From Bacteroidetes bacterium 43-93 (GTDB lineage Bacteria; Bacteroidota; Bacteroidia; Chitinophagales; Chitinophagaceae): DNA of 64,000 nucleotides. A program made the translations under genes and the position numbers. Under the pieces are notes generated by a model. That model was given only the letters and a program-made list of their open reading frames with translations. It was not told the DNA's origin and ran no database searches. Shown one piece after another: positions 1 through 64,000 of the stretch (its first letter is position 1; each line of letters starts with the position of its first letter). The stretch is taken from contig MKUO01000018.1 of NCBI GenBank assembly GCA_001897855.1, forward strand, positions 289,463-353,462. The letters run 5' to 3'.

Positions 1-1451
1 TGGGTACTATCCATTACACCCCATAGCAGTTTATTAAAAGGCCTGTTATTGCTTCTAAAACCGGAGCCCGGGTCTTCCAAATGCAGTTTCTGCAGGTTGT
101 CAAATACGGTTGTCCATTTATCGTAGTAGTTGGCCTCCTCTGCAAATCGCACTTCATCCTGTTGCACATCCATAGCGTCGTAGGCTGTTATCTTTACATC
201 TGCTATGTGGTTTGCCCTATAATACGATAGTGCCTGTAAGGCAACGATCAATAGCAACCCCGGCCAAAACAAATGCTTGTTCAACTTCAAAAGGCCATCG
301 GTATAGATCAATCCTGCAATAAACAACAAGGGCACCAATGCTATGATCAGGTAACGTGTGATGAAAAAATTGGTTGCGGTAAAAATGCTAAAGGCTACCA
401 CCAGGCAAGCACTCAGCAACAGGAATTTTCTAAGGCTTTTATCACCAACACCTGCTTCCCTGCTCCATTGGTTAGTAACTGCAGGTAGTAATACCGCCAA
501 CCCGGCAAGGAATATACCTCTTAACGGTGGTGCAAAATCAATAGTCGCTATTAATATGCAAACAACCAGCAGTGCCAGCATAACGCCGTATCTGCGATAT
601 CTATTTTTTATCGCAACGATCAATGAAAGTATGCCCACCCCTGCAAACCATACCTTTCGCATATCATCCCTGAAAAACACCTTCATGCAATCCCTGAATT
701 TTGTAGAAAATTCATCGACAGAAAAACTAATTGCCTCTGTATGCAACGGAAACATATACCAGCCGCATCTCTGTTTCTGCATCACAAAAAATATCCCTAC
801 TGCTACGGCTGGTAACACAAGCGAGCCTAGTTTATATAACTTGTCTTTTACGCTTACCTGCTTTTGAAACAGGGATACCAATGCATCTATGCCCAGTACA
901 ATACCAACTACCATTCCGCTTTCTTTGGTAAAGCACAGCAGCGTTACAAACAGAGTAGTTAATAGATACCGTCGTTGGGTATAGAAGTAGATGCTTAAAA
1001 AAGCGAGTAATGCCAGCAGCACTTCGGGCATTACAAAACTGGCCTGCACAAAAAATATTTGCTGAAAGGCGATTAGCACGGTGGTTATTACAGCGGCCTT
1101 TACTCCTCCTATCTTGTTTGCTGCTTCATACACGCCCACCAGCAGCAGGCAGGCTATCAGCAACATTACCGAGTGCATTGCCATGTGCGACGGGCCAAAC
1201 ACCCTCATCCAGGAGCTTACAATAAAATGCAGCAATAGCGGGTGCCCTCTTGATAATTCGCTATCTATAACGCCCGGCAGCAAACTTGGTCCTCTTTCAT
1301 ACATCTGGTTAATAGCACTGGCGTAGGGCCAGCTCTCATCCCAAATGAACGGATAAGACAGGTGTGGAAACTTTAATACAATAAACACCAGCAATATTGC
1401 CAGCAGGGGCAGTCTTTGTTTTAGTGCTCCATTAGCTGTGGTAGTAGACAA
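1..1451 (-). CDS. GT39/ArnT-like integral membrane glycosyltransferase (3' end outside window)
   Basis: The minus strand is open for 483 codons from a TTG at 1451 to the left edge, so the C-terminus is missing. No ATG precedes the first membrane helix, and an in-frame TAA lies two codons before the TTG, so TTG is the likely start. The protein is polytopic. The first helix covers about residues 13-26, followed by an acidic loop WDE (36-38) and RGHP (67-70). Many hydrophobic helices follow, including one starting near an ITRY motif. This layout (helix, periplasmic Asp-Glu, RGHP) is that of the GT39/PMT-ArnT group, which transfers sugars from polyprenyl-phosphate donors on the periplasmic side. 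Substrate unknown. A terminator at 1491-1512 separates it from the upstream gene, so it probably has its own promoter. Confidence 0.72.
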   Translation of the reverse strand, partial: MSTTTANGALKQRLPLLAILLVFIVLKFPHLSYPFIWDESWPYASAINQMYERGPSLLPGVIDSELSRGHPLLLHFIVSSWMRVFGPSHMAMHSVMLLIACLLLVGVYEAANKIGGVKAAVITTVLIAFQQIFFVQASFVMPEVLLALLAFLSIYFYTQRRYLLTTLFVTLLCFTKESGMVVGIVLGIDALVSLFQKQVSVKDKLYKLGSLVLPAVAVGIFFVMQKQRCGWYMFPLHTEAISFSVDEFSTKFRDCMKVFFRDDMRKVWFAGVGILSLIVAIKNRYRRYGVMLALLVVCILIATIDFAPPLRGIFLAGLAVLLPAVTNQWSREAGVGDKSLRKFLLLSACLVVAFSIFTATNFFITRYLIIALVPLLFIAGLIYTDGLLKLNKHLFWPGLLLIVALQALSYYRANHIADVKITAYDAMDVQQDEVRFAEEANYYDKWTTVFDNLQKLHLEDPGSGFRSNNRPFNKLLWGVMDST

Positions 1452-1490
1452 GGGTTACTAATTGTTTAGCGGCAAGATACCCAAAACAAA

Positions 1491-1512
1491 TAAGGGGGCA
1501 AAAGCCCCCTTA
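1491..1512 (-). terminator. Rho-independent terminator of the T9SS cargo gene
   Basis: A perfect 9-bp inverted repeat (TAAGGGGGC / GCCCCCTTA) with a four-base loop. Read on the minus strand it is followed by a T-rich run, TTTGTTTT. It lies 30 bp past the stop of the gene at 1542-2474 and before the membrane glycosyltransferase. Confidence 0.8.
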
Positions 1513-1541
1513 TCTCTTCATATCCTGTTATGGTTTTACTC

Positions 1542-2474
1542 TTATCGCTCAACCGTGAATTTGCTGCGCTGCAGCACATTCCCTTTAGTATCAGTTACCG
1601 TATAAAAGTACATACCCGGCATATAGGCGGATATATCCACAGGTGTATTTCCTTTGATAGTTGCTGTTCCGGTTACCTGGCCGCTAATATTGCAGGCCTG
1701 CCAGTGTAGTTCCATGTTATCCGGCCCCTGCACATAGAATGTATTATGGGCCGGATTGGGATAGCAGCTAACCTTGATATTATTTGCAACAGTAGTTACA
1801 GCTACGGGAAACAATGTATATGATACATCATCTACATATAGCACACTGCTATCTACCGCCTGCGATCCGCTGCTGGCAAATATTACCTGTATCGCATCAG
1901 GCTGAGAGTTCGGATCATCATAGGTGAGTGGTATTGATATCAAGGTATAATTTGGTAATGCGCTAAAGGCAGCATACCCCATGCCCAGAGATGAATCGGT
2001 ACCGTCCGATGCACCACCTGTAATGATAGCATTAGCTGCTATATTAGCACTGTCATCTCCCATCGGGCTATATTTTACCCATGCGTTTATATAGTTAACC
2101 CGACCTGCCAGTGGTGTACCGCCTGATAGCGCAAAAGTCTGATTGGTGACATCTACTTCAATGGTAGCATTGGTGAGCAAACCGGGGATAGAACCAAATG
2201 AACCCTGCGTTACGGTCATCACTTTTGCCGCGTAGCTGCCACTATGTGCGTCCGTAGTTTTGAACAGCTGTTTTGCATAGGTGCCACCACCTACAAATGG
2301 CCCCAACGTTACAGCGATGGAATCAGGACAGTTCCATCCCTGTGGTGCTTCCAGCGATTTGGGCGGGAAACCTGTGTTATAGGTACGCCATACTTCCATG
2401 TCACCATACAGGCTTTGCGCCTGTACCTGTACACCGGCAAAAGTTGCTATTAGCAGGGTAAAGATTCTTTTCAT
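1542..2474 (-). CDS. Secreted protein with carbohydrate-binding-like N-terminal domain and T9SS type A sorting domain
   Basis: About 310 residues. A signal peptide (MKRIFTLLIATFAG, ending ...QAQ) leads into a domain with GDMEVWRTY near the N-terminus and APQGW soon after. This is typical of secreted Bacteroidota beta-sandwich domains of the PCMD/carbohydrate-binding kind. The last 80 or so residues form a T9SS sorting domain: CYPNPAHN, a GQV turn, then MPGMYFYTV and a final K-F-T-V strand. The product should cross the outer membrane by T9SS and be cleaved and anchored or released. An in-frame ATG lies three codons upstream (2483), but the signal peptide favours 2474. A TACATTTG box at 2489-2496 could be a -7 element for a very short leader and also favours 2474. 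No good -33 box is seen, so read-through from the peroxiredoxin gene 31 bp upstream is possible. Ligand unknown. Confidence 0.8.
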   Translation of the reverse strand: MKRIFTLLIATFAGVQVQAQSLYGDMEVWRTYNTGFPPKSLEAPQGWNCPDSIAVTLGPFVGGGTYAKQLFKTTDAHSGSYAAKVMTVTQGSFGSIPGLLTNATIEVDVTNQTFALSGGTPLAGRVNYINAWVKYSPMGDDSANIAANAIITGGASDGTDSSLGMGYAAFSALPNYTLISIPLTYDDPNSQPDAIQVIFASSGSQAVDSSVLYVDDVSYTLFPVAVTTVANNIKVSCYPNPAHNTFYVQGPDNMELHWQACNISGQVTGTATIKGNTPVDISAYMPGMYFYTVTDTKGNVLQRSKFTVER

Positions 2475-2505
2475 ACAATACATTTAAGCAAATGTAATTA
2501 TTTAC

Positions 2506-2976
2506 TTAATTCAGCGATTCCAGTGTTTTATTGATCGCCTCGAAGTTGGGCACCTCTCCCGCATTTTCCAGCACTTCGGCATAGCGCACAATGCCTTCTT
2601 TGTCTATTACAAAGGCAGAGCGTTTAGACACACCCTTCATATCGTTAGAGAAGGTTTCATAAATGGTATCGTAAGCGGTAGATACTTCCTTATTAAAATC
2701 GCTTAGCAGCGGGAAGTTCAGTTTTTGCTCTTCTTTGAACTTACCATTGGTATACAGGGAATCTACAGAGATACCATAAACCTGGGCATTTGTATTATTA
2801 TAAAAAGAAATATTATCCCTTACTCCGCATAGCTCTGCCGTACATACACTGGTAAATGCCAGCGGGTAAAACAGCAAAACCACATTCTTACCCTTTTGCT
2901 CGCTAAGGGTTACTTTGTTCTTTTCTGTGTCCCTGAGTGTAAAATCAGGTGCTTGTTGTCCGATTTGTATAGCCAT
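2506..2976 (-). CDS. Thiol peroxiredoxin (AhpC/TSA family, AhpE/BCP-like)
   Basis: 156 residues, full length for a thioredoxin-fold peroxidase that reduces hydrogen peroxide and organic hydroperoxides in the cytoplasm. The active-site loop reads PLAFTSVC. It holds the conserved Pro38, Thr42 and peroxidatic Cys45, and a second cysteine at position 50 could be a resolving residue as in atypical two-Cys enzymes. Arg119 in SKRSAF fits the catalytic arginine. The loop is closer to AhpE (PLAFTG.C) than to AhpC or Tpx. It is transcribed divergently from groES. Confidence 0.9.
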   Translation of the reverse strand: MAIQIGQQAPDFTLRDTEKNKVTLSEQKGKNVVLLFYPLAFTSVCTAELCGVRDNISFYNNTNAQVYGISVDSLYTNGKFKEEQKLNFPLLSDFNKEVSTAYDTIYETFSNDMKGVSKRSAFVIDKEGIVRYAEVLENAGEVPNFEAINKTLESLN

Positions 2977-2992
2977 ATTGTTCAGTTTTTGG

Positions 2993-3020
2993 CAAATGTA
3001 GCCGTTTTGAATTGTTCAAA
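2993..3020 (-). promoter_or_regulatory. Possible promoter of the peroxiredoxin gene
   Basis: On the minus strand TACATTTG (3000-2993) matches the Bacteroidota -7 consensus TAnnTTTG. A TTTG (3020-3017) lies 16 bp upstream, somewhat closer than the usual spacing of about 19-21. The implied leader is about 10 nt. I saw no clear promoter for groES in the same divergent region and no CIRCE repeat. Confidence 0.4.
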
Positions 3021-3237
3021 TGTTAAACCACAGAACAACCGGTATTGTTCAATGTCAGCTTCACTCCGTCCAAACTGACAGAAAAACAAGGAACATATAA
3101 AAAAATTTCCTTCTTTCTGAAATTTTGACGCAACTTACAGTGCTTTGCGCCCTTGGCATAAAACATGATTGGGAGATAGTACCCACTCAGGTGATCATTA
3201 CATATTTAGTTTAAAATCAAAAAACAATAATACAACT

Positions 3238-3516
3238 ATGGCTAACGTAAACATTACCCCACTTCATGACAGGGTGATCGTTAAACCTGCTGCGGCAGAA
3301 GAGAAAACAGCTGGCGGCATCATCATCCCTGACACTGCAAAAGAAAAACCACAACGCGGCACTGTAGTAGCTGCCGGTCCCGGTAAAAAGGATGAGCCAA
3401 TAACGGTAAAAACGGGCGATACTGTATTGTACAGCAAATATGCCGGTACAGAGATCTCGCTGGAAGGTAGCGACTACCTGATCATGCGCGAAACAGATAT
3501 CCTGGCTATCATCTAA
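3238..3516 (+). CDS. groES: Co-chaperonin GroES
   Basis: 92 residues from the [13 protein letters not shown] start. A longer in-frame ORF begins at 3169, but family length and the N-terminal beta strand fix the start at 3238. The seven-fold ring caps GroEL and closes the folding chamber. Visible hallmarks are PLHDRV(I)VKP, the mobile-loop segment around [17 protein letters not shown], and a C-terminal region ending in ILAII. It lies 88 bp before groEL and is presumably co-transcribed. Confidence 0.98.
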
Positions 3517-3604
3517 TGCCGGTTCCCGGTCTTTACGGGAAATCATTAATGTTTTACATTATCAAAAAACTTAATCTCCGAAGGAGCAACAAAATTTAAA
3601 AATT

Positions 3605-5239
3605 ATGGCAAAACAACTTTTCTTCAATAACGAATCACGCAACAAAATGAAGCGTGGTGTGGATACACTGGCTGATGCCGTGAAAGTAACCCTGGGCCCT
3701 AAAGGCCGCAACGTAGTGATCGAAAAGAAATTCGGCGCACCGGCTATTACTAAAGATGGTGTTTCTGTAGCTAAAGAAATAGAACTGGAAGACGCTATCG
3801 AGAACATGGGCGCCCAAATGGTAAAAGAAGTAGCTTCTAAAACTGCAGATGTTGCAGGTGATGGTACTACTACCGCTACCGTACTGGCTCAGTCTATCGT
3901 AAGCGAAGGCCTGAAGAACGTAGCTGCAGGTGCTAACCCAATGGATCTGAAACGTGGTATCGACAAAGCAGTTACTGCTGTAGTTGCTAACCTGAAAACG
4001 CAGAAGCAAGACGTTGGCAACGATAACAAGAAGATCGAACAGGTTGCTACTATCTCTGCAAACAACGATAACGAGATCGGTAAACTGATAGCCCAGGCTA
4101 TGGAAAAAGTAGGTAACGAAGGCGTTATTACTGTAGAAGAAGCAAAAGGTACAGAAACAACGGTTGACGTTGTAGAAGGTATGCAGTTCGATCGTGGTTA
4201 CCTGAGTGCTTACTTCGTAACTAACACAGAAAAAATGCAGGCTGAACTGCAAAACCCATACATCCTGGTGTATGACAAAAAGATCAGCACGCTGAAAGAT
4301 ATACTGCCAATACTGGAAAGCGTGGTACAAAGCGGCCGTCCGCTGTTGATCATCGCTGAAGATGTAGATGGCGAAGCGCTGAGCACACTGGTAGTAAACA
4401 AACTACGTGGCTCCCTGAAGATCGCAGCTGTAAAAGCTCCGGGCTTTGGCGACCGTCGTAAGGAAATGCTGCAGGATATTGCTGCACTTACAGGCGCTAC
4501 CGTTATCAGCGAAGAACAAGGTTACAAACTGGAGAATGCTTCTATGGCTTACCTTGGCCAGGCTGAAAGTATTACCATCGATAAAGACAACACTACTGTT
4601 GTAGGTGGTAAAGGCGAAAAAGAACACATACAAGGCCGCATCAACCAGATCAAATCTCAGATAGAAACTACTACCAGCGATTACGATCGCGAAAAACTGC
4701 AGGAACGCCTTGCTAAACTGAGCGGCGGTGTTGCGGTACTGTACGTAGGTGCCTCTACAGAGGTAGAAATGAAAGAAAAGAAAGACCGCGTAGACGATGC
4801 ACTGCACGCTACACGCGCAGCTGTTGAAGAAGGTATCGTACCGGGTGGTGGCGTTGCTTACATCCGCGCTATCGAAGCTCTGGATGCCGTTAAAGGCGAC
4901 AACAACGACGAAGTAACAGGCATCAAAATAGTACGCCGTGCGCTGGAAGAACCACTGCGCCAGATCGTTGCTAACGCCGGTATAGAAGGCTCTATCGTAG
5001 TACAGAAAGTACGCGAAGGTAAAGCCGACTTCGGCTTCAACGCTCGTACAGAAGTTTACGAGAACATGTTTGCTGCGGGTGTTATCGACCCAACTAAAGT
5101 AAGCCGCGTAGCTCTTGAGAACGCAGCTTCTATAGCAAGCATGCTGTTAACTACAGAATGTGTGATCGCTGACAAACCGGAACCAAAACAAGCCGCTATG
5201 CCACAAGGCATGCCGGGCGGTATGGACATGGGTTACTAA
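3605..5239 (+). CDS. groEL: Chaperonin GroEL
   Basis: 544 residues, full length. The 14-mer folds proteins in an ATP-driven cycle with GroES. Conserved motifs are [10 protein letters not shown] near residue 30, the ATP-binding [11 protein letters not shown] near 86, the apical-domain substrate groove, and the C-terminal MPGGMDMGY tail, a Gly/Met-rich end that projects into the cavity. A purine-rich AAGGAG (about 3581-3586) precedes the start by roughly 20 bp. The gene is followed by a strong terminator at 5261-5296. Confidence 0.99.
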
Positions 5240-5260
5240 TTTAGATAGATAGTAATTGAT

Positions 5261-5296
5261 AAAAAGCCTGCTTCGGAAACGAGGCAGGCTTTTTTG
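5261..5296 (+). terminator. groESL terminator
   Basis: AAAAAGCCTGC pairs with GCAGGCTTTTT. The stem is extended by TTCG/CGAG (one G-T pair) around a GAAA loop, and a T run follows. It lies 22 bp past the groEL stop. Confidence 0.92.
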
Positions 5297-5403
5297 TTTA
5301 TACGCAACTATGCTGACCACAAACACTCTCCTACCTGACGAACATCATACTTACAAAATCCTCATGACAATAGTTTTAGGATGTTCACCTAATACTACTC
5401 GTC

Positions 5404-6486
5404 ATGGCACATACAATACAGCTAAACACAAAACCATCGGCTGAAATTCACCAGGCACATTGGCAACGAATTATCCTGCTGGTAGCATTGGCTTACGAGG
5501 GTCTGGGTTGTTTATTAGGAGGGACGCTGTTAATAATAGCGCCGGACGGCAGGTTGATGGATATGCCGGTCGATCTGATGCATGGTGCGTTCCCCGACTT
5601 CATGGTACCGGGCATTATTCTATTCGCCTTAGGTATCCTCAATACATCTGCATTTGTCGCGGTTTTACGCAAGGCATCTGTAGGCTGGATCCTCGCTGCT
5701 ATGGCTATGGGCGGATTGCTGATTTGGTTTTGGGTAGAGATAGCTATACTATTAGAATTACACTGGCTGCATGCCATGTGGGGCCTGCCGGTTGTGCTGG
5801 GCAGCATTATGGCTATCTCCTTGACACCAGTGAAAGTACGGCAGCAATGCTTGCTGATCTCAGGCATATTAGCTTCTGTACTGTATGCAGCCATCAATAT
5901 CATCGTCGCGCTGCAGTGGCCTGCATACGATTCTGCAACTCAAACGGTGAGTGAATTATCTGCCGTTGATGCCCCTACACGCATGCTCTGGATCGTATTA
6001 TGTACACCTTACACTTTACTCATGATGGCCTTTTCATGGGGTGTGGTGAAGGCTGCGCATAGTAACCGCCGCTTACGTATTACCGGTGCTTTGTTGCTTG
6101 CCTATAGTGCCTTAGGTATCTTCTGGCCGTTTGCCCCGATGCATCTCCGCGAAGCATTAGCTACAGGAGGATCAACTTTTTCAGATACCATGCACCTTAC
6201 ACTTGGTGCAATAACAGAGGTTATTTATTTCATAGCCTTAGGCTTTGCTGCAGCAGCTTTAGGCAAACAGTTTCGTATCTATTCTATTACTACTCTTGCT
6301 GTACTCTGTGTATTTGGCGCACTCACTTTTATAGATGCACCCAATGTTTCAAAAAACCTGCCTACGCCGTTTATAGGCATTTGGGAGCGCATCAATATTG
6401 GGGTCTTCCTGCTTTGGGTGATTGTACTGGCTGTTATCCTTCTCCGGAAAAAACATCTCGCTGAAGAAGCACAGCATGTTTTGTAA
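5404..6486 (+). CDS. Polytopic membrane protein: four-helix N-terminal domain plus DUF998
   Basis: 360 residues with about ten predicted membrane helices. The C-terminal half (from about 148) is a DUF998 domain, recognised by the loop WPAYDSATQTVSELSA (172-187), which continues into DAPTR. The N-terminal half has four helices and the loop MHGAFPDFMVPG, a module also found alone in Bacteroidota. The protein therefore looks like a fusion of two small membrane domains. DUF998 has no well-established function. No transporter or enzyme motif is visible. It appears monocistronic, between the groESL terminator and its own terminator at 6514-6540. Confidence 0.7.
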   Translation: MAHTIQLNTKPSAEIHQAHWQRIILLVALAYEGLGCLLGGTLLIIAPDGRLMDMPVDLMHGAFPDFMVPGIILFALGILNTSAFVAVLRKASVGWILAAMAMGGLLIWFWVEIAILLELHWLHAMWGLPVVLGSIMAISLTPVKVRQQCLLISGILASVLYAAINIIVALQWPAYDSATQTVSELSAVDAPTRMLWIVLCTPYTLLMMAFSWGVVKAAHSNRRLRITGALLLAYSALGIFWPFAPMHLREALATGGSTFSDTMHLTLGAITEVIYFIALGFAAAALGKQFRIYSITTLAVLCVFGALTFIDAPNVSKNLPTPFIGIWERINIGVFLLWVIVLAVILLRKKHLAEEAQHVL

Positions 6487-6513
6487 TGCCGTTATAAGCT
6501 TTAAATTCTGAAT

Positions 6514-6540
6514 GTCTTATCTGTTTGGATAAGACTTTTT
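6514..6540 (+). terminator. Terminator of the DUF998 gene
   Basis: GTCTTATC (6514-6521) pairs with GATAAGAC (6528-6535) around a six-base loop, followed by TTTTT. It lies 28 bp past the stop codon. Confidence 0.8.
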
Positions 6541-6616
6541 GCATTTCACCCAAAATCTCACCCTCCCCATAACTTATTGATTATCAATGTACACAGTCCA
6601 CTAAACTTTAATTTTT

Positions 6617-6671
6617 AGTACATTTTACTTATAAAAAAGTAAAGTTTACTTGTATTTTAGGAAAGTTTGCT
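6617..6671. promoter_or_regulatory. Triple 13-bp operator-like repeat, 21-bp period
   Basis: Three related sites start exactly 21 bp apart: AGTACATTTTACT (6617-6629), AGTAAAGTTTACT (6638-6650) and AGGAAAGTTTGCT (6659-6671). The middle copy is a perfect inverted repeat (AGTAAA-G-TTTACT) and the others are near-palindromes. They occupy the region just upstream of the -33 box and the spacer of the promoter below. This is the expected layout for a dimeric repressor binding the same face of the helix two turns apart. The XRE protein encoded at 7265-7465 is the obvious candidate ligand. Confidence 0.7.
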
Positions 6672-6681
6672 TTTATCTTTG
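6650..6681 (+). promoter_or_regulatory. Bacteroidota-type promoter of the membrane protein/XRE pair
   Basis: TTG (6650-6652) and TATCTTTG (6674-6681, exact match to TAnnTTTG) are separated by 21 bp. The predicted start of transcription is near 6688, giving a leader of about 39 nt before the ATG at 6727. The operator-like repeats overlap it. Confidence 0.65.
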
Positions 6682-6726
6682 TATCAGCAAATCATCCAAT
6701 ACTAAAACTAAAAACGTATAAAGATC

Positions 6727-7257
6727 ATGAAAGGCTTCAACTCACTGGCTTCGTACAAAAACAAGATAGCAGGTCTTGTTATTCTGTCCATCGGCCTGCT
6801 GGTCACCATCGTCGAAAAACTGCATCCTTTTACTGTGGTTGCAAAGTGGAATGCAGATACACACCTCGCTGCCTGTATCTGGATCATTGTCTTCGGCATG
6901 TACATGACTGCCTTCAGCCGCGAAAAATTTGAGGACGAACGTGTGAAGAAAATTCGCGCGCGTGCCCTGCAAACTACTATGATGTTACTTACCGGTACTA
7001 CGCTTGCATTTTCTCTTACTGTCATCACGCAAAACCTTGGGGATCTCGATGTGATGATATTACTGATGATGCCTGCTATCTACCTGGCTATCTACCTGGC
7101 TATGTTTCATATCGGACTTTACTTTGACGAAATGTGGGATTATGATGAAAAACCCGTTGGTATCATAGAAAATTTCAAAAAGAATAAAAAATCTATCATC
7201 ATCTTCCAGCTTCTATCTTTGGCCATCGTTTTTATCATTTATCTACTGCTTTCGTAA
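6727..7257 (+). CDS. Small four-to-five-helix membrane protein paired with an XRE regulator
   Basis: 176 residues. Hydrophobic segments lie at about 14-30, 47-62, 83-100, 106-125 and 155-175. Between the second and third helices is a charged stretch, FSREKFEDERVKKIRAR, the pattern of DUF2178-type membrane proteins that sit next to short Cro-like regulators. The function of these proteins is not established, and no catalytic motif is seen. The gene is 7 bp upstream of the HTH gene and shares its promoter and operator region. Confidence 0.6.
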   Translation: MKGFNSLASYKNKIAGLVILSIGLLVTIVEKLHPFTVVAKWNADTHLAACIWIIVFGMYMTAFSREKFEDERVKKIRARALQTTMMLLTGTTLAFSLTVITQNLGDLDVMILLMMPAIYLAIYLAMFHIGLYFDEMWDYDEKPVGIIENFKKNKKSIIIFQLLSLAIVFIIYLLLS

Positions 7258-7264
7258 CTAACCA

Positions 7265-7465
7265 ATGAAGAATACCATTAAAGTAGAACGGGCAAAGCTG
7301 AATATATCTCAGACAGAGCTTGCAGAACAGGTAAAGGTGTCGAAGCAGACCATTCACTCTATCGAAACAGCAAGGTTTGTCCCCTCCACCGCATTGGCAC
7401 TAAAGATTGCGCGCTTCTTTAAGGTCAGGGTCGAGGACATCTTTGAGCTCGAAGACACCGATTAA
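7265..7465 (+). CDS. Short XRE/Cro-family transcriptional regulator (YozG-like)
   Basis: 66 residues, essentially a single helix-turn-helix domain. It has KVERAKLNISQTELAEQV, the recognition helix SKQTIHSIE and a C-terminal FFKVRVEDIFELED. It is a cytoplasmic DNA-binding protein. It is the second gene of the pair, and the 21-bp spaced palindromes at 6617-6671 are its probable binding sites, implying autoregulation. A signal sensed through the neighbouring membrane protein is speculation. Confidence 0.85.
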   Translation: MKNTIKVERAKLNISQTELAEQVKVSKQTIHSIETARFVPSTALALKIARFFKVRVEDIFELEDTD

Positions 7466-7605
7466 TCACCGGCAACATTTATTAGCAACTATGTAAATGC
7501 TCCTGTAAAGAGTATATAGCCCAAACTATGCCCGTTCAGCAACCCGGCCACTAAAAACAAAAGGATCTTAAACCAATTACATCATCTCTAAAAAAACTAA
7601 AAACA

Positions 7606-7911
7606 ATGAAAAACTTCATCATCATCGCTATCATCAGCATCTTTAGCACCACAGCAAAAGCTGCCGTAGCAGTTACAGACAATCCGCTTTGCAATATCTA
7701 CGCTACAGCACAAAATGTCGTAGTGAGCAATCCGCAGAACCAGCCCCTGGAAATCACTATCACCAAAAGATCCGGTACTATAGTTTCTAAAATGAAAGTT
7801 ACCGGCCGCGAAAAACAGATCCCTATCAAAGACCTCAACGTAGGCAAGTATAATGTTGTTGTGAAAAACCCCACCCAGCAACAGCAAACATTCAGGTTGG
7901 ATGTATTGTAA
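7606..7911 (+). CDS. Small secreted protein resembling a free-standing sorting-domain-like beta sandwich
   Basis: 101 residues: a signal peptide (MKNFIIIAIISIFS, cleavage probably after AKA near 20) and about 80 residues of beta-rich sequence. The mature part follows the order of a T9SS sorting domain: a strand, the turn KRSGTIVSK in place of the usual D-x-x-G-x-x-V, then IPIKDLNVGKYNVVV in place of the L-x-x-G-x-Y strand, and a last strand TFRLDVL. There is no cargo domain in front. DUF3244-like proteins are an alternative. Homology cannot be proven from one sequence. Function unknown. It is preceded by a 140-bp gap with no recognisable promoter. Confidence 0.6.
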   Translation: MKNFIIIAIISIFSTTAKAAVAVTDNPLCNIYATAQNVVVSNPQNQPLEITITKRSGTIVSKMKVTGREKQIPIKDLNVGKYNVVVKNPTQQQQTFRLDVL

Positions 7912-7921
7912 GAACAAATCC

Positions 7922-7938
7922 CCCCGCCAATGGCGGGG
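7922..7938. terminator. GC-rich hairpin between convergent genes
   Basis: CCCCGCC (7922-7928) pairs with GGCGGGG (7932-7938) around AAT. It sits between the stops of the convergent genes at 7911 and 7948. A T-rich stretch (attattatta) follows on the plus side, so it may terminate that strand weakly. Confidence 0.5.
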
Positions 7939-7947
7939 TGATTATTA

Positions 7948-8385
7948 TTATTGCGGTTCGCCTACTCCAATATTCACAAGGCTTTGCAAGCCTTTTTCCA
8001 GGTGGCAGTCCCAGCCCACACGGCAATTCTCATAACACTCTGCTTGTGGTGTAAGCCCTTCATGGGTAAAATCAATGCGGGTACCTTCTGCAACCGGCGT
8101 AATATCAAATATCACCCTTGTTCCATTCCACTCTGTTTTATTGTTTTTCAGCCAAGGCAGGTAGCAGTCCGTCACCAGCCACACGATACGTTTTTCAGGT
8201 ACGGCTTCTGTTATCCTGAATGTTACAAAGGTGGTACCGAAGTGTACGGTAAAAACATCGGTCGCCTTTTCGGTGTTGCCTTCCAGGTTCTTAGCCCACC
8301 ATCCATCTACCTGGCATATTCTTTCAAAAGCTTCGGCAGTTGTACCGTTTACAATGATACTCTTTTGATAATGTTCTTGTTTCAT
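7948..8385 (-). CDS. SRPBCC (START/Bet v1-like) domain protein
   Basis: 145 residues of the AHSA1-like SRPBCC fold, a helix-grip cavity that binds hydrophobic ligands. Typical elements are TTAEAFERICQVDGWW near the N-terminus, the strand FRITEAVPEKRIVW in the middle, and EGTRIDFTHEGL with a C-terminal helix. Members are often encoded with ArsR regulators, and the ligand is generally unknown. It is the last gene of the three-gene ArsR operon (4 bp after the regulator). Confidence 0.8.
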   Translation of the reverse strand: MKQEHYQKSIIVNGTTAEAFERICQVDGWWAKNLEGNTEKATDVFTVHFGTTFVTFRITEAVPEKRIVWLVTDCYLPWLKNNKTEWNGTRVIFDITPVAEGTRIDFTHEGLTPQAECYENCRVGWDCHLEKGLQSLVNIGVGEPQ

Positions 8386-8389
8386 GTTG

Positions 8390-8719
8390 TTATTTTTTAT
8401 GGTTCGCAGATCGTTCGTTCATAATATCTTTCAGCACATGCAGTTTGCTATGCCAGAATTTATCAAAGTAGTTGATCCATTCCTGCAGCTCCTTAAAGCC
8501 ATCTTGTTTTAGTTTGCAATAGCGTTCCCTGCCTACGTCCTCTATATATATGAATCCAGCAGTGCTCAATATTTTGATGTGTTTGGATACTGCAGGCCGG
8601 CTCATATCAAAGTTGTCGGCAATACTGTTAATGCTCATGCTGTCTTTGGTAAGCATCTTCAATATCTCTCTGCGGCTGGGGTCTGCTATCACCTGGAATA
8701 CATCTAGTGACGGTACCAT
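8390..8719 (-). CDS. ArsR-family winged-helix repressor
   Basis: 109 residues. The domain begins with LDVFQVIADPSRREIL and contains the recognition helix SRPAVSKHIKIL (40-51) and wing residues GRERYCKL. The C-terminus, WINYFDKFWHSKLHVLK, is typical of the ArsR branch that accompanies SRPBCC proteins. I see no CxC metal-binding motif, so it is not an obvious metal sensor. It sits between two SRPBCC genes (1- and 4-bp gaps) and probably represses its own operon through the palindromes at 9159-9203. Confidence 0.9.
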   Translation of the reverse strand: MVPSLDVFQVIADPSRREILKMLTKDSMSINSIADNFDMSRPAVSKHIKILSTAGFIYIEDVGRERYCKLKQDGFKELQEWINYFDKFWHSKLHVLKDIMNERSANHKK

Positions 8720-8720
8720 C

Positions 8721-9152
8721 TTATACAGTTTTTAAAAGCCCTGCTATCTCGTTCATATTTTTCAACCAGCCCATATCCATCAGTGATATGATAGAAGGAT
8801 TGGTTTTCTCTGTAAAACCGGTATGTTGCAATAACAACTCTGTTCCACCATCCTTAGGTGTTAAAGTAAATGTCACTAACGAATCCATGGTCATTGTACC
8901 ATCACCGGGGCCACCCTTCCATGTATAGCTCAGTTTCTCGTTAGGTACCACTTCTTTCACTTCGCAATAGATTTTGCCGTCAAAACCAAAGTCGGGCATA
9001 GCGCGTGTATTAAACATAAACTGGTGTCCTACCTCTGGTTTGAAGTCACTTTTCATCAGCCATTGCTCCATTAGTGCTGCATCGGTAAGGTATTCCCATA
9101 CCGCGTCTGGCTGATGCTCATAAAATACAGTGTGTGCTATTTCGTTTTTCAT
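8721..9152 (-). CDS. SRPBCC (AHSA1-like) domain protein, first gene of the ArsR operon
   Basis: About 143 residues from MKNEIAH; an ATG two codons upstream (9158) is also possible. The fold signature is AHTVFYEHQPDAVWEYLTDA, then WLMKSDFKPEVG, the strand KEVVPNEKLSYTWKGG, and GGTELLLQHTGF before the C-terminal helix GWLKNMNEIA. Such proteins bind small hydrophobic ligands; the substrate is unknown. The start lies a few bases from the proximal operator and only 10-16 nt from the predicted transcription start. Confidence 0.82.
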   Translation of the reverse strand: MKNEIAHTVFYEHQPDAVWEYLTDAALMEQWLMKSDFKPEVGHQFMFNTRAMPDFGFDGKIYCEVKEVVPNEKLSYTWKGGPGDGTMTMDSLVTFTLTPKDGGTELLLQHTGFTEKTNPSIISLMDMGWLKNMNEIAGLLKTV

Positions 9153-9158
9153 AATCAT

Positions 9159-9203
9159 GTAACTTTTGAGTTACGCAAATATAAAGAGTAACTTTTGAGT
9201 TAC
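9159..9203. promoter_or_regulatory. Two identical palindromic operators of the ArsR operon
   Basis: GTAACTTTTGAGTTAC (GTAACT-TTTG-AGTTAC) occurs at 9159-9174 and again at 9188-9203. Each is part of a 22-bp perfect direct repeat (9159-9180 and 9188-9209). One copy lies between the -33 and -7 boxes and the other between the -7 box and the ATG, an arrangement expected for repression. Confidence 0.8.
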
Positions 9204-9208
9204 GCAAA
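9176..9208 (-). promoter_or_regulatory. Promoter of the SRPBCC-ArsR-SRPBCC operon
   Basis: On the minus strand TTTG (9208-9205), a 21-bp spacer and TATATTTG (9183-9176) match the Bacteroidota -33/-7 consensus. Transcription should start near 9168. Confidence 0.75.
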
Positions 9209-9314
9209 TTTTTCTTGAAATATTTTTAGATTCTCTCGCCGACTATATGCCACCTTTCCCACTTCATCATCAATAAACACACTCATACTGCATATTTCCC
9301 TACTTTTGGCTATT

Positions 9315-9908
9315 ATGCACACAGCCATCAAAAGTATCGCGGTCTTCTGCGGCTCTTCAGAAGGTTATAACGAATCATACAGGAACACTGCTTACGACCT
9401 CGGTGCCGTACTGGCATCGCGTGGTATATCCCTCATATATGGTGGTGGTAAAATAGGCCTTATGGGCGCTGTTGCCGAGGGGGTATTGCAAAACGGGGGT
9501 TCGGTTACAGGGGTCATTCCTAACTTTCTGCAAACTAAAGAAATAGCCCACGAAGGGATCACACAGCTGATACTTACGGAAAACATGCACGACCGTAAGC
9601 TAAAAATGCATGAACTAAGCGACGGTGTCATCACCCTGCCCGGTGGCTGGGGTACTATGGATGAGTTATTCGAGATACTTACCTGGGGACAATTAGGGCT
9701 GCACAAAAAACCTGTGGGACTGCTCAATATCAATGGCTACTTCGACAGCCTGAAAGTATTGATGAATAATATGGTACAGGAAGGATTCCTCAACGAATGC
9801 ACTCATGATATTTTATTAGTAAGCGAAGATATAGATGAGCTGCTCGATATGATGATGAATTACGAAGCACCGCCTGTAGAAAAGATGCTGAACAAAGCGC
9901 GCACCTGA
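9315..9908 (+). CDS. LOG-family protein (cytokinin riboside 5'-monophosphate phosphoribohydrolase-like, TIGR00730)
   Basis: 197 residues from ATG 9315; an upstream in-frame TTG at 9306 is less likely. The Rossmann-like fold carries the family signature PGGWGTMDE with an upstream YGGGKIGLMGAVA, which form the nucleotide-monophosphate-binding active site. The enzyme hydrolyses the N-glycosidic bond of modified nucleotide monophosphates. In bacteria it acts on AMP and isopentenyl-AMP, so the physiological role here is uncertain. A TACTTTTG box at 9301-9308 lies directly before the start, which would make the transcript nearly leaderless, but I find no matching -33 box. Confidence 0.9.
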   Translation: MHTAIKSIAVFCGSSEGYNESYRNTAYDLGAVLASRGISLIYGGGKIGLMGAVAEGVLQNGGSVTGVIPNFLQTKEIAHEGITQLILTENMHDRKLKMHELSDGVITLPGGWGTMDELFEILTWGQLGLHKKPVGLLNINGYFDSLKVLMNNMVQEGFLNECTHDILLVSEDIDELLDMMMNYEAPPVEKMLNKART

Positions 9909-9986
9909 TCGCCGCTTTAGTAATGCTGGCTTTATTTACTACATTCATCCTGCAATTATCAACCAGTAACATTCACAACCATCTTT

Positions 9987-11456
9987 ATGGCGCTTAGCAG
10001 GATATGGTCTGCCTTTATCGTTATTGCAGTATTGGTTGCCGGGTATTTATGTTTTGTTTCCGGCGATAAGGCCATTTTCAACCGCATGGTTACCGGTAAG
10101 GCCGATGACCCGATCGATACAGTGTATTACCAAACCTATGGCAACCCGCAATCTGCCGGATTTACGGCTGATGGCTTTAATAAATATATTACTCCGTACG
10201 GTTATTCCCCGGCAGATACCTTGCATCCGGCCACAGTAATTATTACAGATAACAAAGCTACTACCGGTAGTACTTCTTTACCTGTTTATACTTATTCCTC
10301 TATACAATGGCACCTCACCCACCGTGCCGATGGTATTATCGAAACCTGCAAAAGTGCTGTTACCATTTGTATTGGCTTGATAGGAATTATGGCATTGTTC
10401 ATGGGCTTTATGAGCATTGCAGAAAAAGCGGGCGGGGTACAATTCCTTTCGCGTATTATTGGCCCTTTTTTCTCGCGTATATTCCCCAGTGTGCCTAAAG
10501 GGCATCCTGCCTTTGGGCATATGATGATGAATTTTTCGGCCAACCTGCTAAACCTCGACAATGCGGCCACACCGTTCGGCATAAAAACTATGCAAAGCCT
10601 GCAGGAGCTGAATAAAGACAAAGAAACGGCCAGTGATGCGCAGATCATGTTCCTGTGCCTGCATGCATCGGGGCTCACACTGGTGCCGGTCACTATCATA
10701 GCCTGGCGTTCTGCGCTAAAAGCTGCGAGCCCTACAGATATTTTCGTCCCCTGCATGATAGCTACTTTTGTAGCTACAATAGCAGCTTTAAGCATTGTAG
10801 CGTTTCGCCAGCGCATCAATCTGCTGCAGCCCGTGATACTGGCATGGGTAGGCGGATTGTCCGTTATTATAGCAGGTTTAGCCGTTTACCTGCGCTCGCT
10901 CGATGCTGCTTCCATGCAATCCTTTTCGGGGCTGCTTAGCAATGGGCTGATACTCCTCATCTTCCTCCTCATAGTTTTGGGTGGTATTTATAAAAAGATC
11001 GACATATTCGATGCTTTTGTAGAGGGTGCAAAAGGCGGTTTCGAAGTGGCAGTTAAAATTATCCCATACCTGGTGGGTATTCTCGTAGCCGTTAGTATGC
11101 TACGCACCAGCGGGGCGTTCGATGTGGTCATCACCGGTATTAAATCCATTTTCTCAGTTTTAGGGACGGATACCCGTTTTGTAGATGGGTTGCCTACCGC
11201 GCTCATAAAACCCCTGAGCGGCAGTGGCGCACGCGGTATGATGATTGATACCATGAAAACTCTGGGCCCAGATTCTTTCGCCGGCAGGTTATCCTGTATT
11301 TTACAGGGCTCCTCGGATACTACTTTTTATGTGGTAGCGGTTTATTATGGCGCGGTAGCCATTAAAAATACGCGCTATTCTATCAGCACCATGCTATTGG
11401 CCGACCTGGCGGGCATTATCACCTCTATTGCTATTTGCTATTTGTTTTTTGCTTAA
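9987..11456 (+). CDS. SpmA-SpmB-like nucleoside-recognition (Gate) domain membrane protein
   Basis: 489 residues, polytopic. Two Gate-type halves are fused. The first contains SANLLNLDNAATPFGIK and matches spore maturation protein A. The second contains KPLSGSGARGMM and ILQGSSDTTFYVV and matches spore maturation protein B. In sporulating Firmicutes these are separate proteins; the fused form in non-sporulating bacteria has no settled function, and transport of nucleoside-like or other small solutes is only suggested by the domain. A periplasmic insert lies between the first helix and the first Gate domain (about residues 28-105). It begins 78 bp after the LOG gene, possibly in the same transcript. 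Confidence 0.85.
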   Translation: MALSRIWSAFIVIAVLVAGYLCFVSGDKAIFNRMVTGKADDPIDTVYYQTYGNPQSAGFTADGFNKYITPYGYSPADTLHPATVIITDNKATTGSTSLPVYTYSSIQWHLTHRADGIIETCKSAVTICIGLIGIMALFMGFMSIAEKAGGVQFLSRIIGPFFSRIFPSVPKGHPAFGHMMMNFSANLLNLDNAATPFGIKTMQSLQELNKDKETASDAQIMFLCLHASGLTLVPVTIIAWRSALKAASPTDIFVPCMIATFVATIAALSIVAFRQRINLLQPVILAWVGGLSVIIAGLAVYLRSLDAASMQSFSGLLSNGLILLIFLLIVLGGIYKKIDIFDAFVEGAKGGFEVAVKIIPYLVGILVAVSMLRTSGAFDVVITGIKSIFSVLGTDTRFVDGLPTALIKPLSGSGARGMMIDTMKTLGPDSFAGRLSCILQGSSDTTFYVVAVYYGAVAIKNTRYSISTMLLADLAGIITSIAICYLFFA

Positions 11457-11670
11457 TATTTAACTGATTGTTACAGGCATCCCTTGGGACGATGGTTAAA
11501 ATTCATTATATTGTGTTAAGTTGCCCATTACATTTTTATTCCGCGATGCCGTTGCAGGGTCGTTGCGCGTAATATATACGTGTGCTAAGTCGAAAAAGTC
11601 CGTATTGTATTGCAGGTAACAGAAACCCTTTATATGGTATCTGTAATTGTGGGCTTTAACCATAAACTGA

Positions 11671-12369
11671 ATGAAACAACACATACTTCTGGTAGAAGAT
11701 GAAAAAAAGATAGCTGACGCCCTACAATCGGGGCTGATGGAAGAACTTTTTGATGTAGATGTTGCTTATAACGGGCTCGAAGGCAAAAAGCTGTATCTCA
11801 GTAACGACTACGACCTCATCATTCTCGATATCAATATGCCTTTTATTAATGGTTACGAGCTATGCCGCATCATTCGCGAACGGGATAGCCGCATACCTAT
11901 TATTATGCTTACAGCACTCAACCTTACTGATAACAAAGTGCAGGGCTTTGACATGGGGGCTGATGATTATATCGTGAAGCCGTTTGAATTCAGGGAACTG
12001 CTGGCGCGCATCAAGGCAATGCTACGCCGGGCGGATGCACAGACCGAAAACGCGGAAGAAGAAAAGATACTCTCCATTGCCGACCTGGAAGTGAACCTGG
12101 ATAATAAAGAAGTAAAACGTAGCAATCAGAAAATAACACTCACTGCAAAAGAGTTTCAATTGCTCGAATACCTGCTCAAAAATAAAGGCAAGGTGGTTTC
12201 CCGCTCCGATATCGCAAAAGATGTTTGGGATATTGATTTTGATACCCAAACCAATGTTATAGACGTTTATGTAAACTTCCTGCGCAAAAAGCTGGATAAG
12301 GATTTTAGCCCCAAACTCATACATACACAGGTGGGTATGGGCTATATATTAAAAACTGAGGAAGACTGA
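11671..12369 (+). CDS. OmpR/PhoB-family response regulator
   Basis: 232 residues. The receiver domain (about 1-120) has the acidic pair E9/D10, phospho-acceptor D53 in ILDINMP, the switch T in MLTAL and K in VKPFEF. The winged-helix output domain (about 135-230) ends with the HTQVGMGYIL typical of OmpR proteins. It binds DNA as a phosphorylated dimer. The 214 bp upstream contain no gene and no clear promoter. Its stop overlaps the start of the kinase gene by one base, so the two are translationally coupled. Confidence 0.95.
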   Translation: MKQHILLVEDEKKIADALQSGLMEELFDVDVAYNGLEGKKLYLSNDYDLIILDINMPFINGYELCRIIRERDSRIPIIMLTALNLTDNKVQGFDMGADDYIVKPFEFRELLARIKAMLRRADAQTENAEEEKILSIADLEVNLDNKEVKRSNQKITLTAKEFQLLEYLLKNKGKVVSRSDIAKDVWDIDFDTQTNVIDVYVNFLRKKLDKDFSPKLIHTQVGMGYILKTEED

Positions 12370-13793
12370 TGAAGATCAAGAGCAGGATAACGCTTGGTTA
12401 TGCCGCGATAGCAACTATTCTTATTTTAGGTATATGTGTTGCGATCTATGAATTTACGATGCGCGACAGAGTACAACAGTTCGAGCATCGATTACTGGTG
12501 AAAGCGGTGAGCGTATCACAGGCGCTGAGAACCAAGGGCGTTACGGATGAAATGATGAATTCCCTGAATCGCAATTCTGCCAGCTCTCTGCAAGACAAAA
12601 GCATACTTGTGCTGGACGCAGACGGCAAGCAGCGTTACATGTTTGATGATGAGCCTACACAGCCGCTGCATATTAACGCCCTCGAAATGGTAAAGCTCGC
12701 TGCCACTCACAATATTTCTTATATCTCTCCTGATATACGCTCGGCAGTAGTTTATAAAGACAATTCTTCCATTAAGCCACATATCATTATCGTTGCGGCT
12801 CTTGATAAAGACCGCATTCTGTGGATGTCGCAGTTACGAACTATTCTTATTCTAAGCTTTATCGGGTTTGTTGTTATATTCCTTGTTGCAGGCTATTTCC
12901 TGGCGCAAAATGTGGTAAGCTCCATCAGCGCACTTACAAACAAGCTCACGCAGATATCTTCCGAAGCCTTTTCCGCACGCCTTACAGTGGGTAAAGAAAA
13001 AGATGAATTGCAGGAGTTGGCAGTAACTATCAACAACCTGCTCGACAGGCTCCAATCTTCTTTCGATACCCAACGCCGTTTTATATCCAATGCATCGCAC
13101 GAGCTTACAACCCCACTTGCGGCTATCAGCAGCCAGCTGGATGTGGCATTACAGAAAGACCGTTCGAAGGAAGAATACAAAAAAGTATTCCTCTCAGTAA
13201 AAGATGATGTTAAACGACTGGTATTACTTCTTCGCAGCATCCTCGAAATAGCAAAGGCCAGTGGTTCCGTAGGCGGCATAGACCTATCAAAAGTACGTAT
13301 TGATGAGCTGCTCATGCGTATCCCGGTCGAAATGAAAAAGATCAGCCAGCTTTACGATGTAAAACTGAACTTTGAAGACTTCCCCGAAAACGATGGCTAT
13401 TATATCTTATACGGTAATGAAGCGCTTTTATACAGTGCATTGCGAAATATCATTCACAATGCCTGTAAATTTTCTAAAGACAAATGCGCCTATGTATCGC
13501 TCACCTACACGTACCAGAATATCGTAGTAGAAGTAAAAGATAATGGCCCCGGCATCAGCCCAGAAGAGCTGCAAAACCTCTTCCAGCCGTTTTTCCGCGG
13601 CCATAAGTACGAAAATACCATGATGATACACGGTACCGGTCTGGGATTGGCACTGGCACACCGCATTATAGAACTGCATAAAGGCGATATATATGTAGAA
13701 TCGGTTGTAGGCGAGGGTAGCACATTTAGCGTGTTCCTTCCTGTGGACAGTACCAAAACCTATAAAAAAACCAAAGACAGCTTAACGCAATAG
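12369..13793 (+). CDS. Sensor histidine kinase, partner of the upstream regulator
   Basis: 474 residues. A first membrane helix (8-28), a periplasmic sensor of about 130 residues and a second helix (about 157-180) precede a HAMP linker (about 181-233), the dimerisation domain with phospho-accepting H244 in SNASHELTTPLA, and a C-terminal ATPase domain. The ATPase boxes are HNACKFS (N), DNGPGIS (G1) and GTGLGLALAHRI (G2). It autophosphorylates and phosphorylates the response regulator encoded just before it. The signal is unknown; the architecture resembles CusS-type kinases. Confidence 0.95.
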   Translation: MKIKSRITLGYAAIATILILGICVAIYEFTMRDRVQQFEHRLLVKAVSVSQALRTKGVTDEMMNSLNRNSASSLQDKSILVLDADGKQRYMFDDEPTQPLHINALEMVKLAATHNISYISPDIRSAVVYKDNSSIKPHIIIVAALDKDRILWMSQLRTILILSFIGFVVIFLVAGYFLAQNVVSSISALTNKLTQISSEAFSARLTVGKEKDELQELAVTINNLLDRLQSSFDTQRRFISNASHELTTPLAAISSQLDVALQKDRSKEEYKKVFLSVKDDVKRLVLLLRSILEIAKASGSVGGIDLSKVRIDELLMRIPVEMKKISQLYDVKLNFEDFPENDGYYILYGNEALLYSALRNIIHNACKFSKDKCAYVSLTYTYQNIVVEVKDNGPGISPEELQNLFQPFFRGHKYENTMMIHGTGLGLALAHRIIELHKGDIYVESVVGEGSTFSVFLPVDSTKTYKKTKDSLTQ

Positions 13794-13874
13794 TTTTGTT
13801 AGAATTACTGCAGTAACGAAGGCTTTTACCCAAATTACCGTATTTTCACACCCGCATAACAAAACCATTTTTTT

Positions 13875-14873
13875 GTGAAAGCCATTATACCGGTAGCTGG
13901 CGCAGGTACCAAACTCAGGCCGCTTACTTACACCCAACCAAAAGCGTTGATACCTATCGCCGGTAAAACTATCCTTAGCGTTATTATTGATCAGTTGCTC
14001 GATGCAGGTGTTACAGAATTTGTATTCGTAATAGGCTACCTTGGCGAAAAAATACAACGCTACATTGCAAAGACTTATCCGGGCCTCAACTGCACGATGG
14101 TAAACCAGGCAGACCGCCGTGGAATAGGGCACGCGATATGGCTTACCAAGGATGCTATACAAAATGATGAGGTGATCATTGTACTGGGTGATACTGTCTG
14201 CGATTACAATGTGAAGGATTTCATCAGTAACAGTATATCTCAGATAGGTGTAAAGAAGGTAGATGACCCACGCAGTTTCGGAGTGGTAGAACTGGATACT
14301 AAAGACCTGGTACTAAAGGCAGTAGAAAAACCACTCATACCAAAATCAAATATGGCGATGGTGGGTGTCTATTATATCAAGGAAACGGCAGATCTTTTTA
14401 ATGCGCTGGAGAAGAATATAGCAGGCCACCTGGATGAGCAAGGCGAATACCACCTAACCAATGCACTGGAGTATATGATAGAACATGGCACTCAATTCCA
14501 TGCCTATCGTGTAAATAACTGGTTCGACTGCGGTAAGAAGGAAACTTTATTATCTACTAATGCCATCTTGCTAAAACAGATGAGTGATGAAAAAGGGGAA
14601 CATCAACCTTATCATTACGATACCAGTGTTATTATACCACCGGTAAGCATTGCAGAGGGCTGTAGAATACATAACTCCATCGTTGGCCCCAATGTTACCA
14701 TTGGTGAATTCACTACGATCAATTCATCTATTATCAAGGATACAATTATTGGCTCTTATGCAGAGTTGGAAGAAGTAGTATTGCACTCGTCTATAATAGG
14801 TAGCGATGCCTTCGTCAGGGGATTAAGCCAAAGCCTCAATATTGGTGATAATACAGAGATAGACCTGGGATAA
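13875..14873 (+). CDS. Sugar-1-phosphate nucleotidyltransferase with left-handed beta-helix C-terminus
   Basis: 332 residues beginning at a GTG (13875), chosen because MKAIIPVAGAGTKLRP is the canonical N-terminus of the family and no ATG lies nearby. The GT-A-like nucleotidyltransferase domain shows GAGTKLRPLT and QPKALIPIAGK near the N-terminus, LGDTV as the metal-binding Asp region, and KAVEKP. The C-terminal 80 residues have hexapeptide-like repeats (IVGPNVTIGEFTTINSSIIK). This matches dTDP-glucose/GlcNAc-1-P type pyrophosphorylases that supply NDP-sugars for polysaccharide synthesis; the exact substrate cannot be fixed. It is convergent with galE. Confidence 0.85.
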   Translation: MKAIIPVAGAGTKLRPLTYTQPKALIPIAGKTILSVIIDQLLDAGVTEFVFVIGYLGEKIQRYIAKTYPGLNCTMVNQADRRGIGHAIWLTKDAIQNDEVIIVLGDTVCDYNVKDFISNSISQIGVKKVDDPRSFGVVELDTKDLVLKAVEKPLIPKSNMAMVGVYYIKETADLFNALEKNIAGHLDEQGEYHLTNALEYMIEHGTQFHAYRVNNWFDCGKKETLLSTNAILLKQMSDEKGEHQPYHYDTSVIIPPVSIAEGCRIHNSIVGPNVTIGEFTTINSSIIKDTIIGSYAELEEVVLHSSIIGSDAFVRGLSQSLNIGDNTEIDLG

Positions 14874-14894
14874 AAAAATAAAGAAGATTGAATT

Positions 14895-14936
14895 AGCTGC
14901 CAATCAGTTCATACTGATCCTGGCAGCTTCTTTTTT
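14895..14936 (+). terminator. Terminator overlapping the 3' end of galE
   Basis: AGCTGCCA-ATCAGT (14895-14908) pairs with ACTGAT-cc-TGGCAGCT (14913-14928) with a 2-base bulge. TTCTTTTTT follows. It serves the plus-strand nucleotidyltransferase gene, while its core is the last codons and stop of the convergent galE gene. Confidence 0.8.
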
Positions 14937-15944
14937 CATAGCCTGTTCCCAGCGCCATGCAGTATCCATCATCTGGTCCAGGTTATATTTTATATCCCAA
15001 TCCAGCAATGCGCGAGCTTTAGCATTATTTGCATATACTTCTACAACATCGCCCGGCCTTCTGTCTCCAATTTTGTAGTTCAACTTTTCACCGGATACTT
15101 TTTCAAATGCCTTAATTAGTTCAAGTACGGTTACTCCGTTGCCGGTACCGAGGTTAAAAACATCGCAGTTAGTAGCATTTTCACCCGCCAGTGTATATTG
15201 CAATGCTTTGGTATGCGCGTTAGCGATATCCATTACATGTATATAATCGCGCACGCAAGAACCATCCCGTGTAGGATAATCCGTACCAAATACAGTCATC
15301 TCGGCGCGTTTACCTATAGCTGTCTGCGTGATCACGGGCACCAGGTTTTCCGGCTTTTCCTGCAGCTCACCAATTAACACGGTTGGGTGTGCACCTACCG
15401 GGTTGAAATACCTCAGCAAGGTTACATTGAAATCAGGATTCTGTTTTGCAAGGTCGCGGCATATTGCTTCGCCTATCTGCTTGGTACGCGCATACGGCGA
15501 TTCAGGCTCTGCCAGCGGTGCAGTCTCTTCTACCGGCAATGTGGTAGTATTGCCATAGACAGAACATGAGGAGGAGAACACAAAATTATTGACCTTATAG
15601 TTAGCAGCACACTGCAATACGTTTACAAGGGAGTCAATATTATTACGATAGTAATTAAGTGGCGACTGCACAGATTCCGGTACAGACTTGTAAGCGGCAA
15701 AATGTATAATACCGGCAATATCGGGGTTCTCTATAAAGATAGTTTCTGTATCATCGGCATCGCATAGGTTCACTTTGTAATTCTTCACCGGCTTACCTAC
15801 TATCTTCTCGATGCCTTGCAGCATACGCAGCGATCCTCTTGAAAGATCATCTACAGATATTACTTCAAATCCATTTGCTATAAGGTCTACTATTGTGTGC
15901 CCGCCTATGTACCCACATCCTCCTGTAACCAATATTTTTTTCAT
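14904..15944 (-). CDS. galE: UDP-glucose 4-epimerase
   Basis: 346 residues, full length. This extended short-chain dehydrogenase interconverts UDP-glucose and UDP-galactose (or the GlcNAc forms) with bound NAD. GGCGYIGGH (8-16) binds NAD. The catalytic triad is S126 in SSSCSVYG with Y151 and K155 in YARTK. RYFNPVGAHP and the RPGDV segment near the C-terminus are typical of GalE. C127 and S128 replace the more usual Ala/Thr before Val-Tyr. It is the last gene of a minus-strand run, 32 bp after the exporter gene. Confidence 0.93.
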   Translation of the reverse strand: MKKILVTGGCGYIGGHTIVDLIANGFEVISVDDLSRGSLRMLQGIEKIVGKPVKNYKVNLCDADDTETIFIENPDIAGIIHFAAYKSVPESVQSPLNYYRNNIDSLVNVLQCAANYKVNNFVFSSSCSVYGNTTTLPVEETAPLAEPESPYARTKQIGEAICRDLAKQNPDFNVTLLRYFNPVGAHPTVLIGELQEKPENLVPVITQTAIGKRAEMTVFGTDYPTRDGSCVRDYIHVMDIANAHTKALQYTLAGENATNCDVFNLGTGNGVTVLELIKAFEKVSGEKLNYKIGDRRPGDVVEVYANNAKARALLDWDIKYNLDQMMDTAWRWEQAMKKEAARISMN

Positions 15945-15976
15945 TGCCGGTGTTTATTGCTGCAAATATACCTTAT

Positions 15977-17794
15977 CTATTTCACCTGCTGCATGTCCAC
16001 CAGCTTTTTATATAGGCCATTACTGCTTATCAGTTGTGCATGTGTGCCGCGTTCTGCTATATTGCCTTTGTCCAGCACTATGATCTCATCTGCATGTTGC
16101 ACGGTCGACAGGCGGTGCGCGATAACAATGCAGGTTCTGTTTTTCATCAGGCTGTTGATAGCATCCTGCACCATGCGTTCGCTTTCCGTATCTAAGGATG
16201 ACGTAGCTTCATCCAGTATAAGAATTGGAGGGTTCTTCAACACAGCCCTTGCAATAGTAACACGCTGACGTTCCCCACCACTCAGCTTCATACCCCTGTC
16301 GCCTACATTGGTTTGGTAGCCCTCCGGTTTTTGACTAATGAAGCTATGTGCATGTGCTATGTGCGCAGCCTCTTCTACCTGTTCCTGGCTGGCACCACCT
16401 GTGCCTAGTGTTATATTGTTATAAATAGTGTCGTTAAACAATATTGGATCCTGGCTTACTACGCCTATTAGCTTACGCAGATCATAGAGCTTTACATCTT
16501 TTACATTCACACCATCTACCAATATCTCTCCGCCTGTTACATCATGGAAGCGAGGCACCAGGTCTACCAGTGTAGACTTACCCGCACCGGATGCACCTAC
16601 AAGCGCTATCGTTTTGCCTTTGGGCACGGTGATGTTTATATTGTTCAGTATCTTCTTGTCCCCGTATGCAAACTGCACATTCTTCAGCTCTATGGCGCGC
16701 TCAAAAGATTCAATTGGCAATGCATCGGGGCGCTCTGTAATATTATTATCGGCATTCAGCAGGTGCTCTATCCTATCCAGTGCAGCAGCCCCTTTTTGTA
16801 CATTGTTCAGCGCGGTAGAAAGATTCTTTACCGGGTTGATGACCATATAAAACAGACCGATATAAGTAAGGAAGAATGGCCCTGTTAAATTCGATTGCCC
16901 CGAGAATATTAACTTACCGCCATACCACAATATCAGGCATACTACTATGATGCCCATTGTTTCTGATAATGGCGAACCCAATTCTTTCCTTCTTGATATT
17001 TTATTCCTTACACGAAACAAAGTGTTATTCAACTCCATGAATCTCAGGTGCTGATGGCGCTCTGCATTAAATGCTTTTACCACACGCATACCTGCTATCG
17101 TTTCATCAATCACCCCCAGCATCGAACCAAGATATTCCTGTGCAAGGTTACTTGGCTTTTTTAAAGACTTACCTACCCTGCCTATCACAAAGCCGGCCAC
17201 CGGTAAAAACAACACAAGAAATATAGTCAGTTGCGGACTAATCGCTACCATCGATACCAGTACAAATATGATTGTAAGCGGCTCGCGTATAAAAGATTCC
17301 AATACATTCATGATAGATACTTCTATCTCATTGATGTCATTGGTCATTCTTGATATTAGGTCTGCCTTACGTTCTTCTGTAAAGAAGCCGATAGGTAATG
17401 ACAGTACTTTGGTGAACATGTCATTACGCAAGCGCCTGAGTATAGCGTAGCGTATGGGGTTCAGTATGTTCAGCGAAAGATAAATGAACAGGTTTTTCAA
17501 TATAGTAAACACCACAACGATGATCACGATATAAGTAAGCGCTGTGAGCCTGTCGTAGCGTAATACAAAATCATTGATCCATTGTGTTACATTACCTACC
17601 AGGTTGATGCCCTTTCCTGTTGTTGGCTTCACGCCACCCATAGTACCTGTACCAAACAAAACCTGCAAAACCGGACCCAGCATGGTAAAGGAGAACAATC
17701 CAAAAACCACAGCCAATAAAGTCGTCAGGAAAAACATGCCTACCTGCGCCTTAAAATCCTTGATGTACCTGAACAGCTTTAATGCCTGCTTCAT
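15977..17794 (-). CDS. MsbA-like ABC exporter (fused permease and ATPase)
   Basis: 605 residues. The six-helix exporter domain spans about residues 15-335 and the nucleotide-binding domain about 365-600, with Walker A GASGAGKST (400-408), signature LSGGERQRV, Walker B ILILDEATSSLD and the H-loop IVIAHRL. Half-transporters of this kind dimerise in the inner membrane and flip lipids or lipid-linked glycans; MsbA, which flips lipid A, is the closest type. Substrate assignment is by similarity only. Its ATG overlaps the cysS stop by one base (TAATG). Confidence 0.88.
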   Translation of the reverse strand: MKQALKLFRYIKDFKAQVGMFFLTTLLAVVFGLFSFTMLGPVLQVLFGTGTMGGVKPTTGKGINLVGNVTQWINDFVLRYDRLTALTYIVIIVVVFTILKNLFIYLSLNILNPIRYAILRRLRNDMFTKVLSLPIGFFTEERKADLISRMTNDINEIEVSIMNVLESFIREPLTIIFVLVSMVAISPQLTIFLVLFLPVAGFVIGRVGKSLKKPSNLAQEYLGSMLGVIDETIAGMRVVKAFNAERHQHLRFMELNNTLFRVRNKISRRKELGSPLSETMGIIVVCLILWYGGKLIFSGQSNLTGPFFLTYIGLFYMVINPVKNLSTALNNVQKGAAALDRIEHLLNADNNITERPDALPIESFERAIELKNVQFAYGDKKILNNINITVPKGKTIALVGASGAGKSTLVDLVPRFHDVTGGEILVDGVNVKDVKLYDLRKLIGVVSQDPILFNDTIYNNITLGTGGASQEQVEEAAHIAHAHSFISQKPEGYQTNVGDRGMKLSGGERQRVTIARAVLKNPPILILDEATSSLDTESERMVQDAINSLMKNRTCIVIAHRLSTVQHADEIIVLDKGNIAERGTHAQLISSNGLYKKLVDMQQVK

Positions 17795-19287
17795 TATTCT
17801 ATAGTGTAAGAAACACTTCCGTCTTTCTCGTCTTTTAATGTAATACCCGCCTCTGTAAGTTTATTGCGTATCTGGTCAGATGTGGCAAAGTCCTTACGGG
17901 TACGTGCGTCTTTTCTTATGTCTATCAGCAGCGATAACACCTTATCCAGCTTATCGCCCTGCTCCTGTGCCAATGGTTGCAATCCGAGGATGTCTTCCAT
18001 GTATGCTTTAAAGGTTTGCGATAGCAATGCAAACGTATCAGCTGATACTGCATTAGGCTTTATTTGCCCACCTTTGATACCATTGATCACTGGTACCAGT
18101 TCAAACAAATTAGCGATAACACGTGCTGTGTTAAAGTCGTCGTTCATGAATTCATCGCACTCCCTGCACCAGTCAGCTACTTTCTTATCCAATGCTTTAT
18201 CCTGTGCTTCTGTATCACCGGGATGATTCAATTTCTTCAATACTTCATACCCTTCCCACAGCCTGCGCAGCGCACGTTCTGATGCCTGCAGCGCTTCGTT
18301 AGAGAAATCAAGCGTACTGCGGTAGTGTGTTTGCAGTATATAGAAGCGAACTACCATCGGGTGATAAGGCTGCTCCAGCATAGGATGGTTACCGCTAAAC
18401 AATTCTGTAAGCTTTATTACATTGTTGTAGCTCTTACCCATCTTCTTGCCGTTGATGGTGATCATATTATTATGCATCCAGTACCGCACAGGTGCATGGC
18501 CATGCGCAATGGTAGATTGTGCTATCTCACTTTCGTGGTGCGGAAACTGAAGGTCCATACCACCACCATGTATATCAAACACCTGTCCCAGGTACTTGCT
18601 GCTCATGGCAGAGCATTCTATATGCCATCCGGGGAAACCTTCGCCCCATGGGCTTGTCCAGCGCATGATGTGTTCAGGCGGCGCATTCTTCCACAATGCG
18701 AAGTCTGCTTTATTTCTTTTTTCTTCCTGGCCGTCTAATTCCCGTGTGGTTTCCAACTGGTCATCCAATACCCTCCCAGATAATTTACCATAGGGATAAT
18801 GTTCTGCATATTTCTTTACATCAAAATATACTGATCCGTTCACCTCGTAAGCATATCCTTTTTCAATGATATCCTGTATCATATTGATCTGCTCGATCAC
18901 ATGGCCTGTAGCAGTGGGCTCTATACTTGGGTCAAGCGTATTAAACAACCTCATGCCCCAGTGAAACAGGTTGGTATATTTATGCACCAGTTCCATTGGT
19001 TCCAGCCTTTCCAGCAATGCTTTGGTGGCTACTTTATCTTCTGCTTCTCGGCCTTCTTCTTCAAAGTGGCCTGCATCTGTAATATTGCGCACATAGCGCA
19101 CTTTATACCCCTTGTAGAGCAGGTAGCGGTTTACTACGTCAAATGTTATATAAGGCCGTGCATGACCCAGGTGCGATTCTCCTGATACAGTAGGCCCGCA
19201 CACATACAAACCCACATAACCGGGTACTAATGGTTCAAACTTCTCTTTTTCCCGTGTGTACGAATTATATATATATAGGTCTGACAT
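17794..19287 (-). CDS. cysS: Cysteinyl-tRNA synthetase
   Basis: 497 residues from MSDLYIYNSYT. A longer in-frame ORF starts at 19344, but the family N-terminus begins here. This class I synthetase charges tRNA-Cys. The zinc-binding and HIGH regions appear as CGPTVSGESHLGHARPY. GWHIECSAMS carries another zinc ligand, and the KMSKS loop reads KKMGKS. The C-terminal anticodon-binding helical domain ends with IRNKLTEAGITLKDEKDG. Essential housekeeping gene. Confidence 0.97.
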   Translation of the reverse strand: MSDLYIYNSYTREKEKFEPLVPGYVGLYVCGPTVSGESHLGHARPYITFDVVNRYLLYKGYKVRYVRNITDAGHFEEEGREAEDKVATKALLERLEPMELVHKYTNLFHWGMRLFNTLDPSIEPTATGHVIEQINMIQDIIEKGYAYEVNGSVYFDVKKYAEHYPYGKLSGRVLDDQLETTRELDGQEEKRNKADFALWKNAPPEHIMRWTSPWGEGFPGWHIECSAMSSKYLGQVFDIHGGGMDLQFPHHESEIAQSTIAHGHAPVRYWMHNNMITINGKKMGKSYNNVIKLTELFSGNHPMLEQPYHPMVVRFYILQTHYRSTLDFSNEALQASERALRRLWEGYEVLKKLNHPGDTEAQDKALDKKVADWCRECDEFMNDDFNTARVIANLFELVPVINGIKGGQIKPNAVSADTFALLSQTFKAYMEDILGLQPLAQEQGDKLDKVLSLLIDIRKDARTRKDFATSDQIRNKLTEAGITLKDEKDGSVSYTIE

Positions 19288-19315
19288 ATTGTAAAATGAA
19301 TGACAAAAATAATGT

Positions 19316-20461
19316 TTAGTTACCAGCCTTGGGGAGAATTTCAAAATTCACGATCAGCGGGTTGTGGTCAGAAAGGGGGGTGTAATTACATTCAAATCCC
19401 ACAGGCTTCAATATAGACGGGTCATAGAACATATGATCTATCCGCAGGGTTGGCGATATCTCGTTATAGGTACGTCCCAGCCCTTTGCCCTTTTCCAGGA
19501 AAGCGTCTTTCAGATTTCCGCGAATGGTAGTATAGGTGTAAGAAGCCGGTAGATCGTTAAAATCCCCACATATCACTACAGGGTACGGGCTTTGCGCTAT
19601 AATACCGGCTGCTTTATCGGCCTCTGCAGCCCGCATAGCATACGCATGATTGAATTTCCATATAAATGTTCGCGACCTTGCCTTATCTGCCTGCAGGCTC
19701 GAATTGTTCTTTTTTACTTCTTCTATGTATGCTTTGTCCTGGTCGCTGAGCCCAAATGAGCTTAGATGCAGGAAAAACATGCGCAGCATACGGCCGTCCG
19801 GCAATTCCACATCACCTTGTAATAAATAAGTAACCGCAGAGAGCTTATACGCTACATAATTACGGAACGGATATTTGCAGAATACCGCGGTGCCTAAAAA
19901 TATGGTAGTGCCCAGGGTATTATCATATCTGAAACGGAAATCCTTATAATTACCAGCCTTGATGATCTGTTTGGCATAAGGCTTCATCATGTCTGTCTTC
20001 GGGCAGCTATACTCAGGCAGGCTCATGATATCGGCATCTTCCTGCGCAAGGAAATCAAGTATTCTTTTGTCGAAAGCTTTATCATGGGGCTTTTTAAAGA
20101 TACCCATACCGTGGGCGTTCCAGCTCATGATCTTCACCCGGCCGGGCAAACGTGCCATATCATTCTTGCCAAAGTTGAATGCGAATACTGTAAACAGCAG
20201 TTTATAGCAGGCAGCCAGCGCGAGTAGCGATAACAGAAAGCGTATTTTCTTACGGGTAAATAACCAAAAGACTACGAAGAAAACATTCGCTAATATGGCA
20301 AATGGAATAGTAAGCCCGAATAAGGCGATATTACGCACTTCCGTCGGGCTTGTATACGGTACAAATGCACAGATGCCAAGCCATACGATCGTTCCTATGT
20401 TCAGGATGAGGAAGGTATGTCCTAATAATCTGCTAAAGAAACCTGGATGATCGTGTTTCAA
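19316..20461 (-). CDS. Membrane-anchored endonuclease/exonuclease/phosphatase-family protein
   Basis: 381 residues. Three hydrophobic helices (about 10-100) precede a catalytic EEP domain. Diagnostic motifs are KIMSWNAHGMG (metal-binding Asn), MSLPEYS (metal-binding Glu), VICGDFNDLP (Asp/Asn) and the C-terminal SDHNPLIV (general-acid His). Members cleave phosphodiesters in nucleic acids, sphingomyelin or inositol phosphates. The membrane anchor puts the active site probably outside the inner membrane. Substrate unknown. It lies 10 bp after the degenerate rhomboid. Confidence 0.85.
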   Translation of the reverse strand: MKHDHPGFFSRLLGHTFLILNIGTIVWLGICAFVPYTSPTEVRNIALFGLTIPFAILANVFFVVFWLFTRKKIRFLLSLLALAACYKLLFTVFAFNFGKNDMARLPGRVKIMSWNAHGMGIFKKPHDKAFDKRILDFLAQEDADIMSLPEYSCPKTDMMKPYAKQIIKAGNYKDFRFRYDNTLGTTIFLGTAVFCKYPFRNYVAYKLSAVTYLLQGDVELPDGRMLRMFFLHLSSFGLSDQDKAYIEEVKKNNSSLQADKARSRTFIWKFNHAYAMRAAEADKAAGIIAQSPYPVVICGDFNDLPASYTYTTIRGNLKDAFLEKGKGLGRTYNEISPTLRIDHMFYDPSILKPVGFECNYTPLSDHNPLIVNFEILPKAGN

Positions 20462-20471
20462 TGGTTTTTGT

Positions 20472-21368
20472 TTAGGTATCTTTTTCTTTGCTGGCTTTCA
20501 GCAGTGTTTCCTTTTCCTCTTTCGTAAGCGATTCGTACCCCTTTTGGTTGATCTTATCCAGTATCTCGTCTATCTTTCTTGCATTGGCTTCGCGCTCTGT
20601 AATATTATGCAGCACCCTGTTGCGTTTCACATTATGCTTGCTTCTCAATGCCTCTTCATTGGGCGTTGCCATATCTTCCAGCTTATCAAACATCCGGTAC
20701 ACCCACATACCGGGCTGAAAGCCATTTTTTAGTAAGGTTATATATAAGAAACCGGTTAATGCACCTCCTGCCAACATACACAGGAACGGTGTACTCAAGC
20801 CCCGGCTCACAAACATCAGCACGAGGAAGATAACATACAATAATACTATTGGGATGCTAAATTCTGATGCCAGGTAAAAGCGGTATTTCGGTGACAATGT
20901 AAACGCGGCAGTAGCCACGCCCACTATCGCTGCCTGCGCACCTATAACGTAGGCTGAAGTATCGGCACCGGGTATCAATTGCGATAGTTCATAGAACAAC
21001 CCACCCACTATCATACTATAAACAAACAACGGTATGATCTGCTTATAGCTGATCAGAGTTTGTATAATGGTGCCGAACGCGTATAGCCAAACCATATTAC
21101 TGAATAGCTCCCAAAAACCACTGTGTGTCCATCCGTAAGTGAATATCACCCAAAACTTCGAGGCGTAGCCATGTACTTCCTGCAGTGCCAGGTTGGGTAC
21201 AAAATGGATGTTGAAGTAGGATGGGTCCATACCCGCCACAAGCAATACTACACGTATAAAATGGTAAATGATAAACCCTGTTGCCGATGCTACAATAAGC
21301 TGCAATACCGCATTTTCGCTATAGCCGGGTATATAAGATAGTGGAGACCTTTTATCTGATGTTCTCAT
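20472..21368 (-). CDS. Catalytically degenerate rhomboid-family protein
   Basis: 298 residues with the rhomboid layout: ELFSNMVWLYAFG where active enzymes have HxxxN...FG, then a GxSx position reading GAQA (143-146), and a final LAGGALTG (199-206) where active enzymes have HxGGxxxG. Both the catalytic Ser (here Gln145) and His (here Leu199) are missing, so it should not be a protease. The cytoplasmic tail (about 220-298), with KIDEILDKINQKGYESLTKEEKE, is the DUF6576-type extension common after Bacteroidota rhomboids. It lies 13 bp after an intact rhomboid gene, which suggests a regulatory or substrate-binding partner. Confidence 0.85.
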   Translation of the reverse strand: MRTSDKRSPLSYIPGYSENAVLQLIVASATGFIIYHFIRVVLLVAGMDPSYFNIHFVPNLALQEVHGYASKFWVIFTYGWTHSGFWELFSNMVWLYAFGTIIQTLISYKQIIPLFVYSMIVGGLFYELSQLIPGADTSAYVIGAQAAIVGVATAAFTLSPKYRFYLASEFSIPIVLLYVIFLVLMFVSRGLSTPFLCMLAGGALTGFLYITLLKNGFQPGMWVYRMFDKLEDMATPNEEALRSKHNVKRNRVLHNITEREANARKIDEILDKINQKGYESLTKEEKETLLKASKEKDT

Positions 21369-21381
21369 TTGTTCTGTCTGT

Positions 21382-22263
21382 TTAATAGATGCCGCGCTTA
21401 CTGTTTCGTTTCCAAATGAGCAATAATATATAAGCCACCAGCATACCGCCTATATGAGCAAAGTGTGCTACGTTATCGCCTGCAGAGTTCCTGATTCCTG
21501 AGAATAGCTCAAACACTGCATACGCTGCCACTATATATTTTGCCTTTATAGGCACCAGGAAATACAGGTATAACAATGTATTAGGGAACATATAACCAAA
21601 TGCAAACAGCACGCCAAACACTGCACCGGATGCCCCTACCGTTGCCTCATCAAAAACACCCGGGAAATATACCCCCTGGTAGTTGAAGCCTGTCAGGTAA
21701 TGATTAATAGCAGCTATAGACTCGTTAGCGAGGTTTTGCGAAGGGTTATTGTTCCATACATTCTTAATATCTACCAATTGCATGAACAACGGGTTAGAAG
21801 GATCCGCACGAACCTGCTGTTGCAAAAACAGGTTGTAATGGTCAAGCGTGGGACTTTGCTGGAAAACATGAAAAGCGTTTTCTATTGTATGAAACTCATA
21901 TCCTACTACGCCCATGTGCATCACAGCCGCACCTAAGCCACATATTATATAAAACGTCAAAAACTTCTTTGGCCCCCACACATTCTCCAGCCAGCTGCCA
22001 AACATAAACAGGGCAAACATATTAGAAAACAGGTGCATGATAGTCAGGTTCACATCATTATAACTCCCATGCAGGAACATATGAGTGAAATATTGCCAAA
22101 AGTGCGCATAATGCGACTTCCAGTAGTGCAGGCCAAAATAGTCTGCCATGTCAATGCCAAACTTTCCTATCACATACTGCGCCAGCGCCACTATGGTATT
22201 AATAATGATCAGATTTTTTACTACGGGTGGAAGTGTTTGTGCTCCGGGCCTGAATGATGCCAT
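21382..22263 (-). CDS. Rhomboid-family intramembrane serine protease
   Basis: 293 residues. Active-site residues are present: the oxyanion region HLFSN (77-81), nucleophile S212 in GASGAVFG, and H270 in HFAHIGGML. A luminal insertion of about 85 residues lies between the third-helix region and GASG (about 120-205). The enzyme cleaves membrane-spanning proteins within the bilayer. Substrate unknown. It forms an operon with the degenerate paralogue immediately downstream. The 125 bp upstream of the start contain no gene and no clear promoter match. Confidence 0.92.
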   Translation of the reverse strand: MASFRPGAQTLPPVVKNLIIINTIVALAQYVIGKFGIDMADYFGLHYWKSHYAHFWQYFTHMFLHGSYNDVNLTIMHLFSNMFALFMFGSWLENVWGPKKFLTFYIICGLGAAVMHMGVVGYEFHTIENAFHVFQQSPTLDHYNLFLQQQVRADPSNPLFMQLVDIKNVWNNNPSQNLANESIAAINHYLTGFNYQGVYFPGVFDEATVGASGAVFGVLFAFGYMFPNTLLYLYFLVPIKAKYIVAAYAVFELFSGIRNSAGDNVAHFAHIGGMLVAYILLLIWKRNSKRGIY

Positions 22264-22388
22264 TTTCTATATGTTGCTCTTATTGTTACTAAAATCAATT
22301 ATCACGCCTTATTCCGTCGTTCTGTCAAAATTACACGTTCTGTACTTTTATGCACGCACTTTAGTAATGTTAATATTATATCATTATG

Positions 22389-23720
22389 TTATGAATGAGA
22401 TTCTTTTGTATGCAACAATTTCAGCACTCCTTCCTGTTGCAGTATCTTATATCCTATTCTGTCATTAGATATACCGTTTTTCAGCTCATAGGTAAAATGG
22501 AAATGCTCCTGCTCCATTTCTGTAACAAAGTATTTGAATATGATGGACGGATCTGTGCTAAAATGCTGCGCCACTTCGTACAGGTGGGTCGATAATATCA
22601 TCAGGTGGTGTGGGTGGTTCTGCAACCCTTCTATCACGGCGCGTGTGCATTCATAAGCGTCATGCACATTCGTGCCTTTAAACAATTCATCCATCAGCAC
22701 CAGGTGCGGGCCATGTTGCAGCAGTTGTTCCGCAGTTAGTTTCATCCGCTTTACTTCTGCGAAGAAGTAACTTTCGCCCTGCATGATATTATCCTCAACA
22801 TGCATATTGGTAATAATACCATGTAGGAAGCTGATCTTCAAAGACGCCGCCGGTACCCCGCAACCAAGGTGGGCCAGTAATGCCGCTACGCCTAGTGATC
22901 GCATAAAAGTGGTTTTGCCCGACATATTGGCTCCTGTAAGCAGCAAAAAGTTCTTGCCTGCTTCCAGTTCTATATCATACGAAATGGGAGCCTTTAATAG
23001 CGGATGATGTACCTGCTTTGCTACAAACATTGCCGGGTTCGATGGCATTAATTGCGGAAAGGCCCAGTTATGTGCTACTGTTGCCAATGCCATGGATCGC
23101 CAGGCGTCCAGTTGGGCATAGGCGTGCAGCAGTCTTTGTATGGGGTGCTTCATTTCCCTGCGCACTTTATAGTTCAGCGCAGCCAGTTCTTTATAGGGCG
23201 TGCTTTTATTAGTAGCTGCTACATCCTCCGTCAGGCGATGTTTCAACTCGTCCTGCATCAGTTCCAGCTGCGATCTCAGCAACTCCGGCAGCTCGTCTTC
23301 TTCCAGCAAACGCACCAGTTGCAAACATCCTTTCAGGAAATCAGCAATATGCGATATGGAAAATTGAGTGTAGAAGTATTCGTTCCGGTTAAAAAGCTTT
23401 TGAAACGCCGGGCCAAACATAGTACTGAAGCTACCCGGTGGTGAGCCTGCCGTGTCTGCCGATTCAAAGAATTTCTCCAGCATCACCAGCGTGCCGTTAG
23501 AAATGATTTCCGGCCAGAAATTTTCACGCCCGGCAATATATTTCACCACATCCTGCATTTGCTGCAGCGCTTCCTGCGTAGCGGGCGGCTGTGTTATATG
23601 TTTACGCAGCATATCCCGCCCGGCCTGTGTAGTGGTCCTGTCGAGGAGGGCAAATATGCTGCCTGTTTCCTCGCCACCAAATACAGACAGGTCTTTTAAT
23701 GTGGTCTTGTCATTCAGCAT
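22389..23720 (-). CDS. Short MutS-family ATPase without mismatch-recognition domain
   Basis: 443 residues: a lever/core region of helices (about 1-240, MutS domain III-like) and the MutS ATPase domain with Walker A TGANMSGKTT (262-271) and a Walker B/D-loop VLMDELFKGTN. The N-terminal mismatch-reading and connector domains of MutS are absent, as is the Smr domain of MutS2. Proteins of this kind are annotated as MutS-related in Bacteroidota and have no proven role; recombination or branched-DNA binding is a guess. Its ATG overlaps the pyrC stop by one base, so it is translationally coupled to pyrC. Confidence 0.85.
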   Translation of the reverse strand: MLNDKTTLKDLSVFGGEETGSIFALLDRTTTQAGRDMLRKHITQPPATQEALQQMQDVVKYIAGRENFWPEIISNGTLVMLEKFFESADTAGSPPGSFSTMFGPAFQKLFNRNEYFYTQFSISHIADFLKGCLQLVRLLEEDELPELLRSQLELMQDELKHRLTEDVAATNKSTPYKELAALNYKVRREMKHPIQRLLHAYAQLDAWRSMALATVAHNWAFPQLMPSNPAMFVAKQVHHPLLKAPISYDIELEAGKNFLLLTGANMSGKTTFMRSLGVAALLAHLGCGVPAASLKISFLHGIITNMHVEDNIMQGESYFFAEVKRMKLTAEQLLQHGPHLVLMDELFKGTNVHDAYECTRAVIEGLQNHPHHLMILSTHLYEVAQHFSTDPSIIFKYFVTEMEQEHFHFTYELKNGISNDRIGYKILQQEGVLKLLHTKESHS

Positions 23721-25051
23721 TACCTGTTATATAGTATCCTTTTACCTTTCACAGTATCGTCTATCTTGCCGTTCTCATAAGCAACATGTCCGTTGACCAG
23801 GGTATATTTAATAGATGAAGGAAAGCTATGGCCTTCAAAAGGCGACCATCCGCATTTATACAGGATATTTTCTTTGGCAACGGTTGTTGGCTTATTCATA
23901 TCCACTAATACAAGATCAGCATAATACCCTTCGCGTACATACCCCCGTTCTGCTACCTGGAAGCATATTGCCGGTGTATGGCTCATCTTCTCTACTACTT
24001 TCTCTATGCTTATCATTCCTTCCTTCACATATTGCAGCATTAGCAGCAGCGAATGTTGTACCAGTGGCACGCCGGCAGGTGCCTGCTGGTAAGGTTGTTG
24101 CTTTTCTTCCCAGGTATGTGGTGCATGATCTGTTGCTATGATATCCAGCCTGTCATCCAGCAATCCTTCCCAAAGTGCAGCTTTATTTTCGGGCGCTTTG
24201 ATGGCAGGGTTACATTTTATCAGGTTGCCCAGCCTTGCATAGTCTTCTGATGTAAAATGCAGGTGGTGCACGCATACTTCAGAGGTGATGCGCTTCTCTG
24301 CCAATGGCAGCATATTGGTAAATAACTGCAATTCCTTTGCGGTAGATATATGCAGTATATGCAGGCGGGTATTATATTTCTTCGCCAACTGTATGGCCGA
24401 GAAAGAGCTTTCAAAGCATGCTTCCACATCACGGATGATAGGATGGAATGATGCATCATTGGCATCAGGATATTTTTCCTTGTTGGCTTTTATGATCCTT
24501 TCGTCTTCGCAGTGCGTAGCAATAAGCAGTTCCGATTCTGAGAATATCTTATTCAGCGTCACATAATTATCTACCAGCATATTGCCGGTGCTGCTGCCCA
24601 TAAATATCTTCAGCCCTGCTATTTTATCTTTCCTATCGTTTGTCCGCAGCGCTTCTTCCGCGTTATCGTTAGCCACACCCATAAAGAAGGAGTAATTGGC
24701 AATAGATGTATTAGCGGCTATTGTGTATTTATCTTCCAGCAACTGGTGAGTTAATGCAGGCGGGTTGGTATTCGGCATCTCCATAAAAGAGGTAGTGCCT
24801 CCTGCTACCGCAGCAGCAGCTTCGGTACCAATAGTCGCTTTGTGTGTAAGCCCCGGTTCTCGAAAATGCACCTGGTCGTCTATCACGCCGGGCAGCAGGT
24901 ATAGTCCTTCGGCGTTTATCTCCCTGGCATTTCCTTTGGGTTGCAAATCATTACCTATCTTTTCTATACGTTCGCCGACAATATATACGTCCTTTACTTC
25001 CTGTTTACCTTCGTTTACTATTGTTGCATTCTTTATTAAAACGGCCGCCAT
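23720..25051 (-). CDS. pyrC: Dihydroorotase
   Basis: 443 residues, an amidohydrolase of de novo pyrimidine synthesis that cyclises carbamoyl-aspartate to dihydroorotate. Metal-binding histidines are in DDQVHFREPG (around 58-67). Further residues are GLKIFMGSSTGNM, HCEDE, LHILHIST and the catalytic Asp in IIATDHAPH. The N-terminal strand VLIKNATIVNEGK and the C-terminal VLVDM segment form the small beta-sandwich typical of class I enzymes. It heads the minus-strand run towards galE and is divergent from the Wzi-like gene. Confidence 0.93.
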   Translation of the reverse strand: MAAVLIKNATIVNEGKQEVKDVYIVGERIEKIGNDLQPKGNAREINAEGLYLLPGVIDDQVHFREPGLTHKATIGTEAAAAVAGGTTSFMEMPNTNPPALTHQLLEDKYTIAANTSIANYSFFMGVANDNAEEALRTNDRKDKIAGLKIFMGSSTGNMLVDNYVTLNKIFSESELLIATHCEDERIIKANKEKYPDANDASFHPIIRDVEACFESSFSAIQLAKKYNTRLHILHISTAKELQLFTNMLPLAEKRITSEVCVHHLHFTSEDYARLGNLIKCNPAIKAPENKAALWEGLLDDRLDIIATDHAPHTWEEKQQPYQQAPAGVPLVQHSLLLMLQYVKEGMISIEKVVEKMSHTPAICFQVAERGYVREGYYADLVLVDMNKPTTVAKENILYKCGWSPFEGHSFPSSIKYTLVNGHVAYENGKIDDTVKGKRILYNR

Positions 25052-25122
25052 ATATTAACTAAACTGAATTATAAATCTATTTTTGCAGCAAGTTAGCGCA
25101 TAAGCTTATAGAAAACGTTATC

Positions 25123-26805
25123 ATGTACAAAAAAGCAGCCTTCGCATTCACCGTAGTTTCATCCTTGTTTTTATCTGCATCCGCACAAACCACATATCTG
25201 CAACTCAACCAGGAAGATTATCATTTGCTGGACAGGTTGGAGACGCGCAGCGGTATGCTTTCCGATGATCTTTTTCTCACCGTAAAACCGGTGGCACGCA
25301 AAAGTGCAGTCAGCTTTTTGCAGGAGCAGCGTAAGGATGCAAGGATAACAGAACTTAGCGGGGTAGACAGGTACGATATTGCTCATGCTATTTCTGTAAG
25401 TGGTGAATGGGCGCTGGAGGAAAATGGCGCCATAGATTCTAAAAAACCGATACTTAAGACTTTTTATAAAAAGCAGCCAGACTTCATTTATGTAAATACA
25501 GACAATTTCTTCCTTTCGGTAAATCCCATTATCACTGCGCAGGGCATGTACGAAAAGGATGCTCCGGATAGCAAGCTATTCAGCAGCAGTCGTGGTGCAG
25601 AAATGCGCGGCCTGATAGCTAAGAAGGTGGGCTTCTACACTATGTTTACCGACAACCAGGAACAGATGCCCAGCTATGGTGCCAATTGGGTAGATAGCTT
25701 TGGCGCGGTACCAAATGTAGATTTCTTTACGCGTCATGGTAACACATTCGATTACCTGCGCGCGACAGGATATATAGATTTTGCCGCCATTAAAGATCAT
25801 GTAAATGTAACCTTTGGTTACGACAGGCATTTCCTTGGCGATGGTATGACCAGCCTCTTCCTGAGTGACTTCTCCGCGGGCGCCGCATTCCTCCGCCTGA
25901 ACACAAAGATCTGGAAGCTCAATTATCAGAACCTGTATATGGAGCTCACCCCGCAATTCGTCCGTGGATCCGACAGGTTGCTGCCGCATAAATATGCTAC
26001 CATGCACCACCTTAGCGCCAACATTACCCGCTGGCTGAATGTTGGTTTGTTTGAAGGTGTGATATTCGACCGCCGCGATCGTTACGAATTTAGCTACCTG
26101 ATACCTTTAATATTATACAGGCAAACGGAACGTTCTTTGGGTAGCCCCGATAACGTGGTACTTGGTTTCAACTTCAAAGCACTGGCAGCACATCACCTTC
26201 AGTTTTATGGTCAATTGCTGCTCGATGAATTTACATCCAAAGAACTGTTCGCTGGCACGGGTTACTGGGCCAATAAATTCGGCATTCAGTTTGGCGGCAA
26301 ATATTTTGATGCCTTTACTGTTAAGAACCTTGACCTGCAGGGAGAATTGAATATCGTACGCCCATATACCTATACACACTACGACAGTACCGCCAATTAC
26401 ACACATTATAATCAGCCGCTTGCCAACCCTCTCGGCGCAGGCTTCGCGCAGCTAATTGGTGATATCAAATACCAGCCTTTCAATAAACTTTATATTGATG
26501 TCAAGGGCATGTATTACCAACAGGGTGTAGATACTGCCAATATGAACTTTGGCAGTAATATATTTAAAGATTATGACACACGCGCAATGAGCTATGGCGT
26601 AAAACTGATCAATGGTGAAAAAGTACAGTGCGCTTCACTCGGTGTAAATTTCGCGTACGAACTGAAGGAGAATCTCTTCATAGACCTCGGCGGCTCTTAC
26701 CGCAAATATGCGTATGTTGATGGTAAATATCCATCACAAAACAGCACCTTATTATACCTCGGTTTCCGATTGAATTTTGCCCGAAGGGATTACAATTTTT
26801 ATTAG
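25123..26805 (+). CDS. Wzi-like outer-membrane beta-barrel (capsule assembly family)
   Basis: 560 residues: signal peptide (ending SASAQ near 22), an N-terminal helical/plug-like region of about 100 residues, and a long series of amphipathic strands. The motif TFGYDRHFLGDGMTSLFLSD and the alternating strands with a terminal aromatic F-Y match the Wzi-type barrel family found across Bacteroidota. Wzi in E. coli binds capsule at the cell surface. A role in holding surface polysaccharide made by the cluster at 36,927-64,000 fits but is inferred. TATTTTTG at 25078-25085 fits a -7 promoter box, with no obvious -33 partner. A terminator follows at 26831. Confidence 0.78.
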   Translation: MYKKAAFAFTVVSSLFLSASAQTTYLQLNQEDYHLLDRLETRSGMLSDDLFLTVKPVARKSAVSFLQEQRKDARITELSGVDRYDIAHAISVSGEWALEENGAIDSKKPILKTFYKKQPDFIYVNTDNFFLSVNPIITAQGMYEKDAPDSKLFSSSRGAEMRGLIAKKVGFYTMFTDNQEQMPSYGANWVDSFGAVPNVDFFTRHGNTFDYLRATGYIDFAAIKDHVNVTFGYDRHFLGDGMTSLFLSDFSAGAAFLRLNTKIWKLNYQNLYMELTPQFVRGSDRLLPHKYATMHHLSANITRWLNVGLFEGVIFDRRDRYEFSYLIPLILYRQTERSLGSPDNVVLGFNFKALAAHHLQFYGQLLLDEFTSKELFAGTGYWANKFGIQFGGKYFDAFTVKNLDLQGELNIVRPYTYTHYDSTANYTHYNQPLANPLGAGFAQLIGDIKYQPFNKLYIDVKGMYYQQGVDTANMNFGSNIFKDYDTRAMSYGVKLINGEKVQCASLGVNFAYELKENLFIDLGGSYRKYAYVDGKYPSQNSTLLYLGFRLNFARRDYNFY

Positions 26806-26830
26806 AAAACAAACCACAATCTATTTATAT

Positions 26831-26858
26831 GAAACCGCATTCATTTATGCGGTTTTTT
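26831..26858 (+). terminator. Terminator of the Wzi-like gene
   Basis: AAACCGCAT (26832-26840) pairs with ATGCGGTTT (26847-26855) around TCATTT, followed by a T run. Confidence 0.88.
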
Positions 26859-27068
26859 CATTTGTGGTTGTGAACCATCATTAACACATCATATATGCTA
26901 ATTATAAGTATTTAACACTTGTTTTTCATACACTATCCAATCGTTTTACATAAGTAAATTATCCATATTTCTAATAGTTAAAATTTGAATGTGATTTATA
27001 ACTTATAGATAAAAAAATAAATTAAAATAATGTATTATAGGATAGGATTTTCATAGTAAATTTATGCC
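26859..27068. other. AT-rich intergenic region before adhesin 1
   Basis: Part of the 306 bp between the Wzi-like gene and adhesin 1. It is strongly AT-rich. It presumably holds the adhesin promoter, but I cannot pick a TAnnTTTG box with a -33 partner. No ORF of note. Confidence 0.5.
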
Positions 27069-27089
27069 GGCCTGAGAAAGGCCTTTTTT
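27069..27089 (+). terminator. Terminator-like hairpin in the leader of adhesin 1
   Basis: GGCCT (27069-27073) pairs with AGGCC (27079-27083) around GAGAA, followed by six T residues. It lies only 22 bp before the adhesin start codon, so it is more likely a leader attenuator or a block on read-through than the end of a gene. Confidence 0.55.
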
Positions 27090-27111
27090 CCATTTTGCAA
27101 AGTTTATGTTT

Positions 27112-30100
27112 ATGAAAAGAAACTCTATTTTACTACTCCTTATGGTAGTGCTGTTGTCGGTCAGGGCAGGTGCTCAGATCACAACATACTCGCGCACCGT
27201 GTTAACAGGCCAGGCCTACAATTCTATCTCCAGTGGAACGGTTGTTTCCGATGCTGATTTTACGACCACACCCGGAGATGATAATGACGGTGCATTCACA
27301 TTGACGCTCCCGTTTACATTTACCTATGCAGGTACGGGATACACTACGGTCACTTTTTGCACCAACGGCTGGATAGCGTTTAATGACCAAACCAGCGTCA
27401 TAGCTACAAACAATGGTAACGTATCGTCAGATCTGTTCACGAGCAGTGATCCAAAGCTGGTGCTCGCTCCATGGTTTGGTGATATCAATGCCAACTTTGA
27501 TAATTCCTCACCGGGCATCATGCAGTATGGCAGTATAGGCACAGATGTCTATGCATTTGAATGGTTCCAGGCATCCGGTGATGGCGCAAATGAGTCATCC
27601 ACCAACCTGGTGTCTTTCATGGTGAAGCTATACGGGCCAGGTTCTTCCAGCCCCGGAAGGATTGAGTTTTGCTACGGAGCTGCTTCAGACCCTGGTAATA
27701 TTGTTTTGGGCAATGGTAATGGCGACTGGACCATTGGTATTAAAGACGCCACCGGCGGATCAAGGCATTTTATAAACGCACTGGATAATTCATTTACTTC
27801 TACTGCTACCGTAACAGCATTCCCTGATAGCGGCACAGTTTATCAATTCGATCCTCCGCCTGCATGTACCGGCACACCAACACCGGGTGCGCTTACTACC
27901 ACTAATGCTGTAGTTTGCTCCTCTGATAACTTCACCCTATCTATGACGAATGTTATCATGGAGGGAGATCTTACCTACCAGTGGGAAAAAAATACAGGTA
28001 GCGGCTGGTCTGCTATCTCATCTAATGGTACTAATGAAACATATACCGGAACACAATCTGCTTCAGCATGGTACAGGCTGGCCGTTACCTGTGGTAACAG
28101 CAGCAATACAGGCTATTCAGATTCTATATATGTATCGCATTTCAGCAGTTGCTATTGCCACCCTACCACTAGCAATGGTTGTCAATATGGCGATCGTCTT
28201 GATGAAGTTAAATTAAATACTCTCGACAATTTGTCAACATGCAGTGATAATAACCAGAGTACAGATTATGGTGCGACAGCAGGTATTACCACACTGGGCC
28301 TGGGACGTACTTATACTATGTTAACTAACGTTGGCGATGGTGGCGATGAATATGTTTCTGCGTGGATCGACTTTGATCACAGTGGCACATTTGACGCTAG
28401 CGAATATTTCTTTATTGGCAGCGGCGATGATAGTGCCCCTATATCTTCAGACATTACCATACCAACATCAGCAACCCTTGGCTACACCAAGATGCGTGTA
28501 CGTGTTCGCTGGGATAATGAGCCAACAGACGCTTGCTCTAACCGTTATGGTTATGGAGAAACTGAAGATTATGATGTAAACATCGCTTGTCTTGCTCCGC
28601 TGGCCGATCCGCTGGCAGCTAATAATTATGTGTGCCCCGGCGACGCGGCAGTATTCACGGCTAAAGGCATTGGCGCCGGTATCACCTACAAATGGCAGGA
28701 AAGCCAGGATGGCGGCGCTACATGGCATATGCTGGCAGATGCCGGCGATTACAGCGGCACAGCTACCAACGAGCTGACAGTTGCTAACGCCTCTACATAC
28801 GCCACATATCAATACCGTGTTATCGTATATTCTTCCTGCAATCCCGATAGCACATTTAGCAATGCATCTATCCTTAGCATCAATGCGACACCTGTTATCG
28901 GTACAGACCCGGTAGACGCTGCAGTATGTGCAACACATGATATCAGCTTTACTGCTGCCGCTACGGGAGGTATCATTACCTACCAATGGCAGGTAAGTAC
29001 AGATGGCGGTACTACATGGACAGATCTTAGTGACAATGCACGTTATAGCGGCACCACTTCAGATCAACTGGATATTACCGGCGCACGCAACGGCATGAAT
29101 GGCAATCAGTATCGTGTTGTAGCCGACAATGGCTGCTTCAGTGCAAATTCAGCAGTTGCTACACTTACAGTAAATCCTTTACCAAAGATTACAACAGATC
29201 CTTCCAGCACGCTCATTTGTCCTAACGGCAATGCTACATTTACCGCAGCAGCTTCGGGCGTGGGCCTTTCTTATCAATGGCAGGTGAATGATGGTAACGG
29301 ATGGGCAAACCTTAGCAATGACCCAACTTATAGTAATGTTACCACTACAACGTTGAATATAACGAATGCGCAATATGCTATCGACGGATACAGTTACCGT
29401 ATGGTTGCTACCAGCAGTGTTTGTGCACCTACGGTTCGCAGTGCCGCGGCTACTCTTTCTGTGGGTACTAACATCAATATTACACAGCAGCCTGTTACTT
29501 CCCGTATCTGCGCAAATACATCTACCACCTTCTCTACAGATGCGGTGAGCTCAAATGTAACGTATCAATGGCAGGAAAGTACAGATAATGCTGCTACCTG
29601 GCACAATGTAACTAATACGGGCGTTTATTCCGGCGCTACTACAAATACACTTGCCATTACTTCTGCTCCGCTGTCCATGAATGCTTATCTGTATCGCTGT
29701 GTTATCAGTAGTGATTGTAATAGCGGTGTTTACTCTGATGCGGCGTTCCTGATCGTTTACGATTATCCTGCTATTACCGGCAACCCATCAGATGTATCAC
29801 TTTGTGATGGCCAGGTTACACCTTCTACAGCTATATTCAGCATTTCCGCTACAGGTAGCAACCTTACTTATCAATGGGAAGAAAGTACCGACAACGGTAG
29901 CACATGGAGCGCGTTAAGCAACAATAGCATGTATGCTCTTGTAACTACCAGCAACCTGCGTATAACAAACCCGATACCTTCTCAGGATGGCAATCAATAT
30001 CGCTGCGTTGTTAGTGGTACATGTTCACCTTCTGTAGCATCTACTGCGGCAACAATGCATGTAACTACAAGACCTGCTGTCACAGCACAACCTACGGATC

Positions 30101-31821
30101 AGTTTATCTGCCCCGGAGATAATGCCGTATTTACCTTTACCGCAGTTGGTAATGGTGCTGCTTATCAATGGCAGATAAATACTGGCTCGGGCTATACAAA
30201 TCTTAGCAACAATACTACATACAGTGGTGTAACAACTAATACACTGACTGTAACCGCGCCAACTACCAGCGATAATAATACCAACTATCGCTGTATCGTA
30301 AGCGGCACATGTAGCCCTGATGTAATGACAAATGCTGTGCGTCACTTTGTTTCTACCGCGCCTACAATTACCGGCCAACCTGTAGATGTTAACGGATGCG
30401 AAACAGGAACCGCTACTTTCTATGTTAATGCCGGAGCCATTACTCCGCTCGGATATCCTAATTATCAGTGGGAAGAAAGTGTAGACAACGGCGTAACGTG
30501 GCATACACTCAGCAACGGTCCTAATTATACTGGCACCAATGCATCTTCATTGAATGTTCATAATGTAACCCCTACAATGGATAATAACTTATACCGTTGT
30601 GAGGTAAGTACTACTTGTGGTTCTCCGGTCATGTCTAATCCCGGCAAACTCACTGTAATATTCTTACCAAGGGTTGGTTTACAGCCAGCTAATCAAACTA
30701 TATGTCCTGGTACAAGAATTAATTTCGCTATCACAGGAAGTGGTACGCATATCAATTATCAATGGCAGGTTGATGATGGTTCAGGCTACGTAGATATATC
30801 TTCTTCTGACCCTGCCTATATAGGCAATCATAGCGCGACGCTGATTTTACCTTCTCCGGTTACAACTATGGACAACAACAAATACCGTTGCGTAATAACA
30901 GGTGATTGCACACCTCCTGCTATCTCTCGCCCGGCATTATTGAAAGTGCATAATCCGGTAACGATCGTTTCTCAAACAATCAAGGATACTGTTTGTGAAA
31001 ACAACGATAAACGTATAGGCGTATATGCAAGGGGCAATTCACTGATCTATCAGTGGCAGGTACAAACATCTCCGGGTGTTTATAAAGATCTGCTCAATAT
31101 TCCTCCCTACTCAGGTGCAAATACAGATACATTGCGTATATCTTCGGCTCCGGCTTCTATCTCGGACAACCTGTATCGTTGTATGATTACAGAAAATATC
31201 CTCTGCAATCTTAAGTTCTATAGCAATGATATACCGGTGCATGTTGATGCAGCACCAATAACTACACCGGCTACTACTACTGTTGGATTCTTTAGCTCTG
31301 TTAAGTTTAGTGTACCAAATGTTGGTACCAGCTTCCAGTGGCAGGAAAATGCAAACAATACCGGCTTTACAGATATCACAGATGCTAACCGTTTCGATGG
31401 TATCAATACAAATGAACTTACCATTAAAAATGTAGGTTTTGATATGACCGGAAATCAATACAGATGTGTTGTTGATGGCATCTGTGCTGCGTCTATGGCA
31501 AGTGTGCCGGGTACTCTGATTGTTGATCCATCTTTGAGTGTTAACAAAGTGGCTTCTGCTTCAGACCTTTCTATGAAAGTGTATCCAAACCCACTATCAG
31601 GTACGCAGCTGAACATTAGCTTTAACAAAGCGCTTAAAGGCACTACCAATGTTCGTGTACTGGATAAATTGGGTAACCTTGTTTACCAGGGTACGCTTAC
31701 TCCGGGACAGGCAAACAATGCTTCAATAGAACTTGAGGCAATTGCGGCTGGTGTGTATATGTTACAGGTAACAAATGACAACGATCATTTCAACCAAACG
31801 GTAAGTTTTACCAAGCAATAG
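27112..31821 (+). CDS. Giant T9SS-secreted adhesin 1: GEVED domain and tandem Ig-like modules
   Basis: About 1,569 residues from MKRNSILL; ATG 27106 is two codons upstream. Order: signal peptide ending GAQ; an N-terminal beta-sandwich (about 22-248) with FTLTLPFTFTYAG and TFCTNGWIAF; one Ig-like module; a GEVED domain (about 346-493, ending YGETEDYDV); ten Ig-like modules of about 97 residues, each with TYQWQ, YSG and YRC signatures; and a T9SS type A sorting domain in the last 84 residues (MKVYPNPLSG...AAGVYMLQV). It should be displayed on or released from the surface and act in adhesion, gliding or matrix binding. Ligands unknown. It is paralogous to the next gene over everything but the N-terminal domain. 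Confidence 0.9.
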   Translation: MKRNSILLLLMVVLLSVRAGAQITTYSRTVLTGQAYNSISSGTVVSDADFTTTPGDDNDGAFTLTLPFTFTYAGTGYTTVTFCTNGWIAFNDQTSVIATNNGNVSSDLFTSSDPKLVLAPWFGDINANFDNSSPGIMQYGSIGTDVYAFEWFQASGDGANESSTNLVSFMVKLYGPGSSSPGRIEFCYGAASDPGNIVLGNGNGDWTIGIKDATGGSRHFINALDNSFTSTATVTAFPDSGTVYQFDPPPACTGTPTPGALTTTNAVVCSSDNFTLSMTNVIMEGDLTYQWEKNTGSGWSAISSNGTNETYTGTQSASAWYRLAVTCGNSSNTGYSDSIYVSHFSSCYCHPTTSNGCQYGDRLDEVKLNTLDNLSTCSDNNQSTDYGATAGITTLGLGRTYTMLTNVGDGGDEYVSAWIDFDHSGTFDASEYFFIGSGDDSAPISSDITIPTSATLGYTKMRVRVRWDNEPTDACSNRYGYGETEDYDVNIACLAPLADPLAANNYVCPGDAAVFTAKGIGAGITYKWQESQDGGATWHMLADAGDYSGTATNELTVANASTYATYQYRVIVYSSCNPDSTFSNASILSINATPVIGTDPVDAAVCATHDISFTAAATGGIITYQWQVSTDGGTTWTDLSDNARYSGTTSDQLDITGARNGMNGNQYRVVADNGCFSANSAVATLTVNPLPKITTDPSSTLICPNGNATFTAAASGVGLSYQWQVNDGNGWANLSNDPTYSNVTTTTLNITNAQYAIDGYSYRMVATSSVCAPTVRSAAATLSVGTNINITQQPVTSRICANTSTTFSTDAVSSNVTYQWQESTDNAATWHNVTNTGVYSGATTNTLAITSAPLSMNAYLYRCVISSDCNSGVYSDAAFLIVYDYPAITGNPSDVSLCDGQVTPSTAIFSISATGSNLTYQWEESTDNGSTWSALSNNSMYALVTTSNLRITNPIPSQDGNQYRCVVSGTCSPSVASTAATMHVTTRPAVTAQPTDQFICPGDNAVFTFTAVGNGAAYQWQINTGSGYTNLSNNTTYSGVTTNTLTVTAPTTSDNNTNYRCIVSGTCSPDVMTNAVRHFVSTAPTITGQPVDVNGCETGTATFYVNAGAITPLGYPNYQWEESVDNGVTWHTLSNGPNYTGTNASSLNVHNVTPTMDNNLYRCEVSTTCGSPVMSNPGKLTVIFLPRVGLQPANQTICPGTRINFAITGSGTHINYQWQVDDGSGYVDISSSDPAYIGNHSATLILPSPVTTMDNNKYRCVITGDCTPPAISRPALLKVHNPVTIVSQTIKDTVCENNDKRIGVYARGNSLIYQWQVQTSPGVYKDLLNIPPYSGANTDTLRISSAPASISDNLYRCMITENILCNLKFYSNDIPVHVDAAPITTPATTTVGFFSSVKFSVPNVGTSFQWQENANNTGFTDITDANRFDGINTNELTIKNVGFDMTGNQYRCVVDGICAASMASVPGTLIVDPSLSVNKVASASDLSMKVYPNPLSGTQLNISFNKALKGTTNVRVLDKLGNLVYQGTLTPGQANNASIELEAIAAGVYMLQVTNDNDHFNQTVSFTKQ
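28590..31530 (+). repeat. Ten tandem Ig-like modules of adhesin 1
   Basis: A coding repeat with a period of about 285-300 bp. The DNA word TATCAATGGCAGG (or TACCAATGGCAGG) recurs once per module and encodes YQWQ. Modules are diverged rather than identical, so recombination between neighbours looks old. Confidence 0.85.
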
Positions 31822-31840
31822 TTCTAAATCAATAATGATT

Positions 31841-31873
31841 AAAAGACGCAGCGTATGCTGCGTCTTTTTTTTT
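31841..31873 (+). terminator. Terminator of adhesin 1
   Basis: A 12-bp perfect stem AAAAGACGCAGC / GCTGCGTCTTTT around GTAT, followed by T residues to 31873. It starts 20 bp after the stop codon. Confidence 0.93.
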
Positions 31874-31900
31874 CCTTAATTTTTCTATCCTATTCCAGGA

Positions 31901-31929
31901 GCAGCTTTAATCAAAAAGCTGCTTTTTTT
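31901..31929 (+). terminator. Second terminator-like hairpin between the adhesins
   Basis: GCAGCTTT (31901-31908) pairs with AAAGCTGC (31915-31922) around AATCAA, followed by seven T residues. It lies 28 bp beyond the first terminator, with no gene in between. Confidence 0.75.
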
Positions 31930-32210
31930 AATGTCACATTAAAAGAACTGCACCCCATAACTATTATCCAAACTTATGATAACTAAAACTATAAGAGTGC
32001 TGTTCCCCTCAAATGCTTTACAGGACTTATAAATAAATATTTTATTAATTTATAAATATTCTGATATAATAGTTTATAATATATTCCCAAAAATTAAAAT
32101 TTCATTAGAAAACTACACTTTATAATTTAATGTTAAACTAAATGTTAAATTTATTACACTCCCTAAATAACTATATGGGTTATCTCTATTTGTAATATAA
32201 AGTGAATGTT
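31930..32210. other. AT-rich promoter region of adhesin 2
   Basis: About 280 bp, very AT-rich, without a gene. ATGTTAAA occurs twice near 32130-32150. TCTATTTG near 32186 is one base off the TAnnTTTG consensus, and I cannot assign the promoter firmly. Confidence 0.45.
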
Positions 32211-35200
32211 ATGAAAAAAAGTTCTATTCTATTCCTTCTGCTCGCCATGCTTATGGCCATGCGATCAAACGCGCAATTGGTAACACTTAGCGAATCCTTT
32301 GATGGAACAACCTTTGTTCCCGCCGGCTGGACAGACCTGCTTACATCTGGCACTTGCCCCTGGTCACGCGTCACCTCAGGAAACGTCGGTTATCCATCTG
32401 TATCAGTAAGCCCACACTCAGGTGCGGGAATGGCTTATTTCAATTCTTACAACTATAGCAGCGGCGTACGCTCTATGGTAACACCCTCCTTTTCGTTAAG
32501 CAACAGAGGTTCCAATTCTGCCTCTGTTACATTTTGGATGTTTAGAGACGGCGGTTACAGCTCCTGGCTCGATAAAGTAGATGTTTATATAAATACAAGC
32601 ACTTCTGTGTCATCTGCTACTTTGCTGGGTACCATCTATAGATCTAGCAGTATATCTCCATCAGTATCATCCAATGGTTGGTATCAATACACATTCAGTA
32701 TACCTTCAACATTTTCCGGCAGTACCAATTATCTGTTCTTCCAGGGTACGAGCGATTATGGTAATAGCATTTTTGTTGATGATATCTCTTATTCCACCTA
32801 CCCAAGCGTCTGCTTCGGCACACCTACGCCTGGCAATACAGTTACATCTAACGGCCTTGTATGCTCTACCTCTTTAAATTTCACGCTCTCTGCACAAAAT
32901 GCCACTTCCGGCACCGGGGTTTCATATCAATGGCAAACCTCATCAAATGGTACTACATGGAGTAATGTATCTTCAGGCGGCACATCTGCTACTTATACAA
33001 CCACGCAATCTGCAAGCACATACTATAGGGTAGCTGTTACCTGCAGCAATTCAGGCAATACAGGATACTCAAATCCTACACGGGTTATTTCCACCTCCAG
33101 TTGTTATTGTACCACTTCTAACGGTAGCGGTTGTAGCTATGGCGACAGGATAGATAATGTATCTATTAGTACATTAAATAACAGTAGCGGTTGTAATTCC
33201 AATTCAGGCAGCCATATCGATTATGGTGGCTCTGCCGGGATCCCTACCCTTGGTCTTGGCTTTACATACCCATTATCAGTTACCGGTGGAGATGGCGGTA
33301 CCGAATATGTTGCAGCCTGGATCGATTACGATCAAAACGGCACATTTGATGCCAGCGAATACATTTCAGTTGGTAATTATACCAGTTATTCTGGTGATGT
33401 AACACTTTCAACCAATGTCACAATTCCATCAACCGCAACGCAGGGATATACTAAAATGCGTGTACGTATTCGCTACGGCAGCTCTATTGGCAGCTCAAAT
33501 GCCTGTACCTCCTTTGGCTATGGCGAAACCGAAGATTATGATGTAAACATCGCCTGTGTCACTCCGTCTCCAACAGCATTGCCTGCAACTACAAGCGTTT
33601 GCTCAGGAAATAATGCTACGTTTACAAGTACTGCGGCAGGCTTAGGTGTTACCTACCAATGGCAGGTAAGCACAAACGGTGGTAGCACATGGACTAATAT
33701 AACAAACGGTGGCAATTATAGCGGCGCTACTACAAGCACGCTCACTGTTTCAAATGTAACTTCTGCCATCAGTGGTAACCAGTATCGCCAGGTGGCGTCC
33801 ACTACTTGTTCCAGTAACACAGGTACCAGTAATGCTTCCACACTGATATTAAATACAAATCCTGTAGTAAATACGCAGCCGTCAGCTACAACAACCTGTG
33901 CCAATTCATCTGCAAGTTTCACTACTGCTATGACAGGAGGCACCATTACATATCAGTGGCAGGTAAGCACAAACGGTGGCTCTACCTGGACCAATATTAG
34001 CAATGGCTCACCATACAGCGGCGCCACTTCGGCAACATTAAATATTTCCAGCGCGCCAATCGGCTACAACAACTACCAATACAGGGCCGTAGGTAGCAAT
34101 GGTTGTTTCAATACTAACAGTAATGCCGCGACGCTAACTGTCAACCCGCTACCTGCTATCACTGCCAACCCTTCAAGCACTACTATATGTCCAAATAGCA
34201 ATGCAACTTTTACCGGGGCTGCATCCGGCCTTAGCTTGTCATATCAATGGCAGGTAAGTACAAATAGTGGTTCTACGTGGACAAATCTTACAAACAACGC
34301 TACATATAGCGGGGTTACAACAACCACACTTGCAATAACCAGCGCAACAAATACACTCAATGGTGCTATGTACCGTATGATAGCAACAAGCAGTGTATGC
34401 GCGCCACCGGCCACCACTACAGCGGCTACCTTGAACATAGGGAACGGCATCCTGATAACACAGCATCCTGTTTACCAATACATTTGCGATGGCGGCAATG
34501 CTACCTATAGCGCTGCAGGCCAAAGCACAAACCTGGCATTCCAATGGCAGGAAAGCCGTGATAGCGGTGTTACCTGGACGAATCTGAGTAATGCAGGCGT
34601 TTATAGCGGTGTTAACGCAGCAACTTTGTCAATAACAGGTGCACGTGTTGCCATGAATAACTATCGCTATCGCTGTGCACTATCAAGCGCATGCGTATCG
34701 GCTGCTTATACATTGCCCGCCGCGCTATATGTGGCAACATTACCTGCTATCACCTCTAGCCCTTTAAGCGCTACCATATGCGATAACCAGGCAACAAGTT
34801 TTGTTGTAAATGCAACAGGCTATTCACTAACCTACCAATGGCAGGTAAACAATGGTTCGGGTTATACCAATATTTCAAATGGTGTTATGTATGCAAATGC
34901 TACAACGAATACACTCGCCGTCCGCGGTACAAATCCGGGAATGAGCGGATATACTTATCGTTGTGTAGTCAGCGGTTATTGTACTCCGTCTGTAACATCA
35001 GCAGCAGCCACGCTGACTATTAATACTACTCCTGTTATTAACACACAACCAACTAATAGTTTTATATGCCCTGGCAACAATGCTACCTTTACCATAAACG
35101 CATCGGCTACAGGCATATCCTACCAATGGCAGGTAAATACAGGGGCTGGTTTTACTAACCTTAGTAACAACAGTACCTACAGTGGCGCAACTTCAGCAAC

Positions 35201-36779
35201 GCTTACAGTGACTACACCAACTACTTCGATGAACAGTTATAGATATCGTTGTATTGTCAGCGGCATCTGTTCACCGTCTGTAACATCGGCCAGCGTATCT
35301 CATTTTGTTTCCACACCACCTACAATATCTGCTCAGCCCACAGATAAGCAAACTTGTAACAATACAAATACTTCCTTCTACATTGGTGCTGGTGCCATTA
35401 CGCCAACAGGCTTTGTAAACTATCAATGGCAACTTAGTCCTGACAATGGTAATTCATGGATATCGCTCGCCAATTCAGGTCCTTATAGTGGTGTAAATAC
35501 AGACAATCTTAAAATTGCCAGCCCTGACATGACCTTCAATGGCAACCTTTACAGATGTATTGTAAGTACTTCTTGTAATCCATCTGCAACTTCTAACTCT
35601 GCAAGCCTTACTATACTCATGCCGCCTGCTATTGGGGCACAGCCTGCAAATGTTACGATTTGCCCCGGCAGCCGTGCGGTATTTACAGTTGGTGCAAATG
35701 GCAGCAACCTCAATTACAAATGGCAGGTAAATAACGGTTCCGGTTTCGTAGATATCTCAGGCTCTGACCCTCTGTATGTTGGCAATACCAGCCGTCAACT
35801 AATAATCCCACGTACATCAGTACCAATGGATGGTAACCTGTATCGTTGCGTAATAAGCGGTAGCTGTACGCCTACATTAACATCAAGCGCTGCCGCCTTG
35901 AAAGTGCACAACCCTGTAACAATAGTATCTCAGACTATCGAGGACACAGCTTGCGAAACCAATGAGAAGAAGCTAGGTGTGTTGGCAAAAGGTAATGCAT
36001 TACTGTATCAATGGCAGGTGCAACTATCTCCTGGCATATTTAAGGATCTTGTAAATATTCCTCCATATTCAGGCGCTAATACAGACTCTCTGCGTATTAC
36101 AGAAACTCCTGCTTCATTAAGTGGCAATATCTACCGCTGCATGATTACAGAGAATATTCTTTGTAACCTCAAATTCTATACAAATGATATTCCATTGTAT
36201 GTAAATGCGGCGCCACAAAGTACACCAGCGCAGGTTATTACTCCATTCTTTAGCCCGGTAACATTTACTGTGCCAAACGTTGGCACCAGCTTCCAGTGGC
36301 AAGAGAATGTAAATAATAGTGGATTTGCAGACATTACAGATACTATCCGTTTCCAGGGTGTTAACACTCCGGCATTAACAATCCTGAATGCAGGCTTCGA
36401 CATGAACGGGAACCAGTATCGTTGTGTTGTTGATGGTGTTTGTAAAAATGCAGTCGCTAGTTCTGTATCTAAACTCATAGTAGATGCTACACTTGGGGTT
36501 AATACAGTAAGCAAATCATCTGGTGTATCTATGAAGGTTTATCCTAACCCTCTTGCAGGTGCTCAGTTGAATATCAGTTTCAATAAAACACTTTCAGGCA
36601 CAACACATGCCAGGGTGCTGGATAAATTAGGCAACCTTGTTTACCAGGGTATTATTACTCCGGGCCAATCAAACATTGCATCAATAGAACTCGATGCACT
36701 GGCGGCAGGTGTTTATATGCTGCAGGTAACTAATGAAGACAATCACTTCAACCAGGCTATAAGCTTCACGAAGCAATAA
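32211..36779 (+). CDS. Giant T9SS-secreted adhesin 2: jelly-roll domain, GEVED and tandem Ig-like modules
   Basis: About 1,522 residues from MKKSSILFLL; a GTG three codons upstream (32202) is less likely. Order: signal peptide ending SNAQ; a MAM/cleaved-adhesin-like jelly roll (about 22-200) with SESFDGTTFVPAGW and IFVDDISYS; one Ig-like module; GEVED domain (about 298-448); ten Ig-like modules; T9SS sorting domain starting at MKVYPNPLAG and ending FTKQ. From the first Ig module onward it is collinear with adhesin 1, and modules 9-10 and the sorting domain are nearly the same. The jelly-roll domain suggests carbohydrate or matrix binding. A terminator follows. Confidence 0.9.
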   Translation: MKKSSILFLLLAMLMAMRSNAQLVTLSESFDGTTFVPAGWTDLLTSGTCPWSRVTSGNVGYPSVSVSPHSGAGMAYFNSYNYSSGVRSMVTPSFSLSNRGSNSASVTFWMFRDGGYSSWLDKVDVYINTSTSVSSATLLGTIYRSSSISPSVSSNGWYQYTFSIPSTFSGSTNYLFFQGTSDYGNSIFVDDISYSTYPSVCFGTPTPGNTVTSNGLVCSTSLNFTLSAQNATSGTGVSYQWQTSSNGTTWSNVSSGGTSATYTTTQSASTYYRVAVTCSNSGNTGYSNPTRVISTSSCYCTTSNGSGCSYGDRIDNVSISTLNNSSGCNSNSGSHIDYGGSAGIPTLGLGFTYPLSVTGGDGGTEYVAAWIDYDQNGTFDASEYISVGNYTSYSGDVTLSTNVTIPSTATQGYTKMRVRIRYGSSIGSSNACTSFGYGETEDYDVNIACVTPSPTALPATTSVCSGNNATFTSTAAGLGVTYQWQVSTNGGSTWTNITNGGNYSGATTSTLTVSNVTSAISGNQYRQVASTTCSSNTGTSNASTLILNTNPVVNTQPSATTTCANSSASFTTAMTGGTITYQWQVSTNGGSTWTNISNGSPYSGATSATLNISSAPIGYNNYQYRAVGSNGCFNTNSNAATLTVNPLPAITANPSSTTICPNSNATFTGAASGLSLSYQWQVSTNSGSTWTNLTNNATYSGVTTTTLAITSATNTLNGAMYRMIATSSVCAPPATTTAATLNIGNGILITQHPVYQYICDGGNATYSAAGQSTNLAFQWQESRDSGVTWTNLSNAGVYSGVNAATLSITGARVAMNNYRYRCALSSACVSAAYTLPAALYVATLPAITSSPLSATICDNQATSFVVNATGYSLTYQWQVNNGSGYTNISNGVMYANATTNTLAVRGTNPGMSGYTYRCVVSGYCTPSVTSAAATLTINTTPVINTQPTNSFICPGNNATFTINASATGISYQWQVNTGAGFTNLSNNSTYSGATSATLTVTTPTTSMNSYRYRCIVSGICSPSVTSASVSHFVSTPPTISAQPTDKQTCNNTNTSFYIGAGAITPTGFVNYQWQLSPDNGNSWISLANSGPYSGVNTDNLKIASPDMTFNGNLYRCIVSTSCNPSATSNSASLTILMPPAIGAQPANVTICPGSRAVFTVGANGSNLNYKWQVNNGSGFVDISGSDPLYVGNTSRQLIIPRTSVPMDGNLYRCVISGSCTPTLTSSAAALKVHNPVTIVSQTIEDTACETNEKKLGVLAKGNALLYQWQVQLSPGIFKDLVNIPPYSGANTDSLRITETPASLSGNIYRCMITENILCNLKFYTNDIPLYVNAAPQSTPAQVITPFFSPVTFTVPNVGTSFQWQENVNNSGFADITDTIRFQGVNTPALTILNAGFDMNGNQYRCVVDGVCKNAVASSVSKLIVDATLGVNTVSKSSGVSMKVYPNPLAGAQLNISFNKTLSGTTHARVLDKLGNLVYQGIITPGQSNIASIELDALAAGVYMLQVTNEDNHFNQAISFTKQ
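33550..36490 (+). repeat. Ten tandem Ig-like modules of adhesin 2
   Basis: Same period (about 290 bp) and order as in adhesin 1. The word CAATGGCAGGTAA recurs in most modules. Each module n aligns best by eye with module n of adhesin 1, for example AGAITP in module 7 and NIPPYSGANTD in module 9. Confidence 0.85.
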
Positions 36780-36795
36780 TTACAATAGAGCTAAC

Positions 36796-36825
36796 AAAAG
36801 GCGCGGTGTTTACCGCGCCTTTTTT
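36796..36825 (+). terminator. Terminator of adhesin 2
   Basis: AAAAGGCGCGGT (36796-36807) pairs with ACCGCGCCTTTT (36812-36823) around GTTT, with further T residues after it. Confidence 0.92.
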
Positions 36826-36867
36826 ATACCTGCTCATCCAATAATTAACAACGTTACACATAAAGAG

Positions 36868-36900
36868 AAATCCCTGGCTGAGGTTATCAACCAGGGATTT
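36868..36900 (-). terminator. Terminator at the end of the polysaccharide cluster
   Basis: AAATCCCTGG (36868-36877) pairs with CCAGGGATTT (36891-36900). It lies 27 bp past the stop of the last cluster gene. The T-rich flank is weaker on the minus strand than on the plus strand, so it may act in both directions. Confidence 0.6.
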
Positions 36901-36926
36901 TTAATAGTTTAACGATTAACCCTAAC

Positions 36927-38060
36927 TTATTTGAATACTTTGTCTATCACTTCAAATATCCGCATCATATCCTCCTCGTTCATATTGGATCCCGACGGCA
37001 GGCATAGCCCGTTCTCAAACAACTTATCAGAAATGCCTTTGCCATAATAGGGCGCATTATCAAATATCGGTTGCAGGTGCATTGGTTTCCATAACGGCCT
37101 TGACTCTATATTTTCAGCATCAAGAGCTAGCCTTAATGTTTCTCTTGTTACGCCACCTGTCTGAGCAGGGTCAATTAACACTGTACTCAACCACCTGTTA
37201 CTGTAATAGCCGGCAGGTTCATCTACAAAGCTAACACTGACAATACCTTTCATCTTCGCATGATATTGTTCATATACAGCCCTGCGTCTTTCTATTCTGT
37301 CTTTCAACACTTCCATCTGCCCACGCCCGATACCCGCGCAGATATTACTCATACGATAATTGTAGCCTACATGAGAATGTTGGTAATGTGGTGCTGCATC
37401 CCTTGCCTGTGTAGCAAGAAATGTTGCTTTTGCAGTAACATCTTTGTCATGCGCTACTAAGGCACCACCTCCGGACGTTGTGATGATCTTATTGCCATTG
37501 AAAGACAAAATGCCAATGCTGCCAAACGTGCCACACATCTTACCATTTACAGAAGATCCCAATGCCTCTGCCGCATCTTCTATCACAGGGATATTATACC
37601 TGCCTGCTATCTCCATGATCTCGTTGATACGCGCGGGCATACCGTAAAGATGTACAGGAATGATAGCCTTAGGCTTTTTTCCTTTTGCTATCCTGTCCTT
37701 TATAGCGGTTTCCAATGTATCCGGGCACATATTCCAGGTATCTGTTTCACTATCAACAAATACCGGCGTGGCAGATAAATATTTTATAGGATTAGCGGAC
37801 GCTGAAAAAGTCATGCTTTGGCATATCACTTCGTCTCCCGGTTCCACACCGGCTATTACTAATGCAAGATGTAAAGCCGCGGTTCCGGAGCTAAGCGCTG
37901 CCGCATATATTTTATCGTCTAAAAAACTGGCGATGTCCTTCTCAAACCCATCTACATTTGGGCCCAAAGGAGCCACCCAGTTGGTATCAAAGGCTTCATG
38001 AACATAGTTTAGTTCTGTGCCGCCCATGTGTGGTGATGATAACCAGATCTTTGGTTTCAT
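36927..38060 (-). CDS. DegT/DnrJ/EryC1 sugar aminotransferase (PglE-like)
   Basis: 377 residues. This PLP enzyme probably adds the 4-amino group to a UDP-4-keto-6-deoxy-GlcNAc in the N,N'-diacetylbacillosamine route. The N-terminal IWLSSPHMGGTELNYV and TNWVAPLGPNVDGFE are characteristic of PglE-type members. The PLP lysine is in SFNGNKIITTSGGG, and EDAAEALGS holds the Asp that contacts the cofactor ring. It is the last gene of the cluster, directly after PglD- and PglC-like genes, which supports the assignment. The matching 4,6-dehydratase (PglF) is not in the window. Confidence 0.88.
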   Translation of the reverse strand: MKPKIWLSSPHMGGTELNYVHEAFDTNWVAPLGPNVDGFEKDIASFLDDKIYAAALSSGTAALHLALVIAGVEPGDEVICQSMTFSASANPIKYLSATPVFVDSETDTWNMCPDTLETAIKDRIAKGKKPKAIIPVHLYGMPARINEIMEIAGRYNIPVIEDAAEALGSSVNGKMCGTFGSIGILSFNGNKIITTSGGGALVAHDKDVTAKATFLATQARDAAPHYQHSHVGYNYRMSNICAGIGRGQMEVLKDRIERRRAVYEQYHAKMKGIVSVSFVDEPAGYYSNRWLSTVLIDPAQTGGVTRETLRLALDAENIESRPLWKPMHLQPIFDNAPYYGKGISDKLFENGLCLPSGSNMNEEDMMRIFEVIDKVFK

Positions 38061-38069
38061 GAGTTTCGT

Positions 38070-38669
38070 TTAGTTTGATTGACTGATGATCCTGCCCGGG
38101 TTGCCTACTACCTTGGCACCATCCGGCACGTCGTTAATAATAACGCTACCTGCACCTATTACACACCACTTCCCTATTTTTTTACCCGGTATTACTACAG
38201 TTGCTGCACCTATATGAGTTCCCTCGCCTACGCTCACATCACCACACAAAGCTACGTTTGGCGATATATGCACATAATCTTCCAGCACACAGTCATGATC
38301 TATAGATGCGTTGGTATTGATAATGCAATGCCTGCCTATAATAGCATCAGGGTTTACAGAAACACCTGCCATTACCACAGTACCCCTGTCTATACTGGCA
38401 CTCTTACTAATAGTTGCACCGGGATGTACCACCGAATAAAATAAAGTATCCGGCGATAGCTTCTCTGCGATCTTTTTGCGTGTCGCATTGTCTCCAATTG
38501 AAACTATTAATGGCGTGTCCTCGTAGCCCGCCTCTTGGGGCAAGGTAACCTCATAACCACTCAAATGTTCCTGGGGGCTATCATCCCACACCATTATTTC
38601 CCTGATACCGTTCAGTTCCAGGATATCAACTATAACCTTGCCGTGTCCGCTTGCTCCGTAAATGATCAT
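38070..38669 (-). CDS. PglD-like sugar N-acetyltransferase
   Basis: 199 residues. The N-terminal Rossmann-like region (MIIYGASGHGKVIVDIL) binds the UDP-sugar. The C-terminal left-handed beta helix has hexapeptide repeats and IDHDCVLEDYVHISP, with the histidine expected to be the general base. PglD acetylates the 4-amine of UDP-4-amino-bacillosamine precursor with acetyl-CoA. The stop-proximal end overlaps nothing; its start overlaps the 3' end of the PglC-like gene by 4 bp. Confidence 0.88.
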   Translation of the reverse strand: MIIYGASGHGKVIVDILELNGIREIMVWDDSPQEHLSGYEVTLPQEAGYEDTPLIVSIGDNATRKKIAEKLSPDTLFYSVVHPGATISKSASIDRGTVVMAGVSVNPDAIIGRHCIINTNASIDHDCVLEDYVHISPNVALCGDVSVGEGTHIGAATVVIPGKKIGKWCVIGAGSVIINDVPDGAKVVGNPGRIISQSN

Positions 38670-39292
38670 ACTAAATCCTGTTTTGGCGTGCCTTTAAATT
38701 TTTCCATCGTTGTCGCATCTGTTTGATTCACCCCTTTTGCAGCAAATACTTTTCCTATGGTCATAAAAACGATCTTCATATCCAGTGCAAAACTAAGATG
38801 ATTCACATAGTAAACATCATATTCAAATTTATCCTCCCAGGATATGGAGTTACGGCCATTTACCTGGGCCCATCCTGTAATGCCGGGTTTTACGTCATGC
38901 CTCGTACGTTGGCGCTCACTATACAAAGGCAGATACTCAGCCAGTAAAGGCCTTGGCCCAATCAAACTCATATCACCCTTCAATACATTTATCAATTGCA
39001 GCAATTCATCAAGAGACGCTTTTCGTACGATCCTGCCTATTGTAGTAAGCCTTTCACTATCGGGGAGCAGGTTACCATGCTCATCCTTCTTATCATTCAT
39101 GGTCTTGAACTTCAATATCCGGAATATCCGTCCTTTATATCCCGGTCTTGGCTGCACAAAAAATGGTTTGCCATCATTGGCAATAAAAAGCAATATCATC
39201 GTCAACAGAATAAGGGGGGATAATATCACCAGCACTACAAGCGATATGATCTTGTCAGCCAATGGTTTTATGACGTCCCTGTATAGTCGCAT
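38666..39292 (-). CDS. PglC-like phosphoglycosyl transferase (initiating enzyme)
   Basis: 208 residues, the small monotopic phosphoglycosyl transferase type. It has an N-terminal re-entrant hydrophobic segment (about 12-36), PFFVQPRPGYKG, FKTMND, the catalytic Asp-Glu in KASLDELLQL, and GPRPLL and PGITGWAQVNGR. It transfers a sugar-1-phosphate, here probably diacetylbacillosamine-P, to undecaprenyl phosphate and so starts repeat-unit synthesis on the inner membrane. Its start overlaps the stop of the GT4 gene by one base. Confidence 0.9.
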   Translation of the reverse strand: MRLYRDVIKPLADKIISLVVLVILSPLILLTMILLFIANDGKPFFVQPRPGYKGRIFRILKFKTMNDKKDEHGNLLPDSERLTTIGRIVRKASLDELLQLINVLKGDMSLIGPRPLLAEYLPLYSERQRTRHDVKPGITGWAQVNGRNSISWEDKFEYDVYYVNHLSFALDMKIVFMTIGKVFAAKGVNQTDATTMEKFKGTPKQDLV

Positions 39293-40527
39293 TATGCTAT
39301 TGCCTTATTTACTACTTGTGCAATAAAATCTACCATCCGTCCATATACCACGTGAGCATCACCTAACTGTCCTGTCAGTGCAAAAGCATTGCTTTTATAT
39401 TGTTGCAGTAATTCTTTATTCTCTATAAAACCTTCAATATTTTTTGCCAGGCCGGCAGCATCACCACTTTCATTATTGAAGCCCACTTTATTGTTCACGA
39501 TAATATCAGCCATCTCACTATTCAGCGAATTCATGATTGGTAGCCCCGCTGCTAGGTAGTCAAACAATTTATAGGTGACTGACTGTGTAGCTCCGGGTAC
39601 ATGTTGTGTAAGCCCTATATCTGATAAGTACAGTTCACGATACATCCCTTCATGATCCAGCCAGCCCAGGTATTGCACATTAGATAATTGCTTCTGCCTC
39701 TCTTTAACCAATTCCTCCTGCGGCCCTTTACCTGCTATTACAAATTTTGTTTTACCGGGATATTCTTTCTCCAGTATCTCAGCTGCATTCAGTATCGTGG
39801 GTATGTCGTAAGAGCTTGCAAGAGAACCTGCATAGATGATCCTAATTACAGACTCATCCTTTTTATGTGTAATACTCAGCTTTTCAAACGCCTGCTTTAT
39901 CTCTTCATAAGGCACGGCAGGGTAAAAACATCCTGTCGGCTTATTCGTCTTAAAATATTGCTGCGCCCATTTTATATAGTCGTTAGATATAGCAGTTACG
40001 CCTGCGCAGTCGCGCATGATCTTTTTTACTTTACCATAAAATGGCGATAAAGCTGTCTTTGCCAAGCCTTTTACTGAAGACGGGAATGCTTTGATAAACA
40101 CATCCGGCCACGGATCTATTATATCTACGATCACAGGTACGCCATGTTGCTTCCCCCATGCCGTTATCTTCTGCACCGTACTAAGAGGTGGCAGGCTTAT
40201 CAACATCGCATCGGGTTTATCTTTTCTCTGTTCTATCTCTTGCAACATTTTTTTTGCAAGGTCCAGGTGTGCCATCATGCGATCTGCGGAGATATTCTTT
40301 TGGTAGGGTTTGGAATGTACATACACAACTTCATATCGGTCCGGCATCACCGTATGATACGAATTAGATTCATACCGCTGCGATTTCGAGAAGTGATTAA
40401 ATGTCGTAGTAAAGAATACAATATTATGCCCGGCCTGTATAGCAGCATCCGCAATGCCCATAAAGCGCATTGGGCGTACCTTATCTATAGGTGTAGGTTC
40501 AAAAGCCGATATCAGCCAGATGTTCAT
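39292..40527 (-). CDS. GT4-family glycosyltransferase
   Basis: 411 residues with a GT-B fold. The N-terminal strand is MNIWLISAFEPTP. The donor-binding half contains IIYAGSLASSYDIPTIL, KFVIAGKGPQ and the region DIGLTQHVPGATQSVTYKLFDYLAAGLPIM, in place of the more usual E-x7-E motif. The arrangement resembles WbuB-type enzymes that often add the second sugar after the initiating transferase, and its position next to the PglC-like gene fits that. Donor sugar unknown. Confidence 0.82.
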   Translation of the reverse strand: MNIWLISAFEPTPIDKVRPMRFMGIADAAIQAGHNIVFFTTTFNHFSKSQRYESNSYHTVMPDRYEVVYVHSKPYQKNISADRMMAHLDLAKKMLQEIEQRKDKPDAMLISLPPLSTVQKITAWGKQHGVPVIVDIIDPWPDVFIKAFPSSVKGLAKTALSPFYGKVKKIMRDCAGVTAISNDYIKWAQQYFKTNKPTGCFYPAVPYEEIKQAFEKLSITHKKDESVIRIIYAGSLASSYDIPTILNAAEILEKEYPGKTKFVIAGKGPQEELVKERQKQLSNVQYLGWLDHEGMYRELYLSDIGLTQHVPGATQSVTYKLFDYLAAGLPIMNSLNSEMADIIVNNKVGFNNESGDAAGLAKNIEGFIENKELLQQYKSNAFALTGQLGDAHVVYGRMVDFIAQVVNKAIA

Positions 40528-40533
40528 CTTTCG

Positions 40534-42261
40534 TTATCGTTCTACTATGCAGTTCTCCAGCACCAGCATATCCATGCGTGTACGCAAAAAACAGTCTAAT
40601 GCCTCTGCCGGTGTATTTACTATTGGTTCGTTCTCGTTAAACGATGTATTCAGCAATATAGGCACACCTGTCTTCTTTCTGAAGGCATCTATTAGTCCAT
40701 AGTATCTTGGAGATACTTCTTTATCTACGCTTTGCAACCTGCCTGTTCCATCTACGTGTGTTACAGCAGGTATCTCTGCATGTTTTTCTTTTTTTATCGG
40801 GAATACCTTCTCCATAAATGGCACATTCTCCGTCCGTTCAAAATATTCAGGTACATATTCCCTTAATATGGATGGAGCAAATGGTCGAAAGCTTTCGCGT
40901 CGTTTGATCTTAGCATTAAGCAAATCCTTCGCGTCTGTCCTGCGTGGATCCGCCAATATAGAACGTCCACCCAGTGCACGCGGCCCAAATTCTGCTCTTC
41001 CCTGGAACCATCCTATCACACCTGCATTTACCAGTTTGTCTGATACATAATCATACAATTGCGCATCTTCAAGTCGTTTATAATTTATATCCCTGCTTTT
41101 CAAAAATTCCTCTATCTGCTCATTGCTGAATTTGCTGCCTGTATATGCCGAATAAATAGGCTTAGCTCGTGGCATATCCAGCAATTGGTTATACACATAA
41201 TAGGCAGCACCCATAGAGATACCCGCATCATGCCCTGCTGATGGTATATACAACTCTTCAAATCCAGAATTGGCCAGTATCTTACCATTTGCTACCGAGT
41301 TTTGCGCTACACCACCGGCAACACATAAATTCTTTAATCCTGTTCGTTTTTGCAGATGGTTGACTATATGAAATATAAGTTCTTCTGTAAATCGCTGTAC
41401 GGAAGCTGCAATGTCTTTATGATATTGTGTCAGTTCATCTTCTTTTTTCCTTGCAGGGCCAAACTTCTCTTCCATATAAGACGTAAACAAAGTACCTACA
41501 ACCGGTATATGATCATCACCATAAGTAACTACTACATCTTTGGCCGATTTGAAATACTTTGGATTCCAATCGAACAATCCGTTATCGGTAAACCTGATTA
41601 CATCTCTAAGCTTATCTACATATTTAGGTTCGCCATAAGGGGCAAGGCCCATTACTTTGTATTCATCACCATAATGCGGAAAGCCAAGGAATTGCGTAAA
41701 CGATGTGTAGAAGGTACCGACAGAAACGGGGAAATCTACGGAGTCTAATACTTCTATTTTATTCCCCTTGCCACGGCCTATCATCGTAGTGGTGAAGTCT
41801 CCTGATCCGTCTATAGACAATAAAGCAGCTTCGTCAAACGGACTCGCAAAGAATGCAGAGGCAAGGTGGCTTCTATGATGCTCCACCTGGTGTATTTTAG
41901 GTTTGATCTTATCAGTATCAACGCCTGACATACGAGAAAATTCCTGCTCCAGCGATGCAACTTTTTTGTTGTTGCTCAACCTGTTTAATACAGTCTTTAC
42001 ACCGCCTTGCGGGTTCTTTAGCAGGTACAGCATTTTCTTATCCAGTTTAGCCTTAGGGTCTCTTCCTATCGCTATATGGTCTACCTGGTCCAGGGTGATG
42101 CCTAATTCATCCAAACAAAACTGTATCGCTTTTTCAGGGAAACCTGCCCAGTGCTTCACACGGGTAAATCGCTCTTCTTCTGATGCGGCTATTAACACAC
42201 CATCTTTTAATATAGCAGCGCTAGAGTCCGCATGGTATGCATTAATACCTAAGATTATCAT
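40534..42261 (-). CDS. NodU/CmcH-family carbamoyltransferase
   Basis: 575 residues, full length. The N-terminal Kae1-like domain has the metal-binding INAYHADSSAA and VEHHRSHLASAFFASPF (His residues) and ALLSIDGSGD. The C-terminal carbamoyltransferase domain has QGRAEFGPRALGGRSILADPR. The enzyme makes carbamoyl-adenylate from carbamoyl phosphate and ATP and transfers the carbamoyl to a hydroxyl, as NodU does on Nod factors. In this cluster the acceptor should be a sugar of the repeat unit. Confidence 0.92.
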   Translation of the reverse strand: MIILGINAYHADSSAAILKDGVLIAASEEERFTRVKHWAGFPEKAIQFCLDELGITLDQVDHIAIGRDPKAKLDKKMLYLLKNPQGGVKTVLNRLSNNKKVASLEQEFSRMSGVDTDKIKPKIHQVEHHRSHLASAFFASPFDEAALLSIDGSGDFTTTMIGRGKGNKIEVLDSVDFPVSVGTFYTSFTQFLGFPHYGDEYKVMGLAPYGEPKYVDKLRDVIRFTDNGLFDWNPKYFKSAKDVVVTYGDDHIPVVGTLFTSYMEEKFGPARKKEDELTQYHKDIAASVQRFTEELIFHIVNHLQKRTGLKNLCVAGGVAQNSVANGKILANSGFEELYIPSAGHDAGISMGAAYYVYNQLLDMPRAKPIYSAYTGSKFSNEQIEEFLKSRDINYKRLEDAQLYDYVSDKLVNAGVIGWFQGRAEFGPRALGGRSILADPRRTDAKDLLNAKIKRRESFRPFAPSILREYVPEYFERTENVPFMEKVFPIKKEKHAEIPAVTHVDGTGRLQSVDKEVSPRYYGLIDAFRKKTGVPILLNTSFNENEPIVNTPAEALDCFLRTRMDMLVLENCIVER

Positions 42262-42268
42262 TGAATTT

Positions 42269-43417
42269 TTATTTTATAGTTTGTGCGGGTACCGCTTCAG
42301 CGATACCAAACATATTCTCGTATCCCTTTTTTATGGAAGGGATATCTACTTTGTCTAACGCGTAAGCATAGGCCTGTTTGGTCCAGTGCTCGTAAGTATA
42401 ATGATCAAGGTCCGTTAACTCTTCTATACTTTTAACAAGATCAACTGTATTATCTATACTGACATTGTAACCCGCTTTATTTTTTTGAAGATCGTTCCAC
42501 GGTGTAAACCAGCTGGTAATGACAGGCATTCCCGCGGATAATGCTTCAAAAATGGAATGTCCGAAATTCTCACTCTTGCTAGGTTGCACCATTACATGAT
42601 AATGACTCAACGTTTCTTTTACTTTTTTGGGTTCTAAAGCACCTTTATAATTGACCTCTACATTTGATGGCAGGCCGGTCATCAGTACTTTACACTCTTC
42701 CCAGTATGCCTCATCCTTTACCGGCCCGTAGATGTCATAAACTGCATGACTCTTACATCGCGCCAAAGCTTCTATCACCAGTTTTATATTCTTCATAGGG
42801 CTTATTAGAGCTATGCTAAGCAATCTAAGTTTTCCCACCTCTTTCTCTAATGGATCCTGATAACCGCTTAGTTTTGGAAAATTCGGCACTACCCATATTT
42901 TTCTTTTATTGCCAAACTGATCCCCGATAAATTGTGCCTCTTCTTCTGTAGTGGCGTGAAATTCTGCCAAACGATGCCATGAACGAAGCTTGAAGATGGT
43001 TAGAAATATTTTCTTCTTTATGCCTTTCTGGCTCAATGCACCAGGGTGCAACATCCCTCTCACGGAAAGTATCTTTTGGGCTTGAGTTGTAGCCAGCAAT
43101 GGCGCTATAGAAAAATACCGGGAGAATATTCCATTTATAAAAACCACATCAGGCTGCACTTGGTCCAAAAGCTTTTGCAGGATATTTTGTTGGCATTCAT
43201 CCGGGGTGGCGTAATATACTTTGGTATTATAGTTGTATTGCTGCCAGCCGTTGCGGCCTACATTCAGCAAAGAGCCATCCATATCCTTATCACTACAAAA
43301 CACATAGAAGATTACTTCATCGGAGGTAAAATTCTTTACCATATTATCCAGTGACTGTATGGGTCCGCCTGCCTTGTAGGCAGGCATAAAATACTCGTAT
43401 GTTACAAATATTTTTAT
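42269..43417 (-). CDS. GT4-family glycosyltransferase with apparent non-AUG (ATA) start
   Basis: About 382 residues if read from the ATA at 43417. The first ATG is at 43387, but the ten codons before it encode KIFVTYEYF just ahead of MPAYKAGGP. This is the first beta strand and glycine loop of the family, so translation should begin upstream of the ATG. In that frame no ATG, GTG or TTG exists between the TAA at 43426 and 43387; the only upstream candidates are ATC, CTG or ATA. ATA at 43417 overlaps the upstream stop by one base (TGATA), like the common TGATG coupling. C-terminal GT-B features include LLSIALISPMKN, YDIYGPVKDE and SENFGHSIFEALSAGMPVI. Donor and acceptor unknown. Confidence 0.78.
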   Translation of the reverse strand: MKIFVTYEYFMPAYKAGGPIQSLDNMVKNFTSDEVIFYVFCSDKDMDGSLLNVGRNGWQQYNYNTKVYYATPDECQQNILQKLLDQVQPDVVFINGIFSRYFSIAPLLATTQAQKILSVRGMLHPGALSQKGIKKKIFLTIFKLRSWHRLAEFHATTEEEAQFIGDQFGNKRKIWVVPNFPKLSGYQDPLEKEVGKLRLLSIALISPMKNIKLVIEALARCKSHAVYDIYGPVKDEAYWEECKVLMTGLPSNVEVNYKGALEPKKVKETLSHYHVMVQPSKSENFGHSIFEALSAGMPVITSWFTPWNDLQKNKAGYNVSIDNTVDLVKSIEELTDLDHYTYEHWTKQAYAYALDKVDIPSIKKGYENMFGIAEAVPAQTIK

Positions 43418-44814
43418 CAGGATTTAATATATTTATTCAGCCGTGGAAATATTAGCCAGTTACCCAGCAACAATACAACTACATAATTTCTTATAGACCC
43501 GAGGTAGAATATGATATCTGACTCAAACGTACCAAGGCTCATAAACACGGCAATAAACAGGCAATAGGTAAATATCAGGTTGTATCGCGTACTGTTCATA
43601 ATATAAGATGCCGCCTTGCCTATCCCAAAGGCAATGATCAAAAGCGGAATTATCATGCCCCAAAGGCCGAAATCAATATAAAAATCACAAAAATAGCCCA
43701 TTGATATGGAGGTACCATGTGCAGCATCCGTAAATGTTTTTCCTGTGTAGTAAGACGCTTTTGTCGATGGATCAAGAATGCCTTTGTTATCAGAAAATGT
43801 TCTTGGCATTAATAGAAAAGTCAATGCGCTGGTAGTGTTTTTACCATCATCAAATGGTATTACAGAGGGCACACGCGAGTAAACAGAAGAATACTGTTGC
43901 ATATACTGCATGCGGTGCAGCAATATCTCTCCACCTTCAGAAAAGGCATCTGCATTATAAGCCTCTGCCTGGTCTGCCACATAGTTCAGTGCATCAGATG
44001 TGCTTACGGATATCTCTTGCTGCCGGCTCCCCTGGTTCAGATAATTTCTATAATCGTTCTTGATACTCGACCAAAAGACCATCAATACAATGACGAAGAC
44101 GACAAACGGTAACAAACGTACAATAGTTTTGGTTTTGATATTTGGGAACACCGTAAGGTAAGCGATAAGGACATATATAAATATCTCTTTAAAGCTGGAA
44201 AAATAGGACACAAAGCTTAATACAAACTCTGCTATAAAGATGAAAATGATAAGATTGCGGTATTGCGTCTTTCGAAGAAAAACTATAAAAAGCAACATTA
44301 TCAAAAACAACTTTTTAATTACCGCAAATGATTGTATCAACTGACTAACGGACGATATAGAACGTGTGGCAGATATTAATATTGGAAAAATAATGGAAGT
44401 AATAACATAAGCCGTCAATACCTTTTTAACATCCAGCTCCATCACAGCGGCACGTAGATCATCCAGGCGCGGCACCTTTTTCATCTTAAACACAACAGAA
44501 GCAAGCCACGCCATTAATGCCAATTGCATCAATGTAAATATTATAAGAAACTCAGAGTCAACACTTTCATATAACGAATCCAAAGGCTTACCTAAAAAAT
44601 CCGCATACCATATTGCACCAAATATTTGCAACAATTGGTAAGCAAACAGATATGGCAGCATTGGTGGTATTCTTGGGGTCCACAAGAAGGCAACGATAGC
44701 CGCAAGGGTTAATCCTGCTATTATGGAAACAATGGCATATTGAGAAATAAACGCATATAATGAGAAAATTACGATTATTGAGACTATTGCGTTATTGGGT
44801 CTTTTCTCTGCCAT
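43417..44814 (-). CDS. Wzy-like polysaccharide polymerase / O-antigen ligase-type membrane protein
   Basis: 465 residues with about 11-12 predicted helices and a large extracytoplasmic loop (about 265-365) containing YRNYLNQGSRQQE and a region ending TSISMGYFCDFYIDFG. This is the typical plan of oligosaccharide repeat-unit polymerases, which have little conserved sequence. It would join lipid-linked repeat units on the periplasmic face. Assigned by topology and context, so an unrelated polytopic protein cannot be excluded. Confidence 0.68.
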   Translation of the reverse strand: MAEKRPNNAIVSIIVIFSLYAFISQYAIVSIIAGLTLAAIVAFLWTPRIPPMLPYLFAYQLLQIFGAIWYADFLGKPLDSLYESVDSEFLIIFTLMQLALMAWLASVVFKMKKVPRLDDLRAAVMELDVKKVLTAYVITSIIFPILISATRSISSVSQLIQSFAVIKKLFLIMLLFIVFLRKTQYRNLIIFIFIAEFVLSFVSYFSSFKEIFIYVLIAYLTVFPNIKTKTIVRLLPFVVFVIVLMVFWSSIKNDYRNYLNQGSRQQEISVSTSDALNYVADQAEAYNADAFSEGGEILLHRMQYMQQYSSVYSRVPSVIPFDDGKNTTSALTFLLMPRTFSDNKGILDPSTKASYYTGKTFTDAAHGTSISMGYFCDFYIDFGLWGMIIPLLIIAFGIGKAASYIMNSTRYNLIFTYCLFIAVFMSLGTFESDIIFYLGSIRNYVVVLLLGNWLIFPRLNKYIKS

Positions 44815-44816
44815 TT

Positions 44817-46028
44817 TTAATTCTTAATACTTAACTCTAATGCTGATAGAATTTCACTCTTAAAAGCCTTCTCACTAAAAAGCTTTTGTACTCTTTGCCT
44901 GCCGTTCTGCCCCATCTCCATTAAAGTTTGCCGGTCATACAATTTATATATCCTATCGGCGATACTGGAAGGATCTTCCTTATCAACTACGAAACCGGTC
45001 TTTCCATCCTTTACGATCTCACCTAGTGCGCCGGCATCTGTCACGATGGTTGCGCAATAATACATACCCGATTCAGCTGCTACCAATCCAAAAGACTCAT
45101 TTTTTCTGCTAGGCACCACTACAACATCAAGACTTTCATAAACCTGCCCCTTATCCTCCACATATCCGTTCCAATTCACCATTTTATCTAATCCGTTTGC
45201 AGATATTTTGTTTTTCAAAATTTCAATGTAATGATTATCACCGGTACCGGTGATAGATAAGGTGAAAGCCATCTTTCCCTTTAATAAGATGAGGGCATCT
45301 ATAAGATCTTCGTGTCCTTTGGTTTTCAACACTTGCCCTATAATACCTATTCTCAATACGTCGCCCGGCATATATGCCTTTTCTACCTCTTCAACCTCTT
45401 TTGTGCTGTTGTATACAACCGTGATCATTTTCTCGCAAACACCACAAGCCAATAGGTCGTTCTTAATAAATTCAGAAACAGCAATAAACCTATTTGTCTT
45501 GGGTAACACTTTCTGAATAAATCCCTTGCCTCTTTTTACATAGGCATGTTCTTCATGCACATGCAGCACTACCGACTTCTTTTTTAAGAATGGCCATAAC
45601 AATATTACATTACGATACGAGTCTGTATAAATAATATCCGGCTTATACTCTTTCGCTATTTTCCAATAAGACAACCATGCACCGGGTATATGTATCAGGC
45701 TGTCCAATGTCCACAAGGGTTTTGTAATATATATCCACCCCAGCTTAATGATCTTATATGCAATATTCCTTTGTTCAAGCTCCTTTTTAAACGCACCATC
45801 GTTCCACCCGCTGATGATCGTCAGCACATCGCTATGTGCATTCAATGCTTCAAGTGCCTGCAAGCCCACTACCTCTTTGCCGTATATATAGTTCCCTGCA
45901 ATTACAGCCAATATCCTGGGCTTCTTACACTTTTCCAGAAGGTATTTTTTTAAGAAGGCTAAGGATATTATTACAAATATGTTCGAAGGAAAAATCCGCA
46001 ACAATCTCTTTTGATCGCGTACCGGCAT
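44817..46028 (-). CDS. GT4-family glycosyltransferase, start uncertain
   Basis: 403 residues if begun at the only in-frame ATG (46028), which overlaps the preceding gene by 104 bp. The fold begins near residue 36 with KKPRILAVIAGNYIYG, so the first 34 residues may not be translated. Possible alternative starts are CTG 45938 or TTG 45911. The C-terminal half has RIGIIGQVLKTKGHEDLI, FTLSITGTGD and SRKNESFGLVAAESGMY, the latter matching the GT4 donor-site E-x7-E region. Donor unknown. Confidence 0.8.
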   Translation of the reverse strand: MPVRDQKRLLRIFPSNIFVIISLAFLKKYLLEKCKKPRILAVIAGNYIYGKEVVGLQALEALNAHSDVLTIISGWNDGAFKKELEQRNIAYKIIKLGWIYITKPLWTLDSLIHIPGAWLSYWKIAKEYKPDIIYTDSYRNVILLWPFLKKKSVVLHVHEEHAYVKRGKGFIQKVLPKTNRFIAVSEFIKNDLLACGVCEKMITVVYNSTKEVEEVEKAYMPGDVLRIGIIGQVLKTKGHEDLIDALILLKGKMAFTLSITGTGDNHYIEILKNKISANGLDKMVNWNGYVEDKGQVYESLDVVVVPSRKNESFGLVAAESGMYYCATIVTDAGALGEIVKDGKTGFVVDKEDPSSIADRIYKLYDRQTLMEMGQNGRQRVQKLFSEKAFKSEILSALELSIKN

Positions 46029-47103
46029 TTTTCAATCCATCCGCGGATCCCGTCACTTTCCGTATGTAAGCAACTGCGCCCATAATATCACCCGGTGATA
46101 TGATAGTTCCATTGTCTTTTATTATGTCTATCGCGCCTCCGCATTTGTTAGTAGCTATTACAGCCCTTTCACATGCCATGGCTTCATTTAAAGCCAGCCC
46201 CCAGGTTTCGTCCGGCCCGTTTGATGGAAGTATAAAAATATCGCCGAGCCTGTATACCACGGGCATTGAATTTTGATTTTGAAAATCTAAGAACAGAATG
46301 CGATTGTTATTCGCCGCTTCGCTTTTTAGTTGCTGCTCCAGGTGGCCATTGCCCACGATAACGACACGAAACCGTGCATCATTCAGGGCATCCCGCAGCT
46401 GTAGCATAAAGCCCGGATTTTTCTTATCCTCTAGTTTTCCGGCAAACAACAAGACCCATTCAGTCTCAGCAATTCCAAGATCTTTTCTCCAGTTTTTCGC
46501 GAGCTCTTCATATTCATTTCCTTTGCCTTCGAATCGTTTATTATCTATTGCATGTGGTACATACCAAAGATCTTTTTCCCTTATGCCATGCTTCAGAAAG
46601 TATTCTTTATTGTTACTACCCACATACAATGCATAGTCTATATAAGAATAGATGTACTTCAGTATTGCGCGTCTAAGTATTATCCTATATCCTCCTTGCT
46701 CGTCAAGCAACGTAGAATCTCCTCTGAATAATACAGGAATTTTTCCTTTGAAATATCGCATACATGCAAGATGGCTTTTAAACGGCCATCCTATTACCAG
46801 CAGATAATCCGGCTTCCATTCTTTTATTTCGCTTATAAGACTGGGGTTATCGATCCCTTTATAATGATGCGACCCGGGATCTGTACTTATATTCTTTACA
46901 AACGTATAATCGTATCCATCCAGCAATGGTATATCCCAGCTGATCACTTTACCAAAACCGGGATCATATTTTTCGTTCGATTGCGATTGCTCCCATGTAT
47001 AAAATACACGCAGGGTAACTTCGCCGCTTTCTGCCAATAACCTGAACCACGGGGCATTGTATTGAATCGGATGTGTTGTGATTATGGCCAGTCTTCTTCC
47101 CAT
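45925..47103 (-). CDS. GT4-family glycosyltransferase
   Basis: 392 residues. The N-terminus MGRRLAIITTHPIQYNAPWF is a recognisable glycosyltransferase type from surface-polysaccharide loci. The donor site shows WVLLFAGKLEDKKNPGFML, FRVVIVGNGHLEQQL and DIFILPSNGPDETWGLALNEAMACERAVI. Its start overlaps the stop of the preceding gene by one base. Donor and linkage cannot be predicted. Confidence 0.86.
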   Translation of the reverse strand: MGRRLAIITTHPIQYNAPWFRLLAESGEVTLRVFYTWEQSQSNEKYDPGFGKVISWDIPLLDGYDYTFVKNISTDPGSHHYKGIDNPSLISEIKEWKPDYLLVIGWPFKSHLACMRYFKGKIPVLFRGDSTLLDEQGGYRIILRRAILKYIYSYIDYALYVGSNNKEYFLKHGIREKDLWYVPHAIDNKRFEGKGNEYEELAKNWRKDLGIAETEWVLLFAGKLEDKKNPGFMLQLRDALNDARFRVVIVGNGHLEQQLKSEAANNNRILFLDFQNQNSMPVVYRLGDIFILPSNGPDETWGLALNEAMACERAVIATNKCGGAIDIIKDNGTIISPGDIMGAVAYIRKVTGSADGLKNAGTRSKEIVADFSFEHICNNILSLLKKIPSGKV

Positions 47104-48368
47104 TATTCCATTGCTTTGTTCAGCAATTGTGCCAGTTGCGCAGTTACTGCTTTTGCACTATAGGCGTCAAACTCTTTTTGTTGCACCTGCGCAGGCGTAA
47201 ATTCTGCGGCAAATATTTTGTATTGCTGATACAGCTTCACAAAATTTGTTTCAAGTGCTTTCACGTTCTCAGGATCGAGCAGGTAAGCAAGTCCCGCATT
47301 TGTTCGCTTTATCACCTGCGCCGCAGTAGATGCTTTATGCAAGACGGCCATGATGGGTTTCCCGGCAAGCACACCCTGGTACACTTTAGATGGCGTATAG
47401 TGTGGTTCAGTGCTACCAAGTATAAACACTCCGTCAGCGGCATCCAGGTGCACCAATACATCCAGGTATGGTATACGCTTAGGATATTCAAACACTACCG
47501 TTTGCCACAATCCATATTTTTCTGCATAAGGCTTAATGTTAAAGCCATTAGGATCGTCCGGGGTTTTACCGGTTCCTATGAAATGAAATTCTACATCTGC
47601 AAATTCAACCGGGTTTTGCTGAATAGACTTAAAAATCGCTTCCAGCGGTTCGTATGCTTTAGGCAACATAGCCCCGGCATACACCATCTGCCGCTTACCG
47701 TTTTTGGCAAACAGGTAAGGTTTTATATCCAGTTCTTTCAGCTTCTCGTGGTCTGCACGTTCACCCCCATAAGGCATGGCACCAAACACGCATGTTGCTT
47801 CCAGCACAGGTGTACGCTCCAGCACACCTTTATAATAACCTTCAGCAACACCGGTGATCAGTGATGCATTCCTTATGGCTATCGGCTCCAGGAAACCGGC
47901 AAGTGCTTCACTAAGACGGTGCCTGAGCGACTTATCCCTGTTAGGGAAAGGATGCACCCATGGATCTATATAGTCTATACCATATTTTACTCTTGTGGCC
48001 ACATATAACCACCTACCTAATAAAGCAGCGTAGAATGATGGTATCGGTATGTAAACGAAATCTATTTTTTCTTCTTTTATAAGAGCCTTAGCTTTTCTAT
48101 ATAATTGCCTGAAAGCCCTTAACCCAATATCACCAACCAGTCTTGGCTGCTTCACCTTCATCGCCTTTACCTTTTCAATCCGCAGATCTTTGGGTAACAA
48201 TTGCTCCAGGTTACGATCAAGTTGCTCTTCGTAATAGTCTTCGTGTACGGTTAGAACTATAGGCTGCCAGCCAAATTCAGGAAGATGCTGTGCAAACAAC
48301 CTGGATCTGTGTACTGCCGCAAGGTTAGATGGCGGAAAGTGCGGCGATATGATAAGTATCTTTTTCAA
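47103..48368 (-). CDS. GT4-like glycosyltransferase
   Basis: 421 residues with a GT-B-type N-terminus MKKILIISPHFPPSNLAAVHR and conserved YGIDYIDPWVHPFP. The C-terminal half carries RQMVYAGAMLPKAYEPLEAI, FHFIGTGKTPDD and GVFILGSTEPHYTPSKVYQG, where the donor-binding Glu region is modified (EPHYTPSKVYQ). It is part of the uninterrupted run of glycosyltransferases. Substrate unknown. Confidence 0.8.
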   Translation of the reverse strand: MKKILIISPHFPPSNLAAVHRSRLFAQHLPEFGWQPIVLTVHEDYYEEQLDRNLEQLLPKDLRIEKVKAMKVKQPRLVGDIGLRAFRQLYRKAKALIKEEKIDFVYIPIPSFYAALLGRWLYVATRVKYGIDYIDPWVHPFPNRDKSLRHRLSEALAGFLEPIAIRNASLITGVAEGYYKGVLERTPVLEATCVFGAMPYGGERADHEKLKELDIKPYLFAKNGKRQMVYAGAMLPKAYEPLEAIFKSIQQNPVEFADVEFHFIGTGKTPDDPNGFNIKPYAEKYGLWQTVVFEYPKRIPYLDVLVHLDAADGVFILGSTEPHYTPSKVYQGVLAGKPIMAVLHKASTAAQVIKRTNAGLAYLLDPENVKALETNFVKLYQQYKIFAAEFTPAQVQQKEFDAYSAKAVTAQLAQLLNKAME

Positions 48369-48386
48369 ACCCGGTGCTTATGGTAG

Positions 48387-49514
48387 TTAGAGTTTTTCTA
48401 TGACTGGCAACAGCGTTTTCATGATATCCTGATAAGTGATCGTACTCTTTACGATATTTATTATTTCTTGTCTATCAAGCTGTACCAATGTTGAGTCTGA
48501 TAATCGCTGTTCTAATATTGCAGCTATATCCTCGGGGGCATCTGCAGTCAATACATTTCCTCCTCTGAATATATATCCACGATTCCCTGCTGTTGTAGAT
48601 ATTATAGGTAGCCCCCAATCAATACCTTTTGCCAGTTTAGTGCTTACACCTTTCGAATAGTAAAAGGCAAGATTCATATAATAGTTCCAGGTGGCAGCTT
48701 CTTTTTCAAACACCGCATTATCCATATATCCCATTATAGAAACGAAAGAAAACTGCTCCTTCAATCTTCTGGAATGCTCATCTTCTACACCAATAATTCT
48801 AAAATCAAGCTGTTCGGGCACTCCATTCTTTTGCAATGCTTCGCAAAGTTTTGATACTCCATAATAATTAGGCGGATGGCTAATATCTCCAACAAAACCT
48901 ATTCGCCCACGCACAGGCTGCCAGTCAATAAACTTCTGCTTAAAGACTCTCGGCACCATAAATACCTGTTTCGCGCCTACCCACTTCTCTATATGTTCTT
49001 CCACTTCCGAAACCGTCAGTACCAGGTCTATATAATGCTGGCGATATATTGATTCAAATTTAAGCATCTTACCAAGCCTGTAAGATGAGAACATCCGTTT
49101 GTATCCGGGTAACCGTTCACTGAATCGTGCAGCCTGGTGAAGGAAATCGCCCGACTCATTACCATGAGAACATAATATCACCTTTACATCATACGCAGAA
49201 AAGTTATCTTTTATGAACTTTCCAAAGCTCATTGCATTAGAAAGATTAATAAAAACTTTGCGTATGCCCCTCGTTACAATAGCATCCTTTAGTTCTGTCT
49301 CGTAATTTTCCGGCACATATTCCTCATACGCGTCCAGACCCAGCCTAAACTTCAGCCTGAACAATATGCTCCTGTTATATTCAACTCCCAGAAAGTTTAC
49401 CGCGTATTGCGTTTGCAATAGCTCTACATAATCATTGGTGCACAACCTTACACCGCCTTCCGGTAATGTCTGGTCAAGAAACTTTTTATGTGAAATGAAT
49501 AGTACAGGTTCCAT
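48387..49514 (-). CDS. Glycosyltransferase (GT-B type, GT4-like)
   Basis: 375 residues. The N-terminus EPVLFISHKKFLDQTLPEGGVR is followed by VILCSHGNESGDF and VPRVFKQKF, and the C-terminal half by RIGFVGDISHPPNYYGV, LDFRIIGVED and YYSKGVSTKLAKGIDWGLPII, in which the donor-site Glu is replaced. Family membership rests on overall layout and context. It abuts the next gene upstream with a one-base overlap. Confidence 0.72.
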   Translation of the reverse strand: MEPVLFISHKKFLDQTLPEGGVRLCTNDYVELLQTQYAVNFLGVEYNRSILFRLKFRLGLDAYEEYVPENYETELKDAIVTRGIRKVFINLSNAMSFGKFIKDNFSAYDVKVILCSHGNESGDFLHQAARFSERLPGYKRMFSSYRLGKMLKFESIYRQHYIDLVLTVSEVEEHIEKWVGAKQVFMVPRVFKQKFIDWQPVRGRIGFVGDISHPPNYYGVSKLCEALQKNGVPEQLDFRIIGVEDEHSRRLKEQFSFVSIMGYMDNAVFEKEAATWNYYMNLAFYYSKGVSTKLAKGIDWGLPIISTTAGNRGYIFRGGNVLTADAPEDIAAILEQRLSDSTLVQLDRQEIINIVKSTITYQDIMKTLLPVIEKL

Positions 49515-50656
49515 TAACGTATGTATGTATTCAGTGCAGTTTCGATCTTATCTACCTGGCGCTGATAAGTAAACTGCCTGGTGAAATCTATTCTTTCTTT
49601 TTGCCGGGTTATAGCATTATACTCATTTAAATGCTGCAACACATGCCGAAACAGTTCCGGAAGCTCTTTATTACTGGTTCTATCTGCCACCATTTCTATC
49701 ATCCCGGGGTATTGCTTATAGGTGCTTACATTATTAGATACAACCACTTTACCTGCACCCAGGTATTCCAGTATTTTATGATAATTGGTTCCCTTACTTT
49801 GATCTTTGTTAACATCATAGCAAATAAGGAACGCATCCATGTTTTTTAGTTCCACCGCCAGCTGTTTTGGCGGAACAGCACCGTGTAACACCACATTCTT
49901 TTGTTGCTCCAACATTTGCACAAATGGCAGGGCCCCTTCGTCCAGGCCACCAACCAGGTTTGATTTGGATTTACCTACCGATCCCCAAAAATGGAATTCA
50001 GCGTTCTTGTTATTGCTTATTATTTCTAATAAAGTCTGCCGGTCTATATCGGGTCTTAAAAAATTACCGGACAATCCTACCCGAACAATACCATCCTTAC
50101 CTGAAGTAACGTTGTTATTAATAAACATATCCGCTACGCCATGATTTAAAAATACACGTGGCACCTGTAACGATCTGAACTTATCCAGTATTTCATTTGT
50201 TACTGAAAAGATCACATCTGCACTTTTCGCCGCTTTCAGCGCTATCTTTTCTCCTAGCTCGTCAACCGGCATAAATAATTTTATGCAACTGTCCGGGAAA
50301 GAACTAAGCGGGATTGTATTGGACAAATCAAATGACCATATAATGTCTATTGGCCCTGTTTGTTTCAGCACCTTCGCTATATGACTCTTTAACAAAAGAT
50401 CATATAAAAACCTGGCTCTGAATTTCAACACGTAAGGGAATGGTAATCGGTGCTCAACGTTAAACAAATTATCATACCCCAACGAACCCACTTTTACCTC
50501 ACCGGATTTTAATTTATTTCGCTGATCCGGCCCCGGCAAATAGAATACTTTATTACCCCTGCGCGCCAGTTCCAGCGCATAGTGGTTCTTGGATATAAAC
50601 ATCTCGCCCCAATCCTGTTGCGATATGATCAGAATAGATTTATTTCTTAATTCCAA
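49514..50656 (-). CDS. Glycosyltransferase (GT-B type)
   Basis: 380 residues. Features are ILIISQQDWGEMFISKNHY at the N-terminus, IDIIWSFDLSNT, then VRVGLSGNFLRPDIDR, FHFWGSVGKS and FLICYDVNKDQSKGTNYHKILEYLGAGKVV. The last segment corresponds to the nucleotide-sugar binding helix (K-x-x-E-Y-L-A-x-G) of the TuaH/GT1-like group. Substrate unknown. It lies 3 bp after the aminotransferase gene. Confidence 0.78.
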   Translation of the reverse strand: MELRNKSILIISQQDWGEMFISKNHYALELARRGNKVFYLPGPDQRNKLKSGEVKVGSLGYDNLFNVEHRLPFPYVLKFRARFLYDLLLKSHIAKVLKQTGPIDIIWSFDLSNTIPLSSFPDSCIKLFMPVDELGEKIALKAAKSADVIFSVTNEILDKFRSLQVPRVFLNHGVADMFINNNVTSGKDGIVRVGLSGNFLRPDIDRQTLLEIISNNKNAEFHFWGSVGKSKSNLVGGLDEGALPFVQMLEQQKNVVLHGAVPPKQLAVELKNMDAFLICYDVNKDQSKGTNYHKILEYLGAGKVVVSNNVSTYKQYPGMIEMVADRTSNKELPELFRHVLQHLNEYNAITRQKERIDFTRQFTYQRQVDKIETALNTYIR

Positions 50657-50658
50657 AC

Positions 50659-51765
50659 TTATGATTTGTAAAAAGCTGCTATAGTTTCAGCTACGTATGC
50701 TATATGCTCTTCTGTAAGCTCAGGATACATAGGCAGCGATAATATTGTTTCCTGGTATGCAGATGCAACAGGAAAATCTTTAGATGTATATCCCAGGTAA
50801 GAATATGCTTTTAATAATGGAAGTATCACGGGATAATGTAATGCTGTCTCTATACCCTGCTCTCTGAGATGTGCCATCAATGCGTCTCGGTTCGCAGCCC
50901 TTATCATGTATACATGGTAGGTATGTTTGCTATCAGGCCTCACCTGTGGCAATACTATTTCTTTAATACCTCCTAAGTGCTTCGCATACAATGCGGCATT
51001 ATGGATACGCTGTTCTGTCCATTGAAGTATATGCGGCAGCTTTGCAGATAATATTGCAGCCTGCAATCCATCCATGCGGCTATTAATGCCTTCTATCTCG
51101 TGCTTATGCTTGGTCAGCGAGCCATGATTTGCGTACATGCGGCATTTGGTGGCCAGTTCATCATCATTAGTGATAATACACCCCGCATCTCCATACGCAC
51201 CTAAATTCTTTCCGGGGTAGAAACTAAAGCTGGCTGCAATACCGGTTAACCCTGCACGTATGCCCTTATACTCACTAAAGTGCGATTGTGCGCAATCTTC
51301 TATTAGGTAGATACCTTTTTGCCTGCAAATATTTTGTATCGCCTCCACATCTGCTATCTGCCCCTGCAGGTGTACTAATATGACGGCTTTTGTATTGGAA
51401 GTTATCGCTCTTTCAAGCAATGTTTCATCCATACTATAATAGTCAGGATGAATATCTACAAATACCGGTGTGGCACCGGCTTGTGTGATGGTCTCTGAGC
51501 TCGATATCCAGCTGTTTGCAACGGTTATTACTTCATCACCTTGCCCAATACCCAGCATCTTCATCAATATATATAAGCTGTCGGTACCGTTAGCACAGGC
51601 GATCACATGTTTCACTCCGTACAACTCAGCAAACTGCTGCTCAAAAGCTTTTACATATTTACCACCTATAAAAGCTGTATTCTCTATTACTTCCTGTATT
51701 GCTCTATCTATCTCTGGCTTTATATCCTGGTATTGCTTCTTCAGATCTACAAAAGGGACATTCAT
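50659..51765 (-). CDS. DegT/DnrJ/EryC1 aminotransferase, WbpE/WlbC-like
   Basis: 368 residues. PLP lysine in SFYPGKNLGAYGDAG, cofactor-contacting Asp in LIEDCAQSH, N-terminus MNVPFVDLKKQY. In the Wbp pathway WbpE aminates UDP-3-keto-GlcNAc uronate at C3. The neighbours are an oxidoreductase (WbpB-like) and an N-acetyltransferase (WbpD-like), so the three would convert UDP-GlcNAcA to UDP-2,3-diacetamido-2,3-dideoxy-glucuronate. QdtB/FdtB-type C3 aminotransferases are close relatives, so the pathway call depends on context. Confidence 0.85.
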   Translation of the reverse strand: MNVPFVDLKKQYQDIKPEIDRAIQEVIENTAFIGGKYVKAFEQQFAELYGVKHVIACANGTDSLYILMKMLGIGQGDEVITVANSWISSSETITQAGATPVFVDIHPDYYSMDETLLERAITSNTKAVILVHLQGQIADVEAIQNICRQKGIYLIEDCAQSHFSEYKGIRAGLTGIAASFSFYPGKNLGAYGDAGCIITNDDELATKCRMYANHGSLTKHKHEIEGINSRMDGLQAAILSAKLPHILQWTEQRIHNAALYAKHLGGIKEIVLPQVRPDSKHTYHVYMIRAANRDALMAHLREQGIETALHYPVILPLLKAYSYLGYTSKDFPVASAYQETILSLPMYPELTEEHIAYVAETIAAFYKS

Positions 51766-51770
51766 TCTTC

Positions 51771-52235
51771 TTACAGACTTTTTATTTTCTTAGCCGGGTT
51801 ACCTGCATATACGCCGGGCTCTGTTATATTTTTTGTAACCACTGCGCCTGCGCCTACTACTACATGGTCACATATATTTACAGGAAGTATTGTTGCGTTT
51901 GACCCTATAGACACGTGGTTGCCGATACGTGTTTCCTTCCACAAACTCTTATCACCTCTTGCTGGTCCGCCTTTAGCAAACAGGTCGTTGATGAACATAA
52001 CGCCATGACCAATAAAACAATCATCGCCAATGGTCACTAGCTCACATATAAAACTATGCGACTGCAGCTTTGTTCGTTTACCGATCACTACATCTTTCTG
52101 TATTTCTGTAAAAGGCCCGATGAAACAGTCGTCATCAATACGACAGCCGTATATATTTACGGGCTCTACTACCTTCACGTTTTCACCGAAGGCTACATCA
52201 ACTATTTTGCAGGATAGTATCTTAGGTTCGCCCAT
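51771..52235 (-). CDS. Hexapeptide-repeat N-acetyltransferase, WbpD/WlbB-like
   Basis: 154 residues, a short left-handed beta helix. It has YGCRIDDDCFIGPFTEIQ, IGDDCFIGHGVMFIND (expected active-site region), and a C-terminal GAGAVVTKNITEPGVYAGNPAKKI. It should acetylate the 3-amine introduced by the aminotransferase, with acetyl-CoA as donor. It is 5 bp from the aminotransferase gene, and its start overlaps the stop of the oxidoreductase gene. Confidence 0.85.
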   Translation of the reverse strand: MGEPKILSCKIVDVAFGENVKVVEPVNIYGCRIDDDCFIGPFTEIQKDVVIGKRTKLQSHSFICELVTIGDDCFIGHGVMFINDLFAKGGPARGDKSLWKETRIGNHVSIGSNATILPVNICDHVVVGAGAVVTKNITEPGVYAGNPAKKIKSL

Positions 52236-53254
52236 TATTTAATATCCTTTGCCGCTGAATATATTTTATCAATTATCTCCACCGTCTTTAATCCTTCAAA
52301 CGCGCTCGTAGATATGCTGGCATTGTTGGTGAGCACGTCTATCAGGTTCTCATATACCTTGTCATGGTTAGACATCGAACCCTGGTAGTTGCCATAGTTA
52401 TTGGCTTTATTACCTTCCGGTAGGTTATCTATCTTATAGTTTTCAATATTCTGGTATTCCAGTTCGTTTAAATACTGGCCACCTATCTTTACCGTACCTT
52501 TTTCTGCAAATATGGTGAGAGATCCTTCCATATTCTTCTCATAGCTATTCACCGTATAGTTCACCGTACCAATTGCCCCATTGTAAAACGACAATATCGC
52601 TACGCCGGTATCTTCAAATTCTATAGTATCCTGGTGAGCATAGTTACCTGTAAAAGCCTCCACACTTTTTACATCCCCTATCATCCAGTACAGTAAGTCT
52701 ATAAAATGTGAGAACTGCGTGTACAATGTACCACCATCCAGATCTTTTGTGCCCTTCCACGAATTTTCATAGTAGTCTTTATTCCTGTTCCAGAAACAAC
52801 TTAACTGTACGCTATATATCTTGCCCAAACGCCCTTCATCAATTGCCTGTTTCACAGCAGCTACCGGCGGATTAAAACGGTTTTGTTTAATAGCGAACAG
52901 TCTTTTGTTTACCTGCTCTGCCGTTTTAATCATCTCCCCGCAATCATACACACTTGTAGCCATAGGCTTTTCACACAGCACATGGAATCCTGCCTTCAAA
53001 GACTGGATAGAATGTGTTGCGTGTAATCCGTTCGGCGAGCAAATAGACACCACATCTACATCCTTTGCATTTTTCAAAAGGTCTTCGATATTGTAAAACG
53101 CCTTTGCATTATATTTTTCAGCAAGTGTATCAGCCTTTTCTTTTACAATATCACAAACAGCCACAAGTGTTCCCTGTTTGTTTATGTGCTCGGCATGTCG
53201 TTGCGCAATGCGGCCACAGCCTACTATTGCAAAACGAATGTTGCTTTTATTCAT
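52235..53254 (-). CDS. Gfo/Idh/MocA-family dehydrogenase, WbpB/WlbA-like
   Basis: 339 residues from MNKSNIRFAIVGCGRIA (an ATG three codons upstream would overlap the HisF-like gene). The N-terminal Rossmann domain has GCGRIAQRH and the conserved EKPMA. The C-terminal domain has KQNRFNPPVAAVKQAI, typical of UDP-GlcNAcA 3-dehydrogenases of the WbpB/WlbA group, and DGGTLYTQFSHFIDLLYWM with the catalytic His. It would oxidise C3 of UDP-GlcNAc uronate with NAD. The 6-dehydrogenase (WbpA) that makes the substrate is not in the window. Confidence 0.88.
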   Translation of the reverse strand: MNKSNIRFAIVGCGRIAQRHAEHINKQGTLVAVCDIVKEKADTLAEKYNAKAFYNIEDLLKNAKDVDVVSICSPNGLHATHSIQSLKAGFHVLCEKPMATSVYDCGEMIKTAEQVNKRLFAIKQNRFNPPVAAVKQAIDEGRLGKIYSVQLSCFWNRNKDYYENSWKGTKDLDGGTLYTQFSHFIDLLYWMIGDVKSVEAFTGNYAHQDTIEFEDTGVAILSFYNGAIGTVNYTVNSYEKNMEGSLTIFAEKGTVKIGGQYLNELEYQNIENYKIDNLPEGNKANNYGNYQGSMSNHDKVYENLIDVLTNNASISTSAFEGLKTVEIIDKIYSAAKDIK

Positions 53255-53255
53255 T

Positions 53256-54005
53256 TTATACAATTATTTTTTTACCGGTAGGAAAGCTTATCAATACTCC
53301 CATACCTTTTTTTTGAAAAACAAACATGCTGCCTGCAGCCACTGCGGATGCACCCGCTTTGGCAGCTTTTTCCAGGTCATCAAAGCTTCCGGCACCACCA
53401 CACGCTATTACAGGAACAGAAACCTTGTGCGATATCTCACCTATTAAATCCAATGCAAAGCCACCCCAGGTGCCATCCCGTTCTATACTGTTGATCATTA
53501 TTTCTCCCACACCGGCCTGTTCCAGTTTTGCAGCCCATTCAACCGGTGCATACCCTGTCTTTTTTTTGCCGGATTGTGCATACACTTTGTTCCTGCCCAG
53601 CAGGTCTTTCTTAACATCTATGCTACCAACAACGGCCTGAGAGCCATATACGGCAGCGATCTTATCTATCAACGAAATGTCATCGAACAAAACGGTGTTA
53701 AGGACCACTTTCTCATATCCGCAATCAAATACTTTCTTAGCTATATCCCAGCTTTTAATACCCCCGCCATAAGCCATCGGCATAAAAGCTTCCCCTGCTA
53801 TTTCAGATATCTTATTATAATCCGGTTCTCTTCCCTCTACCGATGCCTGGTAGTCAAGCAACAACAATTCATCAGCCTCTTTCTCATTAAATATCCTTAC
53901 AGCATTTATAGGGTCACCTACATACACAGGATTTTTGAAATTCACTGTTTTGTACAGCCCCGATTTGTGCAGCAAAAGAGTAGGTATTATACGGATCTCA
54001 GCCAT
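53256..54005 (-). CDS. HisF-like acetamidino-modification synthase subunit
   Basis: 249 residues, a TIM barrel related to imidazole glycerol phosphate synthase HisF. The first catalytic Asp of true HisF (PCLDV) is replaced: the sequence reads IIPTLLLHKSGLYKTV. This is typical of the second HisF type found with WbpG proteins in O-antigen clusters. The second Asp is kept in VGSIDVKKD. With WbpG and a HisH glutaminase it is thought to channel ammonia to convert an N-acetyl into an acetamidino group. No HisH gene is present in the window. Confidence 0.88.
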   Translation of the reverse strand: MAEIRIIPTLLLHKSGLYKTVNFKNPVYVGDPINAVRIFNEKEADELLLLDYQASVEGREPDYNKISEIAGEAFMPMAYGGGIKSWDIAKKVFDCGYEKVVLNTVLFDDISLIDKIAAVYGSQAVVGSIDVKKDLLGRNKVYAQSGKKKTGYAPVEWAAKLEQAGVGEIMINSIERDGTWGGFALDLIGEISHKVSVPVIACGGAGSFDDLEKAAKAGASAVAAGSMFVFQKKGMGVLISFPTGKKIIV

Positions 54006-55150
54006 TATTTTGCCGGGAAAATGGTACGGTATATTTTTTTGAAGGGTTTCAATAGCGGGTAACGTTTATCTATTGGCATTTCGTAGTCAAAATCATAATG
54101 ACTACGTGGCGGCTTAGCCATTATTTCCTTAAACTCCTGTTCAGATAATCCTAATTTCTTCAGTACAAAGTCATAATCCTGCCTGAACTGCTCGGGATCA
54201 TACATTGGTTTTGCCAGTTCTGCCAGCGCCTCTTCTTTAGTCATCTGGCCACCAAATATCAGATCGCTCAGGTGAGCCTTTCGTTTATCTATTTTAAATT
54301 TCTCCGGAAGAATATATCCCTGGTAAAAGCGGGTCCAGATGCTTTCATAGTGTTTACCCCCATAATCGCGCCAACCTAACTTCTCCTGTATTAGTTTTTT
54401 GACCTCTTTCTTGTTGTAAGGAAGGTTATTCAGAACAGATATGGAATGTACACCCTTTACCTGCTGATAATAACGTTTCACCTTGGCATCCATAAAAGGA
54501 AAAGTTTTCAAAGGCACCGTTCCAAAGGCCTTATGGATAGACTGTATATTTATATGATCGCTCTTGGGATGTATCCAGGTTTTGGGAAGCGTAGTTTCAG
54601 TTTGCACGTTCGTGCCACTGAGAATGTATTTAATATTATTCTTCCCTGCCAGCCTATACAGTGTAGCAAATATTGCATGGTCAGTGATCGCCTCAATATC
54701 TACAACAGATGCTTTCAGGTATGCTATCTGCAGGTCTTTAAATTCTTCCCAATTAATTACATAGGTGGAAAGGTCGAAGCCTAATTTACTTACTATGTTC
54801 TCGATATTCTTTACCGCCAGCTCACTGTTCCAGCCATTATCAAAATGTATTGCCAATGGTCTTAATCCAAGGCGGTGGGCAGTATATGCAACATAAGTGC
54901 TATCAACACCACCACTCACTCCCATAATGCAATTATATTGTTTACCCTTCCCCTCTTCTTTTATTTTTGCAGCAAGCGCCTGCAGTATCCGTTCTCCTTC
55001 TGCATCTTCATGCACATTCTCGGCATAGGCTTTTTTAAATTCATAGTAGTAGTTACAAATGCCTTGCTCATCGAAAGCGATATTCGGATCGGCTATCGTG
55101 TCCATTACCGAAATGCTGCATTGACGATATGAATTACCCGGTGTTTCCAT
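54005..55150 (-). CDS. N-acetyl sugar amidotransferase (WbpG-like, PP-loop family)
   Basis: 381 residues. The PP-loop ATP-pyrophosphatase motif SGGVDS (79-84) activates the N-acetyl carbonyl for amidation. FDNGWNSELAVKNIE and LSGTNVQTE are family motifs. In P. aeruginosa the WbpG/HisH/HisF set makes the amidino group of an O-antigen diamino-uronic acid. The N-terminal zinc region is degraded: the expected CxxC pairs read C11-S-I-S14 and C32-N-Y-Y35. It overlaps the HisF-like gene by one base, and its product should act with it. Confidence 0.88.
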   Translation of the reverse strand: METPGNSYRQCSISVMDTIADPNIAFDEQGICNYYYEFKKAYAENVHEDAEGERILQALAAKIKEEGKGKQYNCIMGVSGGVDSTYVAYTAHRLGLRPLAIHFDNGWNSELAVKNIENIVSKLGFDLSTYVINWEEFKDLQIAYLKASVVDIEAITDHAIFATLYRLAGKNNIKYILSGTNVQTETTLPKTWIHPKSDHINIQSIHKAFGTVPLKTFPFMDAKVKRYYQQVKGVHSISVLNNLPYNKKEVKKLIQEKLGWRDYGGKHYESIWTRFYQGYILPEKFKIDKRKAHLSDLIFGGQMTKEEALAELAKPMYDPEQFRQDYDFVLKKLGLSEQEFKEIMAKPPRSHYDFDYEMPIDKRYPLLKPFKKIYRTIFPAK

Positions 55151-55167
55151 TTATTTAACAGCCTTCA

Positions 55168-55842
55168 TCAGGCAAATTTTTTCAGATATTTTCTTTTATA
55201 CTTTTCAAAATCAGAAGACCTGATATAACCATTATATTCATGCTCATTACGATACCTTACAAATTTCTCCATTATCGAAGGGTTATCGCTATAATCTGCA
55301 ATGATCTCTGCCGGGTTACCCCCAATTACACAATACCCTTTCGGAAAACTCTTCGTAACTACCGAACCGGATGATACCGTTGTAAAATCGCCAAGTACTA
55401 CTCCTGCGTTAATGATAGAACCCATTCCTATTCTACAGTATTTCCCAATTCTCACCTCACTTTCAATATGCTTCCTGATATCCAGCATAAAGTGATTAGA
55501 GCTTATGATACCTACATTGGGTGCAATCTGCGTGTAGTCATCTATAACTATTTTACCTACAGCTTGTATATAGCATCCGGGTGATATGCCGGGTGCCGCA
55601 TCTATACCCACGTATATATTATTAGGGAACCGAACGGTAGAAGTGAAATGCACCGGCCAATAACAGTGCTTATTATGGCCCAAAACTTTTTGCCGATACC
55701 AGGTCTTAAAGTCTACAGGGCTCTCATTGTCCTTTGTATAGTAGATAGGCCTTAAAAAAGGCACTATCCTGCAAACAGCATAGAATATGTCTTCAAAGAT
55801 AAACTTATACAACCGTGCATATATCCTTTTAACGATATTCAT
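55168..55842 (-). CDS. Hexapeptide-repeat acyltransferase (sugar O-/N-acyltransferase)
   Basis: 224 residues: an N-terminal region of about 75 residues with YFKFIFED-like hydrophobic helix content, then a left-handed beta helix with IYVGIDAAPGISPGCYIQ, IAPNVGIISSNHFML (candidate catalytic His) and SVVTKSFPKGYCVIGGNPAEII. It lies 2 bp after the acyl carrier protein gene. It could be the transferase that moves the carrier-bound acyl or aminoacyl group to the sugar, or an ordinary acetyltransferase. Substrate unknown. Confidence 0.8.
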   Translation of the reverse strand: MNIVKRIYARLYKFIFEDIFYAVCRIVPFLRPIYYTKDNESPVDFKTWYRQKVLGHNKHCYWPVHFTSTVRFPNNIYVGIDAAPGISPGCYIQAVGKIVIDDYTQIAPNVGIISSNHFMLDIRKHIESEVRIGKYCRIGMGSIINAGVVLGDFTTVSSGSVVTKSFPKGYCVIGGNPAEIIADYSDNPSIMEKFVRYRNEHEYNGYIRSSDFEKYKRKYLKKFA

Positions 55843-55844
55843 CT

Positions 55845-56084
55845 CTAAGCCTTGTTGCTTATAACAGTTGCGAGGTCACCAATATTTTGTGCATTTAGAA
55901 TATCATCAAGCTCAAACTTCATGTTGAAATTTTTCTCCAACTCGTCTATCAAAAAGAGGTTGCTAATAGAATCCCAACCATCTACATCTTTGGCAGTAGT
56001 ATCTTCTGTTACGGTCAGGCTTTCATTTCTAAATACTCGCTGGCAGATTTTATTGATCTCTTGCAGTACTAAACTTTTATCCAT
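55845..56084 (-). CDS. Acyl/peptidyl carrier protein
   Basis: 79 residues from MDKSLVLQEI; an ATG three codons upstream overlaps the previous stop. This four-helix carrier has the phosphopantetheine attachment serine in GWDSISNLFLIDELE (Ser39). It must be activated by a phosphopantetheinyl transferase encoded elsewhere. It lies between the GNAT gene and the hexapeptide acyltransferase and close to the adenylation enzyme, so it probably carries the amino acid activated by that enzyme and is not the fatty-acid ACP. Confidence 0.9.
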   Translation of the reverse strand: MDKSLVLQEINKICQRVFRNESLTVTEDTTAKDVDGWDSISNLFLIDELEKNFNMKFELDDILNAQNIGDLATVISNKA

Positions 56085-56089
56085 TCTGG

Positions 56090-56833
56090 TCAATTAAAAT
56101 TATAAAATAAGATCAGGCTATTGTGTGGTGTATACCCTATAGATCTATATAATGGCACACCTGCCTGTGTTGCATGCAGACAAACTTCCCTATAGCCTGC
56201 GTTGTAGATAAGTTTCTCTGCCTCATACATCATGACTCTGCCATACCCCTTTTTCTGATGTGCAGGTTCTGTGGCAACCATATAAATACCGGCCTCACTA
56301 CCGCAGAATACCATAATAGTAGATACCGGCATACCGGCGTGTTTGCCCAGCAATAATATAAATTTACCTTCTCCCACAGCATTCATAAATATCTCCCGAG
56401 GTAGGGAGCTACCCTTAAATAGCACATTGCGGGCAACAGCCAGCCATTCGTCTACTTGATCAGCACTCTTACAAACTGAAATATCAAGATCTACATACCC
56501 TCGGGTATTCTCTTCATTTGTCAGCAGTTTGCTCATGTTATGCCATTTAGCAACCGGCATAAATCTTTTTTCTTTCAACAATAATTGCTGTTCTGCCGTT
56601 ATATTATCCTCAACGATCAAGGTTTTACAACTATTTCCCTCAAGCGATATTTTTAAATGCTGCAGTTCTACTTCAGAAAAAATTATTGTAGGAGCATACA
56701 CCATAGACGGCCATTCATTACCTATACTGGTAATGATGTTAAATGGACCAACGTCTGAGGTATTTACCTGTGGGTACCCGGCAAGATAATCATACAGATC
56801 AAACAGATTTTTTACAATAGTACTATTCTCCAT
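56090..56833 (-). CDS. GNAT-family acyltransferase
   Basis: About 247 residues from MENSTIVKNLF; the longer ATG at 56845 overlaps the adenylation gene. The C-terminal half is a GNAT domain with the acyl-CoA pyrophosphate loop EPAHQKKGYGRVMMYEA and the final strand LYRSIGYTP. The N-terminal half may be a second, degenerate GNAT fold. Such proteins can acetylate an amino group or, with a carrier protein, transfer the carrier-bound acyl group. Its position between the adenylation enzyme and the carrier protein points to the second job, as an inference. Confidence 0.8.
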   Translation of the reverse strand: MENSTIVKNLFDLYDYLAGYPQVNTSDVGPFNIITSIGNEWPSMVYAPTIIFSEVELQHLKISLEGNSCKTLIVEDNITAEQQLLLKEKRFMPVAKWHNMSKLLTNEENTRGYVDLDISVCKSADQVDEWLAVARNVLFKGSSLPREIFMNAVGEGKFILLLGKHAGMPVSTIMVFCGSEAGIYMVATEPAHQKKGYGRVMMYEAEKLIYNAGYREVCLHATQAGVPLYRSIGYTPHNSLILFYNFN

Positions 56834-56837
56834 ATCC

Positions 56838-58337
56838 CTACACAAGCTCTTTCAGTGCAACCCTATCTACTTTGTTGCTATTGTTAATAGGGAAGGATTC
56901 CATATTCTTTACCAAATGCGGTAGCATATAATAAGGCAATACCTTTTTTAATGTATCACTTAGCGCATCCACATCTTCACAGTTTTCAAGAAACAAGCAT
57001 ATTTTATCTATTCCATCCTTGTCTTTATAAAGAGTAGCAACATTATTAATTGCATACAACTTTCTTACGGCAGCCTCTATCTCTCCAAGCTCTATTCTAT
57101 GACCATTCACCTTTACCTGGTAATCCATCCTCCCACAGTAATACAGATCTCCTTCTTCATCCCAATAACACAAGTCCCCTGTTTTATAGTACAATTCGCC
57201 ATTGACATTTATAAAACTTTCGGCGTTTTTCTCTGCATTGTTAAGATAGCCTGCAGTAACCTGTTTGCCTGCAACGCAAAGCTGACCTTTGACGCTACCT
57301 GTAACTACAGTACTATTCTCATCAATTATTATTGCCTTTACCTGCAACAACGGCTTACCAATAGCCATCATTTCGTTATAGGACTTTGGCGCAGACGGAT
57401 CAAACTTATATACAGTACACCAAATAGTCGCTTCTGTAGGGCCATATAGATTATATATCTCGGCATTCGGCACACAAGGTTTCCACTTTTGTATATCTGC
57501 AACGTTGGATGCTTCTGCCGTTAAAATGCAATATTTAACAGCAGGCAGTTCTATCCTGTCAAAATAAGGCTTCAAATAGGTAATAATGGAAGGAACCAGG
57601 CAAGCAAAACTTATTTGCTTATCCCTCAAAATCTTCAGCACGTTAATATATTTGATGCCCTCGGAAGAAACTGTATAGGTACATGCACCATATACCAAAG
57701 GCACCACAAAACTGGCTATCGATACATCAAAGGTAAACTCAAACATTTGCAGAAACTTATCTGCTGCTTTTATCTCAAATCCTAATGCATCAAATGAAGT
57801 GATGAATGCGTCCAGGTTTTCGTAGCAGATGGGCACACCCTTTGGCACCCCTGTACTACCCGATGTAAAAAGTATGTACAGTAGTGTTTGCTCGTCTATA
57901 TTTTGTGTTAGGTTTAAGGAACCAGCTACAGACACATTAATAGCGTCCACATCAATTGCTCTTAATGTTTCGTAACCCTCAACAACATCTCCTGTACAAT
58001 TGATCAAAAGTGCCGCTTCCGCGTTTTTCAGTATAGTATTATTTCTCTCAAGAGGTAAATACCTGTTTATCGGCACATATGCTTTACCGCTAAACCAGCA
58101 AGCCAATATTGTTGCATAAGTGTAAATACTGTTTGCTACAACAATACCGACAGTATCCCGTGTTGGGGAATCAGCATTTATTAGAGGTAAAATCTTACTT
58201 ACAAGTTCGTTCAGCTGCGCATATGTATAATATTCATTGTTGATGCAAAAAGCATTACGTGTTCTATTTTCCTGAATAGAATGATACAACCTGGAAATAA
58301 AACCAACATTACTCATCTTAATACTTTTTTCTTTCAA
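56838..58337 (-). CDS. Stand-alone amino-acid adenylation enzyme (AMP-binding, DltA/NRPS A-domain type)
   Basis: 499 residues, full length for one A domain. Core motifs are A3 FTSGSTGVPKG (157-167), FDVS (203-206), A5 NLYGPTEATIW (296-306), A7 YKTGD (384-388), A8 GRMDYQVKVNGHRIELGEIE (402-421) and the A10 lysine in NKVDRVAL (K489). Asp204 fits the Asp that holds the alpha-amino group of amino-acid substrates. The enzyme should activate an amino acid with ATP and load it onto the nearby carrier protein. No condensation or thioesterase domain is present. Specificity is not predictable by eye; D-Ala, Gly or Ser are examples only. A second Met (58316) is an alternative start. Confidence 0.88.
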   Translation of the reverse strand: MKEKSIKMSNVGFISRLYHSIQENRTRNAFCINNEYYTYAQLNELVSKILPLINADSPTRDTVGIVVANSIYTYATILACWFSGKAYVPINRYLPLERNNTILKNAEAALLINCTGDVVEGYETLRAIDVDAINVSVAGSLNLTQNIDEQTLLYILFTSGSTGVPKGVPICYENLDAFITSFDALGFEIKAADKFLQMFEFTFDVSIASFVVPLVYGACTYTVSSEGIKYINVLKILRDKQISFACLVPSIITYLKPYFDRIELPAVKYCILTAEASNVADIQKWKPCVPNAEIYNLYGPTEATIWCTVYKFDPSAPKSYNEMMAIGKPLLQVKAIIIDENSTVVTGSVKGQLCVAGKQVTAGYLNNAEKNAESFINVNGELYYKTGDLCYWDEEGDLYYCGRMDYQVKVNGHRIELGEIEAAVRKLYAINNVATLYKDKDGIDKICLFLENCEDVDALSDTLKKVLPYYMLPHLVKNMESFPINNSNKVDRVALKELV

Positions 58338-58367
58338 GAACGTAGTCAGGATTTTTCGTCGCTTTAC

Positions 58368-59228
58368 TTATCTAAGGCCCTTGCTGTTTTTAATATGATT
58401 TAGCAACAACAGTATGTGTTCTTTGACAACGTCATACCTTAATCGCAACGCATAAAAAACAATTCGCTTAATAGTAGCTTTTTTGTTGCCGGATAAAATT
58501 CGGACAACTTCCGATCGCTCAAGCGGGCAATCAGGAGAAAGCAGATATTTAAACTTAATATCTGAGTAAGTAACCGCAAATTTTTTGCGGCTGTTAACTT
58601 CCTGCTCATCGTGTTCTCTATACCATACAATGCCATCCGGCATTAACAATACAGGATTCTTTTGCGCAAGTCTATGCCACATATCAAAATCACCTACCAT
58701 CCTTATCTTTGAAAACCCACCAACCCGGTCAAAAACATCTTTTCTTATAATAGATGATAAAGGCGCTTTATGAAAAAGCCCGGGGCCATCGTAATTATAC
58801 TCATACGCTTCTTTAGGTGATAGCAACAAGGGAAATGGTTGCCTGATATCCTGGATTAATGAGCATAACCCCCAACCTGCATCAGGATTAGCCTCCATCA
58901 TCGATACTAAAACCTGTAAGCCATGCGGGTATATGTAATCGTCAGAATCAACATACTTCAAATATTTACCGCTTGCCAGTGACGCAGCTCTATTTCTGTT
59001 AGGATAATCGCCAAGATTCTTTTCGTTAACAAAAAACTTAATCCGTTTATCTTTAGCTGCATAGCTTTGGGCTATCTCTACGGTTTTGTCGGTCGAGCCA
59101 TCATCAACTATGACTAGTTCAAAATTCACGTATGTTGAGGCAAGGACACTTTCTATCGCATTTGCAATGTATTTTTCTCTACAATACGATGTCATTAATA
59201 CACTAACAAGTGGTGCATTAGAGGTCAT
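58368..59228 (-). CDS. GT2-family glycosyltransferase
   Basis: 286 residues of the GT-A fold. It has SVLMTSYCREKYIANAIESV, VIVDDGSTD, the DxD-like YVDSDD metal site and MVGDFDMWHRLA. The inverting enzyme acts on the cytoplasmic face with an NDP-sugar. Its start overlaps the stop of the preceding GT4 gene (4 bp). Donor unknown. Confidence 0.9.
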   Translation of the reverse strand: MTSNAPLVSVLMTSYCREKYIANAIESVLASTYVNFELVIVDDGSTDKTVEIAQSYAAKDKRIKFFVNEKNLGDYPNRNRAASLASGKYLKYVDSDDYIYPHGLQVLVSMMEANPDAGWGLCSLIQDIRQPFPLLLSPKEAYEYNYDGPGLFHKAPLSSIIRKDVFDRVGGFSKIRMVGDFDMWHRLAQKNPVLLMPDGIVWYREHDEQEVNSRKKFAVTYSDIKFKYLLSPDCPLERSEVVRILSGNKKATIKRIVFYALRLRYDVVKEHILLLLNHIKNSKGLR

Positions 59229-60394
59229 ATCCGTTCATTATTTTTTTGCCTGACTTTTCTTAGCCATGAAACAATACTGTTAGGTAACCATGCTTTATCC
59301 AGCCTGTCATATGCCGAAGCTACTACAGCGGATGTGTCTTTTTTGCTCTTATTATCATGAAGTATAGATTGCCACACAGCTGAAACAGCCTTCACACTAA
59401 ACAGATCTGAAGATTTGGCAGCAGCATTTTGCGACATTTCATTCAGGTGGTTTCTATTTTTATATAGCTTTTCAATTTTAGACACATAGGCAATAGCATC
59501 ATTAATTGGCAAGCGGTATCCGGTTGTACCATCCATCAAAATATTAGTAGAAATAGTAGGTAAGTCAGAAACTAATGGTACTACTCCGGCTTTCATAGCC
59601 TCTAATAGTGCTAAAGGAGTACCTTCCTCTGTTGAGGGTAATAACAATAAGTCATTTTTTTTATAAACCTCCAGCATATCAGCGTTGTCTACCACTTCTC
59701 TATGATGCACGTTTGGTTTTGAAATCCAGGTATCAAATTCAGATGTTATTCTACGAGCTATAACCGTCCACTTGACGCTATACCCATCGTCTGCAAGTGC
59801 GTTATCTATTTTTGGCAGCAATTGAAAGCCCTTTTCCTCTGTCATCCGTCCTACAAACAATACGCTCAGGTCTTCACCGCCAGTTTGCCTATCGATGAAA
59901 AAATCACGCGTCATAGGAGGTATATAAACTATATCCTCTTTTCGTTCCGGCAAAAGTTCAACCAGCTTTTGTTTCATTAGCTCCGAAACACATACAAACT
60001 TATCTATCCTCGGTGCGCTATTAATAGCAAGTTCGTAGTAATAATTATAATCTCCATGAAGAATGGCAATGACCTGTTGTGATAATTGTTCTGTCCTTAC
60101 CAACTGGTAATCAACAAGGTCATTCAAAACAATTGTGTCGGCATCAAAATCTGTTATGTGCCTTTTTAGCTTCTGAAAAAGATGATACTTACTATCGTTT
60201 CTTCTATATCTAATAACAACATGCTTTATACCTTTTAATAGCTCCGGATCTATGCCAATCCAATCTTCACTGTGGGTAATGATTAATAATGCATCCCCTC
60301 CTGCAGCAATAATACTATGGCAAATATTACTACAGTTCACAAAACATCCCCCCATCACATTTGGCAGAATAAAACAGGCCCTCACTTCAGACAA
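59225..60394 (-). CDS. GT4-family glycosyltransferase
   Basis: 389 residues, GT-B. The N-terminus ACFILPNVMGGCFVNCSNI is followed by VLNDLVDYQ, and the donor half has LSVLFVGRMTEEKGFQLL, YSVKWTVIARR and LLLPSTEEGTPLALLEAMKAGVVPLVS (E-x7-E). The C-terminal tail of about 40 residues is basic (SWLRKVRQKN). Donor unknown. Confidence 0.88.
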   Translation of the reverse strand: MSEVRACFILPNVMGGCFVNCSNICHSIIAAGGDALLIITHSEDWIGIDPELLKGIKHVVIRYRRNDSKYHLFQKLKRHITDFDADTIVLNDLVDYQLVRTEQLSQQVIAILHGDYNYYYELAINSAPRIDKFVCVSELMKQKLVELLPERKEDIVYIPPMTRDFFIDRQTGGEDLSVLFVGRMTEEKGFQLLPKIDNALADDGYSVKWTVIARRITSEFDTWISKPNVHHREVVDNADMLEVYKKNDLLLLPSTEEGTPLALLEAMKAGVVPLVSDLPTISTNILMDGTTGYRLPINDAIAYVSKIEKLYKNRNHLNEMSQNAAAKSSDLFSVKAVSAVWQSILHDNKSKKDTSAVVASAYDRLDKAWLPNSIVSWLRKVRQKNNERI

Positions 60395-61405
60395 TTATCT
60401 TGTTAAGCATTTAATAAAAAAAATAGCCTTATCCTTCATATTGAGCCTTTGTAAAAAAACCTTATCACTTAAAGCTTGTTTTATTGCATTCAAGCTATGT
60501 TGTAGATCTACACGATAATATCTTTTTGCAACGTTCAAAAAGGCAGCTTCGAGATATGCTATCAAACCTTCTTTTTTCACGTACTTGGCTTCAAGATCAT
60601 ACGCAGATCCGATGATCTGCTTCAGCCGTTTGTACTCTTCTATAGTTAGATGTCTTCTGTTAAACAGTTTTGCATAAACAACTTCATCAAAAGTACCCTG
60701 CAATAACCCCGGCAAGATCGAATTAATGTATTCTATTCTTATTAAATCCTCATTTATTCTCTGCTTGTCCTTATTCACCTGAGTTGCTTGACTCTCGTGC
60801 ACGCGGTAGTTAACAAGTACTTCCTGCACATTTGCAAATTTCAAGCCCTTTATAGCTGCATCTGTCCAAAATTTATAATCCTCTGCATACGCTATAAAAC
60901 GATCGTCGTATTTTAGAGTTGCCGTTCTGATATCATTGGCTTTAAACATGGCGGTAGAGTTGGCTAATACATTTTCACTTACAAAACTCACCTTTATTTC
61001 CTCATCCTTTTCAGGGTAGTTTTCAACATTGCCGCTATCCATTTTCCTCATCCACCCGCCCACAATTGAAACTTCCGGATGCGTATTGAAATAATCAATC
61101 TGCTTTTCAAAACGTCGGGGTTCTGCTACATCATCAGCATCCATTTTAGCTATATAAGTTCCACTCGCCAAACTCAAACCCTTATTGTTGGTTTCAATTT
61201 TCTCTAAGTTGCATTCATTTTCAACATACAGAATTCTCTTGTCTGTAAATGATAATACCGTCTCTTTAGTATTATCTGTCGACCCGTCATTAATAACTAT
61301 CAACTCAAAATGCGGATACGTTTGATCTAATATACTCTGTATTGTTTCGGCGATATATGCACCAGCATTATAAGCAGGCATCAATACCGAAATAAGAGAA
61401 GACAT
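60395..61405 (-). CDS. GT2-family glycosyltransferase
   Basis: 336 residues. The GT-A domain has ISVLMPAYNAGAYIAETI, LIVINDGSTDNT, the metal site KMDADDVAEPRRFEKQI and FIAYAEDYKFWTDAA. It is the WcaA-like type common in O-antigen clusters. The C-terminal 100 residues are helical and basic. It lies 9 bp after the fucosyltransferase gene. Confidence 0.9.
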   Translation of the reverse strand: MSSLISVLMPAYNAGAYIAETIQSILDQTYPHFELIVINDGSTDNTKETVLSFTDKRILYVENECNLEKIETNNKGLSLASGTYIAKMDADDVAEPRRFEKQIDYFNTHPEVSIVGGWMRKMDSGNVENYPEKDEEIKVSFVSENVLANSTAMFKANDIRTATLKYDDRFIAYAEDYKFWTDAAIKGLKFANVQEVLVNYRVHESQATQVNKDKQRINEDLIRIEYINSILPGLLQGTFDEVVYAKLFNRRHLTIEEYKRLKQIIGSAYDLEAKYVKKEGLIAYLEAAFLNVAKRYYRVDLQHSLNAIKQALSDKVFLQRLNMKDKAIFFIKCLTR

Positions 61406-61414
61406 TAACTAACG

Positions 61415-62290
61415 TTAGAATATTAACCAGTCAACAGGTATTCGCTGACGAACGTCATTATTTAGTTCCTGCGCAGCAAACCACTTCCCAGGGGCAACCA
61501 CTATCTTATTTGGATTTGCATTAAGCCATGCTGCCCACCAGCTGAAACTGCTGTTGGCAATTATATTATGCTTGCACAAACTCATTAAATGCATATCCTG
61601 CCAGCTGTCATCTCCGTGATTACCCTGCACAATTTCCATATTGCTAAACAAAGGCAGAAAATTACTTTTTGCCCATTCTACATCATCACTGAATACAAAA
61701 TAATAAGGTTCATCAACATTTGTATTCAAATATCGGATACCCGACCTATAGTATTCTATATCGCACACTCCGTGATGTACGCTTGCTGACGATAACGATA
61801 CATAATCCCCTCTACGAAGATGAATTGCAACGGGAGTTTTTGTTGATGTTATAGATGTCGCTACTACCTCAGACTGTTCATTCAATGATTGTTTAAAAAC
61901 AAACCCTTCTTTTATGATTTTTGACAAATCTTTGAAAAACAACTCACTCTGCCAATATCCATCCAGATAAATATCTTTTTTATCCTTTAATATTGTTTTG
62001 TCATTACCTTCTCTAAAATAGATCGGTACCGGCAATCCCAACTTCCTCTTTATTCTATACCAATAAGATGTATTTTGAAATAACTCAAGCTGATAGCTAT
62101 TTGCGACCTGGTAACTTAAATTAAATAAACCCAATTCAAATTTTCTTGGGGTTACATCCTTCCCAAAAGGCTGATTATAAAAAGATAAATCAAGAAATAG
62201 TTCGGTATTTAACTTTTCAGAATATGCTTTACCAATTGCATACTGAAACATTTGATTACCTAAACCACCTTGAATTTTGGAAATAATCAT
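61415..62290 (-). CDS. GT11-family alpha-1,2-fucosyltransferase-like enzyme
   Basis: 291 residues, full length. GT11 hallmarks are IQGGLGNQMFQYAIG at the N-terminus, the HLRRGDYV motif that binds GDP-fucose, YFVFSDDVEWAK and NSSFSWWAAWLN. It adds fucose from GDP-fucose, usually alpha-1,2 to galactose. GDP-fucose synthesis genes (gmd, fcl) are not in the window. Its start overlaps the stop of the methyltransferase gene by 4 bp. The block from here to 63,060 is more AT-rich than the housekeeping part. Confidence 0.92.
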   Translation of the reverse strand: MIISKIQGGLGNQMFQYAIGKAYSEKLNTELFLDLSFYNQPFGKDVTPRKFELGLFNLSYQVANSYQLELFQNTSYWYRIKRKLGLPVPIYFREGNDKTILKDKKDIYLDGYWQSELFFKDLSKIIKEGFVFKQSLNEQSEVVATSITSTKTPVAIHLRRGDYVSLSSASVHHGVCDIEYYRSGIRYLNTNVDEPYYFVFSDDVEWAKSNFLPLFSNMEIVQGNHGDDSWQDMHLMSLCKHNIIANSSFSWWAAWLNANPNKIVVAPGKWFAAQELNNDVRQRIPVDWLIF

Positions 62291-62985
62291 TTAGATTTTT
62301 TCCATTTACTTTCCAAAACAAATATGCTGTTGATATAAGTATCAGCGTATAACATATAGCCCTGTTCTTTAAGGAAATCAATTAAAGTACTATTTTTCAC
62401 CCCATTCCCAGTTTCCGAATAGCTGATAGTCTCAACACAAATAACAGTAGGGGCGCTTTTTGAATAATTAATTGATCTAATTATGGCCTCGTCTAGCCCT
62501 TCTACATCTATACTTAACAAATCAGGGAATCTACCGTTAAAGTGTTGATTAATAATAGAATCTAAGGTTAATACTTTAATAGGAGTTTTTGAAACGATCT
62601 TAAAATCATATTCGGTTGTTAACTTTATTGCCTCTTCCTCAGAAAATGTATTTAACGTTGGAGTGCTCATGGTGTAAAAATCAAGTATTTCATTTTTATT
62701 ACCGACCCCACAATTGAGATTTATATCCCTACCTCTGGTCTCTGCAAATTTCTTATACAGACTGGGATCTGGTTCTATATTAATTCCTGTAGATCCATTT
62801 TCGTAAAATATGGCTGTGTTGTTTAAATATTGTGGATGATGAGCTCCAACATCAATATATGATGGGTTTATTATGCCTATAGCATCGAAAATAAATTTAA
62901 TTATTATATCTTCTCCACTTTGAGAAAATGATTTTTGCCAATTAGGCCTTTCTTGTTTGAAGTAGTTGGAAACTCTTTTTATCAT
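62287..62985 (-). CDS. FkbM-family methyltransferase
   Basis: About 232 residues from MIKRVSNYFKQ; an ATG 14 codons upstream (63027) is the alternative. The SAM-binding region is YIDVGAHHPQYLNNTAIFYENG with NIEPDPSLYKKF, and a further motif is LLSIDVEGLDEAII. This is the FkbM pattern. Members O-methylate sugars or polyketides, so here a methylated sugar hydroxyl in the glycan is the likely product. It sits between the ABC ATPase and fucosyltransferase genes. Confidence 0.88.
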   Translation of the reverse strand: MIKRVSNYFKQERPNWQKSFSQSGEDIIIKFIFDAIGIINPSYIDVGAHHPQYLNNTAIFYENGSTGINIEPDPSLYKKFAETRGRDINLNCGVGNKNEILDFYTMSTPTLNTFSEEEAIKLTTEYDFKIVSKTPIKVLTLDSIINQHFNGRFPDLLSIDVEGLDEAIIRSINYSKSAPTVICVETISYSETGNGVKNSTLIDFLKEQGYMLYADTYINSIFVLESKWKKSK

Positions 62986-63055
62986 ATTATTTCTATGCAA
63001 TAAAACTCGATTTCTTGATGAAAACACCTAGGATAAACATACACAGTTTACCATA

Positions 63056-64000
63056 TCATATCTTAGTAATATTCACTTCAACTGGGTTTACAATTACACC
63101 GACACCATCCGTCTTATAAATACGTGAATCAAAAATGTCTGACGTTGATGAAATATTCAATCTCATACAATCTTCCAAGTATTGGATACTTGCTCCTCTT
63201 GTAGATAATCCAATAACTAGTTGGTAATCTCCCGTTGCAAGTATAACCTCTTCGAAAATAAATTCTGCATTGTAAAGGCCTTTTTTTGCGTCTATAGGAG
63301 CACTCCACACAGTCCATAGTGGCATTTCTTGCGAGGTAATTATACCCACCGCAATTCTGAATTCGGAGAAATCTTGTAACAACTGAAATTGTGCTACAAC
63401 CTTCCACGGCCTTCCAACAGGAATTTCCTCGATATTCTGTTCATCTAGAGTTTTAACATCTATACGTTTAACGAAACCTGTTAAATGAGTATTGTTTTCG
63501 TCGGTTTCAAATACTAAACTACTTTGTAGTGTTTTATTATTTAAATATGCTCCTATAACAGCTGGGGTATCATTGTGCATTAAGAGCGAGCCTTCTTTAA
63601 GATAAAGACATGTATTACACAACTTCTGAATCATATGCATATTATGACTCACGAACAACACTGTCCTGCCTTGTCCTTTACTTACCTCGCCCATCTTACC
63701 AAGACATTTTTTCTGAAACTCCGCATCACCTACTGCCAGCACTTCGTCCACTATCAATATCTCCGATATCAGATGCGCCGCAACAGCAAACGCAAGGCGC
63801 ACATACATACCGCTGCTATATCTTTTTACAGGCGTATCTATATACCGCTCAATACCACTAAAATCAATGATCTCATCCAGCCGCCGGTCTATCTCCTTTT
63901 TCCTCATACCAAGAATAGTACCATTCAGGTATATATTCTCACGTCCCGTCAATTCCGGGTGAAACCCTGTTCCAACCTCCAGCAAACTGGCTATGCGGCC
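63056..64000 (-). CDS. Wzt-type polysaccharide ABC transporter ATPase (5' part outside window)
   Basis: The last 314 residues are in the window and the frame is open to the right edge. The N-terminus with Walker A is missing. Visible are the region LLEVGTGFHPELTGRENI, the signature YSSGMYVRLAFAVA, Walker B ILIVDEVLAVGD and the H-loop VLFVSHN. About 180 further residues match a Wzt C-terminal carbohydrate-binding domain (VVAQFQLLQDFSEFRIAVGI, AEFIFEEVILATGDYQLVIG). Wzt pairs with the permease Wzm to export lipid-linked polysaccharide across the inner membrane. The C-terminal domain recognises the glycan end, often a terminal modification such as a methyl group, which fits the neighbouring FkbM gene. 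Confidence 0.9.
   Translation of the reverse strand, partial: GRIASLLEVGTGFHPELTGRENIYLNGTILGMRKKEIDRRLDEIIDFSGIERYIDTPVKRYSSGMYVRLAFAVAAHLISEILIVDEVLAVGDAEFQKKCLGKMGEVSKGQGRTVLFVSHNMHMIQKLCNTCLYLKEGSLLMHNDTPAVIGAYLNNKTLQSSLVFETDENNTHLTGFVKRIDVKTLDEQNIEEIPVGRPWKVVAQFQLLQDFSEFRIAVGIITSQEMPLWTVWSAPIDAKKGLYNAEFIFEEVILATGDYQLVIGLSTRGASIQYLEDCMRLNISSTSDIFDSRIYKTDGVGVIVNPVEVNITKI

Follow-up and report, generated by a model that had tools for sequence, protein, structure and literature searches.

An adenylation-GNAT-carrier gene block with a hexapeptide transferase in a Bacteroidota polysaccharide cluster, a candidate cassette for carrier-dependent glycan acylation

Analysis of the window (the whole 64,000-nucleotide stretch of DNA studied here) showed four contiguous head-to-tail genes on the minus strand, at 55168-58337, inside a polysaccharide cluster. 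The genes encode a stand-alone amino-acid adenylation enzyme (A), a GNAT protein, a carrier protein (ACP), and a hexapeptide acyltransferase (Hex1). The system would be a new form of carrier-dependent glycan acylation, and the combination of A-GNAT-ACP with a hexapeptide transferase was undescribed among the literature matches listed, as judged by titles and abstract openings. We give an even chance to the reading that the block is a carrier-protein cassette that would attach an amino acid to a surface-polysaccharide sugar without a condensation domain. For the reactions, the amino acid and the acceptor, we infer the following: A would adenylate an amino acid and load it on the 4'-phosphopantetheine arm of ACP, GNAT would use acetyl-CoA to acetylate the free amine, most likely while the amino acid is still on the carrier, and Hex1 would move the N-acetyl-aminoacyl group from ACP to a sugar amine or hydroxyl.

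Genomic features of the block

The four-gene contiguous block had been claimed in an earlier sequence-only reading, and all four ORFs were found as claimed. The features of the block and of its surroundings are shown in Table 1. The longest ORFs of the block have a TTG start, and the ATG codons listed for A, GNAT, and ACP are the likelier true starts. From its ATG, A is equal in length to the ORF of the related locus L003, and the ATG of GNAT lies 4 bases past the A stop. The dN/dS values against the L003 copy were 0.083 for A, 0.242 for GNAT, 0.030 for ACP, and 0.018 for Hex1 (dS >1, near saturation), and the block genes are under purifying selection. Two family-model searches of 10 proteins each (the block and scanned neighbours) found no condensation domain and no MBOAT, and the four block proteins thus lack the condensation domain that marks a nonribosomal peptide synthetase module.

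Table 1. Positions of the block genes and of neighbouring cluster genes in the window
Feature	Positions	Strand	Remarks
A, stand-alone amino-acid adenylation enzyme	56838..58337	-	499 aa; likelier ATG 58316, giving 492 aa
GNAT, two-lobed GCN5-related acyltransferase	56090..56845	-	likelier ATG 56833; QKKGYG CoA-type motif
ACP, carrier protein, attachment Ser42	55845..56093	-	likelier ATG 56084; best solved relative 2lml
Hex1, left-handed beta-helix (hexapeptide) acyltransferase, proposed terminal transferase	55168..55842	-	Hexapep score
GT58, family-2 glycosyltransferase directly upstream of A	58368..59228	-	
WbuX-type N-acetyl sugar amidotransferase, perhaps same sugar	54005..55150	-	TIGR03573 283.4 bits, cut-off 203.2
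AglZ/HisF2-type acetamidino modification protein	53256..54005	-	NF038364 338.9 bits, cut-off 310
Gfo/Idh oxidoreductase, hexapeptide acetyltransferase, DegT aminotransferase; probable amino-sugar pathway	50659..53263	-	

Adenylation enzyme and carrier protein

A matched the AMP-binding model with an E-value of 1.1e-52 and scored 319.5 bits against TIGR01733 (amino-acid adenylation), a narrow pass of the curated cut-off of 317.4 (320.2 bits in the genome search). The motifs TSGSTGVPKG, YGPTE, YKTGD, and GHRIELGEIE and the residue K489 are present, and D204 stands at the amino-group Asp position; we take D204 to be the amino-group Asp and K489 to be the A10 Lys. Both residues are kept in 16 of 16 A homologues. 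The single A domain with core motifs and Asp204 that had been claimed was therefore confirmed, with the family cut-off passed narrowly. Against the DltA equivalog model, A scored 261.9 bits, under the cut-off of 559.85. The only other frame of the genome that passed TIGR01733 was one of 1325 aa near a phosphopantetheinyl transferase, and the genome has two phosphopantetheinyl transferases (PF01648).

The pocket residues of A read D V A C I T L I W K. The last four letters are shared with glycine and cysteine codes, and naming the substrate from the code was rejected because this likeness is too weak; we know of no code that matches all ten residues. A small amino acid is our guess from the pocket. 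Given the Asp and Lys kept in all 16 homologues, activation of a fatty or aryl acid is unlikely. A wider alternative, in which the acid that A loads on ACP is not an amino acid but a hydroxy, fatty, or aryl acid, and GNAT acts on the sugar, would make the block a variant of the carrier-borne fatty-acyl decoration proposed for Flavobacterium psychrophilum. The unmatched code would suit it, and ACP-based amino-sugar acylation has been proposed in a Bacteroidota O-antigen in passages of PMC6519341, but the two conserved residues, the amino-acid adenylation score (narrowly over its cut-off), and an alanine racemase in the related operon of Segatella copri argue against it, and we hold this alternative to be quite improbable.

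The intact carrier serine, the GNAT, and the hexapeptide acyltransferase of the sequence-only reading were all recovered, with Pfam scores of 22.7 bits for ACP (PP-binding, cut-off 20.8), 33 bits for GNAT (Acetyltransf_7, cut-off 27), and 34 bits for Hex1 (Hexapep, cut-off 27). All 8 aligned carriers have the attachment serine S42. The nearest solved chain to ACP was 2lml (profile E 2.6e-22; next chain 1.6e-7), which is GmACP3, a carrier of Geobacter with a putative role in lipopolysaccharide.

GNAT protein

The predicted model of GNAT was fairly confident (pLDDT 82), and its best PDB match was 4ius (E 9.8e-14). The Foldseek matches include WecD and mycothiol synthase (2c27, E 2.8e-9), an enzyme that acetylates an aminoacyl-amino-sugar. 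The same list also holds the aminoacyl-tRNA-using transferases Sba18/Sbb17, MprF, and FemX, so that the fold is no proof of acetyl transfer. Tyr233 is invariant in 8 of 8 aligned GNATs, and the R/Q-x-x-G core of the CoA-binding motif is present in 12 of 14, of which set 8 GNATs carry G/A as the sixth residue (8 of 14).

These matches bear on a second alternative, in which GNAT is itself the aminoacyltransferase that moves the amino acid from ACP to a sugar amine, and Hex1 is a separate O- or N-acetyltransferase that goes with GT58 and the amidination genes. The tRNA-dependent transferases of the GNAT fold take their amino acid from aminoacyl-tRNA. The locus L038 (174-9360) has two A-GNAT pairs with one ACP (A-GNAT-A-GNAT-ACP, then genes for a FabG-like reductase, an acyl ligase, and LuxE- and LuxC-like proteins, which may make a reduced aminoacyl product), and L037 (4518-10848) has four GNATs with one ACP (A-GNAT-GNAT-FkbH-ACP-GNAT-GNAT), as if there were one transferase for each acyl group. 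Simple capping does not explain several GNATs for one ACP, and both loci count against it. On the other side, the CoA-binding core is kept in most of the GNATs, and other loci have an MBOAT, an unnamed protein, or an AAC(3)-type enzyme that can serve for the transfer. This alternative is unlikely in our judgement, though still to be reckoned with.

We keep to N-acetylation, which by comparison is the best reading of this step. GNAT looks like a tailoring enzyme, since another candidate transferase remains where no GNAT was found (the unnamed protein in L039, the AAC(3)-type enzyme in L067). By analogy with mycothiol synthase, GNAT could also act after the transfer to the sugar. The GNAT family was rejected as a marker when taken alone: at a profile E of 1e-15, 18 other genomes gave 19 loci, each of only about 3.6 kb, with no A or ACP match beside the GNAT, and the family by itself is thus not diagnostic.

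Hexapeptide acyltransferase and surrounding cluster

The His of the SNH motif of Hex1, presumably the catalytic residue, is kept in 13 of 13 aligned homologues. The top scores of Hex1 were obtained with O-acetyltransferase models (maltose O-acetyltransferase, 54.4 bits; WbbJ, 47.6 bits), and NeuD/PglB/VioB gave 36.5 bits, all far under the cut-offs. By score, Hex1 appears more like an O-acyltransferase, and an ester linkage is as possible as an amide. The amino sugar proposed earlier as the acceptor was thus not established; the N-acetyl-aminoacyl groups cited below are carried by amino sugars.

A number of Hex1 loci lie outside A blocks (L054-L063, L068, and L075; n=12), and 11 of the 12 gave no ACP match, ACP being present in L054 only. 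In L042, a GT58-like enzyme stands in front of the block, and in L055, L056, and L075 one stands in front of Hex1 alone; WbuX follows Hex1 in L054 and follows Hex1-HisH-HisF in L075. Because Hex1 without ACP stands before HisH-HisF-WbuX in L075 and L068, the window Hex1 may go with the amidination genes, and A-GNAT-ACP may simply lie between GT58 and this Hex1. This arrangement, like the Hex1 that follows a GT58-like enzyme without ACP, favours the separate acetyltransferase of the alternative given above, but Hex1 directly follows ACP in three A-GNAT-ACP-Hex1 blocks (the window, L003, and L042) and in the FkbH-ACP-Hex1 run. The genome that carries L042 and L075 (G108) has two Hex1 copies, and the copy adjacent to ACP groups with the window Hex1, apart from the copy without ACP (bootstrap 77), which suits a Hex1 that travels with ACP. 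The support for the ACP-linked Hex1 groups was weak to moderate (0.71 in one tree; 66 and 77 in another).

Relatives of Hex1 were also seen upstream of HisH, HisF, and WbuX in L068 (8980-13077, NZ_CP139692.1, Limimaricola variabilis; 41%) and in L075 (2-6549; 53%), an order from which Hex1 and amidination may act on one sugar. No HisH lies beside the WbuX and HisF genes of the window (53256-55150), whereas L075 has one. The genome has two HisH genes over the cut-off elsewhere (C7:147282-147887 and C11:41639-42202), one of which perhaps serves the WbuX/HisF pathway. The cluster also contains a NodU-like carbamoyltransferase at 40534-42261 (150 bits against the NodU model, far under the cut-off). 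Past the window, the cluster continues with the remainder of an ABC-transporter gene, and further genes there were taken for GDP-fucose genes, as judged from their first residues.

Conservation of the block

The genomes searched were samples. Besides the window, 14 A loci were compared: L003-L009 (n=7), found with six short peptides of the window protein, a search that reaches near relatives; L037-L041 (n=5), from a search that gave at least 6 of 395 genomes (own included) with 3 candidates scored per genome; L042, found with the GNAT query; and L067 of S. copri. At most 7 candidates were scored in one further genome search.

The block is complete and in the same order in two loci, L003 (A 70%, GNAT 57%, ACP 85%, Hex1 93%), where the cluster is largely syntenic, and L042 (A 40%, GNAT 25%, ACP 38%, Hex1 61% by BLAST). 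A check on the claim, whether the four genes fail to occur together in relatives, thus found them together in both loci, though absent from most genomes of the family. Of the 147 genomes of the family, 2 gave GNAT, one of them the own genome, and the one same-genus genome listed did not; the four-gene block is accessory. A (69%) and GNAT (57%) diverge from the syntenic L003 more than Hex1, WbuX, WbuZ, and Gfo do (92-98%), with an identical A pocket code, and the three genes upstream of the block differ as much as or more than A and GNAT (51-67%).

ACP lies beside A in 13 of the 14 other loci, none having been found beside A in L009. Among these 13 loci with both genes, GNAT stands between A and ACP in 9 (8 of 12 without L042) and directly after ACP in 2 (L040 and L041), and no GNAT was found in L039 or L067. 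The ACPs of L040 and L041 were not detected by BLAST alone, and the one in L040 was recognised by eye in a single frame. Not every count is independent, since the A proteins of L006 and L008 stand at 82% and those of the window and L003 at 69%. The genome of the window has 30 GNAT matches (PF00583) in 3.99 Mb, which would be about 1% of genes at ordinary gene density; with GNATs this rare and yet between A and ACP in 9 of 13 loci, the A-GNAT-ACP order is conserved beyond chance.

The Hex1 gene of L042 lies 357 bases from a contig end. Another contig of the same genome, L075, starts with a GT58-like gene, the second Hex1 without ACP, HisH, HisF, WbuX, Gfo (76%), a small hexapeptide enzyme (73%), and DegT (64%), which is the same amidination pathway as that of the window. 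The use of L042 as a block in a cluster free of amidination genes was rejected, as its downstream part is cut by the contig end and the contig end of L075 carries that pathway; the two contig ends may be neighbours.

A third alternative holds that A-GNAT-ACP is unrelated to the glycan, making a small N-acetyl-aminoacyl product or serving some other target, and is merely located in the cluster. The A-GNAT-ACP sets of L005, L006, and L008, each with the unnamed protein, lie outside any evident polysaccharide cluster, as this alternative would have it. Against it, the window, L003, L042, L040, L067, and probably L039 have their A-ACP sets amid genes for glycosyltransferases, flippases, or polymerases, and we regard it as very improbable.

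Exchange of partners in related loci

The last gene of the related loci varies and encodes Hex1, an MBOAT, an AAC(3)-type enzyme, or an unnamed protein. An MBOAT lies downstream of A-GNAT-ACP in L004 and L007, over the Pfam cut-off but with 160.4 and 156.4 bits against a DltB cut-off of 375; the gene before it encodes, in L004, a 483-aa protein with an SGNH match under the threshold and, in L007, a 298-aa protein that gave no match. The earlier statement that condensation domain and MBOAT are absent thus holds for the scanned block and its neighbours, but a DltB-like MBOAT accompanies A-GNAT-ACP in these two distant relatives. The unnamed protein (363-381 aa, no Pfam match over the cut-off) follows A-GNAT-ACP in L005, L006, and L008, and could be a new transferase family; its structure prediction (pLDDT 50) was left unused. 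Members of this family (363-383 aa) were seen beside A and ACP at 12532-13629 in L005, 12760-13905 in L006, 8085-9176 in L008, and 8007-9158 in L039.

An AAC(3)-type enzyme (PF02522), by family an aminoglycoside N-acyltransferase, follows A-ACP-GNAT in L040 (126.2 bits) and L041 (127.2 bits), and the L040 run adjoins flippase and pyruvyltransferase genes. Both runs (L040, 7790-11603; L041, 165-3350) have a cytidylyltransferase-like gene nearby and may link an amino acid to a sialic-acid-like sugar, and their GNAT may, like PseH, act on a sugar nucleotide. The locus L067 (8938-12836, NZ_CP085933.1, Segatella copri DSM 18205, a human gut bacterium) has the order A-ACP-AAC(3)-alanine racemase among glycosyltransferase, flippase, polymerase, and aminoethylphosphonate genes, and looks like D-alanylation of an amino sugar.

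In L054, the order FkbH-ACP-Hex1 (51%)-WbuX (55%) has FkbH (PF21211, 204.5 bits) in place of A and GNAT. FkbH charges carriers with a glycerate-derived acyl group that has no amine. This replacement assigns A and GNAT to acyl supply and Hex1 to transfer. Across the compared loci, A and FkbH would supply the acyl group and the last gene would transfer it, and GNAT appears mainly to accompany A, that is, where the carried acyl group has an amine, L037 being not clear-cut. The plasmid matches H17 and H16 were rejected, as they look like other pathways, and H9 (A, a 292-aa protein without a Pfam match over the cut-off, and ACP, near a condensation-domain gene) was left aside.

The conserved A-GNAT-ACP order and the partner swaps support the condensation-free thiotemplate route of the sequence-only reading. 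More tentatively, and with somewhat less than an even chance, the loci would form a Bacteroidota plug-in family in which a swappable acyl supply, ACP, and one of several transferases give new surface epitopes. The supply parts would be A with GNAT (N-acetyl-aminoacyl-ACP), FkbH (glycerate-derived acyl-ACP), and A with alanine racemase, and the transferases would be of the hexapeptide, MBOAT, AAC(3)-like, and unnamed families. If true, such a family would explain how the N-acetyl-aminoacyl groups of bacterial polysaccharides can be made.

Comparison with known systems

N-acetyl-glycyl, -seryl, -threonyl, and -aspartyl amino sugars occur in O-antigens, according to passages of PMC10609480. A carrier-based pathway for these groups was not found among the literature matches listed, as judged by titles and abstract openings, and the block would be a concrete gene set for such a pathway. 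It also points to modular change of surface epitopes, with acyl-supply enzymes and transferases exchanged around a carrier. The Escherichia coli O114 cluster, whose sugar carries N-acetyl-seryl, is discussed in passages of PMC2905691; the term "acyl carrier" occurs 0 times in the text of that paper, which was counted against the block model. Passages of PMC2905691, PMC7403468, and PMC4732683 gave no carrier-protein annotation for E. coli O114/O121.

Lincosamide synthetase (PMC4351081) resembles the block in forming an amide bond between an amino acid and an amino sugar with nonribosomal peptide synthetase parts, and differs in making small-molecule antibiotics with other condensing proteins. 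The N-acylation of Qui4N in the Flavobacterium psychrophilum O-antigen (wfp genes) is closer in having a dedicated O-antigen ACP that feeds a PglD-like acyltransferase in a member of the Bacteroidota, which is a prediction in the relevant passages of PMC6519341. There the acyl group is predicted to come from ketosynthases and a reductase, whereas here it would come from an amino-acid adenylation enzyme and perhaps a GNAT.

The A-ACP-AAC(3) operons (L067, and with GNAT L040 and L041) share a related A (37% for S. copri; 28-30% for the other two) and ACP, and L067 and L040 lie in polysaccharide clusters, as the window block does. They differ in that the AAC(3)-type enzyme replaces Hex1 and that the amino acid of S. 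copri is likely to be D-alanine; the literature searched gave no study of these operons. The FkbH-ACP acyl supply units share, in L054, the downstream half of the window block, and differ in that FkbH charges a glycerate-derived acyl group and not an amino acid, and in the lack of a GNAT in L054; a literature search on FkbH and glyceryl groups found nothing. The Dlt system (D-alanylation in Gram-positive bacteria) is alike in its stand-alone A and carrier, in having no condensation domain, and in transferring an amino acid to a cell-surface glycan, and the relatives L004 and L007 are also alike in their DltB-like MBOAT. The window block differs from Dlt in having Hex1 where Dlt has an MBOAT, in its extra GNAT, and in an A that lies far under the DltA cut-off.
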